Shown in pieces: positions 1 through 64,000 of a stretch of DNA of 64,000 nt. Both the position numbers and the translations under genes were made by a program. How positions within the stretch are numbered: position 1 is the stretch's first letter; every line of letters begins with the position of its first letter. The stretch lies in the NCBI GenBank assembly GCA_030263375.1, contig SZOV01000005.1:1-64000 (forward strand), in the 5' to 3' direction. The notes under the pieces are model-generated. The model ran no database searches. It was given only the letters and a program-made list of their open reading frames with translations, and was not told the origin of the DNA. The DNA is from Deltaproteobacteria bacterium PRO3 (lineage in GTDB: Bacteria > UBA10199 > DSSB01).

Positions 1-170
1 CGGTCGCCGGCGCGGATCCCGGCGGCGAAGGCCTCGGCGGAGACCGCGACCAGCGGCGCCCGCGGCGCGCTGCTGGCCGCGATCGCCGTCGGCCGGCCGC
101 GCAGCCGCGCGTCGACGCGGCGCTCGACCGCGACCGCAAAGGCGGGAATATTGACGTGAACGACCTGCAT
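1..170 (-). CDS. Y-family DNA polymerase (DinB/ImuB-like), N-terminal part only
   Basis: The gene starts at the ATG at 170 and runs off the left edge, so only about 56 residues are visible. They begin MQVVHVNIPAFAVAVERR and continue with LRGRPTAIAA and an AVSAEAFAAGIRAGD stretch. This matches the opening of UmuC/DinB-type polymerases, which have a catalytic-strand 'HVDxxAFxAxVE', then 'LRGxPxAV' and 'SxEAxxxGxRxGM'. The first metal-binding Asp of active polymerases appears as Asn (HVN rather than HVD), which favours an ImuB-like non-catalytic member over Pol IV. That is an inference from a short piece. The gene lies downstream of lexA in the same direction, as in SOS mutagenesis cassettes. 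Confidence 0.7.
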   Translation of the reverse strand, partial: MQVVHVNIPAFAVAVERRVDARLRGRPTAIAASSAPRAPLVAVSAEAFAAGIRAGD

Positions 171-183
171 ACCCGGAAAAGGA

Positions 184-198
184 ACGTAAAAAAATGTA
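184..198. promoter_or_regulatory. Possible SOS-type operator upstream of the Y-family polymerase
   Basis: The stretch ACGTAAAAAAATGTA lies just before the polymerase gene. It resembles TACGTA-N5-TACGTA upstream of lexA (1088-1104). A shared LexA box is only a suggestion; the similarity is short and overlaps the end of the MITE-like element. Confidence 0.2.
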
Positions 199-421
199 GG
201 GGCGAACCTTGTGTTCGCCCTCCCTGGGGAGGGTTTATCTATGGGAGGGCTTCGCTTCGCCGCCATGCCCATAGGGGCTGAACATGTTCAGCCACCTTGG
301 ACGAAGGAGACGTCATGGACCGCATTGAAAATCATAACAGGGGTCAACCTTGCTCGGGACCCTGCGGTCCTGTTCACTCCTCTGCAGCATTGGGGAAGGC
401 GAACACAAGGTTCGCCCCTAC
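195..421. mobile_element. MITE-like element with 24-bp perfect terminal inverted repeats
   Basis: Positions 196-219 (GTAGGGGCGAACC... and on to GTTCGCC) are the exact reverse complement of 398-421. Each arm is itself nearly palindromic (GGCGAAC-N5-GTTCGCC). The 178-bp interior holds no convincing gene but contains a 16-bp perfect palindrome (GCTGAACATGTTCAGC, 278-293). The right end coincides with the lexA stop codon: the lexA reading frame ends Tyr-Ser-TAG, with TAG taken from the element's terminal TAGGGG. The size, terminal repeats and lack of coding capacity fit a miniature inverted-repeat element. I see no clear target-site duplication. Confidence 0.65.
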
Positions 422-1017
422 GAGTAACGCCGCATCAACCCCACCACCACCCCCAAGATGTGAAAGGCCTGCCCCGGCTCGACCCAGATCGACTGCATCG
501 CCTGGTTGGCCGGCCGCAGCTCGACCTTCTGCCCCTGCGTGAAAAATTTCTTCACGGTGGCCTCGCCGTCGATCATCGCGACGACGGTCTGCCCGCGCCG
601 CGCGGTGGGCTGGCGGCGGACGATGACCAGGTCGCCGTCGTGGATGCCGTCTTCGATCATCGAGTCGCCGCGCACGCGCAGCGCGAAGTTTTCGCCGCCG
701 CCGAGCAGCGACTTGGGCACATCGACGCGCTCTTGCACCTCGACCGCCTCGAGGGGCAGGCCCGCCGCGACGGTGCCCAGCAAGGGCAGTCGCACGGACT
801 CGGCGCCGACCTCGTTGAGCCGAAGGGCGCGGCGTCCGTAGGCGTCTTTGACGAGGTAACCCTTACTCTGAAGCGCCTGGAGATAATCCTGCACCGAGCC
901 GAGCGACTTGAGGCGGAAGCGCGCCGCGATCTCGCGCTGCGTGGGCGGGTAGCCCTTCGCCTCGGCGTAACTTTGGACGAAATCGAGAATCCGCTTTTGT
1001 TTTGGGGTAAGCGTCAT
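418..1017 (-). CDS. lexA: LexA repressor
   Basis: This is the SOS repressor, which binds operators as a dimer and self-cleaves when RecA filaments form. Counting from MTLTPKQ, the winged helix-turn-helix covers residues 1-65. The cleavage site is Ala85-Gly86 in GTVAAGLP, the catalytic Ser119 is in RGDSM, and the catalytic Lys156 is in GEATVKKF, so all self-cleavage residues are present. At 199 aa the length is normal. I chose the ATG at 1017 because GGAG lies about 8 bases upstream and family members start MTLT. An upstream TTG at 1056 would add 13 atypical residues. The stop codon is contributed by the adjacent MITE-like element. Confidence 0.95.
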   Translation of the reverse strand: MTLTPKQKRILDFVQSYAEAKGYPPTQREIAARFRLKSLGSVQDYLQALQSKGYLVKDAYGRRALRLNEVGAESVRLPLLGTVAAGLPLEAVEVQERVDVPKSLLGGGENFALRVRGDSMIEDGIHDGDLVIVRRQPTARRGQTVVAMIDGEATVKKFFTQGQKVELRPANQAMQSIWVEPGQAFHILGVVVGLMRRYS

Positions 1018-1087
1018 TTCTGGGCACTCCGTCGCTGCGTCGAATGAGTTTGGCAAAACCGGCTAGCCGACCGGAGTTCCAGCTTAA

Positions 1088-1104
1088 TACGTACTTTTTA
1101 CGTA
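1088..1104. promoter_or_regulatory. Candidate lexA autoregulatory operator
   Basis: TACGTA-CTTTT-TACGTA forms an inverted repeat about 70 bases upstream of the lexA start, where an autoregulatory LexA box would be expected. LexA sites differ between deltaproteobacterial lineages, so the motif cannot be confirmed by eye. Confidence 0.35.
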
Positions 1105-1171
1105 GTTCAAGCCCTATCTGAGGGCTCGGAGCAAATGCCCGATATCGTTTATTTTTTTATTTCGAATCGGC

Positions 1172-2893
1172 TCAAATGCCCAGCGAGGGCGGGGTCGCTT
1201 CGCCCGCGGAGGCGGCGCCCGCGCCGCCGTTGCTGTTCTGTTGGGCGTGGTTGGGGCCCTCCGGCAGCGGGCGCTGGGGCTCGTTGGCGGCCAGGCGCAG
1301 CGGCGGTGAGCTGCTGGGCGTGGCGGCGCCGGGCTCGGGGTCGTAGGGGGCGTCCTCGACGACGGCGACCGCCGCCGCGGGCAAGGTCTCGCCCGGCTCC
1401 AGTTCCAACCCCATCGCGTCGACGAAGACGCGGCGGTTGAGGGGAAACCTCAACTCCGCCTCCGGCAGGACGGGGCGCGAGGAGAGCGCGTCGCGCTGCG
1501 GATCCAAGGGGCGGAAATCGACCATCCAAGCGCCCGTCGTTCCCTCGCGGAGGTGCAAGACGACCTCCTTGCCGATGGAATTCAAGCCGCGAATGTCGAA
1601 GACCGCGCCGGGCTCGGTCTCGGGGCGTTCCGGAAAACGCAGGCGGAGCTCCGCCCCTTCGCATCCCTCGACGCCCGCGAGCGACGCGCCCCAACCGCTC
1701 TGCGCGAGCAGCACGCCGCGCAGGCTATCCCACGGGAGGGTGCCGCGGCCCTCGTGGCGGAGGTAGGCCATCAGCGCCTCGCGGCGCTGGGCCGCGGGCA
1801 GAGCGCCGTTTTCCATCGCCTCGAAGAGCAGCTCCGCCGACCAGGGCGCGGGCGAATCGCCCAGCGCGGCGAGGACGAGGTTCCATTGCGAAAAGTCGGC
1901 CGCGGCCTCGGAACCCTCGCCTGCCCGGGAACCGCGGTCTTCCACGATCATGGAGACGTCGCTCAAGAGCCCGCGCCACCAAGCCGCCTCGGGCGGGTGC
2001 GGCGCGCGGGCCAAGAGGCGCAGCATGAGATAGCGCGTCGCCACCGGCTCCTCCGGGTCTTCCGCCAGGGAGCGGAAGACCTCACCCGCGTCGGAGCCGT
2101 TGTCGAGGCTGTCGGCGGGAAGATAGCTCAAGGCGCGGGCGCGGCGCTCGGTCGCGGCGCGAGGGTCCATCGCGAGGTTTTGCAAAAAGCGGATCGCCGC
2201 GGGATGCCCGTCGGCGGCCAGGCCGCAGGCGCGGGCGATTCGCTCGTCGAGGGAAAGCGCCCCGGCGTAACGAGGGGCGACCGCCGCCTCGCTTTCGCGC
2301 AAGAATTCCGTCGCGTCCCGATCGCCCGCCTCGGCCAAGACCCGCGCGCTGCGCATACGCAGGACGGGCTCCGCGGCCGCGAGATTGCCGCGCAGTTCCG
2401 CGACGAGGGCGCGCAGGAAGGAGTCCTCGGGACGCAGGTAATGATAGACGCCGAAAGTGGGGGAGCCGAAGGGCATCGCGACGAGACCGGAGGCGCCGAG
2501 GCCGCGCGGCAGCAGCGCGGCGAGTTCGCCCAAGGTCTCGGCGGAGACGGGCGTCTCCCCGGGCACGCGCGGGTCCGAGGCCAAGCGCGCCGTCAAGTGG
2601 CGCGCGTGGTGCCGCCAGGCCTCGCGGCCGTCCGAGCCGGCCAGGCGTGCGATCAGGGCGCCGGGCGCCGAGCCCCGCAGGAGGACGCCCCGCAGCTCCA
2701 GGCAACCGAGCAGGTCCAGCTGCTCTTCGGAGGAGAGGAAGCGGTCTTCCAAGGCCGTCGCCAAGGCCTGGGACTCCGCGGAGGAAATGCGCAGATCCTC
2801 GCGCAGGCGCGCGGCAAAATCCTCCGTCTCCACGCAGGTCTCGCGGAGCTCCAAGATACGTCGGCTTAAGGGAATTTCGTGGAGAGGGGTCAC
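1172..2893 (-). CDS. Large soluble protein of unknown function, alpha-helical repeat-like
   Basis: I do not recognise this family. From a GTG start at 2893, with AAGGAAG just upstream, it encodes about 574 residues beginning VTPLHEIPLSRRILEL. A longer reading to 3034 adds basic, non-protein-like residues and was not used. The middle is rich in Ala, Leu and Arg, with repeated helix-like blocks such as 'RMRSARVLAEAGDRDATEF' that suggest HEAT-like repeats. The C-terminal third is more beta-like and ends in a Pro/Asn-rich tail. No signal peptide or membrane segment is visible. It lies upstream of lexA on the same strand with a gap of about 155 bases. Confidence 0.6.
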   Translation of the reverse strand: MTPLHEIPLSRRILELRETCVETEDFAARLREDLRISSAESQALATALEDRFLSSEEQLDLLGCLELRGVLLRGSAPGALIARLAGSDGREAWRHHARHLTARLASDPRVPGETPVSAETLGELAALLPRGLGASGLVAMPFGSPTFGVYHYLRPEDSFLRALVAELRGNLAAAEPVLRMRSARVLAEAGDRDATEFLRESEAAVAPRYAGALSLDERIARACGLAADGHPAAIRFLQNLAMDPRAATERRARALSYLPADSLDNGSDAGEVFRSLAEDPEEPVATRYLMLRLLARAPHPPEAAWWRGLLSDVSMIVEDRGSRAGEGSEAAADFSQWNLVLAALGDSPAPWSAELLFEAMENGALPAAQRREALMAYLRHEGRGTLPWDSLRGVLLAQSGWGASLAGVEGCEGAELRLRFPERPETEPGAVFDIRGLNSIGKEVVLHLREGTTGAWMVDFRPLDPQRDALSSRPVLPEAELRFPLNRRVFVDAMGLELEPGETLPAAAVAVVEDAPYDPEPGAATPSSSPPLRLAANEPQRPLPEGPNHAQQNSNGGAGAASAGEATPPSLGI

Positions 2894-3120
2894 GGGGCTT
2901 CCTTGTCTTCGTGCAAGGTGCCTCCGCCGGATTATCTTAAAGCAACACGCGTGCCAGGAACCTCGTGGGACCTTAGATAAAAAACCTTTTAATTTCGGAT
3001 AATTACTAAAACAGACTGCGGAGCGGCGTCCCACACGAAGCCGAAATCTGTGGTCTGATCTCCCCGGAAGGCCTTCGGCTGAGTAGCCCAGACCTCCACG
3101 AATTAATCTATATTAATCAT

Positions 3121-3246
3121 TTCGAAACCTACGACGCGTTCTTGAACGGGTGGCCGGGCGGGGGCCCCCCGCCGCCCGCAGCTTGCGAGGACGGTGGGGG
3201 TGCAGCCCGGACAGGTCCCGTTCAAGAACGCGTCGTAGGTTTCGAA
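3121..3246. repeat. 30-bp perfect inverted repeat with a GC-rich 66-bp interior
   Basis: Positions 3121-3150 (TTCGAAACCTACGACGCGTT onward) are the exact reverse complement of 3217-3246. The interior contains a second GC hairpin (GGCGG...CCGCC type). The surrounding region is non-coding and the unit would fold into a long stem. It sits about 110 bases from tRNA-Val and next to a copy of that tRNA's 3' end. Confidence 0.8.
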
Positions 3247-3257
3247 CTCCTTATTAT

Positions 3258-3275
3258 TGGGCGAAACAGGGATTG
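3258..3275 (-). repeat. Partial duplicate of the tRNA-Val 3' end
   Basis: GGGCGAAACAGGGAT followed by TGAAAC repeats the acceptor/T-arm end of the intact tRNA-Val at 3357-3374, with a similar TTATTATT/AATAATA-like flank. This is what an old attachment site or tRNA-targeted insertion leaves behind. Confidence 0.5.
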
Positions 3276-3285
3276 AAACGATTCG

Positions 3286-3310
3286 CTCAGCCGGAGTGAA
3301 TCCGGCTGAG
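3286..3310. repeat. Short hairpin CTCAGCCGGA / TCCGGCTGAG
   Basis: This is a perfect 10-bp inverted repeat with a 5-base spacer and no T run, between the tRNA-Val fragment and the intact tRNA. Its function is unknown. Confidence 0.5.
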
Positions 3311-3355
3311 CCAAAGCCGGGTTCGATCCCCAAAAGAAATTTATCTACAATAATA

Positions 3356-3429
3356 TGGGCGAAACAGGGATCGAACCTGTGACCTCTGCCTTGTAAGGGC
3401 AGCGCTCTAACCAGCTGAGCTATTCGCCC
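3356..3429 (-). tRNA. tRNA-Val (anticodon TAC)
   Basis: The minus strand reads GGGCGAATAGCTCAGC at the 5' end. The anticodon stem-loop is CTGCC-CTTACAA-GGCAG, giving anticodon TAC. The T arm contains GGTTCGATCCC and the acceptor strand TTCGCCC is followed by A. All four stems pair. The CCA end is not encoded. Confidence 0.95.
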
Positions 3430-3553
3430 GATCGCTTGCGCAAGCCAAGGCCTAACGGCATCGAAAGGCCCGGGTCAAAGAAAAAATCCCCTCTCCGTGA
3501 CCCGACCCCCGCCTTCCGCTATCATCGCCCTGAACAAGCGAAAGGAGAAGCCC

Positions 3554-4615
3554 ATGGCACTGCCCACTCCGGCCTATGCCGCCCCCTCCCCCACCCAAGC
3601 CCTCGCCCCCTTCCAAATCGAACGCCGCGAGCCCGGTCCCCGCGACGTCCTGATCGACATCCATTTCTGCGGGGTCTGCCATTCCGACATCCACCAGGCC
3701 CGCGACGAATGGGGCGGGGCGATCTTCCCCATGGTGCCGGGCCACGAGATCGTCGGCACGGTCGCGCGGGTCGGCGCCCAGGTGACGCGCTTCAAGGCCG
3801 GCGACCGCGTCGGCGTCGGCTGCATGGTCGGTTCCTGCCGCGACTGCGCCGCCTGCCGCAAGGGCCTCGAGCAATACTGCGAGCGCACGATCTCCTTCAC
3901 CTACAACTCCCGCGAGGCGGACGGAAAGACGCCCACCTACGGCGGCTACTCGACCTGCATCACCGTCGACGAGTATTTTGTCCTGCGGCTGCCGGAGGGC
4001 CTCCCCCTGGACAAGGCGGCGCCCCTGCTCTGCGCGGGCATCACCACCTACTCCCCGCTGCGCCACTGGGGCGCGGGACCCGGCAAGCGGGTCGCGGTGC
4101 TGGGACTGGGCGGACTCGGCCACATGGCGATCAAGCTCGCGCGCGCGATGGGCGCGGAGGTGACGGTGCTCAGCCATTCGGAAAAGAAGCGCGAGGACGC
4201 CGCCCGGCTCGGGGCGCAGGAATTCTTCTCGGGCGCGGATCCCGAGACCTTCAAGAAGCTGGCCGGCCGCTTCGACCTGATACTAAACACGGTCTCGGTG
4301 GACTTGGATTGGAATCTCTACCTCGACCTCGTCGCCCGCGACGGCGCGATGGTACTCTTGGGCATCCCGCCGAAGGCCCCGCCGGTGGAGGCCTTCCGCC
4401 TGATCGGCAAACGCCGCGCCTTGAGCGGCTCGCTGATCGGCGGCATCCCCGAGACGCAGGAGATGCTGGATTTTTGCGGGAAGCACGGCATCGTCTCGGA
4501 CATCGAGCTCATCCCGATGCAGGCGATCAACGAGGCCTACGAGCGGATGATCCGCGGTGACGTGCGCTACCGCTTCGTGATCGACCTCGCCTCGCTGCGC
4601 GGCGCCGGAGGCTAG
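3554..4615 (+). CDS. Zinc-dependent alcohol dehydrogenase (MDR family, NAD(P)-linked)
   Basis: The protein has 353 residues and starts at the ATG at 3554, preceded by AAAGGAG. It belongs to the cinnamyl-alcohol/YahK-type branch of medium-chain dehydrogenases, which reduce aldehydes in the cytoplasm. Catalytic zinc ligands are Cys39 (FCGVCHSD) and His64-Glu65 (PGHEIVG). The structural zinc site is Cys95, Cys98, Cys101 and Cys109. A Rossmann nucleotide motif GLGGLGH follows in the middle of the protein. It is convergent with the next gene, overlapping it by four bases. The exact substrate cannot be read from the sequence. Confidence 0.93.
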
Positions 4616-5565
4616 GTCGCGGGAGGCGAGGCGGGCAGAGACGCGGCGGCTGCGGCCTTTTCCTGGATTTGGCGGAAGGGCTTGGAGACCCCCGCGATCT
4701 TCTCCTCCCAGCCGCGATCGGGAGCGGCGTCCTCGGTCGCGTCGAGGTAGGCGAGGATCATCGAGGTCATGGCCCAGGGATCGAAGAGGGCGAATTTGGT
4801 GACCGCGGCGCAGATCAGGGCGAAGGCGACGAAGAGCAGCTTCCACTTGGGATAGAGGCCGGCCAAGCCCAAGAAGGGAATCAGATACAGGATCGCCAAC
4901 ACCGCATAGCTCAAGAGCGCCGCGATCCCGAGGAAGACGGCCGTCTTCAGGACCTGCTTCCAGCTTTGAGCGTAGAGCACCAAGCCGGTTTTCGCCGATT
5001 CCCAGACCGTCTCCCCTTCCTTCAGGAAATTGCGGGCCATCACCGCCTCGTCGATGTAGGTAAGGCTGAAGCGCAAGACCACCTTGGCCGCGCTGACCAG
5101 GCTTTGCAGGCTGGGAACGCCCTGGAAGAGGTTCGCCATCGATTGCATGAGCCCGTTGATCGCGCCGATCGTCCCCGTCACGAGGCGGTCGGCTAGGAAG
5201 AGCACGCTGGTCTCCTTGAAGCGCGCCATGACTTTTTCCTTCCCCCACTCCACCTGACTCTTGCCTTCGGGCAGGGAGCCGTGCCGGGCCAGACGCACGA
5301 CGACCGCGACGTGGGCGGTCTTCAGGACGTAGAGGAAATACTCGCGGAACAGCTTCACGAAGGGAAAGGGCAGCAAGAGGGCGACGATCCAGACGGCGAG
5401 GCGGGCGTACTCGTGAAGGGCGGCTGCGCCCTGGCCGATAAGGAAGACCAGGACCCAATAGAGGCAGAACAGAAAGCCGAAGGCGAAGTAGAGGCCCATC
5501 CGCAGCAGAACGAAGGGCATGGTTTTCAAGGTGATGGCGGCCGCGCGGCCGAGGGTGGAGGGCAT
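4612..5565 (-). CDS. Multi-spanning inner membrane protein, unknown function
   Basis: The protein has 317 residues. Hydrophobic segments lie near residues 15-45, 55-75 and 210-265, the last forming two or three helices around [20 protein letters not shown]. Between them is a soluble amphipathic region with '[19 protein letters not shown]'. The C-terminal tail is cytoplasm-like and Ala-rich. It resembles in outline choline-transporter-like and other poorly known membrane proteins, but I do not assign a family. Confidence 0.7.
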
Positions 5566-5698
5566 GCAAAATCCCTGGAAATACTTAAGACCCCGACCGC
5601 TGTCCAGCCCTTCCCTTTAATATTTGTTGCCAATTCGTACAAAAGGCTTATCCTCTTCAGCTATTCTGGACTCATCCAACCTATCTAAGGAGGCATCC

Positions 5699-6286
5699 AT
5701 GAGCCGCTCTCTCTTGGCACTCACGGCCGTTTTGGCCCTCATTGTCCCGCTGAGCCTGCAGGCCTACGACAAAAAGTCCGAGGCCCCGCAAAGCGCCACC
5801 GCCGTCTCGACGGAATACGACACTAAAGTCGGCAAGGTGATCGAAGTCGACCACGCGAAGAATACCTTGGTCCTGGAAGGCGAAGGCGGCAGCCGCCTCG
5901 AGCTCGTGGTCGACCCCAACAAGGTCAAGAACTTCAAGAACGTCAAAAAGGGCGATCTGGTGAAGGTGCAACAAGAGCAATCCTGGGCCCTGACTTTAAG
6001 CAAGAAGCAAAAGGGCGAAAAGCCCTCCGCCGAGGTCGTCACCGCCAAGGAGACGGCGCCGGCCGGCCAGAAGCCCGGCATGGAGCAAGTGAAGATCGCG
6101 GAAATCTCCGCCGAAATCGTCAAGGTCGACACGGCGAAATCCGTGGTCGAGCTCAAAGGCCCTGCCGGCAACGTCGTGGCCTTGAAGGCGAAGGACCCGA
6201 AGAACCTGGAAGGCCTGAAGAAGGGCGACATGGTCACCGCGACCTACACCGTCGCCGTGGCGGTCTCGGTCGAGGCCGCGAAGTAA
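5699..6286 (+). CDS. Secreted protein with two internal beta-domain repeats
   Basis: The start is the ATG at 5699 after AAGGAGG, giving 195 residues. A signal peptide (MSRSLLALTAVLALIVPLSLQA) precedes two copies of a roughly 50-residue unit. The first contains 'VIEVDHAKNTLVLEG...FKNVKKGDLVKV' and the second 'IVKVDTAKSVVELKG...LEGLKKGDMVTA'. Each looks like a small beta-barrel of the type found in periplasmic proteins annotated DUF1344/OB-like. I infer a periplasmic location. It is followed by a terminator shared with the convergent gene. Confidence 0.75.
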   Translation: MSRSLLALTAVLALIVPLSLQAYDKKSEAPQSATAVSTEYDTKVGKVIEVDHAKNTLVLEGEGGSRLELVVDPNKVKNFKNVKKGDLVKVQQEQSWALTLSKKQKGEKPSAEVVTAKETAPAGQKPGMEQVKIAEISAEIVKVDTAKSVVELKGPAGNVVALKAKDPKNLEGLKKGDMVTATYTVAVAVSVEAAK

Positions 6287-6303
6287 GCTTTCGGATTTAG
6301 CTT

Positions 6304-6338
6304 AAAAAAAAAGGCCGCTTTACAGTGGCCTTTTTTTT
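6304..6338. terminator. Bidirectional rho-independent terminator
   Basis: A run of A, the stem AAGGCCGC / GTGGCCTT and a run of T lie between two convergent genes, so the element can serve both strands. Confidence 0.85.
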
Positions 6339-6346
6339 CGCCCCGC

Positions 6347-7060
6347 TCAGGCGGGCAAGAGAGAAAAGATTTCGACCACCGTCCCCGTGTGGGTGCGGCC
6401 CTTCGGGTCGCAATAGGCGATCGGGCTGAACAACCCGACTTGGCCTTCGCGCAGCATGGCGCTCACCTGGGCGCGGTCCTTGACCACCTTGGCGGGCTGG
6501 AACTGCGGTCCCACCCCGGGTGTGTAGACGTAGGAGGCCGTCAGGCCCGGTTCGGCCTTGATTCGGGGCTTCTTCGCCGGGGCCTTCGTCACCTTCGCGG
6601 GTCGGGTCGGCGTACCGTCCCGCGCCACCAGGGGAGGCGGCGCCTTGGGGATATGCCGGGCCCCCTTTAAGGGATCGTAGGACAGGGCCTTGCGCCGCAG
6701 CTTTTGGAAGCCGGGGCTGTTGAAGACGTTCGTGGAGTCGCCACCCTCGGAGGCGACGGCGCTGTTGGCCGGCCGAGCGCCGTGGCTTGGCTTCGGCTTC
6801 GCGGCGGTCGCGAGCTTGGGCGGGTGTTTCAGCTCCTTGGTCTTGTCGGCGAAGAAGCGGGCCTTTTTGCAGACCGCCTCGGCGGCCTTGCCACCGCAAT
6901 TGGGCGACGGCGGGGCCTTGGGGATGTGACGCATCCCCTTGAGGGGATCGTGGGCCAGGGCTTTGCGTTTGGCCTTTTGAAAAGCGGGACTGGCGAAGAG
7001 ATCGGAAAGACTGGGACCGGGAATGATCCCGCTCGCAGGAATCGTGGCAGGTTTGGTCAT
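6347..7060 (-). CDS. Unknown protein with a duplicated FQK-RKAL-DPLKG-RHIPKAPP motif
   Basis: The protein has 237 residues, is Lys/Pro/Ala-rich, and has no signal peptide. A block of about 33 residues occurs twice: near residue 20 (ASPAFQKAKRKALAHDPLKG) and near residue 109 (NSPGFQKLRRKALSYDPLKG). Both copies end in RHIPKAPP. The C-terminus (VGLFSPIAYCDPKGRTHTGT) is more ordered. The family is not recognised. The internal duplication is clear from the sequence. Confidence 0.65.
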   Translation of the reverse strand: MTKPATIPASGIIPGPSLSDLFASPAFQKAKRKALAHDPLKGMRHIPKAPPSPNCGGKAAEAVCKKARFFADKTKELKHPPKLATAAKPKPSHGARPANSAVASEGGDSTNVFNSPGFQKLRRKALSYDPLKGARHIPKAPPPLVARDGTPTRPAKVTKAPAKKPRIKAEPGLTASYVYTPGVGPQFQPAKVVKDRAQVSAMLREGQVGLFSPIAYCDPKGRTHTGTVVEIFSLLPA

Positions 7061-7078
7061 AGCGTGCCCTCCAGGGGC

Positions 7079-7290
7079 TCAAGACGGAGCAAGCTAGGTG
7101 CCAAAATTCCGATAACTATAAATTACACAATAATTCTAATAAGATAGATGAAAATAGCTTGGTCGGGCACGGTGGCCTTTAAGCCGTATTTCGAGGGGAG
7201 GAGTCCGCAAAATCGGGGTTTGCAGCCGCCGGAACAGGGTTCCGGGATTTGCTCCGTCTTCATTCTCCCTTTGCTCCGTCTTCATTCTCC
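7079..7290. repeat. Copies of a CTCCGTCTTC repeat around an intergenic region
   Basis: AAGACGGAGCAAG occurs near 7080. In opposite orientation, TTTGCTCCGTCTTCATTCTC occurs twice in tandem at about 7250-7290. The same TTTGCTCCGTCT string recurs twice upstream of tig at 54.5 kb. The shared CTCCGTCTTC end suggests kinship with the main palindromic family of the window. No convincing gene lies between 7061 and 7329. Confidence 0.5.
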
Positions 7291-7329
7291 AGGAGAGGAG
7301 AGCCTTTCATTCTCCTTTTCGCGCATCCT

Positions 7330-8112
7330 TCACTCTCCGAGCCAAGGCAGGATGTAGTCGAGCAGGTTAAAGTCATGATTGATCATGCAAACATGACCGT
7401 AACCCTGCAAAGTAATCATCTTGGCGTTCGGCATCTTTTGCGACATGAACTCGGCCTCCCGGACGGAAGGGACCAGGCGATCCAGCTCCCCGGCCAGGAA
7501 CAAGGTGGGGGTCGCGATCTCCGGCAGCCGTTCCGAGATGTCGTAGCTCCGCAGGATCTCGAGGCGCCGGATATAGCCCTGCTTCCCCACCCAGCGCAGG
7601 CGCTGGTGGAACTCGGCCAAGTCCTCCGGCAGGGCGTGCGGGGAATGGATCCGCGACTCCGTGAAGCGACGCACCAGCGGCATCGCCCCCCAGGGCATCC
7701 AGCGCAGCAGGGTCGGCGCCACGCGCAGCTGGAAGGGTTTGCGGATCTTGGGGAAGGAATTCAGGATCACCAGCCCGCGCAAGCGATGCGGGTGCGCGAA
7801 CGCGAAGCTCAGGCTGAGCGCCCCGCCGAAGGATTCGCCGCAGAGCAAAACCTTCTCGTCCCCGCGCTCCGCCGCGACCTTGTCAACCAGCTCCCGCAGT
7901 TCCTCCACGAGGGATTCCATCGTGCACTTGGGATCGTTGGGCAGCGGGAAGGTCAAGACATGGAAGCGCCGGCTCAAGAGGGGCACCTGCCGGTAAAAAA
8001 GCAGGGCCGTGCCGTCCAGCCCCGGCACCAAGATCAGCGTTGGCCCCTCCCCCCTTTCTTGGTACATCAAGGGAGAGCCGACAATGTCGGGAAGATAGGG
8101 GCCCTGGCTCAT
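7330..8112 (-). CDS. Alpha/beta-hydrolase fold enzyme
   Basis: The protein has 260 residues. The nucleophile elbow is GESFGG (Ser near residue 93) and an HG-like oxyanion region 'LVPGLDGTALLF' lies near residue 30. The acid lies in 'FLAGELDRLVP' and the catalytic His in 'GYGHVCM' near residue 243. The start codon overlaps the stop of the upstream hexapeptide transferase (ATGA), so the two are probably cotranslated. The paired acyltransferase suggests lipid or ester metabolism; the substrate is unknown. No signal peptide is visible. Confidence 0.85.
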   Translation of the reverse strand: MSQGPYLPDIVGSPLMYQERGEGPTLILVPGLDGTALLFYRQVPLLSRRFHVLTFPLPNDPKCTMESLVEELRELVDKVAAERGDEKVLLCGESFGGALSLSFAFAHPHRLRGLVILNSFPKIRKPFQLRVAPTLLRWMPWGAMPLVRRFTESRIHSPHALPEDLAEFHQRLRWVGKQGYIRRLEILRSYDISERLPEIATPTLFLAGELDRLVPSVREAEFMSQKMPNAKMITLQGYGHVCMINHDFNLLDYILPWLGE

Positions 8113-8867
8113 AGCGTTTCCACGGGACGATGCGACTCAATCCGATGCGCGGGGATCCCCGCGTAGCTCTGTCCCGCCTCGAGCTTGGAAAATTTCGGCA
8201 CGAAACTCAAGGCGCCGATGGTGCAGCCGGGCCCCGCCTCCACGCCGATCCCGACGATGCTCGACACCCCCACCGTCACGCCGGCGCCCAATCTGACTTT
8301 GGCAGTCTTGACCAGGCCGCGCTCGACGGTGTGTCCGGAGAGATGCACCTCGCTGCCGATCACCACGTCGTCGCCGAACTCCAGCAGGTTGTGATCGGTG
8401 ACCCAGAGGCTGTTGACGAAGACGCGCCGGCCGAGCTTGGCCCCGTTCAGTCGCATGTAGAGCGTCCAGAGCGGCGTCGCTCTAAACACCAAGCCCGAGA
8501 AGATCCGAACCATGTGGATCGAGATCGTATAGCGAACCCAATCCAACAGCGGCCAGTCCGGGTCGCTGATGCGCATCTCCAAATCGGGCACCGCGCGCCA
8601 GCCGAGCAGCCTCGTCGAGACGGCGGAGAGGATCGTCAGCGAGAAGGCGAAGATCAAATAGGCGGGGACAAAGGCCATGCTGAGCAATACCATGCGCAGC
8701 CAAAAGGGCCCCGGGAGATCCCAATGCAGGTGCCACTCCCAAAACAGGACGGCGGGCAGGACCGAGAGGCCGAAGACGAAGCTTTCCAGCACGAAGCTGG
8801 AGAGCAGGCACCATAGCACGCGCAAGACGGCGCGAAACCTCCACCGCTGATAGGGCTTGGACGGCAT
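8109..8867 (-). CDS. Membrane-anchored hexapeptide-repeat (left-handed beta-helix) acyltransferase-like protein
   Basis: The protein has 252 residues. Two to three hydrophobic segments fill residues 10-80 (VLWCLLSSFVLESFVFGLSV and LSMAFVPAYLIFAFSLTI). From about residue 150 a series of hexapeptide turns follows: FGDDVVIGSEVHLSGH, KVRLGAGVTVG, VSSIVGIGVEAGPGCTIGAL. This layout occurs in the terminal domains of some amino-acid adenylating enzymes and in membrane O- or N-acyltransferases. It is the first gene of a two-gene unit with the hydrolase. Confidence 0.8.
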   Translation of the reverse strand: MPSKPYQRWRFRAVLRVLWCLLSSFVLESFVFGLSVLPAVLFWEWHLHWDLPGPFWLRMVLLSMAFVPAYLIFAFSLTILSAVSTRLLGWRAVPDLEMRISDPDWPLLDWVRYTISIHMVRIFSGLVFRATPLWTLYMRLNGAKLGRRVFVNSLWVTDHNLLEFGDDVVIGSEVHLSGHTVERGLVKTAKVRLGAGVTVGVSSIVGIGVEAGPGCTIGALSFVPKFSKLEAGQSYAGIPAHRIESHRPVETL

Positions 8868-8927
8868 AAAAAGGCTCCCTCGCTTGTTTTCAGGATAACA
8901 CGCGGCGGGGGCCCGCGGCAGGCGAAT

Positions 8928-9332
8928 TTAGGGCTTCCGGCCCAGCAGGTCGGCCAGGGCCCGCAGGGCGTCGATGGTGGTGAAAATCCCGCGGACCTTT
9001 CCGGCCTCGACGACCACGGTCGAGCCGAACTTTCCCGCGGCCATGGCCGCGACGACGTCTTGCAAGGGCGTCTCCGGCGCCGCGACATAGACGTCGCGGG
9101 TCATGGCGTCGTCGACGCGCAGCGCCTCGGCGTGGTCCTTGGCGAGGAATTCCAGGACTTGGATGTCGCGGTCGGAAAGGACCCCGACGACCTTTTCCCC
9201 TTGGATCACCGGCAAGTGCCGGATGGCCAGGCCGGCCATGATCTCCTTGGCCGTCGCGAGGGGTGCCTCGCGGCCGATGGTTTGAGGGGTCGGACTCATG
9301 TATTTTTTCACGGGCAAGCCGGCGGGATTCAT
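8928..9332 (-). CDS. Tandem CBS-domain protein
   Basis: The protein has 134 residues and consists of a CBS pair. The first domain runs from KKYMSPTPQTI to GVLSDRDIQVLEF and the second from DAMTRDVYVAAPETPL to GIFTTIDALRAL. Both carry the 'G(V/I)(L/F)(S/T)xxD' ligand-binding strand typical of adenosine-nucleotide sensing. No catalytic domain is attached, so a regulatory role is inferred. The gene stands alone on the minus strand. Confidence 0.9.
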   Translation of the reverse strand: MNPAGLPVKKYMSPTPQTIGREAPLATAKEIMAGLAIRHLPVIQGEKVVGVLSDRDIQVLEFLAKDHAEALRVDDAMTRDVYVAAPETPLQDVVAAMAAGKFGSTVVVEAGKVRGIFTTIDALRALADLLGRKP

Positions 9333-9435
9333 GGGACTTCTTTAAACCCAAAGGCCTGTCGGCGCCAAGCCGGTTTTTTTTTAACTTTGCCCTCCGCCCC
9401 GCTCCGACTTAAAATCTTCTAAAAGGGAGGTGATT

Positions 9436-9735
9436 GTGAAGCTGCTCCTCTTCGGAATGTTTGCACTATCCTGCTTTCCTATTTCCCCCGCCCTAGGGCA
9501 GGTCCCGCCGGGCAATATGTACGGCCGTTGCTCGAATATCTACGGTCCGATCTACAACAGCTCGACGAAGGCCTATACCGCCTCAGGCACCTGTCAGAAC
9601 GGCAATCCCGTCAATTGCTTCACGGATCCCATCGACGGATCGCCGGATTATTACTGCCAGAGCGGCGGCTCGAAAGAACAGGACCCCAATCCCTCCGTCG
9701 CGGCGGACGAGGTCTGTGGCTGCATCGATAATTGA
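9436..9735 (+). CDS. Small secreted cysteine-containing protein, unknown
   Basis: A GTG start at 9436 sits after AAAGGGAGG with good spacing, giving 99 residues. A signal peptide (KLLLFGMFALSCFPISPALG) ends near residue 22. The mature part of about 75 residues has six Cys (GRCSN, GTCQN, VNCFT, YYCQS and VCGCID), compatible with disulfides outside the cytoplasm. I do not recognise a family. Confidence 0.65.
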   Translation: MKLLLFGMFALSCFPISPALGQVPPGNMYGRCSNIYGPIYNSSTKAYTASGTCQNGNPVNCFTDPIDGSPDYYCQSGGSKEQDPNPSVAADEVCGCIDN

Positions 9736-9781
9736 ACGAGCACCGCCGCATCGCCGTAAGCGCCGTGCCGCATGAGGCCGA

Positions 9782-10942
9782 TTAGCCGGTCGCGATGCGG
9801 GACTTCGGCGCCCCCATTTTCCAGAGATAGGCGATCGCCCGCCTCCAGGTGTTCCACCAACTGTCCTCCCCGTACTCGACGCCGTGCCGACGACAAACCT
9901 CCTGGACCTTGGATTTTACCTGGCGAAGCCGGTTGGGCGGGAGCTTCGGGAAAAGATGATGCTCGATCTGGGCATTGAGAGTCCCCGAGAGAATTTGTAA
10001 GGCCAAGGGGGCGGTGAAATTATGCGCCGCTCGAACTTGGGCTTTGTAGAATTCACCGCGGCTCCTGGTACGAAACTCCGGCGGATAGAACTCGGTGTCG
10101 TCACCAAAGTGACCGGCGTAAACGCTCGCCGCGGTATAAATGTTATTCATGAAATGCGCCAAGAGGTTGCCCGAGAGCACCTTCCACCACAGCGGGCCCG
10201 CGAGCGCCGGCCACAGCACGAAATGATAGGCGTAAAAAGGCAGGATCTTCTTGAAGGAACGATAGGCCGCTCTAGCCACGGTGGCCAGCTTACGGTCGGG
10301 CAGGATGTCGACGTAACCCGGCGTCTTGGGCTTGCGGAGCAGGTCGGTGAGACCTGTGTTGTAGACGCCGATGACCTCCATGAAAAAGGGGGCCGTCACG
10401 AAGAACTGGACGACCTGGATCGCGTGGTAAAGGCCCCAAGGCGTGTACTTGCTGGTGCGCAAGGTGCCGTAGTTGACGTCCGGGTCCTTGCCGACGACGT
10501 TCGTGTACTGGTGATGCAGGCCGTTGTGGCCGTGCTTCCAGGACTCTTCCTCGGCGGGGGAGAGCCATTGGAAGCTTTTGGAATGAAGCTCGGGAAGCTC
10601 GGGAAAGCGGTCCCAGCAGCCGTGCAGGGCGTAGTGCCCGATCTCGGTGGTCTCGATTTGACGGTGGATCCATAACGCCGTGACACCGACAAACCAGGTC
10701 ACCGGGTCGAGGCTGACAAAGATCAGAAAGCGGCCCAGGGCTTCCATCTGCCTCGAGACCTTGCGTAATTTTTTCGCGTAGCGGACGTCTTCTTCGCCCA
10801 GGGAGGATTCGAGCTCGAGCCGGAGCTTGTCGATTTCTTCGGCGAATTTTTTGAAGCGATTTTCGTCCCAGATTTCGTTTTGACGCGCAGCAGCGCCCAC
10901 CTCGCCCTTTCGGGCGGAGGCCCTAGTACCCACATTCCCCAT
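9782..10942 (-). CDS. Membrane fatty acid desaturase
   Basis: The protein has 386 residues from the ATG at 10942, which AAGGAG precedes by five bases. The diiron histidine boxes are present: HYALH (near residue 105), HNGLHH (near 145) and the C-terminal QIEHH in LNAQIEHHLFPKLPP. Hydrophobic stretches lie between the boxes. The QxxHH third box is typical of front-end and acyl-lipid desaturases, which introduce double bases into membrane acyl chains using a reduced electron donor. Expression may be controlled by the palindrome that abuts the ribosome-binding site. Confidence 0.92.
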   Translation of the reverse strand: MGNVGTRASARKGEVGAAARQNEIWDENRFKKFAEEIDKLRLELESSLGEEDVRYAKKLRKVSRQMEALGRFLIFVSLDPVTWFVGVTALWIHRQIETTEIGHYALHGCWDRFPELPELHSKSFQWLSPAEEESWKHGHNGLHHQYTNVVGKDPDVNYGTLRTSKYTPWGLYHAIQVVQFFVTAPFFMEVIGVYNTGLTDLLRKPKTPGYVDILPDRKLATVARAAYRSFKKILPFYAYHFVLWPALAGPLWWKVLSGNLLAHFMNNIYTAASVYAGHFGDDTEFYPPEFRTRSRGEFYKAQVRAAHNFTAPLALQILSGTLNAQIEHHLFPKLPPNRLRQVKSKVQEVCRRHGVEYGEDSWWNTWRRAIAYLWKMGAPKSRIATG

Positions 10943-10951
10943 GTTCACTCC

Positions 10952-10975
10952 TTATCAATCCCCTATGATTGATAA
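10952..10975. promoter_or_regulatory. Palindrome overlapping the desaturase ribosome-binding site
   Basis: TTATCAATC-CCCTAT-GATTGATAA is a perfect 9-bp inverted repeat whose right arm (in the desaturase mRNA sense) runs directly into the AAGGAG Shine-Dalgarno site. It could be an operator for a dimeric repressor. As RNA it would form an AU-rich hairpin beside the ribosome-binding site, as in temperature sensors. Confidence 0.6.
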
Positions 10976-11096
10976 ACTCTAGATTTTAATTCGCCCATGA
11001 CCGAGGTCAACATGAAATTGAAAGGAATGAATTATTTTATTGTGAGATTTTTCTTGGCATACCGCAAGGCGCCCAAAAAAAAATGCGAAAAAGGCA

Positions 11097-11666
11097 TTAT
11101 TGTGCCTCGGCCGCCAGGACTTGAAAGGACCAGGGGATTTGCCGGTTCCACTTCAAGTGGAAATCTCCAATCCGCTCCGCGAAAGGGGCGCCGGCGCCGG
11201 GGGCGAGATTCAATCCTCCAACCCTCACCTGCCAGGTTTCCGCCGTTTTGGCATCTCCGCCGGACAAGACCTTCAAAGTCACGGCCCGCACGGTTTCCGT
11301 AGAATTGTTCTGGATCTTTCCGCTGAGGACGTCGGAAAAGAAAGAACGACGCACCTTCAAGTCGAGGACTTGAACCTGGTCGGGAGAAATGAGACGAGCC
11401 GGGCCCGCCTGCCAATACATCGTGGGGTCATCCACCGAATCGCCCGCCACGAAGGACACAATGCCCAGCAACATCATGGGGAAACCGATGGCAAGCAGCA
11501 CCTGTCCCTTGTTGGCGCGATGATGCCGGCTGAGGGTGTAGATCAGAAGCAAGGCTAGCAGGCCGGCCCCGATGCCGAGGGTGACCGTCGAGGAGACCTT
11601 CACCAACAACAGAAGAAACATCAGGATGCCGCCGTACCAAAGGACGACCAATTGTTTCGTGCTCAT
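11097..11666 (-). CDS. Membrane protein with an extracytoplasmic beta domain, unknown
   Basis: The protein has 189 residues. Three hydrophobic helices occupy residues 7-45 and 55-75 (LLAIGFPMMLLGIVSFVAG). They are followed by a soluble region of about 110 residues with 'VRRSFFSDVLSGKIQNNSTETVRAVTLKV', reminiscent of DUF2393/FxLYD-type domains that describe an altered or secreted surface. The family is inferred weakly. Confidence 0.6.
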   Translation of the reverse strand: MSTKQLVVLWYGGILMFLLLLVKVSSTVTLGIGAGLLALLLIYTLSRHHRANKGQVLLAIGFPMMLLGIVSFVAGDSVDDPTMYWQAGPARLISPDQVQVLDLKVRRSFFSDVLSGKIQNNSTETVRAVTLKVLSGGDAKTAETWQVRVGGLNLAPGAGAPFAERIGDFHLKWNRQIPWSFQVLAAEAQ

Positions 11667-12008
11667 CTGGGATCCCCTTTCTTACCGCCTCCGCAGGGCG
11701 GCACGGAGACGAATATGATTGGAATCCCGGGTACTTACCACCAAAAAATGGCGGGAGAAACGGGAGGCCGTCCCCTGGGACGAACCGCTTCTTCCCCGGA
11801 CCCGAAACAACTCTGGACAAATCGCCCCGATAAGACGAAGGTACAAGCAGTGTCTCGTTTCTAAGTAAGCCCCGACGGCTGAAAACCTCGGATCCCCTGC
11901 CTAGACTCAACTCACTACCTTTTATAAACAAATCAAGGAAACGATCCGTCCCTGGAACTCCTAGAGCGCTCGGTGACATTCATTTCCGAAATCTCAAGGA
12001 GACGCCCA
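11667..12008. other. 340-base intergenic leader, no gene seen
   Basis: This stretch lies between the divergent membrane protein and the RRM gene. It contains no convincing coding sequence. ACTACCTTTTATAAACAAATC near 11915 could be part of a promoter, and AAGGAG at 11997-12002 is the RRM ribosome-binding site. A long leader is common for cold-inducible RNA-binding protein genes, but no known riboswitch pattern is visible. Confidence 0.4.
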
Positions 12009-12347
12009 ATGGCGAAAAAACTATACGTGGGAAGCCTTCCCTACAGCGCCGACGAGTCCGCGCTGCGCGAACTGTTCGAACCCTTCGGAACCCTGCTTTC
12101 CGTCGCGGTGATCAACGATAAATTTTCCGGCCAGTCCAAGGGCTTCGGCTTCGTCGAGTTCGAGGATTCGGCGGCGGCCGATCAGGCCATCGCCCAGGTC
12201 AACGGCAAGGACATGGGAGGCCGCAGCCTCACCGTGAACGAGGCCCGACCTCAAGCCAAGCGCGAAGGCGGCTTCGGCGGCGGGGGTGGCGGTGGACGCG
12301 GCGGCTTCGGCGGCGGCCGGGGCGGCGGAGGTGGACGTCGCTATTAA
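12009..12347 (+). CDS. Glycine-rich RNA-binding protein (single RRM)
   Basis: The protein has 112 residues. RNP2 is KLYVGSL at residues 4-10 and RNP1 is KGFGFVEF at 44-51, followed by a Gly/Arg-rich tail (GGFGGGGGGGRGG). This is the bacterial Rbp type best known from cyanobacteria, often induced by cold and thought to act as an RNA chaperone. A strong terminator follows directly. The nearby desaturase could also respond to temperature; that link is speculative. Confidence 0.93.
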   Translation: MAKKLYVGSLPYSADESALRELFEPFGTLLSVAVINDKFSGQSKGFGFVEFEDSAAADQAIAQVNGKDMGGRSLTVNEARPQAKREGGFGGGGGGGRGGFGGGRGGGGGRRY

Positions 12348-12373
12348 GCGGCGAATGAATTTCGCGTTACTTC

Positions 12374-12406
12374 AATGGCGGTCCCTGAGGGGGCCGCCAT
12401 TTTTTT
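12374..12406. terminator. Rho-independent terminator after the RRM gene
   Basis: The stem AATGGCGGTCCC / GGGGCCGCCATT is followed by seven T. It lies between convergent genes. Confidence 0.88.
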
Positions 12407-12821
12407 ATCGCTCCATGCGGCCGCACTTGAGCAGTTTCATACCGTCGTCGAAGAAGATCTGCATTTTGTCCGGGGAAACGAATTCCGTGGCGAGACCCCG
12501 TCCGAAAATCGCGTGATCGATCACGTCGTCGACCTTGTAACCCCCCTCCATCGAATAGGCCTTGGGAGTGCGCTGGCTGCCCCGCAGCTTTTCTCGCAGG
12601 GCGTTTTCCTTCGCCAATTTCAGTGCGGCGGCCTTGCCGAAGGCCGCTTTGCGGGTGGAAAGGGATTTGGGCCGATAAACCCGGTCGCTTTGGCAGGTCA
12701 GGCAGAGCACCCGCTTGGGCACGCCGTTATCCACGCGGATCACGCGGTGATTGAGGTCCAGCTTGCAGCGGGTGCACCAGTGAATCAACTCGTCGAGCAT
12801 CTTGTATGAAGTTTCTTCCAA
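12405..12821 (-). CDS. Zinc-ribbon protein with a C-terminal Tudor/CarD-like motif
   Basis: The protein has 138 residues. Two CxxC pairs (CTRC near residue 16 and CLTC near residue 40) form a likely zinc ribbon. A basic linker follows. The C-terminus (VDDVIDHAIFGRGLATEF...MQIFFDDGMKLLKCG) has the 'xHxxFGxGxV...VxFxxGxKxL' signature of small SH3/Tudor-like domains seen in UvrD and CarD relatives. A nucleic-acid or polymerase-associated role is inferred. Confidence 0.7.
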   Translation of the reverse strand: MEETSYKMLDELIHWCTRCKLDLNHRVIRVDNGVPKRVLCLTCQSDRVYRPKSLSTRKAAFGKAAALKLAKENALREKLRGSQRTPKAYSMEGGYKVDDVIDHAIFGRGLATEFVSPDKMQIFFDDGMKLLKCGRMER

Positions 12822-12970
12822 GGCCGTTCTCCTTTTTCTTTCCTGTCTACCACGGGCCGACGGCTAAAGATACGGCATAAACCGCGCGCCGAAGCGACGA
12901 AAAGGAAGATTGACCTGATTTTCCTCGGAAAAACCAAGGCAGGCGGAGCAGCGAAAATGAAGAAAATGAA

Positions 12971-13066
12971 GACGGAGGTTCGATTTTCGGACAAATAGAA
13001 AATGAAGACGGAGGTTCGATTTTCGGACCGTGGAGCTGCAAATCGTCCGAAAATCGAACCTCCGTC
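12971..13066. repeat. Palindromic repeat locus 1 (two direct, one inverted copy)
   Basis: The core GACGGAGGTTCGATTTTCGG occurs at 12971-12990 and 13007-13026, followed by an inverted copy at 13046-13066. The right part folds into a hairpin. It lies between the zinc-ribbon gene and a large secreted-protein gene. Confidence 0.9.
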
Positions 13067-13136
13067 TTTTCGTTTCTTTCTGGCCCGAGCCCTTTCCGGC
13101 CTTGAAATCGGCCTCCCCTGGAATGGACTGGTAGAT

Positions 13137-16100
13137 TCAGCGCCCGGAAGCAGGCGTGGAAGCCGCCTTCCCGCGCCGCCATCGCCAGGACCCAACCGCG
13201 AAGGCTCCCATTGCGGCGTAGAGCAATGGAATCGCGGGAGTCGCGGCGGCGGCACCGTTTAAGCTGCAACCCAGACCTCCCCCGCCGGCGGGCTGGCTGC
13301 CGGGAGGAATCGTCGGCACGCCGGGGCCGTCCTCGTCGTCATCTTCCGGCACATCCGGATTGGCATCGCAAGCATTGCCCGCGCCGTCGCCATCCGTGTC
13401 GGCCTGGTCGGCGTTGGCGTCGCTCGGGCAATTGTCCGCGACGTTGGGGATGCCGTCGCCGTCGTCATCCGGCAAGGCCGCGCAGGCCTGGGCTGAGGAG
13501 CAATCGCTGTCCTGACAGTCGACCAAGGCATCGTTGTCGTCGTCGTCGCCATTGACGCAATTTCCCTCTTCGAAGTCGCAGGCGTTTCCGATGAAGTCCC
13601 CGTCAGTCTCCTCCTGGCCCGGATTGGGAACATCGAAGCAGTTGTCGGAGAAGTCGTCCACGCCGTCATTGTCGAAGTCGAAGGGAAGCGCGTCGCAGAC
13701 GTCGCCGACGCCGTCGAAGTCGGAATCGTCCTGGGTGTCGTTGAAATCCGCGGGGCAATTGTCGAAGACGTTGGGAACACCGTCGCCGTCGTCGTCGACG
13801 CAATTGGGCGTCGCCGCGCACTCGGAATCGGCACAGTCGACGTCGCCGTCGACGTCGTCGTTGACGCCGTTGCCGCAGTCGCCCTCGCTGTTGTCGCAGG
13901 CGTCGCCGAAGCCATCGCCGTCGCCGTTCTCCTGGCCGGGGTTGGCATCGGCGGGACAGTTGTCCGAGGCGTTGAGAACGCCGTCGCTATCGTCGTCGCC
14001 GCCGGGATTGGCGCAGACGGGATCGGCGGTACAGTCCGCATCGGCGCAGTCGACGTCCGCGTCGCTGTCGTCGGAGGCGCCGTTGTTGCACAGTCCCTCC
14101 GAGCCGTCGCAGGCGTTGCCGGTCCCGTCGGCGTCGGTGTCCTCCTGGCCGGGGTTGGCGACGTTGTCGCAGTTGTCGGTGATGTTGGGAACCCCGTCGC
14201 TGTCGCTGTCGAGGCAGTTGGGGGCCGCGGCGCAATTGGAGTCGGCGCAGTCGACCAAGGCGTCGGTATCGTCGGTCACGCCATTGTCGCAATCGCCCTC
14301 GCTGTTGTCGCAGGCATTGCCGAGGCCGTCGCCGTCGGTGTTCTCCTGGCCCGGGTTGGCAACCGAGGGACAATTGTCCGTCGCGTTGAGCACCCCGTCC
14401 CCGTCGTCATCGTCGGCCGGGGCGGCGCAGGCCGGATCGGCCGCGCAATCCGCGTCGGCGCAGTCGACGTCGCCGTCGGTGTCGTCGCTGACGCCGTTGG
14501 CGCAGGCCCCTTCCGCCGTATCACAGGCGTTGCCCGCGCCGTCGCCGTCGGTGTCTTCCTGGCCCGGGTTATTGGCGTTGGGGCAATTGTCGTCGGCGTT
14601 GACGATCGCGTCGCTGTCGCTGTCGACGCACTCGTTGCTGGCGGCGCAATCCGGATCGCCGCAGTCGCTCAATCCGTCGCCGTCGTCGTTTTGGTTGTTT
14701 CCGCAGTCGTCTTCCGTCGTATCGCAGGCATTGCCCACGCCGTCGGCGTCGGTGTCCTCCTGGCCGGGATTGGAGACACCCGGACAATTATCGGAGCTGT
14801 TGATGAATCCGTCGCCGTCCCCGTCGCCGCTCGGGTCGGTGCAAGCCGGATCGGCCGCGCAGTCGGAGTCGAGGCAGTCGGCCAGCGTATCGTTGTCGTC
14901 GTCCAGCCCGTTGTTGCAGACCTCGGGGTTCAGGCAATTCGGCGCGGAGGAGCAATCAGGATCGTCGCAGTCCGCCAGGGTATCGTTGTCGTTGTCGCTG
15001 CCGTCATCACAGATCTCGCTGCAGGCGGGATCGCCGGTGCAGTCGGAATCGTCACAGTCGACGTCGGTGTCCTGGTCGTTGTCGAGCCCGTCGCCGCAAT
15101 TGCCGCTTTCTTGGCAATTGGGATCCGAATCGCAATCCGAGTCCGCGCAATCGACGTCGCTGTCTTCATCGGGATCGTCGTTGACGCTATTGCCGCAATC
15201 CTCGTCGTCGTTGACGATCTTGACCTTGGCGCTACCCTGGTTGCCAATGCTCGTTCCCGTCGGATTTTCCAGAACGATCCGGATGAACTCGTCGGCCTCG
15301 GCCCCGGCGTCGCCCGCCACATCGACGGTGAACTGCTTCGGCCCGGTCTCGCCGGCGGACCAAGTCAAGGTTCCGGAGGCCGAGGTGTAATCGACGCCGG
15401 TGGTGGCCGTCGTCTCGGCGTCGGCGTCGTCGGTCTTATAGTCTACGCTGGCCTCGGAATCCCCCGCCTTCAGGCGATTGACCGTCACCGTGACCTGCAC
15501 GTTGCCCGAGTCGCCCTCGGTGACCTCGTACTCGGCGGCGTCGAATTCGACGAAGCCCAGCTGCTCGGCGAGGAAGAGGTCGTCGGCGGGGATCTCCATG
15601 TCGTCGACGTTTTCAGCCATGTCCGTCGCGGCGCTGCTCAACAACACGTAGCGCCCGTCGGCGCTGATCTGGATCGGGTGGGAGGCCCCGTTGGCCCCTT
15701 CGCCCGTCGTGGTGCCTGGGGTCAGCAATTGGTTGACTCCAAGAGCCAGATCCCGGACGTAAATTTGGGTCAAGGAGCCCGAGACCGTGCCACCCGTGAG
15801 GTCGGACGCCACGCTCTTGAAGGCCACGGTAGATCCGTCCTCGCTGATCAAGGGGTTAGAGGCGCCGCCGCTGCTTCCCTCCGGAACCATCGGATCGGTG
15901 GGGTTGGCCTTCAGGCTGACCATCTCGGTCGTGTTATTCAGGACATTGCGCAGGTAGATCTGCGTCGAAGTCTGGTTGTCCGTCGCGGTAAGATCCGAGG
16001 CGTCGCTGTCAAAGACCACCAAATTACCGTTTCCGGAGACCGAGGGATTGAAAGCGCCGGCGTTGCCGGTGGCCAAACCGGTCTCGTTGACGCTGACCAG

Positions 16101-17231
16101 GCGGACGCCCAAGGCCTCGGTCCAGACGAAGACGTCGCGAGACCCGTTTCCGTCGGAAATCCCCGCCACAAGGTCGGTGGCGTTGCTTTCAAAGACGACC
16201 GTCGACCCGTCGGCACTGATAATAGGATTGATCGATTGCCCATTGCCGCCGTCGTCACCGGCGGCGTTCTTGCTGACCATCTTGATCGTGCCGTTGTCCC
16301 AAAGGAAGACGTCGTCGTCAAAGTCGGCCTCGATCTGCGGGCTGATCAGGTCGTTGGCCGCGCTGACGAAAACCACCTTGTCGCCGGAGGCATTGACCAT
16401 GATGTCGGAGACTCCGTCATTGGCGGTTTTGTCTGTGGCCGCGGGATCACAACCCGCATCAGGAAAATCCGGGTTGGTGCTGATTGAAAGCAATTCAACC
16501 TTGTTATCGGCGCTGCTTGCCGGATCGTAAACATAAAGATCGTAATCGCCGTTACGGTCACAAATCTGTTTGTCGTCTATCAAGCCCTCGGCGCTGCTAT
16601 TCGAGGGGAACCAAGTAAAAAACACCTTCCCATTATTCCCGACCTGAACCTCCTGCGCGCCGGGGCTACCGCCGGCCGGGGAACTCGCGTCGAAATTCAA
16701 GGTAAGGAAGGTCAAATCCCCGCCGGACAGGAGATAAACATGGTCGTCGCCGTCGGGCGTCGGCGTGGGGATAGGATTGGGCTCATCCACCGCCAAATTG
16801 GTCGAGTCGTTGATGAAGGCGACCTGGCTCCCGTCCGCGGAGATGTGTCCCAGAATGCCGGCGCCGTCGCCGGAGGAGGTCCCGCCGAGATTGAGGGCGA
16901 CTACGGAATTGGCGCCGCTGCTGCGCTCCCAGATGAAGACGTCGAAGACGTTGTTGGAATCGCCCAACTCGTCATCGTTGTCGGCCAGGGGACTCGTCAG
17001 GTTGTCCGCGAGGCTCGAATACAACACCTTGCCCGCGTCGGCGCTCATCGAGGCGTTTTTATGTTCCAGGCCGCCCCCCGTAGTGGCCTGACCGGCGTTC
17101 GAACCGGCCGCGTCGACGCTGACCATTCGCACCCCGACGGCCTGCACGGCCACCGGCGCGAGGCCGACCAGCAACAAGAGTGTGTATTTGAAGATAGACG
17201 TGTGGGCCGCGCGAGACAGACGAGTCCGCAT
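13137..17231 (-). CDS. Giant secreted protein: beta-propeller, Calx-beta, eight thrombospondin type-3-like repeats, C-terminal anchor
   Basis: The protein has 1364 residues. A signal peptide (FKYTLLLLVGLAPVAVQA) is followed by a region of about 550 residues of TolB/PD40-like blades ('ISADGSTVVFESNATDLV' and similar repeats). A Calx-beta domain (YEVTEGDSGNVQVTVTVNR) follows. Then come many Cys/Asp-rich units ('DxDVDCADSDC'). Eight of them contain the calcium-binding pattern DNCPxxxNPGQEDTDGDGxGNACD. The C-terminus has GGGLGCSL, a hydrophobic helix and WRWRRGK, like MYXO-CTERM/JDVT-CTERM sorting signals. A Ca-stabilised surface protein is inferred. Confidence 0.85.
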   Translation of the reverse strand: MRTRLSRAAHTSIFKYTLLLLVGLAPVAVQAVGVRMVSVDAAGSNAGQATTGGGLEHKNASMSADAGKVLYSSLADNLTSPLADNDDELGDSNNVFDVFIWERSSGANSVVALNLGGTSSGDGAGILGHISADGSQVAFINDSTNLAVDEPNPIPTPTPDGDDHVYLLSGGDLTFLTLNFDASSPAGGSPGAQEVQVGNNGKVFFTWFPSNSSAEGLIDDKQICDRNGDYDLYVYDPASSADNKVELLSISTNPDFPDAGCDPAATDKTANDGVSDIMVNASGDKVVFVSAANDLISPQIEADFDDDVFLWDNGTIKMVSKNAAGDDGGNGQSINPIISADGSTVVFESNATDLVAGISDGNGSRDVFVWTEALGVRLVSVNETGLATGNAGAFNPSVSGNGNLVVFDSDASDLTATDNQTSTQIYLRNVLNNTTEMVSLKANPTDPMVPEGSSGGASNPLISEDGSTVAFKSVASDLTGGTVSGSLTQIYVRDLALGVNQLLTPGTTTGEGANGASHPIQISADGRYVLLSSAATDMAENVDDMEIPADDLFLAEQLGFVEFDAAEYEVTEGDSGNVQVTVTVNRLKAGDSEASVDYKTDDADAETTATTGVDYTSASGTLTWSAGETGPKQFTVDVAGDAGAEADEFIRIVLENPTGTSIGNQGSAKVKIVNDDEDCGNSVNDDPDEDSDVDCADSDCDSDPNCQESGNCGDGLDNDQDTDVDCDDSDCTGDPACSEICDDGSDNDNDTLADCDDPDCSSAPNCLNPEVCNNGLDDDNDTLADCLDSDCAADPACTDPSGDGDGDGFINSSDNCPGVSNPGQEDTDADGVGNACDTTEDDCGNNQNDDGDGLSDCGDPDCAASNECVDSDSDAIVNADDNCPNANNPGQEDTDGDGAGNACDTAEGACANGVSDDTDGDVDCADADCAADPACAAPADDDDGDGVLNATDNCPSVANPGQENTDGDGLGNACDNSEGDCDNGVTDDTDALVDCADSNCAAAPNCLDSDSDGVPNITDNCDNVANPGQEDTDADGTGNACDGSEGLCNNGASDDSDADVDCADADCTADPVCANPGGDDDSDGVLNASDNCPADANPGQENGDGDGFGDACDNSEGDCGNGVNDDVDGDVDCADSECAATPNCVDDDGDGVPNVFDNCPADFNDTQDDSDFDGVGDVCDALPFDFDNDGVDDFSDNCFDVPNPGQEETDGDFIGNACDFEEGNCVNGDDDDNDALVDCQDSDCSSAQACAALPDDDGDGIPNVADNCPSDANADQADTDGDGAGNACDANPDVPEDDDEDGPGVPTIPPGSQPAGGGGLGCSLNGAAAATPAIPLLYAAMGAFAVGSWRWRRGKAASTPASGR

Positions 17232-17313
17232 ATGATGAAACCTCCTCAGGATGTTCCGTAGCCCTCCCCGGATGGTGGGGTGAATTCAGCCGCTCAAGGC
17301 TTAACCCGAACAA

Positions 17314-17795
17314 TGCTCATGCCATGTTTTTAAATTTTATGAAATGAAATTGTCCCAGATTATTTTTTTCCCGACAAGGGAAGAAAAATCTCCTGGCAAG
17401 GCGGTCCTTAGATGGCATCCAGTCCGGACGACGTGGGCGCCGCTGGGTTCCGCCCTCAGATCCTGCACATCACCTTCAGGTTGCCTATTGCTCCGACTTC
17501 CTCTCCGAAGTAGACGGATTTTGCGTCTGTGAGAATGCCGCGGAAAGAAAGACCCAACATGAAAGTCTCTCTTTATAATATATATTGAAGCCCAAGGGTT
17601 GTCCGGTTCGCCCGGCGAGATATTCGCCTCGGCTCCGCCAACCCCTCAAGGGGATGCCGCTCGGGAAAGCAAGGGGGACAAGGGGGACGCACTCGTAACT
17701 ATTTGAAAATTAAAAAGCTATTTAAACACCCCGGCTTTCTCTGGCAAAATTTGCAAGATGGGGTAATCGCGGTGTGAAATTAAGGTCTTTCCGGG
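17314..17795. other. Intergenic region, no gene recognised
   Basis: About 480 bases with no convincing coding sequence. CTTTATAATATATATTG near 17570 is promoter-like. AGGGGGACAAGGGGGACGCA near 17670 resembles remnants often seen beside Y1 transposases, but it is too short to classify. Confidence 0.3.
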
Positions 17796-19529
17796 ATGTC
17801 TTTGGATTCCTCGACAATCCATGCTTCGAAGTGGCGTGAGTTCGGTTTGCTGGCCCTGTGTTATGCCTTGGCCCTCCTCCCCCCTTTCCTCGTCGAGCTC
17901 TGGAAGGGCTACTCCGGCGTCTATTATTTGTACGACAGCCGGAATCCCTACATCCTCAACACCCTCCTGATCGCGTCCCTGTTCAGCTTGGGCCTGGCCT
18001 GGGTGACGATGCATGCGGGGCACTTGCAACGGTTCGTCTTCGCCCTCCTGCTACTGCCCTTGACCTTCCTGGGGACCTTGGCACTGGTCCACGTGGCGCT
18101 CTACGACGCCCCGATCTCCGTGGGCGCGGTGGACGCGCTGCTGGGCACCGACCTGCACGAGGCGAAGGAGTACTTAAGTTTCCATTGGAACAGGGGGATG
18201 ACGCTTTCATTGGCGGGCTATGGCGCGCTTTATATCGCCGCGGTCTTCTGGGCCTGGCGGGGCCTCAGCCCAGGGCGACCGCGGGCAGCGGCGCACGTCC
18301 TGGCGTGGTCGGCGCTGGCGGCATTGGCCTTGTCGGCGTACCGTTTTCCCGCCATCGCCGCCTACAACCTCAAGTCCTTCGAGCAGCGCCCCCTTTGGTC
18401 ACGGGCCGCCGAGCTCAACCGCCAGCTGCCGAGCATCCGCATCCTGCACGACGTCGGCAACTGGCTGGCCTACCGGCAGTGGCTGGAGGAGACGCAGCAG
18501 GTGCGGGCGGGGCACGACTTTGGCGCGGTGTTGGGCGACGCCTCGCGGCCCCGCACGCTGGTGTTGGTAATCGGCGAATCGCTGCGCCGCGACCGCATGA
18601 GCCTCTACGGCTATACTCGGCCCACGACGCCCCGCCTGGACGCACGACGCAAGCAGATCTTGGCCTTCGACGGCGCCATCTCGCCTTCCAACCAGACGGT
18701 GCCCAGCGTGACGAAGATGCTGACGCCCGCCACGATTCAAGAGCCGGACCGCTTCTTGACCGAGCCCTCGATCTTGGCCGCCGCGAAGAAGGCGGGCTAC
18801 CGCACCTATTGGCTGTCGAACCAGGGGCGGGTCGGGCAGTTCGACTCGCTGATCTCGCTGATCGCACACGATGCCGAGACGACGATATTCACCAATACCG
18901 AATTTTACGGGACGGTCTACGACGAAGCCTTGCTGCGCCCCCTCGAGGCGGCCTTGAGCGAGCCGTACCCCCACAAGCTGATCGTGCTGCACACCTTGGG
19001 CTCGCACCAGAGCTACCGGAACCGTTATCCGCCGGAGAAGGCGGTCTTTCGCGCGCAGGACTATGTCGGAGAGGTGCTCGACGAGGAGCAGGCCAGCATC
19101 CTGGCGGAGTACGACAGCAGCGTTCGTTATACCGACGAGGTGCTGGACGGGGTATTGCGCAAGTTGGAGTCCCGGCCGGGGAGCATGCTGCTTTACGTGA
19201 GCGATCACGGCGAGCGTCTCTACGAGAAGGACGTGAACACCTGCGGGCACGGTTTTCCCGAGCCCATGCGCAGCGAGTTCGACATCCCTTATTTTCTTTG
19301 GTGTCAGGGAGAGTGCCCGCGGGCCTTGAAACGCATCCATGCGCGAAACCGCGGCGTGGCCTTCAACACCGAAAATCTCTTTCACACCTTGGCCAACCTG
19401 CTGGCGCTGAAGATGGCGGAATACGACCCGAAGAGCGACGTCCTCAGCCCGAAATATCGGCCGGTCTGGCACCCGCAGATCATCGACGTCAATCGCGGGA
19501 TTCATACTTACGCCTCGCTGCCCGAGTAG
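17796..19529 (+). CDS. Phosphoethanolamine transferase / sulfatase-family membrane enzyme
   Basis: The protein has 577 residues. Four or five N-terminal transmembrane segments cover residues 15-190. The periplasmic alkaline-phosphatase-fold domain follows. Its motifs are IGESLRRDRMSLYGYTRPTTP, SNQTVPSVTKML, LHTLGSHQSY and VSDHGERLYE, which correspond to metal and nucleophile regions of the EptA/CptA/OpgE group. These enzymes transfer phosphoethanolamine to lipid A or other envelope glycans. The target cannot be read here. The next gene begins 30 bases downstream and is probably cotranscribed. Confidence 0.88.
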   Translation: MSLDSSTIHASKWREFGLLALCYALALLPPFLVELWKGYSGVYYLYDSRNPYILNTLLIASLFSLGLAWVTMHAGHLQRFVFALLLLPLTFLGTLALVHVALYDAPISVGAVDALLGTDLHEAKEYLSFHWNRGMTLSLAGYGALYIAAVFWAWRGLSPGRPRAAAHVLAWSALAALALSAYRFPAIAAYNLKSFEQRPLWSRAAELNRQLPSIRILHDVGNWLAYRQWLEETQQVRAGHDFGAVLGDASRPRTLVLVIGESLRRDRMSLYGYTRPTTPRLDARRKQILAFDGAISPSNQTVPSVTKMLTPATIQEPDRFLTEPSILAAAKKAGYRTYWLSNQGRVGQFDSLISLIAHDAETTIFTNTEFYGTVYDEALLRPLEAALSEPYPHKLIVLHTLGSHQSYRNRYPPEKAVFRAQDYVGEVLDEEQASILAEYDSSVRYTDEVLDGVLRKLESRPGSMLLYVSDHGERLYEKDVNTCGHGFPEPMRSEFDIPYFLWCQGECPRALKRIHARNRGVAFNTENLFHTLANLLALKMAEYDPKSDVLSPKYRPVWHPQIIDVNRGIHTYASLPE

Positions 19530-19559
19530 CGGGGGCGGCGCAGGCACTCGGAGGCCTCC

Positions 19560-20066
19560 ATGGAAAAGACTCCCTTGAAGCGCAAACTCGCCCACGAGGC
19601 CTTCGAGTATTGGGTGAATTTCGTCTACCTGGCGGCCTTCTTCAGCGCCTTCACGTGGTATCGCAAGCTGATCCTCGTCGAATATCACCTATCCTCTTAC
19701 AATTTCGGATTCGCGCTGGTCGAGGCCTTGGTGCTGGCGAAGGTCGTCCTCGTGGGGAACGCCCTGCATCTGGGCCGAAGGCTTGAGAGGCTGCCTTTGA
19801 TTTTTTCGACGCTTTACAAGGCGACAGTCTTCAGCCTCTTCGCGGGGGCCTTCGTGGTGCTCGAGCATACCCTCGGAGGATTCCTGCACGGCAAGGGACT
19901 GGGTTATGGGTTTCACAAGATCTTGAGCGAAGGCCGGGAGGAGCTGATCGCCCGCTGCTTGATCCTATTCTTCTCGTTCATCCCCTTCTTCGCGTTTCAG
20001 GAATTGGGGCAGACCTTGGGGGAAGGCAGGATTTGGAAGTTGTTTTTTCGGAAGAAAGAGAGATGA
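19560..20066 (+). CDS. Small inner membrane protein, unknown
   Basis: The protein has 168 residues from an ATG after GGAGGCCTCC. Four hydrophobic segments are visible: near 15-35, 50-70, 80-100 (ATVFSLFAGAFVVLEHTLGG) and 130-150 (LILFFSFIPFFAFQELGQ). It closely follows the phosphoethanolamine-transferase-like gene and probably shares its operon. Its stop codon is five bases before a palindromic repeat. Confidence 0.7.
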   Translation: MEKTPLKRKLAHEAFEYWVNFVYLAAFFSAFTWYRKLILVEYHLSSYNFGFALVEALVLAKVVLVGNALHLGRRLERLPLIFSTLYKATVFSLFAGAFVVLEHTLGGFLHGKGLGYGFHKILSEGREELIARCLILFFSFIPFFAFQELGQTLGEGRIWKLFFRKKER

Positions 20067-20071
20067 AGACA

Positions 20072-20147
20072 GAGATGAAGACGGAGGTTCGATTTTCGGT
20101 CGGACTTCTCATGAACCGACCGAAAATCGAACCTCCGTCTTCATCTC
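20072..20147. repeat. Palindromic repeat locus 2, perfect 32-bp hairpin
   Basis: Positions 20072-20103 pair perfectly with 20116-20147 around a 12-base loop. Each arm contains the core GACGGAGGTTCGATTTTCGG extended to GATTTTCGGTCGG. It lies directly after a stop codon, so it may also act as a transcription barrier. Confidence 0.95.
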
Positions 20148-20273
20148 CTTCATCTCCTGCCGTCTTCATCTCCTCCTTCACTTCTGTTTAATTCCTCTTC
20201 AATTCTCCTTCATTTCCTTTCCATGGAATCAGTTTACTATTATATTGTCCCAAAATCCGCAAAAGGTAGGCCT

Positions 20274-20750
20274 ATGAAAAATTTCCAACTACCCCTCCTC
20301 TCTCTCCTGTTTATCGTCATACCGGTCTCATGCTCTTCACCCAAGGGGCCGACGCCCGCTGAAGGCAGCAAGGCCACCTCGAGCGGCACGGCAAAACCCT
20401 CACCCTCCCCTACTCCGATGCCCGTCCCGAGTGTTTCGGGAATCGGCAAGGCCTTCCATATTTCCGGAAATATCGACGACGCGGCTCAGGAAGGCGACGT
20501 CTGCGACGTTACCGTGCCCTTTTCGGTACCCGGCACCTTGAAATTTGAATTCACCCCCACCAGCGCGACCAAGGGGACATACACCTACTCCGGCCCCTTC
20601 AACGCCACGGGCTCCGGTCCCTACGAAATCTATAGCGACGGGAAAATGCTGGTAAGCGGCACGGGTTGCATCATGGGCAAATGCGCTACCTATTCCCACG
20701 ACTGGAAGGCAAAACCGATCGATCCCAAAACCTGCGGGAAAGGGAAATAG
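20274..20750 (+). CDS. Lipoprotein with a recurring FTPTSA beta domain
   Basis: From the ATG at 20274 (AAAGGTAGG upstream) it encodes 158 residues. The signal peptide ends with the lipobox IPVSC-SS, followed by a Ser/Pro/Thr linker. The domain reads GDVCDVTVPFSVPG, then LKFEFTPTSATKGTYTY and a GSGPYEI turn. The same pattern (V/I-C-x-L/V...PF...F-x-F-T-P-T/S-S...G-x-Y-x-I) forms the C-terminus of the two HEAVH proteins at 31.5 and 33.5 kb. I do not know a name for this domain. Confidence 0.75.
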   Translation: MKNFQLPLLSLLFIVIPVSCSSPKGPTPAEGSKATSSGTAKPSPSPTPMPVPSVSGIGKAFHISGNIDDAAQEGDVCDVTVPFSVPGTLKFEFTPTSATKGTYTYSGPFNATGSGPYEIYSDGKMLVSGTGCIMGKCATYSHDWKAKPIDPKTCGKGK

Positions 20751-20769
20751 TCAAGGATGGAGCCGTCAA

Positions 20770-21144
20770 ATGGAGAAAATCTATAAAGTCAGCCCCGGAT
20801 TCAAAATCTTCTTATGGATTTTCTCCATCTTTTGCTTCCTGCTCGTCTTCTTGATCCCCATGGGCATCTTGCTTCTCTATATCGCCTTCAAGGCGGAAGT
20901 GCGCATGACTCACGATATGTTTGAAAGAAGATGGGTCGGCAAGAAGGCGGTTCCCTGGAATGAAATTACCGAGCTCTCTTGGCTCCCGGCCATGGGTTTT
21001 TTACAGAGACAAATGCGCCCGCTCCGCATCGTCGCAAAAAATCCCGTCTCGACCGTGAAATTCGGCCTTCCCGTCGGCGCCTTTGAACGGACCGAGGAAT
21101 TGCTGGCGGAATTGCAGAAACGCTCGGGCAAGACCATCGCCTGA
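20770..21144 (+). CDS. Small membrane protein with a PH-like domain
   Basis: The protein has 124 residues. Two close hydrophobic segments (IFLWIFSIFCFLLVFLIPMG and ILLLYIAF) near the N-terminus precede a soluble part with 'MTHDMFERRWVGKKAVPWNEITELSW'. That resembles bacterial PH (bPH2/DUF304-like) domains. It begins 19 bases after the lipoprotein and is likely in the same operon. Confidence 0.65.
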   Translation: MEKIYKVSPGFKIFLWIFSIFCFLLVFLIPMGILLLYIAFKAEVRMTHDMFERRWVGKKAVPWNEITELSWLPAMGFLQRQMRPLRIVAKNPVSTVKFGLPVGAFERTEELLAELQKRSGKTIA

Positions 21145-21153
21145 TTTTCCCTC

Positions 21154-21828
21154 TTATTCCGGCAAGCCAAGCTGCTGCAGCGACTGCCTGGCGATGTTCT
21201 TACTGGCCTGCTTGTCGCTCTGATGGACCATCGCGATGATGGCGGTTGAAAGCAACATCGAATCGTACATGTTCTGACGATCCGCCGCAGCGAGGGCCCT
21301 GAATTGAGGCGAGGCCGCCAAGGCGTCGTTGACGGCCGGGATCAAGTCGTCGGCACGGCTGGGATCGAAGCCGGGTTTCTCAAGCACGCCGTAGCATAAC
21401 CCTATCAGCAGCGTCATGGCGTTTGCGACGTTATCCTTACGAAGCTCGGAGCCAAGCTGCGCCATCGTAGCCCGCAACGCGGTCGCAAGCTTTGTCCCAT
21501 CCGCCGGCGGAATATTGGTCGCCGCGATAAATTGGGCGACGACATCTTTGCCATTCGGATCGCGCGTAAAATCGGTGGCGGTAATCGGGGCCTTTGGAGG
21601 TGCGGAGGCGGCGGCCGTTGTCGTATTGGCAGGGGTGGCAGTGGAAGCGGTTCCCGTCCCCTGAGACGTGCGATTACGCAGGTGACGCTTGACGTTCTGG
21701 TCGTACATGTAAGCGCTCCAGTTCGACATCGGGTTCTGGTAGGCGGCGTGCCAGATCATGTCGGCATGGGCGTCAAGCGGGGGCATTGCAACGAAAAGAA
21801 GCGTCAAAACCACGGCTCGGTTTCGCAT
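21154..21828 (-). CDS. Secreted DUF6683-like protein
   Basis: The start is the ATG at 21828 with GGGAGGG just upstream (224 residues). A signal peptide (VVLTLLFVAMPPLDAHA) and a Thr/Ala linker precede a helical domain. That domain includes 'ITATDF', 'ELRKDNVANAMTLLIGLCYG', 'VNDALAASPQFRALAAADRQ' and 'SKNIARQSLQQLG'. It aligns along its length with the 32.6-kb protein, with the same order of motifs. The DUF6683 label is from memory. It is convergent with the lipoprotein pair. Confidence 0.7.
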   Translation of the reverse strand: MRNRAVVLTLLFVAMPPLDAHADMIWHAAYQNPMSNWSAYMYDQNVKRHLRNRTSQGTGTASTATPANTTTAAASAPPKAPITATDFTRDPNGKDVVAQFIAATNIPPADGTKLATALRATMAQLGSELRKDNVANAMTLLIGLCYGVLEKPGFDPSRADDLIPAVNDALAASPQFRALAAADRQNMYDSMLLSTAIIAMVHQSDKQASKNIARQSLQQLGLPE

Positions 21829-21889
21829 AATCCCTCCCATAATATGCAATTTTTCAGGGCAGTAGGCTTGCGATCATACTCACGGCTTT

Positions 21890-23824
21890 CTAAAAACGCC
21901 GAATATCGTACCGCCGTCCTAATTTCTGCCGCGCCAATAACAAGAACGGGATTCCAAAAAACACCGCCATCGGGAACTGCGCGGAAGACGTCCCGCCCCC
22001 CAAGGCGCACCCGCCCCCGCTGATGAAAGGATTAAGGAGTCCGACGCCCGTCAGTACCGCCTGTACGGTCGGGGCGGCCGGATCATCGGAGCTGAAAATC
22101 AAGGCGGCGCTGAAAGACCCATTCGCTTGAGGGCTGAAAATCACGACCACCGTACAGCTTTCTCCGCTCGCAAGCGTCGGGGTGAGACTTCCGCAAGGCT
22201 CGGGTCCTCCGTTCACGTCCAAGGAAAAATGGGTCGTATCCGAAAGCGCGATATCCGTCACCGACAGGCCTCCCGCGCCGTTGTTGGTGATCGTAAAGAC
22301 CGCCGAGGCGCTCGTCCCTACCGTCAGGCTCCCATAGTCATTGGCCGTGGGTGAAAGGGAGATATTCGGGAGGGCTTCCAGCGCCCCCATGTCCGGTTCG
22401 GCGCCGAGCACCCTGGGATTCCCATCAAAATCCGTCGCGGGCAGAGAAGGCGCCGAGGCCAATCCCTTGTCGATCACAGGAGACCCCATTCCCAAATGAA
22501 AATCCAGCATCGCCGGATCCACAAAAAGCGGGTCCTGATCGTTCAGATTGGCTCCCTGATTCACGTTCGGCGTGCAACCCGGAGCAACGCACGCAAAAAA
22601 GAGGGACGTAAAATCATTGTTGAAAAGATTGACCGCGGATCCAACATTATCCGAATCTCCATCGTCCACGACGAAAATATCCGTTCCGTTGCCCGGAGAC
22701 GTATTCGCCCAAATAATGTTATTGTAAATATTCCCCACCGCCGCATTGTCCGACAGCGAAAGCTCGAGGCCGCCCCTTTCGGTGCCCGCCGTGTTTTCGG
22801 TGATGGTGTTATTGATGATATCCGCGCTTGGGCCGCCCGCCAGTAGGAAGATCCGCGCCCCTCCCCCGGTGCTCACCGCGGAATTTCCGCTGACAATGTT
22901 GTTGGTGAAGACGATGGGCCCCGCGGATCCGACTTGGCAGCCTCCAACGATATTATTGCTCGAGTTGCCGACGACAAGGTTACTGTCGACGGTGATGGCT
23001 CCCCCGCCCGTGCTTACGGCCTCGAATCCTCCGGTAATGACATTGCTGGAATTTCCCAAGAACCGGTTCCGCTGAAGAGTGATATCGCCGGAGACGGTCA
23101 CAATATCGGCCCCGCCCGCAATGGCGGCACCCGAAACGGTATTTCCGTCGAAGATGTTTTCGGTAAGATTGATGGAACCCGAATCATTGAAAATATTCGC
23201 TCCTCCGGAGATGGCGCCGCTTAAATTGCCGGTGAACTGGTTTCCTTGGAGCGTGATCGTTCCGGAATCGGAGCTGGCATCCATGCCGGCCCCAATGAAT
23301 GCTTGGGAATTTTGGTCAAAGATATTATTGGTCAGGTTGATGTCCCCGGTATCGGTGACGATCTCCAACCCGCCTCCAATGGCGGCGCCGTTTTGAAAAA
23401 AGAGGACATTGTCGAGGGTAACGTTGGCATCGGAGGTCAGAATATTAAGCCCCCCTCCGACGCTTGCATCGCCGTTTTGAAAGGCCATCCCTTGGACAGA
23501 GATATTGGCCAAGTCGTCGGGGCTTCCAGTCTGGAGATTCATCACCTGCTGCAGCCCCCCGCCGTCCAGGATGGTCGCGCCGGTGCCCGCCCCGGTCAGG
23601 GTAAGTGAAAAATTTTCCGCGGCGACATAGGTAAAGGTGGCGCCGGAAGCGTCGTAGTTCCCCGCGGCGATATTAATCACCGTATCGTCCCCGTCGCTTT
23701 GCGCGGACGTAAGGGCCGCTTGCAAGGCCATGTCCGCGGGAACGTTGATCGTCACGACGGCACGACCGAGGCTGGGGAAGAGAAAAGAGGAAATGGCGAG
23801 AAGGATTGTACAGAGTCGTTCCAT
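21890..23824 (-). CDS. Secreted right-handed beta-helix protein with choice-of-anchor domain and C-terminal sorting signal
   Basis: The protein has 644 residues. After a signal peptide come many short Asn/Gly-rich turns (NITLQRNRFLGNSS-like repeats of 'xNxFxxNxxxxxGGG') forming a parallel beta-helix as in polymorphic outer-membrane-like proteins. From about residue 480 an immunoglobulin-like 'choice-of-anchor D' region appears (NDYGSLTVGTSASAVFTITN). The C-terminus has SGGGCALGG, a hydrophobic helix and basic residues, the same anchor type as the proteins at 13.1 and 61.9 kb. A surface role is inferred. Confidence 0.85.
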   Translation of the reverse strand: MERLCTILLAISSFLFPSLGRAVVTINVPADMALQAALTSAQSDGDDTVINIAAGNYDASGATFTYVAAENFSLTLTGAGTGATILDGGGLQQVMNLQTGSPDDLANISVQGMAFQNGDASVGGGLNILTSDANVTLDNVLFFQNGAAIGGGLEIVTDTGDINLTNNIFDQNSQAFIGAGMDASSDSGTITLQGNQFTGNLSGAISGGANIFNDSGSINLTENIFDGNTVSGAAIAGGADIVTVSGDITLQRNRFLGNSSNVITGGFEAVSTGGGAITVDSNLVVGNSSNNIVGGCQVGSAGPIVFTNNIVSGNSAVSTGGGARIFLLAGGPSADIINNTITENTAGTERGGLELSLSDNAAVGNIYNNIIWANTSPGNGTDIFVVDDGDSDNVGSAVNLFNNDFTSLFFACVAPGCTPNVNQGANLNDQDPLFVDPAMLDFHLGMGSPVIDKGLASAPSLPATDFDGNPRVLGAEPDMGALEALPNISLSPTANDYGSLTVGTSASAVFTITNNGAGGLSVTDIALSDTTHFSLDVNGGPEPCGSLTPTLASGESCTVVVIFSPQANGSFSAALIFSSDDPAAPTVQAVLTGVGLLNPFISGGGCALGGGTSSAQFPMAVFFGIPFLLLARQKLGRRYDIRRF

Positions 23825-24045
23825 GAGAACCTCTTGCTAAGATTTTAATAAATTCCTTACGGATGCTGAAAAGGCACTGAGTAGAAAACCATCAATTCGC
23901 AAGAAAGTCTAGAAGACTCCTCTCCAGGCTTTTCCACTCCAAGCGACGATGTCTCGGGCTAACAATTCGCGACCCGGCGGGACGGGTACCTCCCACTCTT
24001 CCATCCCATTCATCGGAAATCTCGGTTGGATGACTGGCCGTTGAT

Positions 24046-25284
24046 TCAGAAAGATGGAACGATAATCTCAGCTGCGCCTTTCAGACCAACCTTCAGGGCA
24101 TCGTCGGCATTATCCGTCCAGGCGCGAACTTCCACGGTTTCCTTGTCGGGATTAAGCTCCGCTCCAATGTAAGAAATTTCGCCTTCAAAGTCGATTCCGG
24201 CCGGATCCAACACCCGCCCTTTGACTTGCATCCCCGGCTCCAATAGCCCCACCTGATCCTTAGGAATTTGGAAGCTAAACTCGATCGGATTTACTTGGTA
24301 AATTTCGACAAGAAAATCGCCGACCTGAACCTCACTGCCTTCGGTGACCGCCAGCTCGTGGATTCGCCCGTCCAGCGGAGAGAAAACATCCCGGCTCGCG
24401 AATTCATTTTCCAAGACGGAGATCTCGGCCCGTATCCTATCCATCCGGGCCTGATACAAGGCGATACGGCTGTCCGCCTCCGAGGGTTCCGGTATCTCCT
24501 GCGGCTCCACCTCGCTCGGGATCACCGCGGGCCGGGACACCTGAGGAGGCGATGCGCTTTGGATCAAACCGAATTCCGTGCCGCCGCTGGGCACGGGCAA
24601 ATAGGCTGTGAGGGAGAAATCTTCCCAAGCCGAGAGCACTCCGTATCCGGTCACCATCTCTCCGTCCCCATAAGACGGCCAGATCCCCCCGGCGTCGGGA
24701 GGGTCGTTAGACCGTGCGATGACTCTTGGGTCGATTCCCGGCCATACGCCTCCGGCGTCCACCGAAGTGAATCGGATTTCCGAAGCCAATTTGGAAAACG
24801 TCGGCACCCGATACGAGGGCTCTTCGTAGGCGGGCTCCTCGGCCGGCGGCTGAAGCACTGCTTCTTCCTGGATTTCTTCCGCCGGTTCCTCGGTTTCGGC
24901 CAAAGCCTTGGTTTGTTCGAGTTGGGTCTCGGCGGCCTGCAATTGGGCTCGTAGGAGGCCCAACTCCTCGGAGAGTTGGTCGTCCTCTATCCTAAACAGC
25001 CGATTTTCCCTGGATACGACTTGTCCTTTCGCGATGGACAGGTTTTCCAATCGACCGCTGAATTCGCTTTTTATTTTGAGGCGCTTGCTGGGGACGAAAA
25101 CCCCCTCGATTTTGATGGAGTCTGGTATACGCCCGGAGGAAGCCTTGGCCGCCCGCGGATTAAAATCCGCATCCCTTTGATCAGAACGTCCATTTCTTTG
25201 GCCTAAATCTTCACACCACGCCGCCAAGGGCAGCAAGGGCAGAAGCATTAGACATACCCCCAAGCCGAGCCGAAACTTGCTCAT
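24046..25284 (-). CDS. Periplasmic adaptor-like (HlyD/RND MFP) protein with a long acidic insertion
   Basis: The protein has 412 residues. A signal peptide is followed by the biotinyl-lipoyl half 'SEFSGRLENLSIAKGQVVSRENRLFRIED' and a coiled coil 'LLRAQLQAAETQLEQTKA'. A Glu/Pro-rich insert of about 150 residues follows, including two 'DAGG(V/I)WP' segments. The second coil, then 'SPLDGRIHELAVTEGSEVQVGDFLVEI' and the beta-barrel complete the adaptor fold. No inner membrane pump gene is adjacent, so it is an orphan. The insert in the hairpin is unusual. Confidence 0.75.
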   Translation of the reverse strand: MSKFRLGLGVCLMLLPLLPLAAWCEDLGQRNGRSDQRDADFNPRAAKASSGRIPDSIKIEGVFVPSKRLKIKSEFSGRLENLSIAKGQVVSRENRLFRIEDDQLSEELGLLRAQLQAAETQLEQTKALAETEEPAEEIQEEAVLQPPAEEPAYEEPSYRVPTFSKLASEIRFTSVDAGGVWPGIDPRVIARSNDPPDAGGIWPSYGDGEMVTGYGVLSAWEDFSLTAYLPVPSGGTEFGLIQSASPPQVSRPAVIPSEVEPQEIPEPSEADSRIALYQARMDRIRAEISVLENEFASRDVFSPLDGRIHELAVTEGSEVQVGDFLVEIYQVNPIEFSFQIPKDQVGLLEPGMQVKGRVLDPAGIDFEGEISYIGAELNPDKETVEVRAWTDNADDALKVGLKGAAEIIVPSF

Positions 25285-25342
25285 TATGAAATTTTATAAA
25301 AAATAGGGAGTTAGGGAAAGATTTAATCGAGGAGCCCAAGAC

Positions 25343-25412
25343 GAGCTTCTGAAGACGAAGGTTCGAAATTCGAACGGGAGCTTCTGAAGACGAAGGTTCG
25401 AAATTCGAACGG
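25343..25412. repeat. Palindromic repeat locus 3, 35-bp perfect tandem duplicate
   Basis: A 35-base unit beginning GAGCTTCTGAAGACGAAGG is present twice head to tail (25343-25377 and 25378-25412). It contains the variant core GACGAAGGTTCGAAATTCG, whose inner part GTTCGAAATTCGAAC is almost palindromic. A weaker opposite arm follows near 25425. Confidence 0.9.
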
Positions 25413-25475
25413 AGGAAAGTCCATTCGACCGGATTTCGTACTCATATATTTCTTAATTTTCTTTATTCCCCTGAT

Positions 25476-26303
25476 CTAACGGCATGCTTCGCGCCAGGCG
25501 TCCAGCTCCAGCTTCTTCTTGAGGGTATCGAAGTTATTCTGATTGGCCTGCGGGCAGAACGATTGGGTATCGCCTTGGTATTCGATGCTCCATACCGGTT
25601 TCCCGGCGTGCACGAAGGGCAGCAGCTTGTCGCATTCCTTGAATTGAAAGCATTCTTCGTTGACCGTGAAGTCGAAGTCTCCGACCAGTTCGGGAATTTG
25701 GTCGAGATTGTTTTTCAGCCCCACGGCCATGCCTCGTTTGTGGGCCTCCGCCGCGAGCCAGCGATTATAATTGAGCTGATCCTGAGAAGTGAGAGGGAAA
25801 CCGCTGTCGTTGACGTAGCCGTCCAGGTTATCGGGATCCACCGCGTCGCATTTCTTCTGCGCCGCCAAATCGAGCCGGGCTCCCATGACCGGTGCCAAGG
25901 AAGCGATTTGCCGCACGTCGATCCAGCGTTCTCCCGGCCAGCCCTCCAGGGGTTTGCCCAAAACTTCCTTGGGAAATTGAGCGGCATCGCCGCGCCATTC
26001 TTCATAACTGCCGGCGCTGAAATAGCAGACAACCTTTTTTCCCGCCGCGTGCAGGTCGGCGATGAGTTTTGGATCGGTTTCGACTAAGTCGAGGTTGAAA
26101 ACCTGCACTGGGAGCGTGGTATCGATTGCGCCCGCGTACTGGATTTGCCAGGAAGTTCCAGGGCTGGGACGCCACCAAGAGCCGGTCGCGCCGTCGGCGG
26201 GTTTATCGGGCCCCGGCGCCGGGGCTTGGGAGGGCGTGGAGGAAGAACAACCCAGCGCCGCCAACATGATGCCCGTCAGCCATGCATGACGGATTCGAGG
26301 CAT
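25476..26303 (-). CDS. Lipoprotein glycoside hydrolase, GH114-like (endo-alpha-1,4-polygalactosaminidase type)
   Basis: The protein has 275 residues. The lipobox LAALGC-SS is followed by a Pro-rich linker. The domain matches TM1410/GH114 beta-barrels: TSWQIQYAG, VFNLDLVETD, KKVVCYFSAGSYEEWR, GWPGERWIDVR, CDAVDPDNLDGYVND, GLKNNLDQ and FTVNEECF. Conserved acids in DPDN and NEEC are in place. Members degrade galactosamine-containing exopolysaccharide. The activity of this copy is inferred from family resemblance. Confidence 0.88.
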   Translation of the reverse strand: MPRIRHAWLTGIMLAALGCSSSTPSQAPAPGPDKPADGATGSWWRPSPGTSWQIQYAGAIDTTLPVQVFNLDLVETDPKLIADLHAAGKKVVCYFSAGSYEEWRGDAAQFPKEVLGKPLEGWPGERWIDVRQIASLAPVMGARLDLAAQKKCDAVDPDNLDGYVNDSGFPLTSQDQLNYNRWLAAEAHKRGMAVGLKNNLDQIPELVGDFDFTVNEECFQFKECDKLLPFVHAGKPVWSIEYQGDTQSFCPQANQNNFDTLKKKLELDAWREACR

Positions 26304-26376
26304 AAATCAAGTTTAGTCCCAGGCCGTCAACGATAAAAGACAAATTTTAAGAAACGGCGGGGCGCTTGTGGTGCGT

Positions 26377-26856
26377 CTAGTCCAAGCCGCGACAGGCCTC
26401 CGGGGGGGCCTTTTCTGCCTGGTTTCCCCACAGGACCGAAGCGGGATAATAGGTCTCGCCCAGCTTCACGAGGACTTTCCCGCTATCCGGATACACGCAA
26501 CCGATGATGGCCGCCTGGCGCCAGGCCTCTTCAGGGACCTCTCTTTCCTCCTCCCTCAAGAAAGAGCGGGTCTCGTCGACCTCAAAGGATAGGAAGCCCT
26601 GGCCTTTGGCATCGGTATGCCGCGCCTTGTCGAGGATTCGGACCCTTCGGGCGCTGGGCGGCTTGGGGGCTCTCGAGAGGAGCGGACGCTTAGCCTCTTT
26701 CTTTTGAAGCGGCGCCACCAACTCGGCTTCGACGAGCGCCTGAGCCGAGGACGGTTTTCCGGAGACAGGGTTTTCCCGCGCCTGGAGCGGGCGATCGAGG
26801 TTAAGCAACGCTGGCGTCGCTGCCAGCAGCGCTAATAGGATGAAGAACGGGCTCAT
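26377..26856 (-). CDS. Small exported protein, unknown
   Basis: From the ATG at 26856 (159 residues) it has a signal peptide (FFILLALLAATPALLNL). A charged linker follows, then a C-terminal domain with 'EEAWRQAAIIGCVYPDSGKVLVKLG' and two Cys, one near the end (EACRGLD). The start lies inside the end of the upstream DUF2306-like gene, overlapping it by about 55 bases. The family is not recognised. Confidence 0.6.
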   Translation of the reverse strand: MSPFFILLALLAATPALLNLDRPLQARENPVSGKPSSAQALVEAELVAPLQKKEAKRPLLSRAPKPPSARRVRILDKARHTDAKGQGFLSFEVDETRSFLREEEREVPEEAWRQAAIIGCVYPDSGKVLVKLGETYYPASVLWGNQAEKAPPEACRGLD

Positions 26857-27490
26857 AAGAGGTCCTTGGGCCGGGTTGCGGTTGTGCCGGCGAGCCGAGG
26901 TATTGGACGAGGGCAAAGGTGCCCACGACCGGGATCCATAGGCTCAAGAGATAGGCCAAATCGGGGTTAAGGTTGGAAGACTCGAGGGCAAAGAGCATGG
27001 CGCGCGAGGTCACCGCGACGCTGAGCTGACCGAGGACGTGGAAGGCATACAAACGATGACGGGCGAATCGCCTCCCTCGAGCCCAACGAATGGCCTGGAG
27101 CATCGCCCAGACCGCGATGCCGCCCGTCAGCAGGAAACCGAGCGTAGACCCGATCCCTCCTCTGGCGAAAAAAGCGAGATAGAACCCGGTGGGCGCCAGC
27201 GCGACCAGCACGTCGAGACCGACGATGCGTCCGCACCACCGATGAAAGCGGGGCCAACGTTTCAGGACGAACCCGGAGACGAGTATCAAGCAGCCGGGCA
27301 AGGCCAAGGCGGCCGCCACGACGTGCACCCGCAGCACCCATAAATACAAGGATTCGTTGGACAAAGGGAGTTTCTCGATCAGGAAGGGAGGCCGTTGGCC
27401 GGGCTCGAAATAAACCGCGCTGGCATAGGTGATGACCAAGGAACCCAGCGCCAGGACCAGCCAAAGAAGGGTTTGGGAGGCTCTTTTCAT
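26801..27490 (-). CDS. DUF2306-like membrane protein
   Basis: The protein has 229 residues from the ATG at 27490. An upstream extension to 27634 reads through a palindromic repeat and was rejected. Six hydrophobic segments are visible. 'LRVHVVAAALALPGCLIL', 'RFHRWCGRI' and 'HRLYAFHVLG' carry the spaced His residues typical of this predicted membrane family. Its biochemical role is unknown. It overlaps the next gene, suggesting cotranscription. Confidence 0.75.
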   Translation of the reverse strand: MKRASQTLLWLVLALGSLVITYASAVYFEPGQRPPFLIEKLPLSNESLYLWVLRVHVVAAALALPGCLILVSGFVLKRWPRFHRWCGRIVGLDVLVALAPTGFYLAFFARGGIGSTLGFLLTGGIAVWAMLQAIRWARGRRFARHRLYAFHVLGQLSVAVTSRAMLFALESSNLNPDLAYLLSLWIPVVGTFALVQYLGSPAQPQPGPRTSYEPVLHPISAAGSDASVA

Positions 27491-27583
27491 TAAAGGGCCG
27501 GTACGCGGGCTGAAGATAAATGTGTCTAATAAATTGGGGGTAAGGACGGGGGGAAGAAGACGGGGGAAGAAGAAGCGGGGGAA

Positions 27584-27643
27584 GACGGAGGTTCGAATTT
27601 CAAACTCACCTGGAAGGAATCGACCGAAATTCATACCTCCGTC
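27584..27643. repeat. Palindromic repeat locus 4, imperfect hairpin
   Basis: GACGGAGGTTCGAATTTC at 27584-27601 faces the inverted GAAATTCATACCTCCGTC at 27626-27643 across a 24-base loop. A short GT run (27651-27666) follows. Confidence 0.9.
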
Positions 27644-27701
27644 TGTATTTTCTGTGTGTGTGTGTTTTTTCTGTGTAATTTCTTTCCGTCTTATTTCCCC
27701 G

Positions 27702-29060
27702 TTACGAAATATCCGGCCCTTTTGGCAGGTTCTGTCCTTTGGGCGGCTTATGGCGGTAGGCGGTCGTGGGGTCGAAGGGACCGTCGAGCCCGGTGGATCG
27801 AATACTTTTCTGTTCTTCCGTCCGCTCCACGCGGCTAATCATCTTTGCGATCTCCGGATCGCGCAAGGCCTCGTCCATTCGCAGGACTTTCCTTTCTCCA
27901 GAACTCTTCGTGACCACGACGACCGGGCTGACAAAGCGCACCCCGAGGGCGTACTCCGTATGCCGGTAACCGCATTCTCTCCCGTGGCCCGGCGTTCGCT
28001 GAATAGGAATTCCGTCGGCACCGTAGAGCCCATAGAAATCGATGGCCTCGCTGGCCTGCCTTCCCGAGACAGAAGGCGAGACGACGAGCTCTTTCTTCCC
28101 GCCCGCCACCAGGGTGCCGAGGGGAACACCGTGCAACTGAGCTTTTATGTCTTGGTCGCTGCGGAGGTAAAATCCCGCAGAATCCAAAAAAGGCGAATTG
28201 ATCTGAAACTCCTCGGGATGACTGTAAGAAGGGCCGACGACCCGCTTTCCCGCCTGCTGATAGGTTTCCTCGACGATGGTTTTGGTCGGCAGGCTGAAGC
28301 CGTACTTTTGGGCCAGCGCCTGGGCGATGATCGGAGACAGCGGCACGCGGACGAAATCTTCGTTCGAGCCAATGGCAATATAGTCGGGCATGACGTAGGT
28401 TTTCACCTCTCCGCCGTTCGGCCCCTTGATGATCACCGCTTTGGGGCGCCTTAAAAATTCCGGGATATTGCCGAGCTCGATCTGCTCGAGAATGGCGTTC
28501 TCTCTTTCGATTTTGGAGAGCGATCCCAGCTGTCTCGGATTTTTCTTGAACTTCTCCAGGTCGACACCGAGCACCTTTTCCATAAATTGGCTTCCGGCGA
28601 GGGCGTTCTCGGGCCTTTTCGGCAGGTTGAGAAAACCCCTTGCATGATAATCCTCCGGAGACCGAAGGTGCTGTTGCAAGGTTGCGATATTTTGCGGCTT
28701 GTTTTCGGAAGCGAGGGTCTGGACCGTCAGCTCGAGGTATTCTTGATATTCTTGCACGAAGGTCGGCTCTTCTTTTCCATAGAGCAATTTCGTCCGCGCA
28801 AGCAGGCCCGCGATATATTCGGAGCTGTCTGCGTCCCCGTAAGAAATCTTGGGCGCTTCCGAAGAGTTGTTGGAAATACCCCCCTCCCACTTCCGGAACA
28901 CGCAGGTTTGCTTCTCAAATAAGTCTCGTTTGACGGATTTCCATTCCAAGTCCGCCGGCCGGGGCGCGACAGTCTTCACTTGGTCATCTTGAAGAATAGA
29001 CTGCCCAATGTCCCAAGCCCGATCTACGAAATCGTTGATGAGTGAGAACACATTATTCAC
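27702..29060 (-). CDS. Unknown soluble protein, about 452 aa
   Basis: A GTG start at 29060 follows GGAGGAGGAATCT with ideal spacing. No signal peptide is seen. The N-terminal half is helical and charged. The second half contains a beta-rich stretch with 'VIIKGPNGGEVKTYVMPDYI', 'HPEEFQINSPFLDSAGFYLR' and 'RECGYRHTEYALGVRFVSPV'. A lipase- or ADP-ribosyltransferase-like toxin is imaginable but unsupported; I assign no function. The C-terminus ends about 55 bases from a palindromic repeat. Confidence 0.6.
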   Translation of the reverse strand: MNNVFSLINDFVDRAWDIGQSILQDDQVKTVAPRPADLEWKSVKRDLFEKQTCVFRKWEGGISNNSSEAPKISYGDADSSEYIAGLLARTKLLYGKEEPTFVQEYQEYLELTVQTLASENKPQNIATLQQHLRSPEDYHARGFLNLPKRPENALAGSQFMEKVLGVDLEKFKKNPRQLGSLSKIERENAILEQIELGNIPEFLRRPKAVIIKGPNGGEVKTYVMPDYIAIGSNEDFVRVPLSPIIAQALAQKYGFSLPTKTIVEETYQQAGKRVVGPSYSHPEEFQINSPFLDSAGFYLRSDQDIKAQLHGVPLGTLVAGGKKELVVSPSVSGRQASEAIDFYGLYGADGIPIQRTPGHGRECGYRHTEYALGVRFVSPVVVVTKSSGERKVLRMDEALRDPEIAKMISRVERTEEQKSIRSTGLDGPFDPTTAYRHKPPKGQNLPKGPDIS

Positions 29061-29208
29061 AGATTCCTCCTCCCCAATAGTAAGCACAGCAAGTTACATG
29101 CCGAAACATCACATAGGTAATAGCTTGTTTTTATTTAGTATTCTAAATAGCTCGGAAGGGAGGACAGTCTCAATTTTCTCAATTCGAGAAGGATTGGAAC
29201 AGTCGAAA

Positions 29209-29823
29209 TCAATCCACCCGGAGTTCGAGTGTGATGTTGTTCGCTTGCTCGCGCACCACATAAGTGTAGCGTCCCGGCGCAAGCGAAGTCTGGCGGGCTA
29301 AATCGAGCGTTAGCTGAATTTGATGGCCCCGGTGCATAGCCCGAACCGCGTTGAAGGAACCTCGCTGGTCAAGATCGACGGTGTGGTAATCGCTGACGGC
29401 ACCGGGCGGGATACTGTCCAGCGAGGTCGCGCGCCGAAAGTCGTGCCCCAGGTAAGTCCGCTGGAGCGGCGCGGTGGTCTCGTTCCGCACGCGGAACTGG
29501 GCTGCGCGCTTCGGCATCCCCCAATACACCCCAAGCGCCGTGACCGCCGACAAGACGATCGTCCCGGTCAAGGCGACGGAGATCAGCGCCACCTTGGACC
29601 TTGCCGGAATCGCCGCCAGGCCGGTCGCTCCGGTCAAGACTCCGATGAGAGCCCCCAGCGGCATGGCGATGAAGGCGCTGAAATAGGCTTGGGTCTCACG
29701 GTTTTGGACCCCAAATAATTCGGCCAGCGCATAGCCAGCACCGACAAAGACAACAACGCCGACCATGCCACCCAACAGACCCCCGACGATCGCGAACAAT
29801 ATTTTTTTTCCAGTACTGTTCAT
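29209..29823 (-). CDS. Membrane protein with a C-terminal extracytoplasmic domain, unknown
   Basis: The protein has 204 residues. Four hydrophobic segments (for example LFAIVGGLLGGMVGVVVFVG and VALISVALTGTIVLSAVTAL) are followed by a domain of about 90 residues. That domain has RNETTAPLQRTYLGHDFRRA, a central HTVDLDQRG and a final TYVVREQANNITLEL strand. The tail resembles beta-sandwich domains; no family is assigned. Confidence 0.6.
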   Translation of the reverse strand: MNSTGKKILFAIVGGLLGGMVGVVVFVGAGYALAELFGVQNRETQAYFSAFIAMPLGALIGVLTGATGLAAIPARSKVALISVALTGTIVLSAVTALGVYWGMPKRAAQFRVRNETTAPLQRTYLGHDFRRATSLDSIPPGAVSDYHTVDLDQRGSFNAVRAMHRGHQIQLTLDLARQTSLAPGRYTYVVREQANNITLELRVD

Positions 29824-29976
29824 CTTAGGGAGCGGCGCTCCTAGGGAGCCATGTCACCATTATCATGGATGTGGTCATTTTTTTCCAAGGAAGGAGCAGA
29901 CGGAACTCCGATTTGTATTTTATTCATTTGGCAGAACCCTTACCCGGCCTTATATTGAAACATTGGGAGGATCCAA

Positions 29977-30084
29977 ATGGTCAAGGCTTTTCCTGCTATC
30001 TGGGCCTTATCACTAGTCTTTTCCCTCGGATTGGGAAACCCGCCTCCCGCCTCCGCCCAGCAAGAGTCTTGTAAAGAGAAGTAA
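29977..30084 (+). pseudogene. Truncated secreted protein: signal peptide ended by a repeat
   Basis: GGGAGG precedes an ATG at 29977. The 35-codon frame reads MVKAFPAIWALSLVFSLGLG and continues through PPPASAQQ, a clear signal peptide with an Ala-x-Ala-type cleavage region. Only nine residues follow before a TAA at 30082-30084, exactly where the palindromic repeat (GACGGAGG at 30085) begins. I infer that the rest of an exported protein was lost at the repeat junction. A genuine tiny secreted peptide is the alternative. Confidence 0.5.
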
Positions 30085-30128
30085 GACGGAGGTTCGATTT
30101 TCGAACGGTACGTCCGGATTTCGAACGG
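30085..30128. repeat. Palindromic repeat locus 5
   Basis: GACGGAGGTTCGATTTTCGA plus ACGG is followed by TCCGGATTTCGAACGG. These are two partial copies in direct orientation after the truncated signal-peptide frame. Confidence 0.85.
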
Positions 30129-30160
30129 TTGCAGTTTAATGGAAAGTAAATGGGGGAAGC

Positions 30161-30613
30161 ATGAGTAAATTTCTATATATTCTAGGCCTCGTCGGCAGCG
30201 GAATCTTGGCTCTTCTATTCACGGTCCTCGCCATGGATCCAAAGACCACCGAAATGGCGGCCGCGGTTCCAGTTCCGATCCTGATCGCCATGATTGTTCA
30301 TCTCGTGTTTGTCTATAAATTTTGGAAAAGCATCCAAGACGGCCGGCCGCGAATGACTCCGGGGAAGGCGGTCGGGTTTCTGTTTATCCCGTTTTTCAAC
30401 GTCTATTGGCTTTTCCAGGTCTACCCCGGATTTGCGACCGATTATAACCGGTACATTCAAGAAAAAGGCATTCAGGCGCGACCCTTGAGCCAAGGTTTGT
30501 TGACGGCAATGGCGATCTTCATCCTCATCTCGATCCCCGTGGTCAACTGGGTCGTTCAAATAATGGCGATTTCAAAAATTTGCGACGCGGTCAACGCGAT
30601 CAGGAAAACATGA
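30161..30613 (+). CDS. Small membrane protein (DUF4328-like outline)
   Basis: The protein has 150 residues. Hydrophobic segments cover residues 5-23, 35-52 and 107-140. A conserved-looking middle 'MTPGKAVGFLFIPFFNVYWLFQVYPGF' is typical of small multi-pass membrane proteins annotated as domains of unknown function. Its stop overlaps the start of the next gene (ATGA), so both are probably translated together. Confidence 0.65.
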   Translation: MSKFLYILGLVGSGILALLFTVLAMDPKTTEMAAAVPVPILIAMIVHLVFVYKFWKSIQDGRPRMTPGKAVGFLFIPFFNVYWLFQVYPGFATDYNRYIQEKGIQARPLSQGLLTAMAIFILISIPVVNWVVQIMAISKICDAVNAIRKT

Positions 30614-31452
30614 ACGCCCCCCATGTCATCGCCCGCCAACTGGGCCGCCCCCTCGGAGAATACCGTAGGTCGGGAAAGGCCTTTTTAAAAATAGCCCTGC
30701 TCAGCCTGTTTAGCGGAGGCATCGCGGCCTTAATCTTCTATGGTGCGTTCACGGCAAGGGGCATCGATCTGGCCGGAAAAATCGTCCTGTCGGTCGTCGG
30801 AGCCTTGTTCTTGCTTCCCACTTTTGCGGGAATCTACATGCTGGTCACTCGCCGCGCCTCCTCGCTTGGCATCTATGAGAACGGTTTCACCTATCGTTAT
30901 GGCAAGAAGGAATTCGCTGTCCGCTGGGAGGATATCGCCTCGGTCGCGGAGTCTACGGCATGCCGTATCGAATTGAACAACGGCCTCGGCTTCGATATCG
31001 GAGAAAATGTCGAAGGGTTTTCTGAAATCGCTGACGTCATTCATGATGAAACGCTTCGGCGGATTTTGCCGCGGATGCGGCAAATGATCGACGACGGCGG
31101 CTCCGTCACCTTTCAAGGGATGAAATTGGGAGGAACGACGCCGCTAAGCAAGGCCGTAAACAATACCCTGCTGAAGGGTGACGGATTTATCGTCGACGCC
31201 AAGGGCATCAGAACGGCCGCAGACGGCGGCCACATCCGCTGGGAAGACGTGGTGGAATACGGCGTGCGACCTGGCGAAGGCCGTCTTGCGCGTTTTTTAT
31301 ATTTTTACATCCGCGACCCACAGACAGAATTTCAGATGAATTACGGCACGCTGCACAACGCGCACGTTTTGCTGGAAATATGCGCCGAGCGGGCTCCGCA
31401 GGCGAATGAAGGAGAATATAAGAGTTCGAAATCCGAACCCAATATGAAGTAA
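30610..31452 (+). CDS. Membrane protein with two PH-like halves (DUF6585-like); C-terminus formed by repeat DNA
   Basis: The protein has 280 residues. Two hydrophobic segments (LKIALLSLFSGGIAALIFYG and IVLSVVGALFLLPTFAGIYM) are followed by two similar beta modules. The first has 'LGIYENGFTYRYGKKEFAVRW' and the second 'FIVDAKGIRTAADGGHIRW'. Each has a WED motif after it (RWEDIASV, RWEDVVEY). The last nine codons (SSKSEPNMK) lie within the palindromic repeat at 31421-31477, so the native C-terminus has probably been altered. It is translationally coupled to the preceding gene. Confidence 0.7.
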   Translation: MNAPHVIARQLGRPLGEYRRSGKAFLKIALLSLFSGGIAALIFYGAFTARGIDLAGKIVLSVVGALFLLPTFAGIYMLVTRRASSLGIYENGFTYRYGKKEFAVRWEDIASVAESTACRIELNNGLGFDIGENVEGFSEIADVIHDETLRRILPRMRQMIDDGGSVTFQGMKLGGTTPLSKAVNNTLLKGDGFIVDAKGIRTAADGGHIRWEDVVEYGVRPGEGRLARFLYFYIRDPQTEFQMNYGTLHNAHVLLEICAERAPQANEGEYKSSKSEPNMK

Positions 31453-31477
31453 CCGACCGAAAATCGAACCTCCGTCT
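31421..31477. repeat. Palindromic repeat locus 6
   Basis: A near-palindrome GTTCGAAATCCGAACCC is followed by ACCGACCGAAAATCGAACCT and CCGTCT. The locus at 35041-35096 has the same composite structure. The stop codon of the preceding gene lies within it. Confidence 0.9.
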
Positions 31478-31509
31478 GAATTCTTATTACCGTCTGAATT
31501 CTTATTATT

Positions 31510-32475
31510 CTACTCATTATTTTGATCGCATTCACTTGTTTCAAGAGGCGTGAGGTCAATATAAACGGTTCCGCTGCCTGTCCGGGAACCGACGGGAGAG
31601 TGACCCACAACGCTTGCCGTGATTGCGATTCTTGGTTTGTCGGTATCGACGCCTTCGATGTTGTAAGTACCGCCTCCTGCCCCCGTCACCATCATTCCGG
31701 CGGCGGAAATGTTAACCGTTCCGGAAGTAGCGGACGAGGGAGTAAAATTGAACTTGTAATTAATGATCGAACCGGAAACGGTGAAGGGCTGCTCGAGAGA
31801 GCAAATCACGCCGGAGTAAACCAAGTCCGCGGTCCGCCCGCTTGCCCGGTAACTTTTGCATTTCGGCTTTAGACTATCTAAAATCTCACGCAGCACCTTG
31901 ATCTGCGCGGCATAGGCCTCGACCTCTTCCTGGGCCCGGTCGGCGGCATGCATCTCCTCATAGGGGAAAAAGCCAATAGTCACACAAAAAATGAGATGCA
32001 CAGCTTCGTGGGCGCGCAGGGCCCTACCAATGCCGGGGCAAGCCGATGCGGCTACGGCAGCGTCGAGTGTGGCTGCTGCGGAACTCGACATGCTGCAAAG
32101 TTTTTGGGCGCTATGCTTGGTACCCGTTGGGTCGTAAAGATCGCGACCCCAGGGATGATAATCGACCTCGCTAGGGCCCTTATAGCCCGGTACTGGCTCG
32201 AGACCGCGGCGCGCTTCGCCTTCGGCGAACTGCTTCAGCGCAATGGTCGATTCGGCCTTCCCCATCTTGCGCAATTCGGGAATCTTATTGCGAAATGCCT
32301 GTTGCAGGCGCGCGGCATTACGTAGTTCGGCCTGCAGCGCCTTGATGTCTTTGCAATCACATTCAGCCTGAGCTGCGGCGGCGGACGGGATTGCCATGAA
32401 GGCAGAAGCCCGCGACAATGCGAGCATGCCCAGAAGAAGATAAAGCGCTATTTTCGAAGACATTTTCGCGAACAT
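31510..32475 (-). CDS. Secreted HEAVH (HExxH) putative metallopeptidase with FTPSSA beta domain
   Basis: The protein has 321 residues. A signal peptide (IALYLLLGMLALSRASA) precedes a helical region. HEAVH at residues 156-160 is followed 20-30 residues later by 'AQEEVEAYAAQIKVL', consistent with a gluzincin-type third ligand (E-x-x-A-Y). Residues 218-321 form the beta domain SGVICSLEQPFTVSG, FNFTPSSATSG and TYNIEGVDTDKPRI, shared with the 20.3-kb lipoprotein. Its middle is nearly identical to the 33.5-kb paralog. Peptidase activity is inferred only from the motif. Confidence 0.7.
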   Translation of the reverse strand: MFAKMSSKIALYLLLGMLALSRASAFMAIPSAAAAQAECDCKDIKALQAELRNAARLQQAFRNKIPELRKMGKAESTIALKQFAEGEARRGLEPVPGYKGPSEVDYHPWGRDLYDPTGTKHSAQKLCSMSSSAAATLDAAVAASACPGIGRALRAHEAVHLIFCVTIGFFPYEEMHAADRAQEEVEAYAAQIKVLREILDSLKPKCKSYRASGRTADLVYSGVICSLEQPFTVSGSIINYKFNFTPSSATSGTVNISAAGMMVTGAGGGTYNIEGVDTDKPRIAITASVVGHSPVGSRTGSGTVYIDLTPLETSECDQNNE

Positions 32476-32597
32476 AAGTTTAAATAAAAAAATCAGACGT
32501 AGGTTTTATAGTATGCACCACAGAACAACTCTTACTTAAGCAAGGACAGGCACTGCTCGGTCAACCTGGTCGTTGAATCCCAAACGCCATCAACCCC

Positions 32598-33437
32598 TTA
32601 ATTAATCGCCCCAACCGATTGCAGCACCTGCCTTGCCAGCACTTTGCTGTCCGCTTTTGTCTCCGGGTCGGTGGCCATACCGGCAATCATGGCGCCGATC
32701 AATACGCTGCTCTCGTAAAGCTCCTGCTTTTTAGCGACCGGCAAGGCCCGGAAGCTGGGCGAGCCCGCCAGAATATCGTTGACGTCGTAGACGAATTTCT
32801 CCAACACCGTATCCGAAATCTCTTTTCCGGTGTGTACCTGTGCCGAGGCGCCGATGAGAAATCCGATCGCGTAGGCGACGTTATTCTTCCGCCCTTCCTT
32901 CTCGAAGGCATCCATCATCCCGTTGAAGGTTTGCAGCAATTGGGCCTGATTTTCTTTCGGTCCCTTGGCGGCATAGGCCGCGGGCAGCACTCGCTGTCCG
33001 GAAGAAAAATCGCTGGCACTTATCGGGAAATGTTGGGGAGGGGAGGCCGGATTAGGCGCTGTGGCGGAAGTGGGAAGCGGGGGCGGAGGAGGCGCTCCGG
33101 CGGGGGGCGGCAAGTTAGAATACTGAGGGTAGCTGGACCAGGAAGGCTGGGCGTTCATTGGTCGATCCGGCATGCCGTGCTGATACTGCTCATAAAGAGG
33201 CGGAGAGGCGCGGCCGCCCTGCTGGGAAGGTAACGTCCCCAGCAACTGGCTTTGCGTAAGCCTCCGCTGCATGCTGTGCATAATCGTGGTGTCGAGGGTG
33301 CTGGACATGGGATTGTTGAAGCTGTTTCCGGTAAACGGATTCATCCAGGTATTTTGCGCCGCAGCCGGCAAGGCGCCGAAAATCGAAATCATCAGGAAAC
33401 AAATAGCACCGCCACGGAATTTGGGGGAATGATTCAT
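32598..33437 (-). CDS. Secreted DUF6683-like protein, paralog of the 21.2-kb gene
   Basis: From the ATG at 33437 (AGGAG upstream) it has 279 residues. A signal peptide (GAICFLMISIFGALPAAA) and a long Pro/Gly/Ser-rich linker precede the helical domain. That domain has ISASDFSSG, GRKNNVAYAIGFLIGASA, VNDILAGSPSFRALPVAKKQ and KVLARQVLQSVG, all with counterparts in the 21.2-kb protein. It lies between two HEAVH paralogs on the same strand, suggesting one functional unit. Confidence 0.72.
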   Translation of the reverse strand: MNHSPKFRGGAICFLMISIFGALPAAAQNTWMNPFTGNSFNNPMSSTLDTTIMHSMQRRLTQSQLLGTLPSQQGGRASPPLYEQYQHGMPDRPMNAQPSWSSYPQYSNLPPPAGAPPPPPLPTSATAPNPASPPQHFPISASDFSSGQRVLPAAYAAKGPKENQAQLLQTFNGMMDAFEKEGRKNNVAYAIGFLIGASAQVHTGKEISDTVLEKFVYDVNDILAGSPSFRALPVAKKQELYESSVLIGAMIAGMATDPETKADSKVLARQVLQSVGAIN

Positions 33438-33483
33438 AGCAGGATCTCCTATTATTAAAATGAATTCGACCGCTTTTATTTTC

Positions 33484-34503
33484 TCATTGTTGATCGCATT
33501 CACTTGTCTCCAGGGGGGCGAGATCAATTTGAAGCGGCCCGCTGCCCATGGCCGAGCCGGGGGGAAATCTGCCTGTGTACGTTGCGGTTACCGTCATCCT
33601 TGGATTGTCGGTCTCGATTCCTGCAATCGTATAGGTTCCGCTCCCTTCTCCGGTGCCGCCGTACCCGGACATGCTGATGGCAACGCTGCCTGCGTTCGAG
33701 GACGTGGGAGTGAACCGAAATGTGAAATCCAACATCGACTTGCCTTTTAGGGTGAAAGGCTTTTCAAGATCACAAATCACGCCCGAGATCGCCAGTCTCA
33801 GGTATTGGCCGGTCGCCTGGTAGCTTTTGCATTTCGGCTTTAAACTATCTAAAATCTCACGCAGCACCTTGATCTGCGCGGCATAGGCCTCGACCTCTTC
33901 CTGAGCCCGGTCGGCGGCATGCATCTCCTCATAGGGAAAAAAGCCAATAGTCACACAAAAAATGAGATGTACAGCTTCGTGGGCGCGCAGGGCCCTACCA
34001 ATGCCGGGGCAAGCCGATGCGGCTACGGCAGCGTCGAGTGTGACTGCTGCGGAACTCGACATGCTGCAAAGTTTTTGGGCGCTATGCTTGGTACCCGTTG
34101 GGTCGTAAAGATCCCGACCCCAGGGATGATAATCGACCTCGCTAGGGCCCTTATAACCCGGTACCGGCTCGAGACCACGGCGCGCCTCCCCTTCGGCGAA
34201 CTGCTTCAGCGCAATGGTCGATTCGGCCTTTCCCATCTTGCGTAATTCGGTGATCTTATTGCGAAATGCCTGTTGCAGGCGCGTGGCATTGCGAAGTTCG
34301 GCCTGCAGCGCCTTGATGTCTTTGCAATCACATTCGGCCTGAGCTGCGGAGGCGGACGGGATTACCATGAGGGCAGAAGCCTGCGACAATGCGAGCATGC
34401 CCAGAGGAAGACAAAGCCTGATTAAAATGCCGCCGTGTGAGCGAGTGGACGGGACTCTGAAATTCTTGAACAAGATTAACTCCTTGGATGATACGTAGAC
34501 CAA
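33484..34503 (-). CDS. Secreted HEAVH putative metallopeptidase, tandem paralog
   Basis: The reading frame has up to 339 residues. The real start may be further in, because the segment before LCLPLGMLALSQASA does not look like a leader. The stretch from AECDCKDIKALQAEL through HEAVHLIFCVTIGFFPYEEM to LDSLKPKCKSY is nearly identical to the 31.5-kb protein. The beta domain is clearly divergent (SGVICDLEKPFTLKG, FRFTPTSSNAG). A recent duplication with local homogenisation is inferred. No terminator separates it from the DUF6683-like gene. Confidence 0.68.
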   Translation of the reverse strand: MVYVSSKELILFKNFRVPSTRSHGGILIRLCLPLGMLALSQASALMVIPSASAAQAECDCKDIKALQAELRNATRLQQAFRNKITELRKMGKAESTIALKQFAEGEARRGLEPVPGYKGPSEVDYHPWGRDLYDPTGTKHSAQKLCSMSSSAAVTLDAAVAASACPGIGRALRAHEAVHLIFCVTIGFFPYEEMHAADRAQEEVEAYAAQIKVLREILDSLKPKCKSYQATGQYLRLAISGVICDLEKPFTLKGKSMLDFTFRFTPTSSNAGSVAISMSGYGGTGEGSGTYTIAGIETDNPRMTVTATYTGRFPPGSAMGSGPLQIDLAPLETSECDQQ

Positions 34504-34583
34504 CGACCATTCCGAAGGCAGTAATCAGAACCCCGCCATTCTAGATACTTTTAAGATTTAAGTCAAAAAGAAGACGGGGCCAA

Positions 34584-34601
34584 GACGGAGGTTCGATTTT
34601 C
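34584..34601. repeat. Palindromic repeat locus 7, single arm
   Basis: GACGGAGGTTCGATTTTC abuts the stop codon of the following minus-strand gene; its last two bases overlap that stop codon. Confidence 0.8.
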
Positions 34602-34992
34602 ATTTCAGAAGAATATCCAGACTGTAGGCGGCGACTTTGTAGTTCGAATGAACCGCGATTTCGCAGTCACCGTCAAATTCAGGCGGCATTTTTCCAGACC
34701 ATGATTTTGTTTCTTGGGCAACGCGCTCGGCATCCAGTCCGTGATTTAAATACACCGAAAAGTCTGCGTCCTGTCCGACGATCTTGACGGTAACGCTTTG
34801 CCCGGCACGCGCTTTGAAGCGATACAGAACTTCTTCCCCGTCACGCACATAACCTTGAACAACCCTGGTTTTTCCTTGTTCCAACTTAAGAGTATTTTCA
34901 CTGATGCGATGATACGATTGAGCGGAGAGCGGGTCGGTCAACAAACAAGTCGAGACATAAATCGCGGAAAGAATGAAAAATATCCTTTTCAT
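34600..34992 (-). CDS. Small secreted protein with a PPC-like beta domain
   Basis: The protein has 130 residues. A signal peptide (FFILSAIYVSTCLLTDPLSA) is followed by 'GYVRDGEEVLYRFKARAGQSVTVKI' and 'SNYKVAAYSLDILLK'. These resemble the bacterial pre-peptidase C-terminal fold in which a jelly-roll ends in an 'YxLxV' strand. It has no peptidase part. The 3' end of the gene touches a palindromic repeat. Confidence 0.65.
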   Translation of the reverse strand: MKRIFFILSAIYVSTCLLTDPLSAQSYHRISENTLKLEQGKTRVVQGYVRDGEEVLYRFKARAGQSVTVKIVGQDADFSVYLNHGLDAERVAQETKSWSGKMPPEFDGDCEIAVHSNYKVAAYSLDILLK

Positions 34993-35040
34993 ATCTTTTC
35001 CTCCCTATGTACGGGATCCGGCCTGGCACTTATAATAGAA

Positions 35041-35096
35041 GGGTTCGAAATCCGAACCCAATAGGAAATAACCGACCGAAAATCAAACCTCCGTCT
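35041..35096. repeat. Palindromic repeat locus 8
   Basis: GGGTTCGAAATCCGAACCC is followed by ACCGACCGAAAATCAAACCT and CCGTCT. This matches locus 6 over about 60 bases with few differences. Confidence 0.9.
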
Positions 35097-35112
35097 GAAT
35101 TCTGCTGATTGA

Positions 35113-36975
35113 TCACGAACCAATAGCACTGATTAAATTTCCGTTTGGACAACCTTGGTAGATTGCCGGGCAAGTTCCGGTCGGGCATAGGCAGGTGCAG
35201 GTCGAAGTCGATTCACTGCATCCCGCGGGGCAGATACTTGGATTTGACGCGGAATCAGAAGGCGCGGCCGGGTATCTGATGGGGAAAACCAGATCGCTAT
35301 AGGCAGGATTGTTAGGTTGACCATCCGAGTTCGTGCCGTTGGCGAGTGTCGATGGATCATTAAAGACCGGCTGGGGTGGAGCGGGAGGAGTTCCCTGGCA
35401 GATGTCTTCGTTGGCGGCATTGGCCAGCGACGCTCCGAAATAGGAGTTGTCGGTCTGGCAACCGCAGTTTTCAATGGTAGTGTCGCAGCAAGTACCTCCC
35501 GCCGACGTGGTGCAATCAGGACATTTAGGATCCTCAATATTAGTGACGGCGGGCCAGTCCAATATTTGCGTATCCGCCAGATAGACCGCGTATGTCACGG
35601 TAATGTCGAAAGTGCTGCCTGGAACTCGACTTTCGGCCCCGGCTGTCCAAAAGGCCATGATGCTGGTGGAATTTGCGCCGGCGGGAGACTGTTCATTCTG
35701 AGGAAAGGTCAACGCGTTGGTACATGAGGGATCGCCATGTTGCGTACCGATGGTGGCGGCGCAGGCTGATGTCGAATCCGTTCCGCAGAATTGGAACTGC
35801 CAGTATTGACCCTGTCCGCTTTGAGTGTGGCCGGAAAAAACGGCTGCCGCCGGAATGGTGGTGCTTGTATCGGACTCATAGGTCGCACCTGCATCGATGC
35901 CGACCGGACTCGTGCCTTCGCCCCAATAGCTGAGGCTGCCATCGATAGAGAAGCTCCACCCACGGCTATAGTCAGTATCCGATCCTTGATAAGCGCTGGG
36001 CGAAGAGCCGCAATAGCTGACCACCTGCGAAGTTTGCAAACTGGGAGGGGGGTCAATGGCGAAATAGAAGTAGAGGGGATAGTCGGCCAGTTTGCAGGCG
36101 CTGCCGCTGTGCTTTTCAGACTGGTAACGCAGCACCCCGCTAAACTGATCATTTAACTGATCGAGTTCCGTGGTATTGCCAACGCCGCAAGACGGTACGA
36201 CAACATTAGGCTGCCACGAAGACACCTCGGTAAGATATTGGCCTGACTTTGTGACGCCGGATCCGTAAGCGCTGTAGTAGGTGGATCCGGGATCGGTATT
36301 CAGTGTGGATTCGACGATGTAAATATCTTGATTGCCGCAGCAGTCATGAAAAGCGTAAAGGCTGTTGTTGCTGGTATAACTGCCACCCGATCCTTGAGGG
36401 ATATTTATTTCCTCCTGCGCCACGAGCGTCGAAGGAGGGACAGGTGATGTCTGCAGGCTCACGGAACCATTCAACGCCGCCCCATCTTGATCGATCTTCT
36501 CATTTATCAATTCGACCGCTGTGTCCAAGGCGCCTTCGTAATTGGTGAGCCCAACTGGATCCATGATGGCGACGGGATTATGGCGACCATTTTGTTTGCG
36601 AATAATGTGAGTCATTCGCGGTATATTATTTTTGTGATAACTTCGGACCAGCGCTTTGTGGGGATCGATGATATCAAGAATCGCGTGGCTGGCCTCTTTA
36701 GTGGCGTCGAAAAGGACGACGGCTAGGCCGGCTTCATAAGTATTGATGAGTCCTTGTTTTTGATCGTTGGTGAGGGCCGGCACATTGTCGGCCTGCACGA
36801 AAATGGACTTGTCGCTTCCGCCCTCGTAAGGCATGAGCTTAAAATTTTTATCGATGCGGTCACTTAGCTTGGTATCAAGCGAGCCAATTACGGCTACGGT
36901 TTTCTTGTTTGGCCCGCTGGATCCGCAGGCGGCGATTAACAACACAGCGGTAAGCAAAAATAATTTGATTCTCAT
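35113..36975 (-). CDS. Large lipoprotein, unknown
   Basis: The protein has 620 residues. The lipobox is LLIAAC-GSS. An N-terminal domain of about 130 residues has 'KKTVAVIGSLDTKLSDRIDKN' and 'AGLAVVLFDATKEASHAILD', suggesting a small alpha/beta fold. The remainder is Ser/Thr/Gly-rich and Cys-containing, with 'DPKCPDCTTSAGGTCCDTTI' and a final Cys-rich tail. I do not recognise the family. A cell-envelope location is inferred. Confidence 0.65.
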   Translation of the reverse strand: MRIKLFLLTAVLLIAACGSSGPNKKTVAVIGSLDTKLSDRIDKNFKLMPYEGGSDKSIFVQADNVPALTNDQKQGLINTYEAGLAVVLFDATKEASHAILDIIDPHKALVRSYHKNNIPRMTHIIRKQNGRHNPVAIMDPVGLTNYEGALDTAVELINEKIDQDGAALNGSVSLQTSPVPPSTLVAQEEINIPQGSGGSYTSNNSLYAFHDCCGNQDIYIVESTLNTDPGSTYYSAYGSGVTKSGQYLTEVSSWQPNVVVPSCGVGNTTELDQLNDQFSGVLRYQSEKHSGSACKLADYPLYFYFAIDPPPSLQTSQVVSYCGSSPSAYQGSDTDYSRGWSFSIDGSLSYWGEGTSPVGIDAGATYESDTSTTIPAAAVFSGHTQSGQGQYWQFQFCGTDSTSACAATIGTQHGDPSCTNALTFPQNEQSPAGANSTSIMAFWTAGAESRVPGSTFDITVTYAVYLADTQILDWPAVTNIEDPKCPDCTTSAGGTCCDTTIENCGCQTDNSYFGASLANAANEDICQGTPPAPPQPVFNDPSTLANGTNSDGQPNNPAYSDLVFPIRYPAAPSDSASNPSICPAGCSESTSTCTCLCPTGTCPAIYQGCPNGNLISAIGS

Positions 36976-37057
36976 CTTAACCCCTCGGATTGGATAATAG
37001 ATTTTATCGTAACCGAGGAGTTAAAGCTCCAGCAAGGTAAAACCCTAAAATTCCCAA

Positions 37058-37150
37058 ATTTACGAAATTTACAGAGAAATTTACAGACGAAATTTACGAA
37101 ATTTACAGACGAAGCTCCGATTTTCGGACGCCACCGTCCGATTTTCGGAC
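37058..37150. repeat. Palindromic repeat locus 9 upstream of the first RAYT copy
   Basis: Short AATTTACGAAATTTACAGACG direct repeats (37058-37112) run into GACGAAGCTCCGATTTTCGG plus AC (37108-37129), followed by GTCCGATTTTCGGAC (37136-37150). The locus lies about 70 bases upstream of the transposase start, as REP copies commonly do. Confidence 0.85.
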
Positions 37151-37217
37151 TCTAACTCCACTCATCTACAATTAATCTTTACCTCATGTTGGCATCTACA
37201 TTGCTTGCCTAAAGCAC

Positions 37218-37928
37218 ATGCCAAGCCGCCCCCGATACGCCATCTTAAGCAATCACTCCACTTTCCACGTCACGTGGCAATGCCACAACCGCACCTGGCT
37301 GCTCAAAACCGATTAGGCAAAGCGCTTGTACTATAATTTATTGCTTCGGAACAAAGATCGCTACCAGGTCAGGATCTATTCCTATTGCTTCATGAGCAAT
37401 CATCCCCATTTGACGGGCTATTGCGTCGACAAAAAGCTACTGTCCGATTTTTTCCGCGTCGTGAATGCTGTCTTCGCGAGAAGTTACAATTTAAGATTCC
37501 GCAGACGCGGCCAGGTAGTGATGGACCGCTTCAAGTCCCCCGTTATCCAAACCGATTTCAACCACCTTCAGGTGATGTTTTACATCGATCTCAATCCCAA
37601 ACGCGCGCATATGGTGAAGCATCCCAAGGAATATCCTTGGTCTTCATTTCATTATTACGCCTATGGCAATGACGATCCTCCTATCATGCCGGCGCCAGCT
37701 TATCTTAAACTCGGCGACACCGACGCCCTTCGAAGAAAGAATTACCTAAAGATGATTCATCACATTCTACAGAATGACTGGAAGGAAAAGCGCCCCTACT
37801 CCTCTACGCCATTCATCGGGAACCCGGATTGGATTACAGCAAGGATGGAACAACTGAAGATATGCACCAGCCTGCAGCGAAAGAGTTGGTTGTCTAGGTT
37901 TAAGTTGAAATTTGGGATTCCGCCGTAG
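37218..37928 (+). pseudogene. REP-associated tyrosine transposase (Y1/HUH), broken by a nonsense codon
   Basis: The frame starts MPSRPRYAILSNHSTFHVTW at 37218 and matches the intact copy at 42576. At 37314-37316 the intact copy's TGG (Trp33) is TAG, splitting the frame. Downstream the HUH motif SNHPHL, DRFKSPVIQ and YIDLNPKRAHMVKHP are kept in frame. The C-terminus is full length. The single substitution suggests recent inactivation, unless the downstream TTG is used as a start. Confidence 0.85.
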
Positions 37929-38098
37929 TCCGCTCGCGGATTCATTGCTCGCTAAAATTTTTCCCACTCACCCACACCCTTCCTGTCGACGCCCAGGAGG
38001 GCAATGGTGCTTCTCCATTTTTTACGGATATCCCCTCTCCCACCACCATTCAGCTCAAATGATATAATGATATATCGACGTGAATTCATTAAAATCAG

Positions 38099-38121
38099 AA
38101 TTTCAAACCTCCGTCTGTATT
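38099..38121. repeat. Palindromic repeat locus 10, single arm
   Basis: AATTTCAAACCTCCGTCTGT is the inverted half of the family. It lies between the first RAYT and the Cys-rich lipoprotein gene. Confidence 0.75.
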
Positions 38122-38133
38122 CTTCTCTGATCC

Positions 38134-38592
38134 TCAAATAGCGCACTGGCCGCTACCGCTGAGAGCATGAGAGGCGCTGTCACCAGGACACGTCAGCTCA
38201 CAGGTCGAATCGGCGGAACAGGTCAGGGAGCAATTCCCAGCGCAAGCCACGCGGCATACGGAACCCTCGGTGCAGCTAACGCTGCCGCTCTCGCCCACCG
38301 TAACGTCGCAAGTCGATCCCTGGGCACAGTCGATGCTGCAGGAGGCCCCGCAGCTACCGGTGCAGTCGTTGTTGTCGGTGCAATCTAAAGAACAGCTGGC
38401 GTTGGCGCAATCGCTCCCGGCGATGTCGCAAGCCGCTCCGCTGGGGCAGTTGCAGCTGGAGCCGCTGCAGGACAGGGGCTGCAGGCCTGAGGATCCGCTT
38501 CCGCAAGCGGTCAAGCACGCTAAAAGAGCCAGAATCAAAAATAATGTAGGTTTGCGCGAAGAGGTCTGAAAACGTGAAGAATTGCGATTCAT
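38134..38592 (-). CDS. Cysteine-rich lipoprotein
   Basis: The protein has 152 residues. The lipobox LACLTAC-GSG is followed by about 20 Cys in short spacings (SCSGSSCNCPSGAACD, DCTDNNDCTGSCGASCSIDC, SVCRVACAGNCSLTC). The composition is low in hydrophobic residues. Such proteins probably form many disulfides on the outer membrane surface. I do not identify a named family. Confidence 0.7.
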   Translation of the reverse strand: MNRNSSRFQTSSRKPTLFLILALLACLTACGSGSSGLQPLSCSGSSCNCPSGAACDIAGSDCANASCSLDCTDNNDCTGSCGASCSIDCAQGSTCDVTVGESGSVSCTEGSVCRVACAGNCSLTCSADSTCELTCPGDSASHALSGSGQCAI

Positions 38593-38772
38593 TTTCGTTT
38601 CCTTACTTTAAGGGTGTCATTGAGCAAATAAGTACCCTCTTCGAAAATGCAATGAATGGGCCAAAACGGAGAGCTTCTATCCCTCAGGAAAATAAGAATT
38701 TTTCGAATATGTACAGTTTTGATCGCGTCTCTTCTTGTCCTCTTTTGTGACACCAAAGAGTGACAGTCCTCT

Positions 38773-38795
38773 CTACTACTACTACTACTAGCGCT
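38773..38795. repeat. CTA trinucleotide run
   Basis: CTACTACTACTACTACTA precedes a GCGCTAGCG palindrome and the next repeat locus. Confidence 0.8.
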
Positions 38796-38903
38796 AGCGG
38801 AAGGAAGACGGAGGTTTGACTTTCAGTCGGTAGCGGAAGGAAGACGGAGGTTTGACTTTCAGTCGGTATTGCGCCGCGTCGATTGAAAATCAAACCTCCG
38901 TCT
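38795..38903. repeat. Palindromic repeat locus 11, tandem direct copies plus inverted copy
   Basis: A 36-base unit starting TAGCGGAAGGAAGACGGAGG occurs at 38795-38830 and 38831-38866. GATTGAAAATCAAACCTCCG plus TCT at 38881-38903 is the opposite arm. The core has the variant GGTTTGACTTTCAG. Confidence 0.92.
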
Positions 38904-38924
38904 GCATTTATTATTATCATTTAT

Positions 38925-39107
38925 AACTGGGTGGCTGGACGCATGGAGCAGCTGAAGATCTCGGCCGACATCCGTCAGCTAATCGGCGCCAGATCCTGGG
39001 GCACAGAGTTCCGAGTCATGCCCGTCCGGATCCCAAAAATAAACGGACCATGCGGGAATCCACTCGTGGAATATGGGGCCCTCTACGGAAGGCGAAATGT
39101 TGCAGCG
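38925..39107. pseudogene. Decayed fragment joining a RAYT 3' end and the tail of a VOC gene
   Basis: The segment repeats, with two internal deletions, DNA from 43187 to about 43490. It starts within RAYT codons for WVAGRMEQLKI, skips the last 65-75 bases of the gene, and continues with the intergenic GCTAATC..CAGATCCTGGGGCACAG. It then carries the 3' part of the VOC gene (opposite strand) up to GGGGCCCTCTA. After another deletion GGAAGGCGAA.TG.TGCAG resumes. It is bounded by repeats at 38903 and 39108. It is a third, dead copy of the RAYT-VOC arrangement. Confidence 0.85.
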
Positions 39108-39126
39108 AATTTCAAACCTCCGTCTG
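39108..39126. repeat. Palindromic repeat locus 12, single arm
   Basis: An AATTTCAAACCTCCGTCTG copy lies immediately after the RAYT-VOC remnant. Confidence 0.8.
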
Positions 39127-39223
39127 CCCGTCCGTTCTCCCCGTCCTTTATTTGATTATTTGATTGCCCCCCTTGCTCCCCCCATCCCCGGTTTGTACAA
39201 TGTACTATTAAGAGGGGGTGGGT

Positions 39224-40681
39224 ATGGAAGTTTTCCGTCAAAACTCGGGACGTTATGTCATTGCTCCTATCCTCGCGGCTGCCGCGATCTGTCTTAATCT
39301 GCCGGGCAGTGGATATGGCATGGGGGCTAGCGCGTCCGGCGCCGGGCCGGTACATATCGTCCTCGACAAGACGTGGGAGCCGAAGTCGGGCCAGATCATC
39401 GACTGTCGCGGCGGCTGGATTCTCCCCCGCAAGCTTGCGGCGGCGAATCGCGGCGTTTCCGAGCCGGACACCTTGCTTCACCTCGGGGCCGGCGTCGAAA
39501 ACGTTCAGATCCTTAACTGCAGGCTCGACGCGACTTTTCCGATCGTCATCACCGGCGGTAAAGGCCATCGCATCTCCGGAAACACCATCCGCTCAACCAG
39601 CCGATCTATATACGTGGTGGGTGGCGAACAAACAATGATCGACCACAACAATATGCGCTCGATGGGACGTAACGTTGAGATCAGGGGCGACAGCAAGGAG
39701 ACAGTGCTCTATCGCAATCACCTCAGCTACCAGTTGGGCGGTCACCCCGTCGAAGGATGGCCGGGAATCACAAACGACGACGAGCCCGGAGCGGTTGGAG
39801 TGTATGTGTTTTCGGTCCCGGGGGTGATTTACCTCGTTATCAACGATCGTTTGATCCAGGTCCTCAGTTATGGGGACACGCGAATTACCGGGACGGTCGT
39901 CCGCGAGAACACCATCGATCTGCGGTCGGGCTCCATCGCCGGGTTTGGCATCATATTTGCGACGCGGTCAGAGGACTCCCTCGCGGAAGGCAACACAATT
40001 TTCGGTGGCGGGATCGGGCTAGGAGTCTTCGGTTTGGATGACGGGGGATTTTTCTACGAGCCGGGCGTGTGCAGCGAGGACCCGGAATTTTACTGCAACC
40101 TCGGCGATGGTGTGTGCGAGTTCATCGGCATCGGCGAGTGTATCCCTGGGACCAAGGTTACCGGGGGCGGCCGCGTGCTGGCCCCGACCTTCAAAGGCAA
40201 CCGGGTCTTTGGGGCGTTTCACGGGTTCGACGCTGGTCTCAGCAAAGACCTAGTCTTCGAGAATAACCACCTTGAAAAAAACGATGTCGGCATCTTCCTT
40301 GTAGGGTATGCGCTAGAAAGTTCGACGAAGGTGCAGGGGAATATCGTCTTGCAAAACAAGGTCGGACTGCGCCTTGAGGACGATAGCCTCTTCGACGTGG
40401 AGGAACCCGGGCTCGAGGTCAGCTATAACGACTTCGGCGACAATAAGCAGAGTTTCGACGCCTATAGGCTCGTGTATGACGATAACGGGGAGGAAGTCCT
40501 CGATGTTTTACCATACCTGAAATCGACCACGCTGAATAACAACTGGTGGGCGAGTGCCCCCTGCGGCTTCCCGCAAAACCAAGAACGGTGGCCGAACGTC
40601 GAGGATCCCGTCGCCGCCGCCCTGCCGATCGCCGCGGCCTGGCAAGCCGGCGAGGCCGATGCCGTGCCTCGCTGTGATTAG
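39224..40681 (+). CDS. Secreted right-handed beta-helix protein
   Basis: The start is the ATG at 39224, preceded by GAGGGGGTGGGT (485 residues). A signal-like segment (VIAPILAAAAICLNLPGSG) comes first. Many NosD/pectate-lyase-like turns follow: NVQILNCRLD, HRISGNTIRSTSRSIYV, MIDHNNMRS, NTIDLRSGSIAGFGI, SLAEGNTIFGGG and TKVQGNIVLQNKVGL. A Cys-containing loop (VCSEDPEFYCNLGDGVCEF) interrupts the helix. It might bind or cleave polysaccharide, but no catalytic residues are evident. Its stop is 20 bases from repeat locus 13. Confidence 0.8.
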   Translation: MEVFRQNSGRYVIAPILAAAAICLNLPGSGYGMGASASGAGPVHIVLDKTWEPKSGQIIDCRGGWILPRKLAAANRGVSEPDTLLHLGAGVENVQILNCRLDATFPIVITGGKGHRISGNTIRSTSRSIYVVGGEQTMIDHNNMRSMGRNVEIRGDSKETVLYRNHLSYQLGGHPVEGWPGITNDDEPGAVGVYVFSVPGVIYLVINDRLIQVLSYGDTRITGTVVRENTIDLRSGSIAGFGIIFATRSEDSLAEGNTIFGGGIGLGVFGLDDGGFFYEPGVCSEDPEFYCNLGDGVCEFIGIGECIPGTKVTGGGRVLAPTFKGNRVFGAFHGFDAGLSKDLVFENNHLEKNDVGIFLVGYALESSTKVQGNIVLQNKVGLRLEDDSLFDVEEPGLEVSYNDFGDNKQSFDAYRLVYDDNGEEVLDVLPYLKSTTLNNNWWASAPCGFPQNQERWPNVEDPVAAALPIAAAWQAGEADAVPRCD

Positions 40682-40700
40682 AACAAGACAAGCAAGACAA

Positions 40701-40938
40701 GACGGAGGTTCGATTTTCAACCTAAATCCAGCGCAATCGACCGATTTTCAAACCTTCGTCTGTATTTTGCTGTTCTGCTGCCCCCCGCGCTGACCTCAAG
40801 ACTGCTGTTCTGCTGCCCCCCGCGCTGACCTCAAGACAGACCCGCAAGACGAAGGTTTGATTTTTTTTCGTTTTCAGGGCAGAGGTTCGAAATTCGAACA
40901 GAAGAAAGGTGAATCGACCGGAATTCATACCTCCGTCT
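40701..40938. repeat. Palindromic repeat locus 13, composite of two hairpins with a tandem spacer
   Basis: Hairpin A is GACGGAGGTTCGATTTTCAA (40701-40720) facing GATTTTCAAACCTTCGTC (40743-40760). A 35-base unit starting TGCTGTTCTGCTGCCCCCCG is then perfectly repeated (40768-40802 and 40803-40837). A further GACGAAGGTTTGATTTTT follows. Hairpin B has GAGGTTCGAAATTCGAACAG facing GAATTCATACCTCCGTC (40881-40938). Locus 15 has hairpins A and B in the same order. Confidence 0.9.
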
Positions 40939-41027
40939 TTATTTTTTTATTTTTTTCTTTTCTTGAAGGCTCTCTTTGTTGGGCCAATAATAAGTGGGTT
41001 TATCCATTTCTCATTGGGGGACTACAT

Positions 41028-42443
41028 ATGAATAGATTCATCTGCCGAAAAGCAGTGGTGTTTTGTCTGGTATCCCTAACCGTCGGGTTTCCGGTTTTGG
41101 CCATGGGCAAGGGATCCAAACTAACGCCTAAAGAGGCCATGGATATTGCTACCGGCACATATATTTTCGCCTATCCCCTGGTGACCATGGAAATGACCCG
41201 AAGGGTGATGACAAACGTCGCCAAGCCCGAAAACCATCATGCGCCGATGGGGCAATTTTATCACTCGGCGACTTATCCTGACGCTAATTTTCGGGATGTC
41301 ACGGCCCCTAACGCGGATACCCTCTATTCCACAGCATGGCTGGATCTTTCCAATGAGCCTTATATTTTAAGCCTTCCTGATGAAAAGGGACGATACTATT
41401 TGATGCCGATGTTGGATGGATGGACCACGGTTTTTCAGGTGCCGGGAAAGCGAACGACCGGCACCGGGCCTCAAAAATACGCCATCACCGGCCCCGGGTG
41501 GTCGGGAAAGCTTCCTCCAGGAGTTGAGGAATACAAGTCGCCAACCAATCTTGTCTGGATTCTAGGTCGAACTTACTGCGACGGCACTCCCGAGGATTAC
41601 CGGAAGGTTCATGCAATCCAGAAAGAATATTCTTTAGTGCCGCTTAGTGCGTACGGCAAGCCCTATACCCCACCCGAGGGAAAGGTGGATCCAAGCATCG
41701 ATACAAAAACGGCTGTTCGAGAACAAGTGAACGCCTTGAATGTTGAAGATTATTTCAAGCTTTTTGCCAAATTGATGAAAAACAATCCTCCCACTGCGGA
41801 GGATGCACCGATCGTGGCCTCTATGGAAAAAATAGGATTAGTGCCGGGTCAAGATTTTGACATGGGCAAGTTGGACAAGGGCACCGTAAAGGCATTGGCC
41901 CAGGTGCCCAAGGTTGCGCAGCAAAAGATCATGGCCCACATGAAAGATGCCGGGAAGGACGTAAACGGTTGGACCTTTTCTACCAAAACGGGAGTTTATG
42001 GCACGGATTACTTGCAGCGCGCATTTATCACTGCGATAGGGCTCGGTGCTAACCGACCCAAAGATGCGATATATCCAACTTCCAAGGTAGACGCTTCGGG
42101 TAAGTCTTATAGCGGTGCCAACAAATATGTTATCCGTTTCGAAAAGGGGCAAACACCCCCCGTGGAAGGTTTTTGGTCGATTACGATGTACGATGCCGAT
42201 TACTTCTTCGTCGCGAATCCGCTTAATCGATATACGGTCAGCTCTCGATTTCCTTTCAAATATAACCCGGACGGTTCCCTAGATATCTACATTCAAAAAG
42301 ACTCTCCAGGAAAAGAGAAAGAACCTAACTGGCTGCCAGCTCCCGCCGGAGATTTTATATTGATGATGCGAATGTATTGGCCGAAGGATCAAGTTATCGA
42401 TGGGAGCTGGAAGCCGCCTGCGGTTGCTCAGGTATCAAACTAG
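41028..42443 (+). CDS. DUF1254/DUF1214-domain exported protein
   Basis: From the ATG at 41028 it has 471 residues. A signal peptide (VVFCLVSLTVGFPVLAMG) is followed by the DUF1254 region: ATGTYIFAYPLVTMEMTRRV, DVTAPNADTLYSTAWLDLSN, YYLMPMLDGWTTVFQVPGKR and LVWILGRTYCDGTPED. The DUF1214 region then follows: VEGFWSITMYDADYFFVANP, YTVSSR, FKYNPDGSLDIYIQKDSPG and NWLPAPAGDFILMMRMYWP. The family is widespread and of unknown biochemical function. The protein is full length. The gene is flanked by repeats on both sides. Confidence 0.92.
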   Translation: MNRFICRKAVVFCLVSLTVGFPVLAMGKGSKLTPKEAMDIATGTYIFAYPLVTMEMTRRVMTNVAKPENHHAPMGQFYHSATYPDANFRDVTAPNADTLYSTAWLDLSNEPYILSLPDEKGRYYLMPMLDGWTTVFQVPGKRTTGTGPQKYAITGPGWSGKLPPGVEEYKSPTNLVWILGRTYCDGTPEDYRKVHAIQKEYSLVPLSAYGKPYTPPEGKVDPSIDTKTAVREQVNALNVEDYFKLFAKLMKNNPPTAEDAPIVASMEKIGLVPGQDFDMGKLDKGTVKALAQVPKVAQQKIMAHMKDAGKDVNGWTFSTKTGVYGTDYLQRAFITAIGLGANRPKDAIYPTSKVDASGKSYSGANKYVIRFEKGQTPPVEGFWSITMYDADYFFVANPLNRYTVSSRFPFKYNPDGSLDIYIQKDSPGKEKEPNWLPAPAGDFILMMRMYWPKDQVIDGSWKPPAVAQVSN

Positions 42444-42454
42444 AAGGCGGACGG

Positions 42455-42478
42455 GACGAAGCTTCGATTTTCGGTCGG
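42455..42478. repeat. Palindromic repeat locus 14 upstream of the intact RAYT
   Basis: GACGAAGCTTCGATTTTCGG plus TCGG lies about 100 bases before the transposase start. It has the same GACGAAGC(T)TCC/CGATTTTCGG variant as locus 9 upstream of the other RAYT copy. Confidence 0.85.
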
Positions 42479-42575
42479 GCTGAGTCTTTTAAGTTCGAAT
42501 TTCATCCCCCTATCATCCTCTGCTCAAACACCGGGCCTTTAGCGACTGGCATCGCATTTGCTTCTTTTTGCACTC

Positions 42576-43286
42576 ATGCCAAGCCGCCCCCGATACGCCA
42601 TTTTAAGCAATCACTCCACTTTCCACGTCACGTGGCAGTGCCACAACCGCACCTGGCTGCTCAAAACCGATTGGGCCAAGCGCTTGTACTATAATTTATT
42701 GCTTCGGTACAAAGATCGCTACCAGGTCAGGATCTATTCCTATTGCTTCATGAGCAATCACCCGCATTTGACGGGCTATTGCGTCGACAAAAAGCTTCTG
42801 TCCGATTTTTTCCGCGTCGTGAATGCCGTCTTCGCGCGAACTTACAATTTAAGATTCCGCAGACGCGGCCAGGTAGTGATGGACCGCTTCAAATCCCCCG
42901 TTATCCAAACCGATTTCAACCACCTTCAGGTGATGTTTTACATCGATCTCAATCCTAAACGCGCGCATATGGTGAGGCATCCCAAGGAATATCCTTGGTC
43001 TTCATTTCATTATTACGCCTATGGGAAGGAGGATCCCCTCATCACCCCGGCGCCCAGCTATCTAAACTTGGGAAATACGGGCGGGTTGCGGCGGAAGAAT
43101 TATTTGAAAATGATTCATCATATTCTGGAAAACGATTGGAAGGAGAAACGCCCCTACTCTTCCGTTCCCTTCATCGGCAATCCCGACTGGGTGGCCGGAC
43201 GCATGGAACAGTTGAAGATATTCCAGAGCCTACAAAGGAAAAGTTGGATGACAAGGTTCAAGGAGAAATTCGGGCTATCGCCTTAA
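42576..43286 (+). CDS. REP-associated tyrosine transposase (Y1/HUH, RAYT), intact
   Basis: The protein has 236 residues from MPSRPRYAIL at 42576, a start supported by identity with the other copy. Motifs of the IS200-like Y1 fold are HVTWQCHNRTWLL (residues 17-29), the HUH pair His62/His64 in MSNHPHLTGY, RRRGQVVMDRFKSPVIQ and YIDLNPKRAHMVRHPKEYPW. RAYTs are single-strand DNA nucleases that recognise and mobilise REP hairpins. Palindromic repeats 100 bases upstream and across 33 kb are the likely substrates. The VOC gene is convergent 20 bases downstream. Confidence 0.9.
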   Translation: MPSRPRYAILSNHSTFHVTWQCHNRTWLLKTDWAKRLYYNLLLRYKDRYQVRIYSYCFMSNHPHLTGYCVDKKLLSDFFRVVNAVFARTYNLRFRRRGQVVMDRFKSPVIQTDFNHLQVMFYIDLNPKRAHMVRHPKEYPWSSFHYYAYGKEDPLITPAPSYLNLGNTGGLRRKNYLKMIHHILENDWKEKRPYSSVPFIGNPDWVAGRMEQLKIFQSLQRKSWMTRFKEKFGLSP

Positions 43287-43305
43287 GTCGGCTGGCATCC
43301 ATCGG

Positions 43306-43677
43306 CTAATCAGCGCGAGATCCTGGGGCACAGATTTCCAAGTCATGCCCGTCCGGATCCCTAAAATAAACGGACCTCGCGGGAATCCACTCGTGGAATA
43401 CGGGGCCCTCTATGGCTATCCCCTTCTGCTGGAGGATTTTCACGGCTTCGTCCAGCGCAGCATCGTCGACATGGAAGGCGAAGTGCTGCAGAGGCCACGC
43501 CCCCGACTCCTCCTGCAAGACGATCATGCCGTTTCTGCCTGCGCGCATGAATACCCACGGCCGCCGCGCATCTCGTAACCCTACTTCGAACCCCAACACC
43601 TCTCGATAGAAGGACTCCGCTCTCGCCAAGTCCTTAACCCGGATCGCGACTTCATAAAGGCCATCAACTTTTATCAT
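43306..43677 (-). CDS. VOC-family protein (glyoxalase/bleomycin resistance/dioxygenase fold)
   Basis: The protein has 123 residues. It contains two beta-alpha-beta-beta-beta modules: 'YEVAIRVKDLARAESFYREVLGF' and 'LQHFAFHVDDAALDEAVKIL', ending 'VYFRDPDGHDLEI'. Likely metal ligands are His in FAFHV and Glu in LEIC; an N-terminal Glu stands in YEVA. The substrate is unknown. A decayed partial copy of its 3' region, joined to a RAYT remnant, lies at 38.9 kb, so this gene has been copied together with the transposase. Confidence 0.88.
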   Translation of the reverse strand: MIKVDGLYEVAIRVKDLARAESFYREVLGFEVGLRDARRPWVFMRAGRNGMIVLQEESGAWPLQHFAFHVDDAALDEAVKILQQKGIAIEGPVFHEWIPARSVYFRDPDGHDLEICAPGSRAD

Positions 43678-43912
43678 GAAATCCCCTTGTGTTTCCTAAA
43701 GACAAAGCCTTGCACTCTTTGCCTGAGCCTGCCAGGGTCATATAAATAACATATTGATATTATTATATTTTATAAGATTACGAAAGATACATAATTGAAG
43801 GTTATCGGGCGGGGGTAGCGGGAGGAAGGGAGTTAGGTGAGGGAATTTAGGGCGGGGATTTTGCTTCGTCTGTAATTTCTTTTATATTCTTCTGGTGGTG
43901 ACCACCAAATAA
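43678..43912. other. AT-rich intergenic boundary of the island
   Basis: The base composition falls sharply here. ATATTGATATTATTATATTT near 43750 and GCTTCGTCTGTAATTTC near 43863 (a weak half-copy of the palindromic family) are the only notable features. No gene is seen. Confidence 0.5.
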
Positions 43913-44350
43913 TTAATTAATAAAATATTTTTTTGAAAGCTCCAATAATTTGTCACAATTCAATCCTGAACTTTTAAAATATGACCTCCAACTATCGGAG
44001 ATAATATACAATGTTATTGATAATTCGGAATCAGTAGTGGCTGCAGAAAAATCATAGTTTTTATATTGAAATTGTAAAGTTTTGCGTTGATCTGCTATTC
44101 TTATTATACCCATTTCTCCAGTGCTGATAAAATTTTCAATTTCGATCAGATATTTTTCCGAGAAGATAAACAATCCTTCATATTTCCTGACCCTGTCCTG
44201 CGTCAAATAATCACAAACAAATAAATCCAACAACGGTTCCGGACATATTATCTCTACAGCTTTCCATATTTCGAATACTTTCTGCTTTAAAGGTTCAGCC
44301 AATCCAATTGTTTCAAAATATGTGGTAAACTTATTAAATTCGACACTCAT
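43913..44350 (-). CDS. Small partner protein of the RelA/SpoT-like synthetase, putative antitoxin
   Basis: The protein has 145 residues, is acidic to neutral, and has no membrane segment. Visible stretches are FTTYFETIGLAEPLKQKVFE, YEGLFIFSEKYLIEIENFIS and LSITLYIISDSWRSYFKSSG. I do not recognise a family. The start overlaps the stop of the synthetase gene by four bases (ATGA), giving the order synthetase then partner seen in several toxSAS-antitoxin operons. The antitoxin role is inferred from that context only. Confidence 0.6.
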   Translation of the reverse strand: MSVEFNKFTTYFETIGLAEPLKQKVFEIWKAVEIICPEPLLDLFVCDYLTQDRVRKYEGLFIFSEKYLIEIENFISTGEMGIIRIADQRKTLQFQYKNYDFSAATTDSELSITLYIISDSWRSYFKSSGLNCDKLLELSKKYFIN

Positions 44351-45150
44351 CTCCCCTCCTTATCGCATTTATTTTTTCGCAACTTTACAATCAAGCCATC
44401 TGCAAAGTGCAAAATATGCCCAAGATAATTTGCCGAGAATTCCTCGCTATTGTAATCCCATTGCCACCTCACATTCTTATCCATTGTTATTCTTCTCTCC
44501 TCGTAGTGATGGTGTAGCAGAGATTTTATGGTGTCCTTTATTTGAGTAGTAATCTGGATCTCAATTAAAGATTTAATTTTAGTCGTCCCAAGACCCACAT
44601 TGGGGATTTCAAATTCCTCCGTCAAATAAGTATGCGCAGCATAATAACCCACCTCTCTTGCTTCCCATGATTCACCACACAACGCAGAACCCAATCCCAC
44701 CTTCAGCTTATGAGCAAGGAATTCGATCCCATCTAGATATTTGACAACAATAGTAGTCCTAATCACATCGTTAATTTTTGAAAGGCAGTTGCCTGGCAAT
44801 ATCCATCCCGTTAATTTTGGCGGATCAGGAAATGATTCGTTTCCAAGAATATTTTTCCGAAAAGTTTTAGATAAAACAGATTGGAAGGATTTTGTTAACA
44901 ACTCAGGATAAACATTTTTATTGGGGAGTAAATCATATCCCTTTGCAATCAGATACTGACCATCCAAAATCTTTAAATTGTCAATTATCCATTTCCAAGA
45001 GGGAGAACATTTAAAATCCTCAAGGATTACCGGGACCACTAAATTGTAATAATTCTCTGCTTCTACAAGGTCAATTTCATGGACCACCTTTAACCAATCC
45101 AAATATTCCTTCATATCTTTCGGTTTTTCACTGATAGTAATTCGGTGCAT
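44347..45150 (-). CDS. RelA/SpoT-domain nucleotide pyrophosphokinase (toxSAS-like)
   Basis: The protein has 267 residues. The synthetase core is visible: LSKTFRKNILGN (residues 93-104, the basic nucleotide-binding helix), NCLSKINDVIRTTIVVKYLD with Asp128 as the likely magnesium ligand, GYYAAHTYL (168-176) and LIEIQITTQ with Glu197 as the catalytic acid. LLHHHYEERR follows. There is no hydrolase, TGS or ACT domain, so it is a small stand-alone synthetase. Such proteins make (p)ppGpp or ppApp, or pyrophosphorylate tRNA 3' ends, and are often toxins in phage defence. The overlapping downstream gene supports this. Confidence 0.8.
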   Translation of the reverse strand: MHRITISEKPKDMKEYLDWLKVVHEIDLVEAENYYNLVVPVILEDFKCSPSWKWIIDNLKILDGQYLIAKGYDLLPNKNVYPELLTKSFQSVLSKTFRKNILGNESFPDPPKLTGWILPGNCLSKINDVIRTTIVVKYLDGIEFLAHKLKVGLGSALCGESWEAREVGYYAAHTYLTEEFEIPNVGLGTTKIKSLIEIQITTQIKDTIKSLLHHHYEERRITMDKNVRWQWDYNSEEFSANYLGHILHFADGLIVKLRKNKCDKEGR

Positions 45151-45279
45151 TTGAATTAGAATTTCAAAAATGTCTTATGAAAATTGAATCATCACTAAAA
45201 ACCACAATCAATGTTCTTTATAAATCATAAGGGTAAAAATTCCTATTCTAATAAGATTAGTTGCGCATAGTTTTCATTT

Positions 45280-45474
45280 TTACTTTTCTTGTAAAGATCC
45301 TAGAGAACGTCCAACTTTCAAAATACACAAAATTTTTTCAGGACGTTTAAAATTGAAGTGACTTTTATACAAAGTTGAAAGCAACCGACCGAATCCCATA
45401 CCCATACTTATAATTTCGTCGTCTCTTTCCAGCAGATAATAAACAAAGAATATCTGAAATATGAAGCGGACCAA
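45280..45474 (-). other. Possible small AT-rich reading frame, uncertain
   Basis: A 64-codon frame (MVRFIFQIFFVYYLLERDDE...) lies between the synthetase operon and repeat locus 15. It has no clear ribosome-binding site and no recognisable motif. It may be a gene remnant or chance. Confidence 0.2.
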
Positions 45475-45526
45475 TGCTCAGTCAACCTACTTAAATGTGG
45501 CGCCTAACCGGTACATGGACCGTCAA

Positions 45527-45726
45527 GACGAAGGTTTGATTTTCGAACTAAAACTGGAGCAATCGACCGATTTTCAAACCTTCGTCTGCAGTTTTGCTTT
45601 CCTTTATTTAACAAGGCCTTATAGAGTTAAAGACGAAGGTTCGAAATTCGAACAGAAGAAAGGTAAATCGACTGAAATTCATACCTCCGTCTGTATTTTC
45701 TCCTTTATTTTAGGGCGGGGGACTTC
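45527..45726. repeat. Palindromic repeat locus 15, composite of two hairpins
   Basis: Hairpin A is GACGAAGGTTTGATTTTCGA (45527-45546) facing GATTTTCAAACCTTCGTC (45569-45586). Hairpin B is GACGAAGGTTCGAAATTCGA (45632-45651) facing GAAATTCATACCTCCGTC (45674-45691). A further CCTCCGTCTGTATTTCCCTT copy follows at 45726 and lies inside the next gene's 3' end. The A-B order matches locus 13. Confidence 0.92.
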
Positions 45727-46276
45727 CTCCGTCTGTATTTCCCTTTATTTTCTCCCTCTGTTTTGGATTTCGATCAAACAGGTGAGGATCTGGAAGATGC
45801 TGAAGATTGGTTTTGAAGTAATATAGTAAAGGTTCGTAAAGGAAGGCAATACCCTTAATCGTCACGAAATTTGCAAACGTAAATAATGACCCGGTTAAAC
45901 TGCCTATAGTAGCCTGTAATGCAAATTTATAATCTTCTCTTTGTTGGATAGTCTTTGAGGCCAGCGCCAAGAAAAGAGCATATTTATTAACTGAACAAAG
46001 GATACATAGTATTGCTGATAAGAAAAAACAAATACCACCAAACCATATATTTTTCTTAAGATCATCTTGAATCAAATCGATCTTAGCTGCAGAAAAGGAT
46101 ATCGCCGATAATGTAGCAAGAATTGCGAATGCCCTGGTCGTTATTTCCGTGGTATCTTTATCCCATTTGTAAAAAACGACAGCACTAAAAAAAGTTAAAA
46201 TCGCACCGATCACAATAATAGGCATTTTTAAATAAACAAATAATAAAAGACGCCGGAAGATTTTTCGAATTAGCAT
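45710..46276 (-). CDS. Four-helix membrane protein of the AT-rich cassette
   Basis: The protein has 188 residues. Transmembrane segments lie near residues 18-36 (MPIIVIGAILTFFSAVVFY), 48-65, 79-100 (NIWFGGICFFLSAILCILCS) and 128-145. The pattern resembles small SLATT/S-4TM-type effectors of nucleotide-activated defence systems, but no cyclase is next to it, so this is only an analogy. The last ten or so residues (GNTDGGSPPP) are encoded by palindromic-repeat DNA, so the natural C-terminus is probably lost. It is the last gene of the cassette. Confidence 0.65.
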   Translation of the reverse strand: MLIRKIFRRLLLFVYLKMPIIVIGAILTFFSAVVFYKWDKDTTEITTRAFAILATLSAISFSAAKIDLIQDDLKKNIWFGGICFFLSAILCILCSVNKYALFLALASKTIQQREDYKFALQATIGSLTGSLFTFANFVTIKGIAFLYEPLLYYFKTNLQHLPDPHLFDRNPKQREKIKGNTDGGSPPP

Positions 46277-46293
46277 GGAAAAGCTAGAGCCTT

Positions 46294-46518
46294 CTAGAGT
46301 TGAAAGGAGCTAAAGGCTATTTCGTCTTCCAAAAAAAAATGGCTTTCGCGGAAATAAAAACTACCTTTCAGGACAAAAAACATTTGAAAATTAAATCTTT
46401 TTCTTAGCGGAAATCTACACCGCATCTTTAAAGCCTCGTAAAATATAGTTTTATTCCCGAAATTCAGCTTATAAATAAATTTTACCCCTTCATCATCTTT
46501 AATCATTGTATTCATCAA
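46294..46518 (-). CDS. Small protein of the AT-rich cassette, unknown
   Basis: The protein has 74 residues, is basic and aromatic-rich (MKDDEGVKFIYKLNFG-like start, MRCRFPLRKRFNFQMFFVLK and FYFRESHFFLEDEIAFSSFQ). It overlaps the upstream membrane gene by about 20 bases. The spacing supports translation, but the short length and lack of motifs leave it doubtful. A possible ribosome-binding site lies in the overlap. Confidence 0.45.
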   Translation of the reverse strand: MMNTMIKDDEGVKFIYKLNFGNKTIFYEALKMRCRFPLRKRFNFQMFFVLKGSFYFRESHFFLEDEIAFSSFQL

Positions 46519-47116
46519 AAGGTTCTTGAGAATTAGCCTTTGCCATTAATCGAGCCTGCGTTAACGCACTATTATACACCGTAAAAATAAATATTTTTAA
46601 TTCTATAAAGACCTTTGCTTGAAGACCAGCTATGAAAAATACCGCCAGGAATATCCTTAGACTTCTTGTCATATACAGGTCTAAAGTTTTTCCAATTTCG
46701 CTAGATGGATAAACAATAAGAAAGACATAAAAAATAGAAAGCAAAACCGAACAGAGAAACACCCAAAAAAACGTTTTAAAAAAAATTAAAAGCTTAAATT
46801 TTAAAAAAGAAAACCTTCCATCATTTGGCTTATTACAAATACTAAAAACTAGAAGATCTTCATTTGGGAAGCTTGCATAAATCACATACCCAGCGATCAC
46901 TAGACCCAACACAGCACCATTAAATGATAAAAAAATGCTCGAAATTTGGGCTAACGACGACGCTAATCCAGTTCCATTCACATATTTTAAAAAAATTATG
47001 CCAAAAAAAGCGCCTATAAGTATTGGGGAGATAAAGTTTAAATAACTAAACTTCAAATGAGGAAAGGTCCGACAGGCGAGGACAAAGATAGAATTTGTGC
47101 CCGCACGCTTTGTCAT
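46499..47116 (-). CDS. Membrane protein of the AT-rich cassette
   Basis: The protein has 205 residues. Hydrophobic segments lie near residues 25-45 (YLNFISPILIGAFFGIIFLK), 52-78 (FLSFNGAVLGLVIAGYVIYA), 108-135 and 150-165. The C-terminus is cytoplasmic-like and polar. Its start overlaps the stop of the 347-residue protein (ATGA), so the two are translationally coupled. I do not recognise a family. A membrane effector governed by the upstream soluble protein is a reasonable guess. Confidence 0.65.
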   Translation of the reverse strand: MTKRAGTNSIFVLACRTFPHLKFSYLNFISPILIGAFFGIIFLKYVNGTGLASSLAQISSIFLSFNGAVLGLVIAGYVIYASFPNEDLLVFSICNKPNDGRFSFLKFKLLIFFKTFFWVFLCSVLLSIFYVFLIVYPSSEIGKTLDLYMTRSLRIFLAVFFIAGLQAKVFIELKIFIFTVYNSALTQARLMAKANSQEPFDEYND

Positions 47117-48156
47117 GAATTACCCCGGATTCTCTCAACAATTTCCGCAGCAAAACCTTGATCTTCTATCAACTCCATTTGCTTAGCTATGATTATTATT
47201 TTTTCGCGAATGGCATTATCCAAAGCCGTAAATGCCTTTTCAATAAGCGTTCGAACATCGTCGTTATCGCCTATTAAAATCTTTAACTTAACTTTACTAT
47301 CATGATCCGTCTTGACCAAATCAGTTCCCTCTTGGGTCTTTCCCTTTAATGAAAACGAAAGGTTCCCACCTGATTTAGCAACAACACCAATTAAGTGTTT
47401 TACATTCTCCTTCTCTAATCCGATTTTTGGATTTGAAAAATTGAGATCAGAATTTTTTGCATGAGTTCTTTCTGTTGCAAGTTTATATTGCTGAAGCAAC
47501 TCCTCGTCTAACTCATAATCTTCATTATTAGTTTGTGAATTCGATATTTTGACATTTTTTAATATATAGAATGCATCTAAAAGATCTTCTGCTTTTTGAG
47601 CATCACCTATCGGCGATAGACGAAAATCAGGTTCTGGAAAGATCTCTTCAAAGTAAGAATTAAATTCCAGCAGCAAATCTTTATTCATTATCTTTCGATC
47701 TCTCACTTTTAAAAACCTTTTCTTTTCATCCGAATATTTCTCATACCATTGTGCGTTCAATAATTTTGTGAATATTTTTTCGAATACTTTCATCCTTGGA
47801 CTTCGAGGTTGTTCTGGAATAATGAAAAATTTGTGATCTGAAAGACGCAACGCAAAAATCGTGGACGGATCTGAGGGAAGGGTTTCGTCGCTTCTAGTTA
47901 ATCCTATACCGCGTTTAAATACTTGATGGGACTTAAGAGTTAACCGCTGTACAAGTCTCCCGTATATGGTAGGCTGCTTTAAAATATAATCTAATTTTAT
48001 CTCATAAAAGAAATAACCTTTTCTTTCCCCATAGCTCTCATCTATCTCTTCTTTAAAAAGTGGGTATACCCTCGTCTCAAACTCTGACAGCATCTTTTTT
48101 TCACCAAATCGGCAAACAAAATTTGCCACTTCTACGTCTTTTGGCTTCATAATCAC
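47113..48156 (-). CDS. Soluble protein of the AT-rich cassette, unknown
   Basis: The protein has 347 residues and no membrane segment. The N-terminal half is mixed alpha/beta: YGRLVQRLTLKSHQVFKRG, DPSTIFALRLSDHKFFIIPE and MKVFEKIFTKLLNAQWYEKY. The C-terminal half has GLEKENVKHLIGVVAKSGG, KVKLKILIGDNDDVRTLIEK and a final helical part. The pattern 'FALRLSDHKFFIIPE' reminds me of DUF4747-like proteins, but I am not sure. It is the first gene of a four-gene overlapping unit in the tRNA-Asp-proximal island. Confidence 0.6.
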   Translation of the reverse strand: MIMKPKDVEVANFVCRFGEKKMLSEFETRVYPLFKEEIDESYGERKGYFFYEIKLDYILKQPTIYGRLVQRLTLKSHQVFKRGIGLTRSDETLPSDPSTIFALRLSDHKFFIIPEQPRSPRMKVFEKIFTKLLNAQWYEKYSDEKKRFLKVRDRKIMNKDLLLEFNSYFEEIFPEPDFRLSPIGDAQKAEDLLDAFYILKNVKISNSQTNNEDYELDEELLQQYKLATERTHAKNSDLNFSNPKIGLEKENVKHLIGVVAKSGGNLSFSLKGKTQEGTDLVKTDHDSKVKLKILIGDNDDVRTLIEKAFTALDNAIREKIIIIAKQMELIEDQGFAAEIVERIRGNS

Positions 48157-48360
48157 AGCACACCTATTTCCTATTGAGCTTAAAAGAAGTAGCTAATGAA
48201 TTTTCGATAAATTATTTTACTGGTTTTTCTCATGCAGCTTCCCTACCCGGAAACCACCGAGAACCTCGGAGAGACAATAATTGTAAAAAGCCCAAGGAAA
48301 GACATCAACCGAATCCTTACCCTCCCAATAAATTCTCCATCCCCCACCACCCACAAGACC

Positions 48361-48390
48361 AAAAAAAAGGCCGTCCTTACGGACGACCTT
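48361..48390 (-). terminator. Terminator after tRNA-Asp
   Basis: Read on the minus strand, AAGGTCGTCC-GTAA-GGACGGCCTT is followed by a run of eight or nine T, directly after the tRNA. Confidence 0.85.
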
Positions 48391-48401
48391 ATTAAAACCA
48401 C

Positions 48402-48478
48402 TGGCGGGGTCGACGAGGCTCGAACTCGCGACCTCCTGCGTGACAGGCAGGCGTTCTAACCAACTGAACTACGACCCC
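48402..48478 (-). tRNA. tRNA-Asp (anticodon GTC)
   Basis: The minus strand reads GGGGTCGTAGTTCAGTTGGT at the 5' end. The anticodon arm is CCTGC-CTGTCAC-GCAGG and the T arm contains GAGTTCGAGCC. The acceptor strand CGACCCC-G is followed by encoded CCA. The AT-rich island begins immediately downstream, as expected for an integration hot spot. Confidence 0.96.
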
Positions 48479-48594
48479 AATTTCAAATTATTTCAGCCAC
48501 TTACGGAGCGCCGGCCGAAGGCCCAGCGGTTCCCGAGGCAGAAATTTTCGAGGACCCTCCCTAGCCAAAAAACCCAGGAAGGCCAAGGACTTTC

Positions 48595-51072
<2,478 letters not shown>

Positions 51073-51087
51073 GGGAAAATCTCCGGG

Positions 51088-52338
<1,251 letters not shown>

Positions 52339-52467
52339 AATCGCTCCTTACACTCTCAAGAAAATCATATACCTTTGGCGGGGGGTGTCAAGGAAGCAGA
52401 GGGCTTGACGCGGCGCGGAGAGAGCCGCCGGGCTTGGGTTGGCACGCGCCGCCCTAAAGGCGCAATT
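52339..52467. other. clpP-clpX intergenic gap
   Basis: The 129-base GC-rich gap contains several short inverted repeats (for example GCGCC...GGCGC) but no clear terminator with a T run. A separate clpX promoter is possible. Confidence 0.3.
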
Positions 52468-53079
52468 TTAAGACACCTTTTTAGTTTTATCGCCCTTGTC
52501 GCGGTAGACCACGACCTGGTCGATGATCCCGTACTCCTTGGCCTCTTCCCCCGACATGAAATAGTCGCGCTCGGTGTCCTGCTGGAGCTTCTTCAGGCTT
52601 TGCTTGGTGTGCTTGCTGAGAATGCCGTTGAGAATTTCCCTTAAGCGCAGGATCTCGCGGGCCTGGATGTCGATGTCGGTGGCCTGCCCCTGGAAGCCGC
52701 CCATCGGCTGGTGGATCAGGATGCGGCTGTTGGGCAGGGCGTAGCGCTTGCCGTGGGCCCCCGCCGCCAGCAAAACCGCGCCCATCGAGGCCGCCTGGCC
52801 GACGCAGATCGTGGAGACGTCGGGCTTCACGTACTGCATGGTATCATAAATGGCCATGCCGGCCGTCACCGAGCCGCCCGGGCTGTTGATGTACAAATAG
52901 ATATCCTTCTCGGGGTCTTCGCTCTCGAGGAAGAGCAGCTGGGCGATGATCAGGTTGGAGACGTCGTCGTTGACCGGGGTCCCCAGGAAGACGATGCGGT
53001 CTTTCAGCAGGCGCGAGTAGATGTCGTAGGCGCGCTCGCCGCGGTGGGTTTGCTCGACGACCATGGGAATCAAAGTCAT
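52468..53079 (-). CDS. clpP: ClpP, proteolytic subunit of the Clp protease
   Basis: The protein has 203 residues. The serine protease triad is Ser98 (GQAASMGA), His123 (ILIHQP) and Asp172 (TERDYFM). The N-terminal [20 protein letters not shown] is typical, as is the oligomer handle. The length and sequence match active ClpP. It is preceded by tig with a 14-base gap, so the two probably share a transcript. Confidence 0.98.
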
Positions 53080-53093
53080 GGGGATCCTCCGGT

Positions 53094-54425
53094 TTATTTT
53101 TTCTTCTTATCTTTTTTGTCGGACTTCTCGGCCTCGCCGGGCTTCACCTCGGTGATGTCGGCCTGGGAAAGCAGGAAGTCGAGGGTCTTCTCTTCCAAAA
53201 TCTGGTTGAACAAGGGCCGAAGCATGTTGTGCTCTTGGTAGTAACGATAGATCGCTTCGACGGGCTGCTTGTAGCGCTGCGCCAGGTCGGCCATCCGGGC
53301 CTGCATTTCCTCCTCGGTCACTTCGAGGTGATTCTGCAAGGCAATCGAATCGAAAAGCAAGAAGCCTTTGATGCGGCGGACGGCCTCTTCGCGGTTTTTC
53401 TCGCGGTAGTCCTGGGGGGTGATGCCCAGCTTGTCGAGGGTCAGGCCCTGCTGCTTGAGCTGGTTTTCGAGGGTGTGCAGCATGTAGTCGAGCTCGCGGC
53501 CGATCATGGCGTCGGGGACCTCGAAGGGGTTCTTGGCGATCAGGTGCTCGAGGACCTGGTTGAAAAGATCGCCCCGGGATTGGGCCTCTTTGTTCTTCAG
53601 CATGTGGTCTTTGAGCTGCTCTTTCACTTGAGCGATGGTCTCGAACTGGCCGATGTCCTTGGCGAAGTCGTCGTCCAAGGCCGGGAGGGACTCTTCTTTG
53701 AGCTCGATCAAGTCGATCTTGAACTGGGCCTGCTTGCCGCGCAGGGGCTCGTGGCCGTAGTCGTCGGGGAACTTGACCGGGATGTCGCGGCTCTCGCCCT
53801 TCTTCATGCCGATCAGGCCGGCCTCGAAGTCGGGGAGATAGCGGCCTGCGCCCACGTCGACCAGGACGTTTTGGGCGAAGCCGCCCTCGAAGGCCTGGCC
53901 GTCGACCGTGCCGGCGTAGTGGATGGTGGCCTGGTGGCCCTCGCGGGCCGAGGTGCCCTCGGGGGCCGGCACCTTTTGGGCGTGGGCCTTTTGCAGGGCC
54001 TTCAGCTCGCCCTCGAGCTCTTCGTCGCTTACTTCAAGCTTGGGCCGCTTGAGCTTGATTTTTAAGTAATCTTTCGTCTCGACCTTGGGCTGGACCTCGA
54101 TCTCGGCGGTGAAGGTGATCGGCTTGTCGGCCTCGACCTTCAGGTCGCTGATCTTGGGCATCTCGACGGCCGGGATGGCGTGCTCTTGGATGGCCTCGCG
54201 GTAGGACTTGTCGATCAGGTCGCTGACGGTCTCCATCTCGGTTTGGGCCTTGTAGTACTTCTCGAGGATGGCGCGGGGGACCTTGCCCTTGCGGAAGCCC
54301 TTAATCTGTACCTTTTTTTTGAGCTTGTCGTAGGCCCGGTCGAGGGCGCGCTGGTAGGCCTCGGGGGGGAGCTCGAAATGCATCTTTTTGCGGATGGGGG
54401 AGAGTTCTTCGATCTGGACTTTCAC
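53094..54425 (-). CDS. tig: Trigger factor, ribosome-associated chaperone
   Basis: The protein has 443 residues. The ribosome-binding domain has '[17 protein letters not shown]', near the canonical GFRxGxxP loop. The FKBP-like prolyl isomerase domain spans about residues 155-245 ([20 protein letters not shown]). A C-terminal helical cradle and a Lys-rich tail ([11 protein letters not shown]) follow. It binds nascent chains at the exit tunnel. The conserved clpP-clpX-lon genes follow. Confidence 0.97.
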
Positions 54426-54499
54426 GGCTTTCCTCTAATGATAATCAGTACCTATAGGGACCTTGGAGTCTTGCATTTTCGGACAATCTTGTCACGAAA

Positions 54500-54556
54500 A
54501 GTGTAGACGGAGCAAAAATATTAGCCCGAGGAGGGGCGGAAGACGGAGCAAAATTT
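54500..54556. repeat. Two direct copies of GACGGAGCAAAA upstream of tig
   Basis: GTAGACGGAGCAAAAATATT and GAAGACGGAGCAAAATTTGG repeat within 55 bases. The same string (as TTTGCTCCGTCTTC) occurs near 7.1-7.3 kb. They may belong to a branch of the window's palindromic family. Confidence 0.55.
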
Positions 54557-54641
54557 GGTGCGAGAGGGGGGACTTGAACCCCCACGACCTTACGGCCACT
54601 AGGTTCTAAGCCTAGCGTGTCTGCCATTCCACCACTCTCGC
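54556..54641 (-). tRNA. tRNA-Leu (anticodon TAG)
   Basis: The minus strand reads GCGAGAGTGGTGGAATGGC at the 5' end. The anticodon arm is CTAGG-CTTAGAA-CCTAG, followed by a long variable arm (TGGCCGTAAGGTC). The T arm has GGTTCAAGTCC. The acceptor strand CTCTCGC-A is followed by CC-A, which is encoded. Confidence 0.96.
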
Positions 54642-54705
54642 GCAGGCCATCATCCTCTTATTTTCTCTGCGGCGAGGTGTCCAATCTTTTATCGGAATTT
54701 GGCCG

Positions 54706-56679
54706 CTATTCGTAGCGCAGGGCCTCGATGGGATGCAGGCCGGCGGCCTTGCGGGCGGGCCAGAGGCCGAAGACCAGCCCCACCCCCGCCGAAAACAACA
54801 GGGCCAGGGCGACGCTGTCCGGGGCGACCGCCGTCGCCCAGCCGGCGAAACGGGACATGCCCTCCGAGATCCCCCAGCCCAGGGCGATCCCTATCAGGCC
54901 GCCGATCAGGCTGACCGTCGCCGCCTCGATCAAAAACTGGGCCAGGATGTCGCTGCGCCGCGCCCCCACCGCCTTGCGCAGGCCGATCTCGCGGGTGCGC
55001 TCGGTCACCGAGACCAGCATGATGTTCATGATGCCGATCCCGCCCACCAAGAGCGAGATCGTCGCGATCGAGGCCAGCAGGACCGACATGGTCTGGCTGG
55101 TCGACGAGAGCGCCGTCTGGATGTCCGCCATGTTGCGGATCTGGAAGCTGTCGCTCTGGTGCGGCTGCAGTCGCTGCCGCCGCATCACCAGCTCGCGGAT
55201 CGCGGTCTGCGTCTCCTCCATCGCCTCGGGGCTGACCACCTCGATGTCGATGGAGTCGACGTAGTCCTTCCCCAAGAGCCGGAACATCGCCGTATTGAGC
55301 GGAATCACGATCTTGTCGTCCTCGTCGCGGAAGGTCGTCGCGCCCTTCTCCGGCAGCAGGCCGATCACCTGGAAGTTCACCTTGTTGATCTTGATCTGCT
55401 CGCCGATCGGGCTGGCCTCGCCGAAGAGCTCGCGGGCCACCGTCGCGCCGATCAGGGCGACGCGCTCGCGGCGCTGGTCCTCCTCTTCCGTGAAAAATCG
55501 CCCCACCGTCGGCTTGGAGGCGCGCATTTCGGCGTAATCCGCCGTCGTGCCCTGGATTTGGGTGTTCCAGTTCTTGCCGCCGAAGACCGCCTGGCCCCGC
55601 CCCGTCACCATGCCCGCCGCGCGCTTCACCGTGGGGATCGCCGCCTGGATGGCGCGCGCGTCCTGCAGCGTGAAACGCGTCACGGCCCCCGACTCCAACG
55701 CCACGCCCATCTGGCGGATCGAGCCGGGCCTGAGCGTCAGCAAATTGGTGCCCAAGGAGGCGAGGCTCGTCTCGATCGACTGCTTCGCCCCGCGGCCCAG
55801 CGCCAGCATCGCGATCAGCGAGGCCACGCCGATCAAGATGCCCAACAGCGAAAGCGCCGAGCGCACCTTGTTGGCCAAAAGCGCTCGAAAGGCCTGCTTG
55901 AAGTGCTGCAGGGTCTCGCGGAGGTTGAGGCTGGCCCAACCGCGCCCGACCTTCAGGTCCGGCGCCTCCGCGCGGCCGGCACCGGCGGGGGCCGCCGCCG
56001 GCGGGGCCCTGCGCTCGTCGGACTGGATCTCGCCGTCCAACATGCGAATCACCCGCCGCGCATGCTCGGCGATCTCGGCCTCGTGGGTGACGACGATCAC
56101 CGTCATTCCCTTTTGATTGAGATCTTCGAGGATCTTGAGGATCTCCTTCTCGCTCACCGAGTCGAGGTTGCCGGTGGGCTCGTCCGCGAGGATGATCGGC
56201 GGGTCGTTGACCAGGGCGCGCGCGATCGCAACGCGCTGCTGCTGGCCGCCCGAGAGCTCGTTGGGCTTGTGCTCGAGCCGGTCGCCCAGGCCGACCCCGG
56301 TCAACAGGCGCCTCGCCTTCTCCGGGTCGGGGTGGTGGCTGGAATAAAGCTGCGGGAGGGTGACGTTCTCGACCGCGGTGGTGCGCTTGAGCAGGTTGAA
56401 CTGCTGGAAGACGAAGCCGATCGCGCGGCCGCGCAGCGCAGCCAGCGAGTCGGCGTCGAACTGCGAGATCTCGGTGCCGAAGAGCTTGAAGGAGCCGGAG
56501 TCCGGGACGTCGAGCAGCCCCAGGATCTGCAGCAGGGTCGATTTCCCCGAGCCCGAGGGGCCCATGATCGCGACGAATTCGCCGGGCTCGATCGTCAGGT
56601 CGACGCCCTTCAGGGCCGGGACTTCCACCTGGCCCATGCGGTAGGTCTTGGAAAGATTTTGCAGCTCGATCATCGCCAT
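54706..56679 (-). CDS. macB: MacB-like ABC transporter, fused ATPase and permease
   Basis: The protein has 657 residues. The N-terminal ATPase has Walker A at residues 40-48 (GPSGSGKST), signature LSGGQ at 142-146 and Walker B around 162-168 (IILADEP). A linker of about 30 residues follows. The first transmembrane helix ([20 protein letters not shown]), a large periplasmic MacB domain and three C-terminal helices with the '[20 protein letters not shown]' FtsX loop complete it. With MacA and a TolC-like protein it forms a tripartite export machine. The start is nine bases after macA. Confidence 0.93.
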
Positions 56680-56687
56680 CCTTGCAA

Positions 56688-57653
56688 CTACCTCGCGCCG
56701 CGCGGCCGCCCCCCGCCGAAGGGCGAGAAAGGATTGCCGGGCGCCGCCGCCTTGCCCTTCGCCAAGGTCGGCACCAAAATCGTCTCGCCGTCCTTCAATC
56801 CGGAGGTCACCTCGACGTCTTTGCCCTCGGTCAAGCCGACTTTAATCTCACGCGTCTCCGGCGGCCCCTTCCCCGCCGGATTGGGCACCAGGACGGCGGT
56901 CGCGGCGCCCTCCTGGCGCAGTGCCTCGACCGGCATCAGCAGGACGCCCTCGCGGCGCTCCACCGCGAAACGGACGTTGGCGGTCATGCCGCTGCGCATG
57001 AAGTCGGGCACGCGGTCGGGCAGCACCTCGACCTCGTAGATGGTGACGTTGTTGACCGTCTTCGACTCGAAGGCGATGCGTGTGACGTGCCCGGGCGTTT
57101 CCTCGCGCGGGTATGCGTCGAGGGTGATCGAGGCCCTTTGGCCCAGCTTGACCTGCCCGATGTCGGTCTCGTCGACCTGCGAGGTGACGATGAGATGGTC
57201 CGACATCACCAAGACCGAATCCGCGGCCGTGACGACCTGGCCGGGGACGACGTTCTTCACGATGATCAGGCCGTCCAGCGGGGCCAGGAGCGGCGTCGGC
57301 TTGAACAGGCCCTCCCAGCGGGCCAGCTCGCCGGGGCCCTTGGCGCGGGCGGCGTCGAGCAGCGCGGCGCGCTCGGAGGAGCTGAGCCAGGCAAGGACCT
57401 GGCCCTTCTTCACCGCCTGCCCTTCCTCAACCAAGATCGACTCGACCCGGCCGGCGATGGGCGGCTTGAGCTCGAGGCGGTTTTCGGGCTCGACCAGGCC
57501 GGTGGCGAGCACCTTCACCTCGAGGTCGCCGCGCCGCACCTTCGCCTCGCGGTAGCTCGGGTCCTCGCCCTGCTTTTGAAATTGGGTCCAGCCCCACCAG
57601 GCCAGCGCGCCGGCCGCCAGTAGGGCGGCGCCGAGGATGAACGGTTTCTTCAT
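56688..57653 (-). CDS. macA: MacA-like periplasmic adaptor
   Basis: The protein has 321 residues from the ATG at 57653; upstream in-frame sequence is out-of-frame tolC DNA. An N-terminal helix (FILGAALLAAGALAWWGWTQ) anchors it. The lipoyl halves are 'LELKPPIAGRVESILVEEGQ' and 'TPLLAPLDGLIIVKNVVPGQ'. The hairpin between them is short. Beta-barrel and membrane-proximal domains follow. Its start overlaps the end of the tolC-like gene by four bases (ATGA), so the three genes form one operon. Confidence 0.92.
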   Translation of the reverse strand: MKKPFILGAALLAAGALAWWGWTQFQKQGEDPSYREAKVRRGDLEVKVLATGLVEPENRLELKPPIAGRVESILVEEGQAVKKGQVLAWLSSSERAALLDAARAKGPGELARWEGLFKPTPLLAPLDGLIIVKNVVPGQVVTAADSVLVMSDHLIVTSQVDETDIGQVKLGQRASITLDAYPREETPGHVTRIAFESKTVNNVTIYEVEVLPDRVPDFMRSGMTANVRFAVERREGVLLMPVEALRQEGAATAVLVPNPAGKGPPETREIKVGLTEGKDVEVTSGLKDGETILVPTLAKGKAAAPGNPFSPFGGGRPRGAR

Positions 57654-58990
57654 GGGATCGCTCCTCTGCCTTGCGCCTTCTCCCACTCGGCCTCGGCGAT
57701 CAGGGCGTCGCGGAGGCTTTCGAGGATGGTGCGTTCGCTGTCGATCAGGTCGTTCTCGATCTGGTCCCAATCCTGGTAGCTGATCAGGCCGTTGGCGTAC
57801 TGGCTACGCGCGATCTCGGCGCGCACCTGGGCCGACTGAAGGAAGTTCTCTTGGACGCGGATGCGTTCGATCGCGTCCTTGAAATCGGCGTAGCTTTGCT
57901 TGAGCTGGAGCGCCAGCCGGTTGTCGCCGCTGCGCAGGGCCTCGGCCAGGCGGAATTCCTCGGAGCGCGCCGCGCGCACCTCGTAGAAATCGCGGCCGCC
58001 GGTGAAGAGCGGATAGTTGAGGTTGACGCCCGCCGACCAAAGAGTGTTGGAGCCGCCGTCCTCGAACTTGCGCCGCGTCGCCGAGGCCGTCGCGTCGAGC
58101 GAGGGGTAGAGGTCGCCCTTCGCGATCTTCACGTCGGCCCGGCCCGCGTTCAGCTGGGCCTCGGCGCGGCGGTGCTCGGGGTGCGCGACCACCAGGGCCG
58201 CGAAGTCGGGCGACTCCTTCGGAAATTGGGTCTTGAAGCTGCCCTGCACCGCCAGCTTCTCGAGGACCGTCGCCGCCTCGCGGCCCAGCGCCTTGGCGAG
58301 CTCGCGGCGGGCGACCTTCAGGGCGCGCTGGGTCTCGGCCAAGTTGAACTTCGCCTGCTCGTAGAGGGCCTGGCTGCGCATCAGCGAGCCCTTGTTCTCG
58401 CGGCCGCCCTCGAAGCGCAGGTCGACGAAGCGGACGTTTTCTTCGCGGCGCTCGAGGATCTTCTTCGCCACCCCGACCTGCTTTTGCGAAAACAGCAGGC
58501 GCGCGAAGGCGGTCTTCAATTCGGCCGAGACCTGCGACTTGACCAGGCTTAGGTTGGCCTCGGCGTCGTCGAACTCAGCGCGGCTCTTCTTCACGCCGTA
58601 GGAGGTCTTGAAACCCTCGAAGATGTTCTGCTCGAGGACGACGCCGACCTGGAATTGGTTGCGGGTGCCCGTGTCGATGTCGATGGGCGAGGTGGGATTG
58701 ATCCCGGTCGTATTGGCCGAGTTGCTGGCGTTGTAACCCGCGCTGGGGGTCAATTGAGGGAAGTAGTCGCTGCGGCTGGCCCCGATCCGGGAGCGGGCCT
58801 TGGCGACGGTCTGGATGGCGGCCACGATGTCGGGGTTTTGGATGGCGGCCTCGTTGACGCAGTCTTGCCAGGTCAGGGGCCGCTCCTGGGCCTCGAGGGG
58901 CGCCGGCGCCGCGAGGCAAAGCAGCAGCACCCAGAGCCCTCGGACATTTCGCCATGCTTGGGCCGCGATCGCGCGCATAACGAGGTTCAT
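57650..58990 (-). CDS. tolC: TolC-like outer membrane efflux protein
   Basis: About 446 residues; the exact start is uncertain, since MNLVM at 58990, MRAI at 58978 and an ATG at 59020 are all possible. A signal peptide (LWVLLLCLAAPAPLEA) precedes two OEP repeats: LTWQDCVNEAAIQNPDIVAA... and FAALVVAHPEHRRAEAQLNA.... 'FPQLTPSAGYNAS' and 'YPSLDATASATRRKFEDGG' mark the beta segments. It forms the channel of the Mac system and is the first gene of the operon. Confidence 0.9.
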   Translation of the reverse strand: MNLVMRAIAAQAWRNVRGLWVLLLCLAAPAPLEAQERPLTWQDCVNEAAIQNPDIVAAIQTVAKARSRIGASRSDYFPQLTPSAGYNASNSANTTGINPTSPIDIDTGTRNQFQVGVVLEQNIFEGFKTSYGVKKSRAEFDDAEANLSLVKSQVSAELKTAFARLLFSQKQVGVAKKILERREENVRFVDLRFEGGRENKGSLMRSQALYEQAKFNLAETQRALKVARRELAKALGREAATVLEKLAVQGSFKTQFPKESPDFAALVVAHPEHRRAEAQLNAGRADVKIAKGDLYPSLDATASATRRKFEDGGSNTLWSAGVNLNYPLFTGGRDFYEVRAARSEEFRLAEALRSGDNRLALQLKQSYADFKDAIERIRVQENFLQSAQVRAEIARSQYANGLISYQDWDQIENDLIDSERTILESLRDALIAEAEWEKAQGRGAIP

Positions 58991-59036
58991 AACGAGAGAT
59001 CCGACCCCGATGTCCATCAATTTGTTAGAAAAAAGA

Positions 59037-60104
59037 TCAGAATGCCGCTTTGGGCACCGGCTGGAAGCGGGCCGTCACGTCGCCGACCAGGTTTGCCTGC
59101 GTCGGGTCCAGCCTCAGCACCGGAGAACCCGCGTCGAAGCGAAGCCCCTTGAGGTTGACCCACAGGACGTTGGGGCTGCGGGTGTATTCCCAAAAGTAGA
59201 CGCCGTTGGCGAGGTCGCTCAGGGTGCGGTACTCGGTGTTGTAGACCGAGAAGCGCGGGTCGTTGGTGTAGGGCGCGTCGAAGGGCACCGAGACGTTCCG
59301 CACGATCGACATCAGGGCCGCCGCGCCCTCGCGCTCGCCGGCCGGCTTGCGCAGCAGGTTGCGGAAGTAGGTCGCGCGGACGAAGCGGTCCATCGGGTTG
59401 ACGTTGCCGGGCAGCGGGGTCATCGAGTTGGGATTGCGGAAGTCGTATTTCTTCAGCAGCTCGAGCTGTTGGTCATAGGGCGGGTCGTTGGTCATCACCG
59501 TGTACTGCTTGCCGTGATGTACCGTCAGCTTGCCGCCGACGTACTCGAAGATGGCGGAGTCGCCGCCGACGTCCTCGACCGCGACGTGGACGGTGCTATG
59601 AAAGCCGCGCGCCTCCTGCATCACCGGCTGGATCTGCTTCATGGCCTCCACCGCCTCGGCCACGGTCGCGTAGTTATCCAAGAGGTATTGGACCCAGAGG
59701 CCGGCGAGCAGCCCCGGCTTGGCGGGGTCGCGCGGGCCGAAATCGGTGGCCCTTAGGAATAGCATGTGGCCGGCGAGTCCCTTCTCGTTGACGCCGTCGG
59801 CCGCACCCAGGTCGTAGACCGAGGTCACCACGCTGCCGTACTTCGAGGTCCACTTCGCGGGGTTGTCCGGAACGCCGCCTTCCCGCACCAGCCCGCGCGG
59901 CATCACCCAAAGGGCCGGCTGGGTGCTTTCCGCCCAGTCCATCGTGCGGCCGGTCATCATGACGCCGGGCTGGTCGTTCCAGAGGACGCGGGTGCAGGCC
60001 TCGGCGAGACGGGGGTGCAGGGCAAAGGCTGGGGCCAGCATCAGAGCGAGGGCCATCAAGGTTTGGCGAATCGGCCTGCGAGACAGGGCGGAACAAATGG
60101 GCAT
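59037..60104 (-). CDS. Exported choloylglycine hydrolase-family (linear amide C-N hydrolase) protein
   Basis: From the ATG at 60104 (AAGGAGAG upstream) it has 355 residues. A signal peptide ends just before Cys37 (LAEACTRVLW), which becomes the N-terminal nucleophile after processing. The Ntn pocket has 'MMTGRTMDWAES' (Arg and Asp), 'ADGVNEKGLAGHML', 'TNDPPYDQQL' and 'YRTLSDLANGVYFWEYT'. Family members hydrolyse bile-salt, penicillin V or acyl-homoserine-lactone amides. The substrate here is unknown. Confidence 0.9.
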   Translation of the reverse strand: MPICSALSRRPIRQTLMALALMLAPAFALHPRLAEACTRVLWNDQPGVMMTGRTMDWAESTQPALWVMPRGLVREGGVPDNPAKWTSKYGSVVTSVYDLGAADGVNEKGLAGHMLFLRATDFGPRDPAKPGLLAGLWVQYLLDNYATVAEAVEAMKQIQPVMQEARGFHSTVHVAVEDVGGDSAIFEYVGGKLTVHHGKQYTVMTNDPPYDQQLELLKKYDFRNPNSMTPLPGNVNPMDRFVRATYFRNLLRKPAGEREGAAALMSIVRNVSVPFDAPYTNDPRFSVYNTEYRTLSDLANGVYFWEYTRSPNVLWVNLKGLRFDAGSPVLRLDPTQANLVGDVTARFQPVPKAAF

Positions 60105-60205
60105 ACGCTCTCCTTCTCTCACCCGGATTGTGTGGATTTGCGGTGATTGTCCCTGCAGGGAGAGGCGGTTGCCAAGAAAATTCTTCGTGGATGTGGAGTC
60201 AGGGC

Positions 60206-60234
60206 AAAAAAAAAGCCGCAGTGAAACCGCGGCT
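60206..60234 (-). terminator. Terminator downstream of the tRNA-Lys fragment
   Basis: On the minus strand, AGCCGC / GCGGCT is followed by nine T. It probably originally followed a tRNA now truncated. Confidence 0.8.
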
Positions 60235-60237
60235 ATG

Positions 60238-60266
60238 GGTGGGTGATGCAGGAGTCGAACCTGCGA
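60238..60266 (-). pseudogene. Truncated tRNA-Lys 3' end
   Basis: GGTGGGTGATGCAGGAGTCG and the following ACCTGCGA are identical to the 3' end of the intact tRNA-Lys (60388-60416). The sequence diverges exactly where the 75-bp element starts. Confidence 0.85.
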
Positions 60267-60270
60267 TTTA

Positions 60271-60345
60271 TTCGCAGTCCCGAAGTAAATTCGGGACTGC
60301 TAAAGCCCAGGGGGCGGCTCCGCCCTCCCCCTTCAACCCCCAGCG
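60271..60345. mobile_element. 75-bp two-hairpin element, copy 1
   Basis: CAGTCCCGAAGTAAATTCGGGACTG is one hairpin and GGGGGCGGCTCCGCC is the second, followed by CTCCCCCTTCAACCCCC. It aligns throughout with copy 2 (60582-60656) on the opposite orientation of the plus-strand text. It joins a truncated tRNA-Lys. Confidence 0.75.
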
Positions 60346-60356
60346 GATTCACAAAT

Positions 60357-60385
60357 AAAAAAAGGCTACGCGTTTACGTAGCCTT
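60357..60385 (-). terminator. Terminator after tRNA-Lys
   Basis: AAAGGCTACG-TAAACG-CGTAGCCTTT followed by T on the minus strand, directly after the tRNA 3' end. Confidence 0.85.
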
Positions 60386-60461
<76 letters not shown>

Positions 60462-60475
60462 TAAGGAAATTTTGT

Positions 60476-60552
60476 TGGCGCGCCGTGAGAGATTCGAACT
60501 CCCGACCTACTGGTTCGAAGCCAGTTGCTCTATCCAGCTGAGCTAACGGCGC
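60476..60552 (-). tRNA. tRNA-Arg (anticodon TCG)
   Basis: The minus strand starts GCGCCGTTAGCTCAGCTGG. The anticodon arm is ACTGG-CTTCGAA-CCAGT. The T arm has GAGTTCGAATC. The acceptor ACGGCGC-G is followed by encoded CCA. It precedes tRNA-Lys by 14 bases. Confidence 0.95.
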
Positions 60553-60581
60553 AAAACCTCTCACAGCAAAAAATACCTCAA

Positions 60582-60656
60582 CCGGTGGGGGTTGAAGGGG
60601 GAGGAGGTAACTCCCCCTGGGCTTTAGCGAGCCCGAACTTGCTTCGGGCTCGCGAA
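60582..60656. mobile_element. 75-bp two-hairpin element, copy 2
   Basis: Read as reverse complement it gives CGAGCCCGAAGCAAGTTCGG, then GCTCGCTAAAGCCCAGGGGG and CTCCCCCTTCAACCCCC. It matches copy 1 with compensatory changes in the first stem (AGTCCCGAA/TTCGGGACT versus GAGCCCGAA/TTCGGGCTC). It joins a truncated tRNA-Arg. Confidence 0.75.
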
Positions 60657-60659
60657 TCA

Positions 60660-60686
60660 ACGCTCTATCCAGCTGAGCTAACGGCG
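60660..60686 (-). pseudogene. Truncated tRNA-Arg 5' end
   Basis: The first 26-27 bases of tRNA-Arg(TCG) (GCGCCGTTAGCTCAGCTGGA and TAGAGCG) are repeated here and stop at the 75-bp element. Confidence 0.85.
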
Positions 60687-60854
60687 CTGGTGCATATACT
60701 TTTGAATTTCCCGCGTCAACCCTTCGGAAAAACAAAATCAAGCCGCCCCCTTATGAGTCCATTTTCCAGGCTTTTCAAGGGGATTCTGAGATCGCGCTTT
60801 GGATGCATTTTTCTTGTCAACCCGCCGGGAAATAGGCACATTTCGCCACACTTC

Positions 60855-61628
60855 ATGAGCAGCCTCCACTCTTATCCCTCTTGGCAAATCGCGGCCGCGC
60901 TTTTTCTGCTCCTCATCCTCGCCATCGAGTTGGGCTATTGGATCGGGCGGCGCCTCGGGAAACCCTCCGAGGAGAGCAATTCGGCCCTCAACACCGTCAA
61001 GGGGGCCCTCTTGGCCCTGGTGGGCCTGCTGCTCGGCTTCAGCTACTCCATGGCCTCCACCCGCTTCGAGACCCGCAAGGCCATGCTCATCCAAGAGGCT
61101 AACGCCATCGGCACCGCCTACCTCCGCGGCGACCTCTTCGACGAGGTCCGGCGGGAACCTTACCGCGAGCTCTTGCGGCGCTATACTGACGCGCGCCTGG
61201 CCTTCTTCCGCATGACCACCGACGCCGAGGCCGTCTCCGGCGCCCTCCAGCCCTCCGAGGCCCTCCAAAACGAGATCTGGAAGCTGGGCATGGAACAAGC
61301 GCACGCAAATCCCCTGTCGCCCAACAACCTCCTGATCGTCGACAGCCTCAACACGATGATCGACACCGGAACCGAGCGAGTGGCCGCCCGGCAAAACGAG
61401 GTTCCGCAGCCGATCATCGTGCTGCTGATCGTCTCCACCTTCATCGCGGGCCTGTTCATCGGCCACTCCTTCGGCATCGGGAAAAGGCGCAGCTGGCTCG
61501 CCACCTTCGGCTTCGCCTTTCTCATCAGCCTCGTCACCTACATCGTCCTCGACCTCGACCAACCGCGCCGCGGGCGCATCCGCATCAGCCAAGAGGTCAT
61601 GGTCCAGCTGCGCTCCAGCATGAAATAA
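60855..61628 (+). CDS. Bestrophin-like (DUF4239-type) membrane protein
   Basis: From the ATG at 60855 it has 257 residues; longer in-frame sequence upstream is tRNA DNA. Two N-terminal helices (IAAALFLLLILAIELGYWIG and TVKGALLALVGLLLGFSYSM) precede a cytoplasmic helical region with 'RFETRKAMLIQEANAIGTAYLR'. Two C-terminal helices (PIIVLLIVSTFIAGLFIGHS and TFGFAFLISLVTYIVLDLDQ) follow. The layout matches small bestrophin-like membrane proteins. The role, perhaps ion conductance, is inferred. Confidence 0.8.
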   Translation: MSSLHSYPSWQIAAALFLLLILAIELGYWIGRRLGKPSEESNSALNTVKGALLALVGLLLGFSYSMASTRFETRKAMLIQEANAIGTAYLRGDLFDEVRREPYRELLRRYTDARLAFFRMTTDAEAVSGALQPSEALQNEIWKLGMEQAHANPLSPNNLLIVDSLNTMIDTGTERVAARQNEVPQPIIVLLIVSTFIAGLFIGHSFGIGKRRSWLATFGFAFLISLVTYIVLDLDQPRRGRIRISQEVMVQLRSSMK

Positions 61629-61658
61629 AAAAGCCATTCCGGATTTCCGAAATGGCTT
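61626..61658 (-). terminator. Terminator after tRNA-His
   Basis: AAGCCATTTCGG-AAAT-CCGGAATGGCTT followed by T on the minus strand. The hairpin may also serve the end of the plus-strand membrane gene. Confidence 0.8.
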
Positions 61659-61664
61659 CGATCT

Positions 61665-61740
61665 TGGGGTGGGCGAAGGGACTCGAACCCTCAACCCCTG
61701 GGACCACAACCCAGTGCTCGACCATTGAGCTACGCCCACC
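61665..61740 (-). tRNA. tRNA-His (anticodon GTG)
   Basis: The minus strand starts GGTGGGCGTAGCTCAATGGT, including the extra 5' G typical of tRNA-His. The anticodon arm is CTGGG-TTGTGGT-CCCAG. The T arm has GGTTCGAGTCC. The acceptor end is followed by encoded CCA. Confidence 0.95.
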
Positions 61741-61827
61741 GTTTTCCGCGCTTGGCGCGGGTAAGGCTTCTTTAAGTACCTGAATGATAATGTCAATCGC
61801 AAAAAAGACAAGCCGGAGCCGCCGCAA

Positions 61828-61863
61828 ATAAAAAGGCCGCGGGACTCTCGGCCCCGCGGCCTT
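61828..61863 (-). terminator. Terminator after the DUF11 protein gene
   Basis: On the minus strand, AAGGCCGCGGG / CCCGCGGCCTT is followed by a T-rich run, 20 bases downstream of the stop. Confidence 0.85.
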
Positions 61864-61882
61864 GGAAAAGCAATCGCGACGA

Positions 61883-63097
61883 CTAGCGACGGGCCTTCAG
61901 GCCGCGCAGCGCGACCCAAGCGGCCAGGGCAAAGGCCCAGAGGCCGGAAAAGGAAACACCCGAGGCCATGCCGGCCGACAGTCTGCAGCCCGCCCCGGAG
62001 ATCAGATTGGGCGCCGGGGGCGGGTTGACCGCCGTCACCGAGGCCACCGCCTCGTTGTTGGCCGGATCGGGATCGATCATCGCCCCGACGACGTCCGCAC
62101 GGTTAGTCAGGTCGCCCTCGATGTCCGCGGTCACCACGATGGTGATCGTCGCCGAGGCGCCGTTCGCCAAGGCGCCGAGGTCGCAGTCCACTGGGCCGCT
62201 GCCGGTGCAGTCCCCCTGCGAGGGTACGGCGCTGACCAAGGTCACGCCCGGGGGCAGGAAATCCGAGGCGAGGACGCTGACGGCGTCGTTGGGGCCGTTG
62301 TTGGTGACCGTGAGGGTGTAGGTGAAGTTCTCGCCGACGTCGACCAAGGTCGGCGACGCGGTCTTGGCGATCGCCAAGTCGGCGTCGGCCAATGCGGCTT
62401 CGAGCACCCCCGTCCAGCCACCGTCTTGGCCGGCGCCGTTGGGGGGATTGGAATTGAACCAGTCGTAGCCCAGGAAGATGATCTCCCCCTCGCCCGCCGG
62501 GATGATCGTCACGACCGCGACGGTGGCGTCCGCGTAGACGTTGAGGGCGCCGGCGGGGAGGCTCGCCAGATCCAGACCCTCCGTCGCGTTGTTTTCGGGA
62601 AGCTGGGCGGCCGCATTGTCGAAGATCGTGCCGCTCAGCACCCGGTCGGTGGGGTCGGAGACCGTCTGATTATTGGTAACGCTCAGGCCGAACACCGCGT
62701 TGATCAAGCTGGGCGTCCAGCTGTTGCCGTTCGTGCCGTCGCTGGCGATGATCATGCGCCCGCCGCCCTCGACGAAATCGCGGATCGCGGCGCGCGCGGC
62801 GTCGTCGAGGTCGGGGTTCAGCTCGGCGTTTTCCTGCTCAGGCATCACGAAGACCTGGTTTCCGGCGAAGGCGGCGGTGAAATCCGCTGCCGTGATGCCG
62901 GTGAAGGGGGTGACCACGTGACCGAACGAGGCGATCGCCGCCTGCATATTGTCGGCCTCGGCGCCGCTGCCGCCCGCCGAATCAACGTAGGTGTCGTTGT
63001 CGAAGAGGGCGACGTTGGTCGCCCGCGCGGAGACAGCATGGAACGCCGTCGCGCAGAAGAAAGAAAGCAGGACAAGGCCTTTGCCCATTCTCGTCAT
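61883..63097 (-). CDS. Secreted protein: ThuA/GATase-like domain, DUF11 repeat, C-terminal anchor
   Basis: The protein has 404 residues. A signal peptide (GLVLLSFFCATAFHAVSARA) is followed by a flavodoxin/GATase-like domain (NVALFDNDTYVDSAG, AIRDFVEGGGRMIIASDGTN, EGEIIFLGYDWF). Then comes a DUF11 domain (LAIAKTASPTLVDVGENFTY to ANNEAVASVTAV). The tail ISGAGCRLSAG, a hydrophobic helix and LRGLKARR is the third copy of the anchor found at 13.1 and 21.9 kb. A surface role is inferred. Confidence 0.85.
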   Translation of the reverse strand: MTRMGKGLVLLSFFCATAFHAVSARATNVALFDNDTYVDSAGGSGAEADNMQAAIASFGHVVTPFTGITAADFTAAFAGNQVFVMPEQENAELNPDLDDAARAAIRDFVEGGGRMIIASDGTNGNSWTPSLINAVFGLSVTNNQTVSDPTDRVLSGTIFDNAAAQLPENNATEGLDLASLPAGALNVYADATVAVVTIIPAGEGEIIFLGYDWFNSNPPNGAGQDGGWTGVLEAALADADLAIAKTASPTLVDVGENFTYTLTVTNNGPNDAVSVLASDFLPPGVTLVSAVPSQGDCTGSGPVDCDLGALANGASATITIVVTADIEGDLTNRADVVGAMIDPDPANNEAVASVTAVNPPPAPNLISGAGCRLSAGMASGVSFSGLWAFALAAWVALRGLKARR

Positions 63098-63201
63098 AGA
63101 ACCTCCAGTAGTTGTGTATCCAGGAACCCGGGGAGTGCCCCTGTGGAAGAAAACATCCCGAGCCCAAAGTCAACGAAAGAAAAATGTGAATGCGTATGGA
63201 A

Positions 63202-63500
63202 TGGCGCGCCCGGCAGGAGTCGAACCTGCGACCTACGGCTTAGCTTACCACTATGGTTTTCACCACCCCCGATAGCTCGAGGTTTGTGGTCTGGACTATC
63301 TCTTCACCGTTTCAGGTGCCGCACGTATAGTCTCTACGGATCCCGGCATGATTCGCCGGTTTCCTCGGGATTGCCATCGACATGACTCGGGAAGGTTCCC
63401 CCGATACAGTGCGGTCCACTTAACGGGTTTCGTTTCCCCGTCAAGGCTCCTAGGTATATGGCTTAAAGGCCGTTGCTCTATCCAGCTGAGCTACGGGCGC
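63202..63500 (-). tRNA. tRNA-Arg (anticodon TCT) interrupted by a group I intron
   Basis: The 5' exon (63466-63500) reads GCGCCCGTAGCTCAGCTGG... up to ACGGC-CTT. The 3' exon (63202-63243) reads CTAA-GCCGTAGGTCGCAGG... to the acceptor end GGGCGC-G with encoded CCA. Joined, the anticodon arm is ACGGC-CTTCTAA-GCCGT with anticodon TCT. All stems pair only after removal of the 222 intervening bases. The split falls after T34, within the anticodon. Confidence 0.93.
63244..63465 (-). ncRNA. Self-splicing group I intron (IC3-like)
   Basis: The 222-nt intron follows an exon U and ends in G, as group I introns require. The P7 strands are GAGACTATAC (63325-63334) and GATAGTCC (63293-63300), the latter within the hallmark GAAGAGATAGTCC. 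Near the 5' end GGAGCCTTGACGG...TTAAGTGGA resembles the P2 region of the cyanobacterial tRNA-Leu intron. A P4-P6-like GC-rich domain lies between. No homing endonuclease frame is present. Recognition is by eye. Confidence 0.88.
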
Positions 63501-63610
63501 AAATTGGCTCCTTCATAAGCCACGAAAAGCCACTAAATCCAGGATATTTACCGCAGAACCCCGAAAATTTGGCCCCTTGACACGGCGCACCGCGGGACAT
63601 AGCTTAGAAA

Positions 63611-63630
63611 GTCCAATGTTTTTTGGACTA
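63611..63630. promoter_or_regulatory. Short inverted repeat before the rhodanese gene
   Basis: AGTCCAA-TGTTTT-TTGGACT, a perfect 7-bp inverted repeat just upstream of the ribosome-binding site. It may be an operator or leader hairpin. Confidence 0.35.
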
Positions 63631-63642
63631 GGAGAAGGCGAA

Positions 63643-64000
63643 TGCCCAGCGTTCAAGACATCCTCAAGCAAACCAAGCAGCAGATCTCCGAGCTCACCCC
63701 CGACCAGCTGGTCGAGCTGCAGAAGAAAAACCCCGACCTTGTCCTGCTCGACGTCCGCGAGAAGGAGGAGCAAGAGCGCGGCATCCTGCCCAACGCCAAA
63801 CTGATCCCCCGCGGCCTGCTCGAGCTCAAGATCGAAGACGCCGTCCCCGACCGCAACCGCGAGATCGTCGCCTACTGTGCCGGCGGCAACCGCAGCGCGC
63901 TGGCGGCCTTAAGCCTCAAGCAAATGGGTTACAGCAAGGTCCACTCGCTGATCGGCGGCTACAGCCGCTGGAACCAAGAGGGCCGTCCCACCGTCAAGCA
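63643..64000 (+). CDS. Rhodanese-domain protein (3' end beyond the window)
   Basis: The ATG at 63643 follows AGGAGAAGG. The visible 119 residues have 'PDLVLLDVREKEEQERGILP' and the active-site loop YCAGGNRSA with Cys79, then 'LSLKQMGYSKVHSLIGGYSRWN'. This is a complete single rhodanese domain. Such proteins carry sulfur as a Cys persulfide. An N-terminal helix (LKQTKQQISELTPDQLVELQ) precedes it. The gene continues past the right edge. Confidence 0.93.

Follow-up and report, generated by a model that had tools for sequence, protein, structure and literature searches.

What is a 222-nt insertion doing inside the anticodon of an arginine tRNA gene, and can the genome that carries it manage without removing it? 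The gene concerned, tRNA-Arg(TCT), lies on the minus strand at positions 63202–63500 of the window (the whole 64,000-nt stretch of DNA that we analysed), which belongs to a 3.55-Mb assembly of Deltaproteobacteria bacterium PRO3. We label this genome G000, and other G and L numbers denote the genomes and loci compared with it. Read on its own strand, the gene consists of GCGCCCGTAGCTCAGCTGGATAGAGCAACGGCCTT, then 222 nt that start with TAAGCC and end with GGTAAG (63244–63465), then CTAAGCCGTAGGTCGCAGGTTCGACTCCTGCCGGGCGCGCCA, so the interruption falls after T34. The 5' exon (63466–63500) supplies tRNA nucleotides 1–34 and ends in CCTT, with U34 at the splice site; the 3' exon (63202–63243) starts with C35, U36, A37 and A38 and includes an encoded CCA. 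With introns allowed, ARAGORN called a minus-strand tRNA-Arg(tct) interrupted by 222 nt ('gcctt-Intron-ctaag'), reproducing exactly the host and boundaries given by the initial annotation, and with introns disallowed it called no tRNA at 63202–63500. The exons make a complete cloverleaf with anticodon TCT, both in the spliced sequence and when ARAGORN is run on the genomic stretch. An encoded CCA ends just 17 of the 44 tRNA genes of this genome, and the intact orthologues in genomes G001 and G006 do not have one.

The inserted element is a group I intron of ordinary build. A covariance-model search with RF00028 matched it over model positions 1–253 of 253 at 40.7 bits (E = 1.9e-8), a score below the Rfam gathering score of 50; the full-length match bears out the group I assignment made initially, and genome-wide it was the sole such match in G000 (E = 7.8e-9). 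Its fold is more stable than expected from dinucleotide shuffles (z = -3.25, with 0 of 200 shuffles as stable), and the pairs of core helices P3, P4, P6, P7 and P8, including the P3/P7 pseudoknot, are all present. When the intron is folded alone, the centroid structure has P2, P3, P6, P8 and P9. The gene and a homologue from Gammaproteobacteria RIFCSPLOWO2_02_FULL_61_13 (L092) align over their entire length (83.6% identity, E = 9e-81), and this homologue shares with the window gene the tRNA, the interrupted bond and the intron core, as does genome G003. The core letters presumably resemble those of the Azoarcus intron closely. The absence of P5abc and the location in a tRNA gene would fit subgroup IC3 but are no more than a hint.

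Covariation among introns at the same site supports this structure. Scanning named genomes for a pattern of P7' followed by the 3' exon of a split tRNA-Arg(TCT) gave 67 loci; 49 of them (among which L110 is G003), together with G000, G004, G013 and G023, have a recognised 5' exon ending in CCTT and provide 53 complete introns of 212–674 nt. We scored the pairs of the window model on an alignment of these 53 introns, with ORFs cut out, against column shuffles. In contrasts that are somewhat flattered because column shuffling ignores relatedness, the fraction of cells paired is 94.5% versus 71% shuffled for the P2 hairpin (intron nt 21–29 with 39–47; 63419–63445), 95% versus 64% for P3 (5' strand CCGCAC, nt 52–57, 63409–63414; 3' strand GUGCGG, nt 142–147, 63319–63324, placed by the alignment and the predicted fold), 97% versus 77% for P4 (5' strand nt 62–67, 63399–63404; partner 63365–63370), 91% versus 69% for P6a (P6/P6a hairpin 63338–63364, with a 7-nt loop at 63348–63354), and 99.5% versus 74.5% for the P8 hairpin CACC-UGAAAC-GGUG (63305–63318), all on the minus strand. 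The P9 domain (63247–63290, minus strand) comprises a closing stem, ACCAC/GUGGU (97% versus 77%), an inner hairpin, CCUCGA/UCGGGG, and a GAAA-capped P9.2, GUGGU-GAAA-ACCAU (97% versus 60%), and all three appear in the predicted fold. Two-sided changes are many among these paired columns. The two outer pairs of P5 did no better than shuffles in the 53 introns.

Two helices stand apart from this test. The P1 guide GGAGCC (nt 16–21; 63445–63450, minus strand) pairs with exon GGCCUU, with U34 facing G and C32 facing A as a mismatch; GGAG and exon CCUU are invariant in 53 of 53 introns, and the main P1 pairs thus lie outside the covariation test. P7, the guanosine-binding helix (GACUA, nt 134–138, 63328–63332, with UAGUC, nt 168–172, 63294–63298, minus strand), is invariant in the set by virtue of the search pattern used and hence also lies outside the test, and in a phage tRNA-Arg(TCT) intron a compensated version, GGCCA/UGGCC, replaces it. 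The exon U (facing G in P1), the terminal intron G (63244 in the window) and the P7 strands on which the initial annotation had based its call are seen in the window and throughout the 53 introns, and the P3–P7 core, present here, covaries in relatives.

The conservation extends to the tRNA itself: rebuilt across the intron, the anticodon stem pairs in 264 of 265 cells of the 53-intron set, as it should if the spliced tRNA is functional. Removal of the intron also appears to matter to the cell. We found 45 tRNA matches in the assembly, 44 of them with assigned anticodons; for arginine these include acg, ccg, cct and tcg but not tct. A second, intact tRNA-Arg(TCT), which the initial annotation had named as something that would count against its reading, was found in G000 neither by family search nor by pattern nor by searching with the spliced sequence, which returned the two window exons (96–100% identity) and otherwise full-length tRNA matches of at most 84%. 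Because no other tRNA-Arg(TCT) was found, splicing is presumably essential, and since AGA makes up 3.2 per 1000 codons in long ORFs of the window the split gene should be needed. It seems to us very improbable that the intron has instead decayed and no longer splices, leaving a pseudogene, and that a tRNA not captured in the assembly decodes AGA. That scenario could draw on the one change at an otherwise invariant base, intron nt 68 in J4/5 (G in the window, A in 31 of 31 lineage relatives), which might weaken P1 docking, but the window intron keeps the other 96 of 97 lineage-conserved columns, its core helices are all intact and its two exons form a perfect tRNA. It could also draw on tRNA-Pro(TGG), which likewise was not found in the G000 assembly though CCA codons should need it; this is probably an assembly gap, and it means that the assembly may lack genes, perhaps including a second tRNA-Arg(TCT), and that the tRNA set may be incomplete. 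The genome's estimated completeness of 100% speaks against the decay scenario.

We consider it very probable that a group I intron splits, and is spliced from, the sole tRNA-Arg(UCU) gene found, and that this intron, now without an ORF, descends from a mobile lineage carrying PD-(D/E)XK endonucleases. The explanation is based on sequence, structure, covariation, the single copy of the gene seen in the assembly, an empty site and ORF-bearing relatives, from which we infer splicing, the endonuclease target and mobility. In the pre-tRNA, the intron would fold into a P3–P8 / P4–P6 core; guanosine bound at P7 would attack after the U34·G wobble of P1, the freed U34 would next attack after the terminal G of the intron, and exon joining would yield a normal tRNA-Arg(UCU), the reader of AGA.

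The link to mobile elements comes from the P6 loop, which is the site of an endonuclease ORF in related introns. The initial statement that no endonuclease is encoded is true of the window copy, where the 7-nt loop occupies this place, whereas tRNA-Arg(TCT) introns of several other bacteria have a PD-(D/E)XK ORF or remnant there. Within the family and class, the orthologous introns measure 337–674 nt, and their P6 loop holds such an ORF or what is left of one: 162 aa in G023, 141 aa in G004, a shorter or broken frame of 123 aa in G013, and a short remnant in G003. The products of the first three are PF11645 PD-(D/E)XK endonucleases resembling I-Ssp6803I (E = 9e-27 to 1e-37), and the G023 protein matches PDB 2ost, which we take to be I-Ssp6803I, with E = 4e-4. 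Judged by these sequence comparisons, the window copy has lost the endonuclease ORF borne by its relatives. It would be an ORF-less derivative of a mobile lineage with a PD-(D/E)XK homing endonuclease in the P6 loop, and that endonuclease would most likely act on tRNA-Arg(TCT) genes without an intron, cutting them in the region of the anticodon. I-Ssp6803I was described from an intron in tRNA-fMet of Synechocystis PCC 6803 (PMC1995217). Like the window element, that group I intron interrupts a tRNA anticodon loop, and its endonuclease family (PF11645) is that of the ORFs in the window's relatives, but its host tRNA differs and the window copy has no ORF.

How did the intron reach this gene? 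Within the same family, G003 (Deltaproteobacteria OFTM172) and G004 carry the intron amid the same neighbouring genes as the window copy, and class members G013, G020 and G023 also have it, for a total of 6 of 46 genomes. In the same-genus genome G001, the genes that flank the window locus (for a DUF11 protein and a rhodanese-domain protein) enclose an intact tRNA-Arg(TCT), and G006, of the same family, has an intact gene adjoining the rhodanese gene. The window exons are 95–99% identical to split genes of two other genera of the family and of Gammaproteobacteria, and 88% and 81% identical to the intact orthologues of G001 and G006. This pattern fits homing with co-conversion, to which guide-sequence constraint might contribute. 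We give an even chance to arrival by homing, with another bacterium or a phage as donor and with co-conversion of flanking exon sequence. Besides the greater likeness of the exons to gammaproteobacterial split genes than to the intact orthologue of their own genus, it is favoured by the intron-less site in that genus and by phages, in which both such introns and free-standing kin of the endonuclease next to an intact tRNA-Arg(TCT) are seen. However, trees do not single out a donor, the exon likeness could instead reflect guide-sequence constraint near the splice site, and the window copy is now without an endonuclease. Vertical inheritance in the bacterial family, with precise loss in G001 and G006, is a serious contender to which we assign a little under an even chance. 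It accounts for the shared neighbourhood and nearly identical exons of G003 and G004 and for the graded decay of the ORF from full to remnant to none, and a clade of the three family members was not rejected by a tree test (p = 0.44). It requires clean losses in the two genomes whose exons are the less similar ones, though, and the free tree places the window intron beside gammaproteobacterial introns, with weak support (86/55).

The initial annotation regarded tRNA-Arg(TCT) as a noteworthy host for this type of bacterium, but the host is not special to it. The same bond is interrupted by introns in phages and in members of at least seven phyla (67 named loci, 49 with both exons recognised), and these tRNA-Arg(TCT) introns are the nearest relatives that we found for the window intron. 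Hosts include Gammaproteobacteria, Bacteroidota, Acidobacteriota, Desulfobulbales, Omnitrophota, Elusimicrobiota, Bacillota (two Shimazuella isolates among them) and 'Deltaproteobacteria' of the window's class; two pattern matches, L109 and L133, in which the 5' exon was not seen, may be due to chance. The tree contains at least three groups. One is the window's own; the second is mostly Acidobacteriota with one sequence each from Omnitrophota, Elusimicrobia and Clostridia; and the third, with longer P7–P7' spacing, comprises Desulfobulbales, Marinomonas and one Chitinophagaceae sequence. The host is common across phyla and phages and is no single-genome curiosity.

Among viruses, we found split tRNA-Arg(TCT) genes in 9 IMG/VR contigs, three of which also show a split tRNA-Leu(TAA) nearby. 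The 484-kb uncultured phage LR756508.1 (L189) has introns in tRNA-Lys(TTT) (193 nt) and tRNA-Arg(TCT) (175 nt), at 2866–3134 and 3265–3516, neither of which was listed by an Rfam scan at E 0.001. Just downstream of these genes is a HEARO RNA (RF02033, 144 bits; L189 3664–3888). Three viral tRNA-Arg(TCT) introns of 617–654 nt encode an HNH_3 protein (PF13392) near P2 in place of the PD-(D/E)XK enzyme (L192 3576–4130, minus strand; L197 2593–3093 and L199 1469–1978, plus strand). In 7 of 9 viral loci, the distance between a free-standing PF11645 gene and an intact tRNA-Arg(TCT) is 7–68 nt, although several of the nine are near-identical and the independent cases fewer; the neighbour on the other side of the endonuclease gene varies (Leu, Thr, Val or Arg). 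Examples are L190 1860–2435 and L200–L205, as in Synechococcus phage Sf-FR1. Their arrangement suggests homing without an intron at the same target. Plasmids were rejected as carriers, the matches being short exon pieces alone. In a broader reading, which we think has equal chances of being right or wrong, the U34–C35 bond of tRNA-Arg(UCU) would be a recurrent homing target common to bacteria and phages, settled independently by unlike architectures (PD-(D/E)XK in P6, HNH near P2); phages with free-standing endonucleases would aid spread between phyla, and the window copy would be a worn-down descendant. The empty site in a sister species, the ORF-bearing relatives and the phage endonucleases together make a testable case for tRNA-gene homing across distant hosts.

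The cyanobacterial and plastid tRNA-Leu(UAA) intron sits after U34, and Agrobacterium tRNA-Arg(CCU) contains an intron. The former, cited in PMC4033280, is a small group I intron in the tRNA anticodon loop, like that of the window but in a different tRNA. As of 2007 the bacterial tRNA genes hosting group I introns numbered four (PMC1995217). Group I introns are known in tRNA-Ile2 of Acidovorax and Burkholderia (PMC8450103, which names fMet and Ile2 and whose tool was not designed for detecting such introns) and in tRNA-Ile of Azoarcus (PMC3984707); like the window intron these are small bacterial tRNA introns without P5abc, but in other tRNAs. According to a 2014 review, the phage introns seen by then were in protein-coding genes (PMC3984707). 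A search of the open literature, outside which most subscription papers fall, turned up no account of introns in tRNA-Arg(UCU). The window element is of a well-known kind, in a widespread but apparently undescribed host, and tRNA-Arg(UCU) joins the few bacterial tRNAs described in the open literature as hosts of group I introns. Unless introns are allowed for, tRNA-finding software overlooks the split gene, so such genomes look unable to read AGA.

Other group I introns are frequent in the window's class, with matches in 23 of 40 relatives searched (at loci within L010–L038; for example L012 c1448–1764, L024 1481–1768, L014 c1452–1764, L025 1481–1778 and L037 c1433–2167). The tRNA hosts assigned by ARAGORN include Asn(GTT), interrupted after U35; Lys(CTT), Thr(TGT), Thr(CGT) and Met(CAT), interrupted after U33; and Leu(TAA). 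A 23S rRNA also hosts a group I intron among these relatives. This range of tRNA hosts within one class goes well past the four named in PMC1995217, and may merit attention over the window copy.
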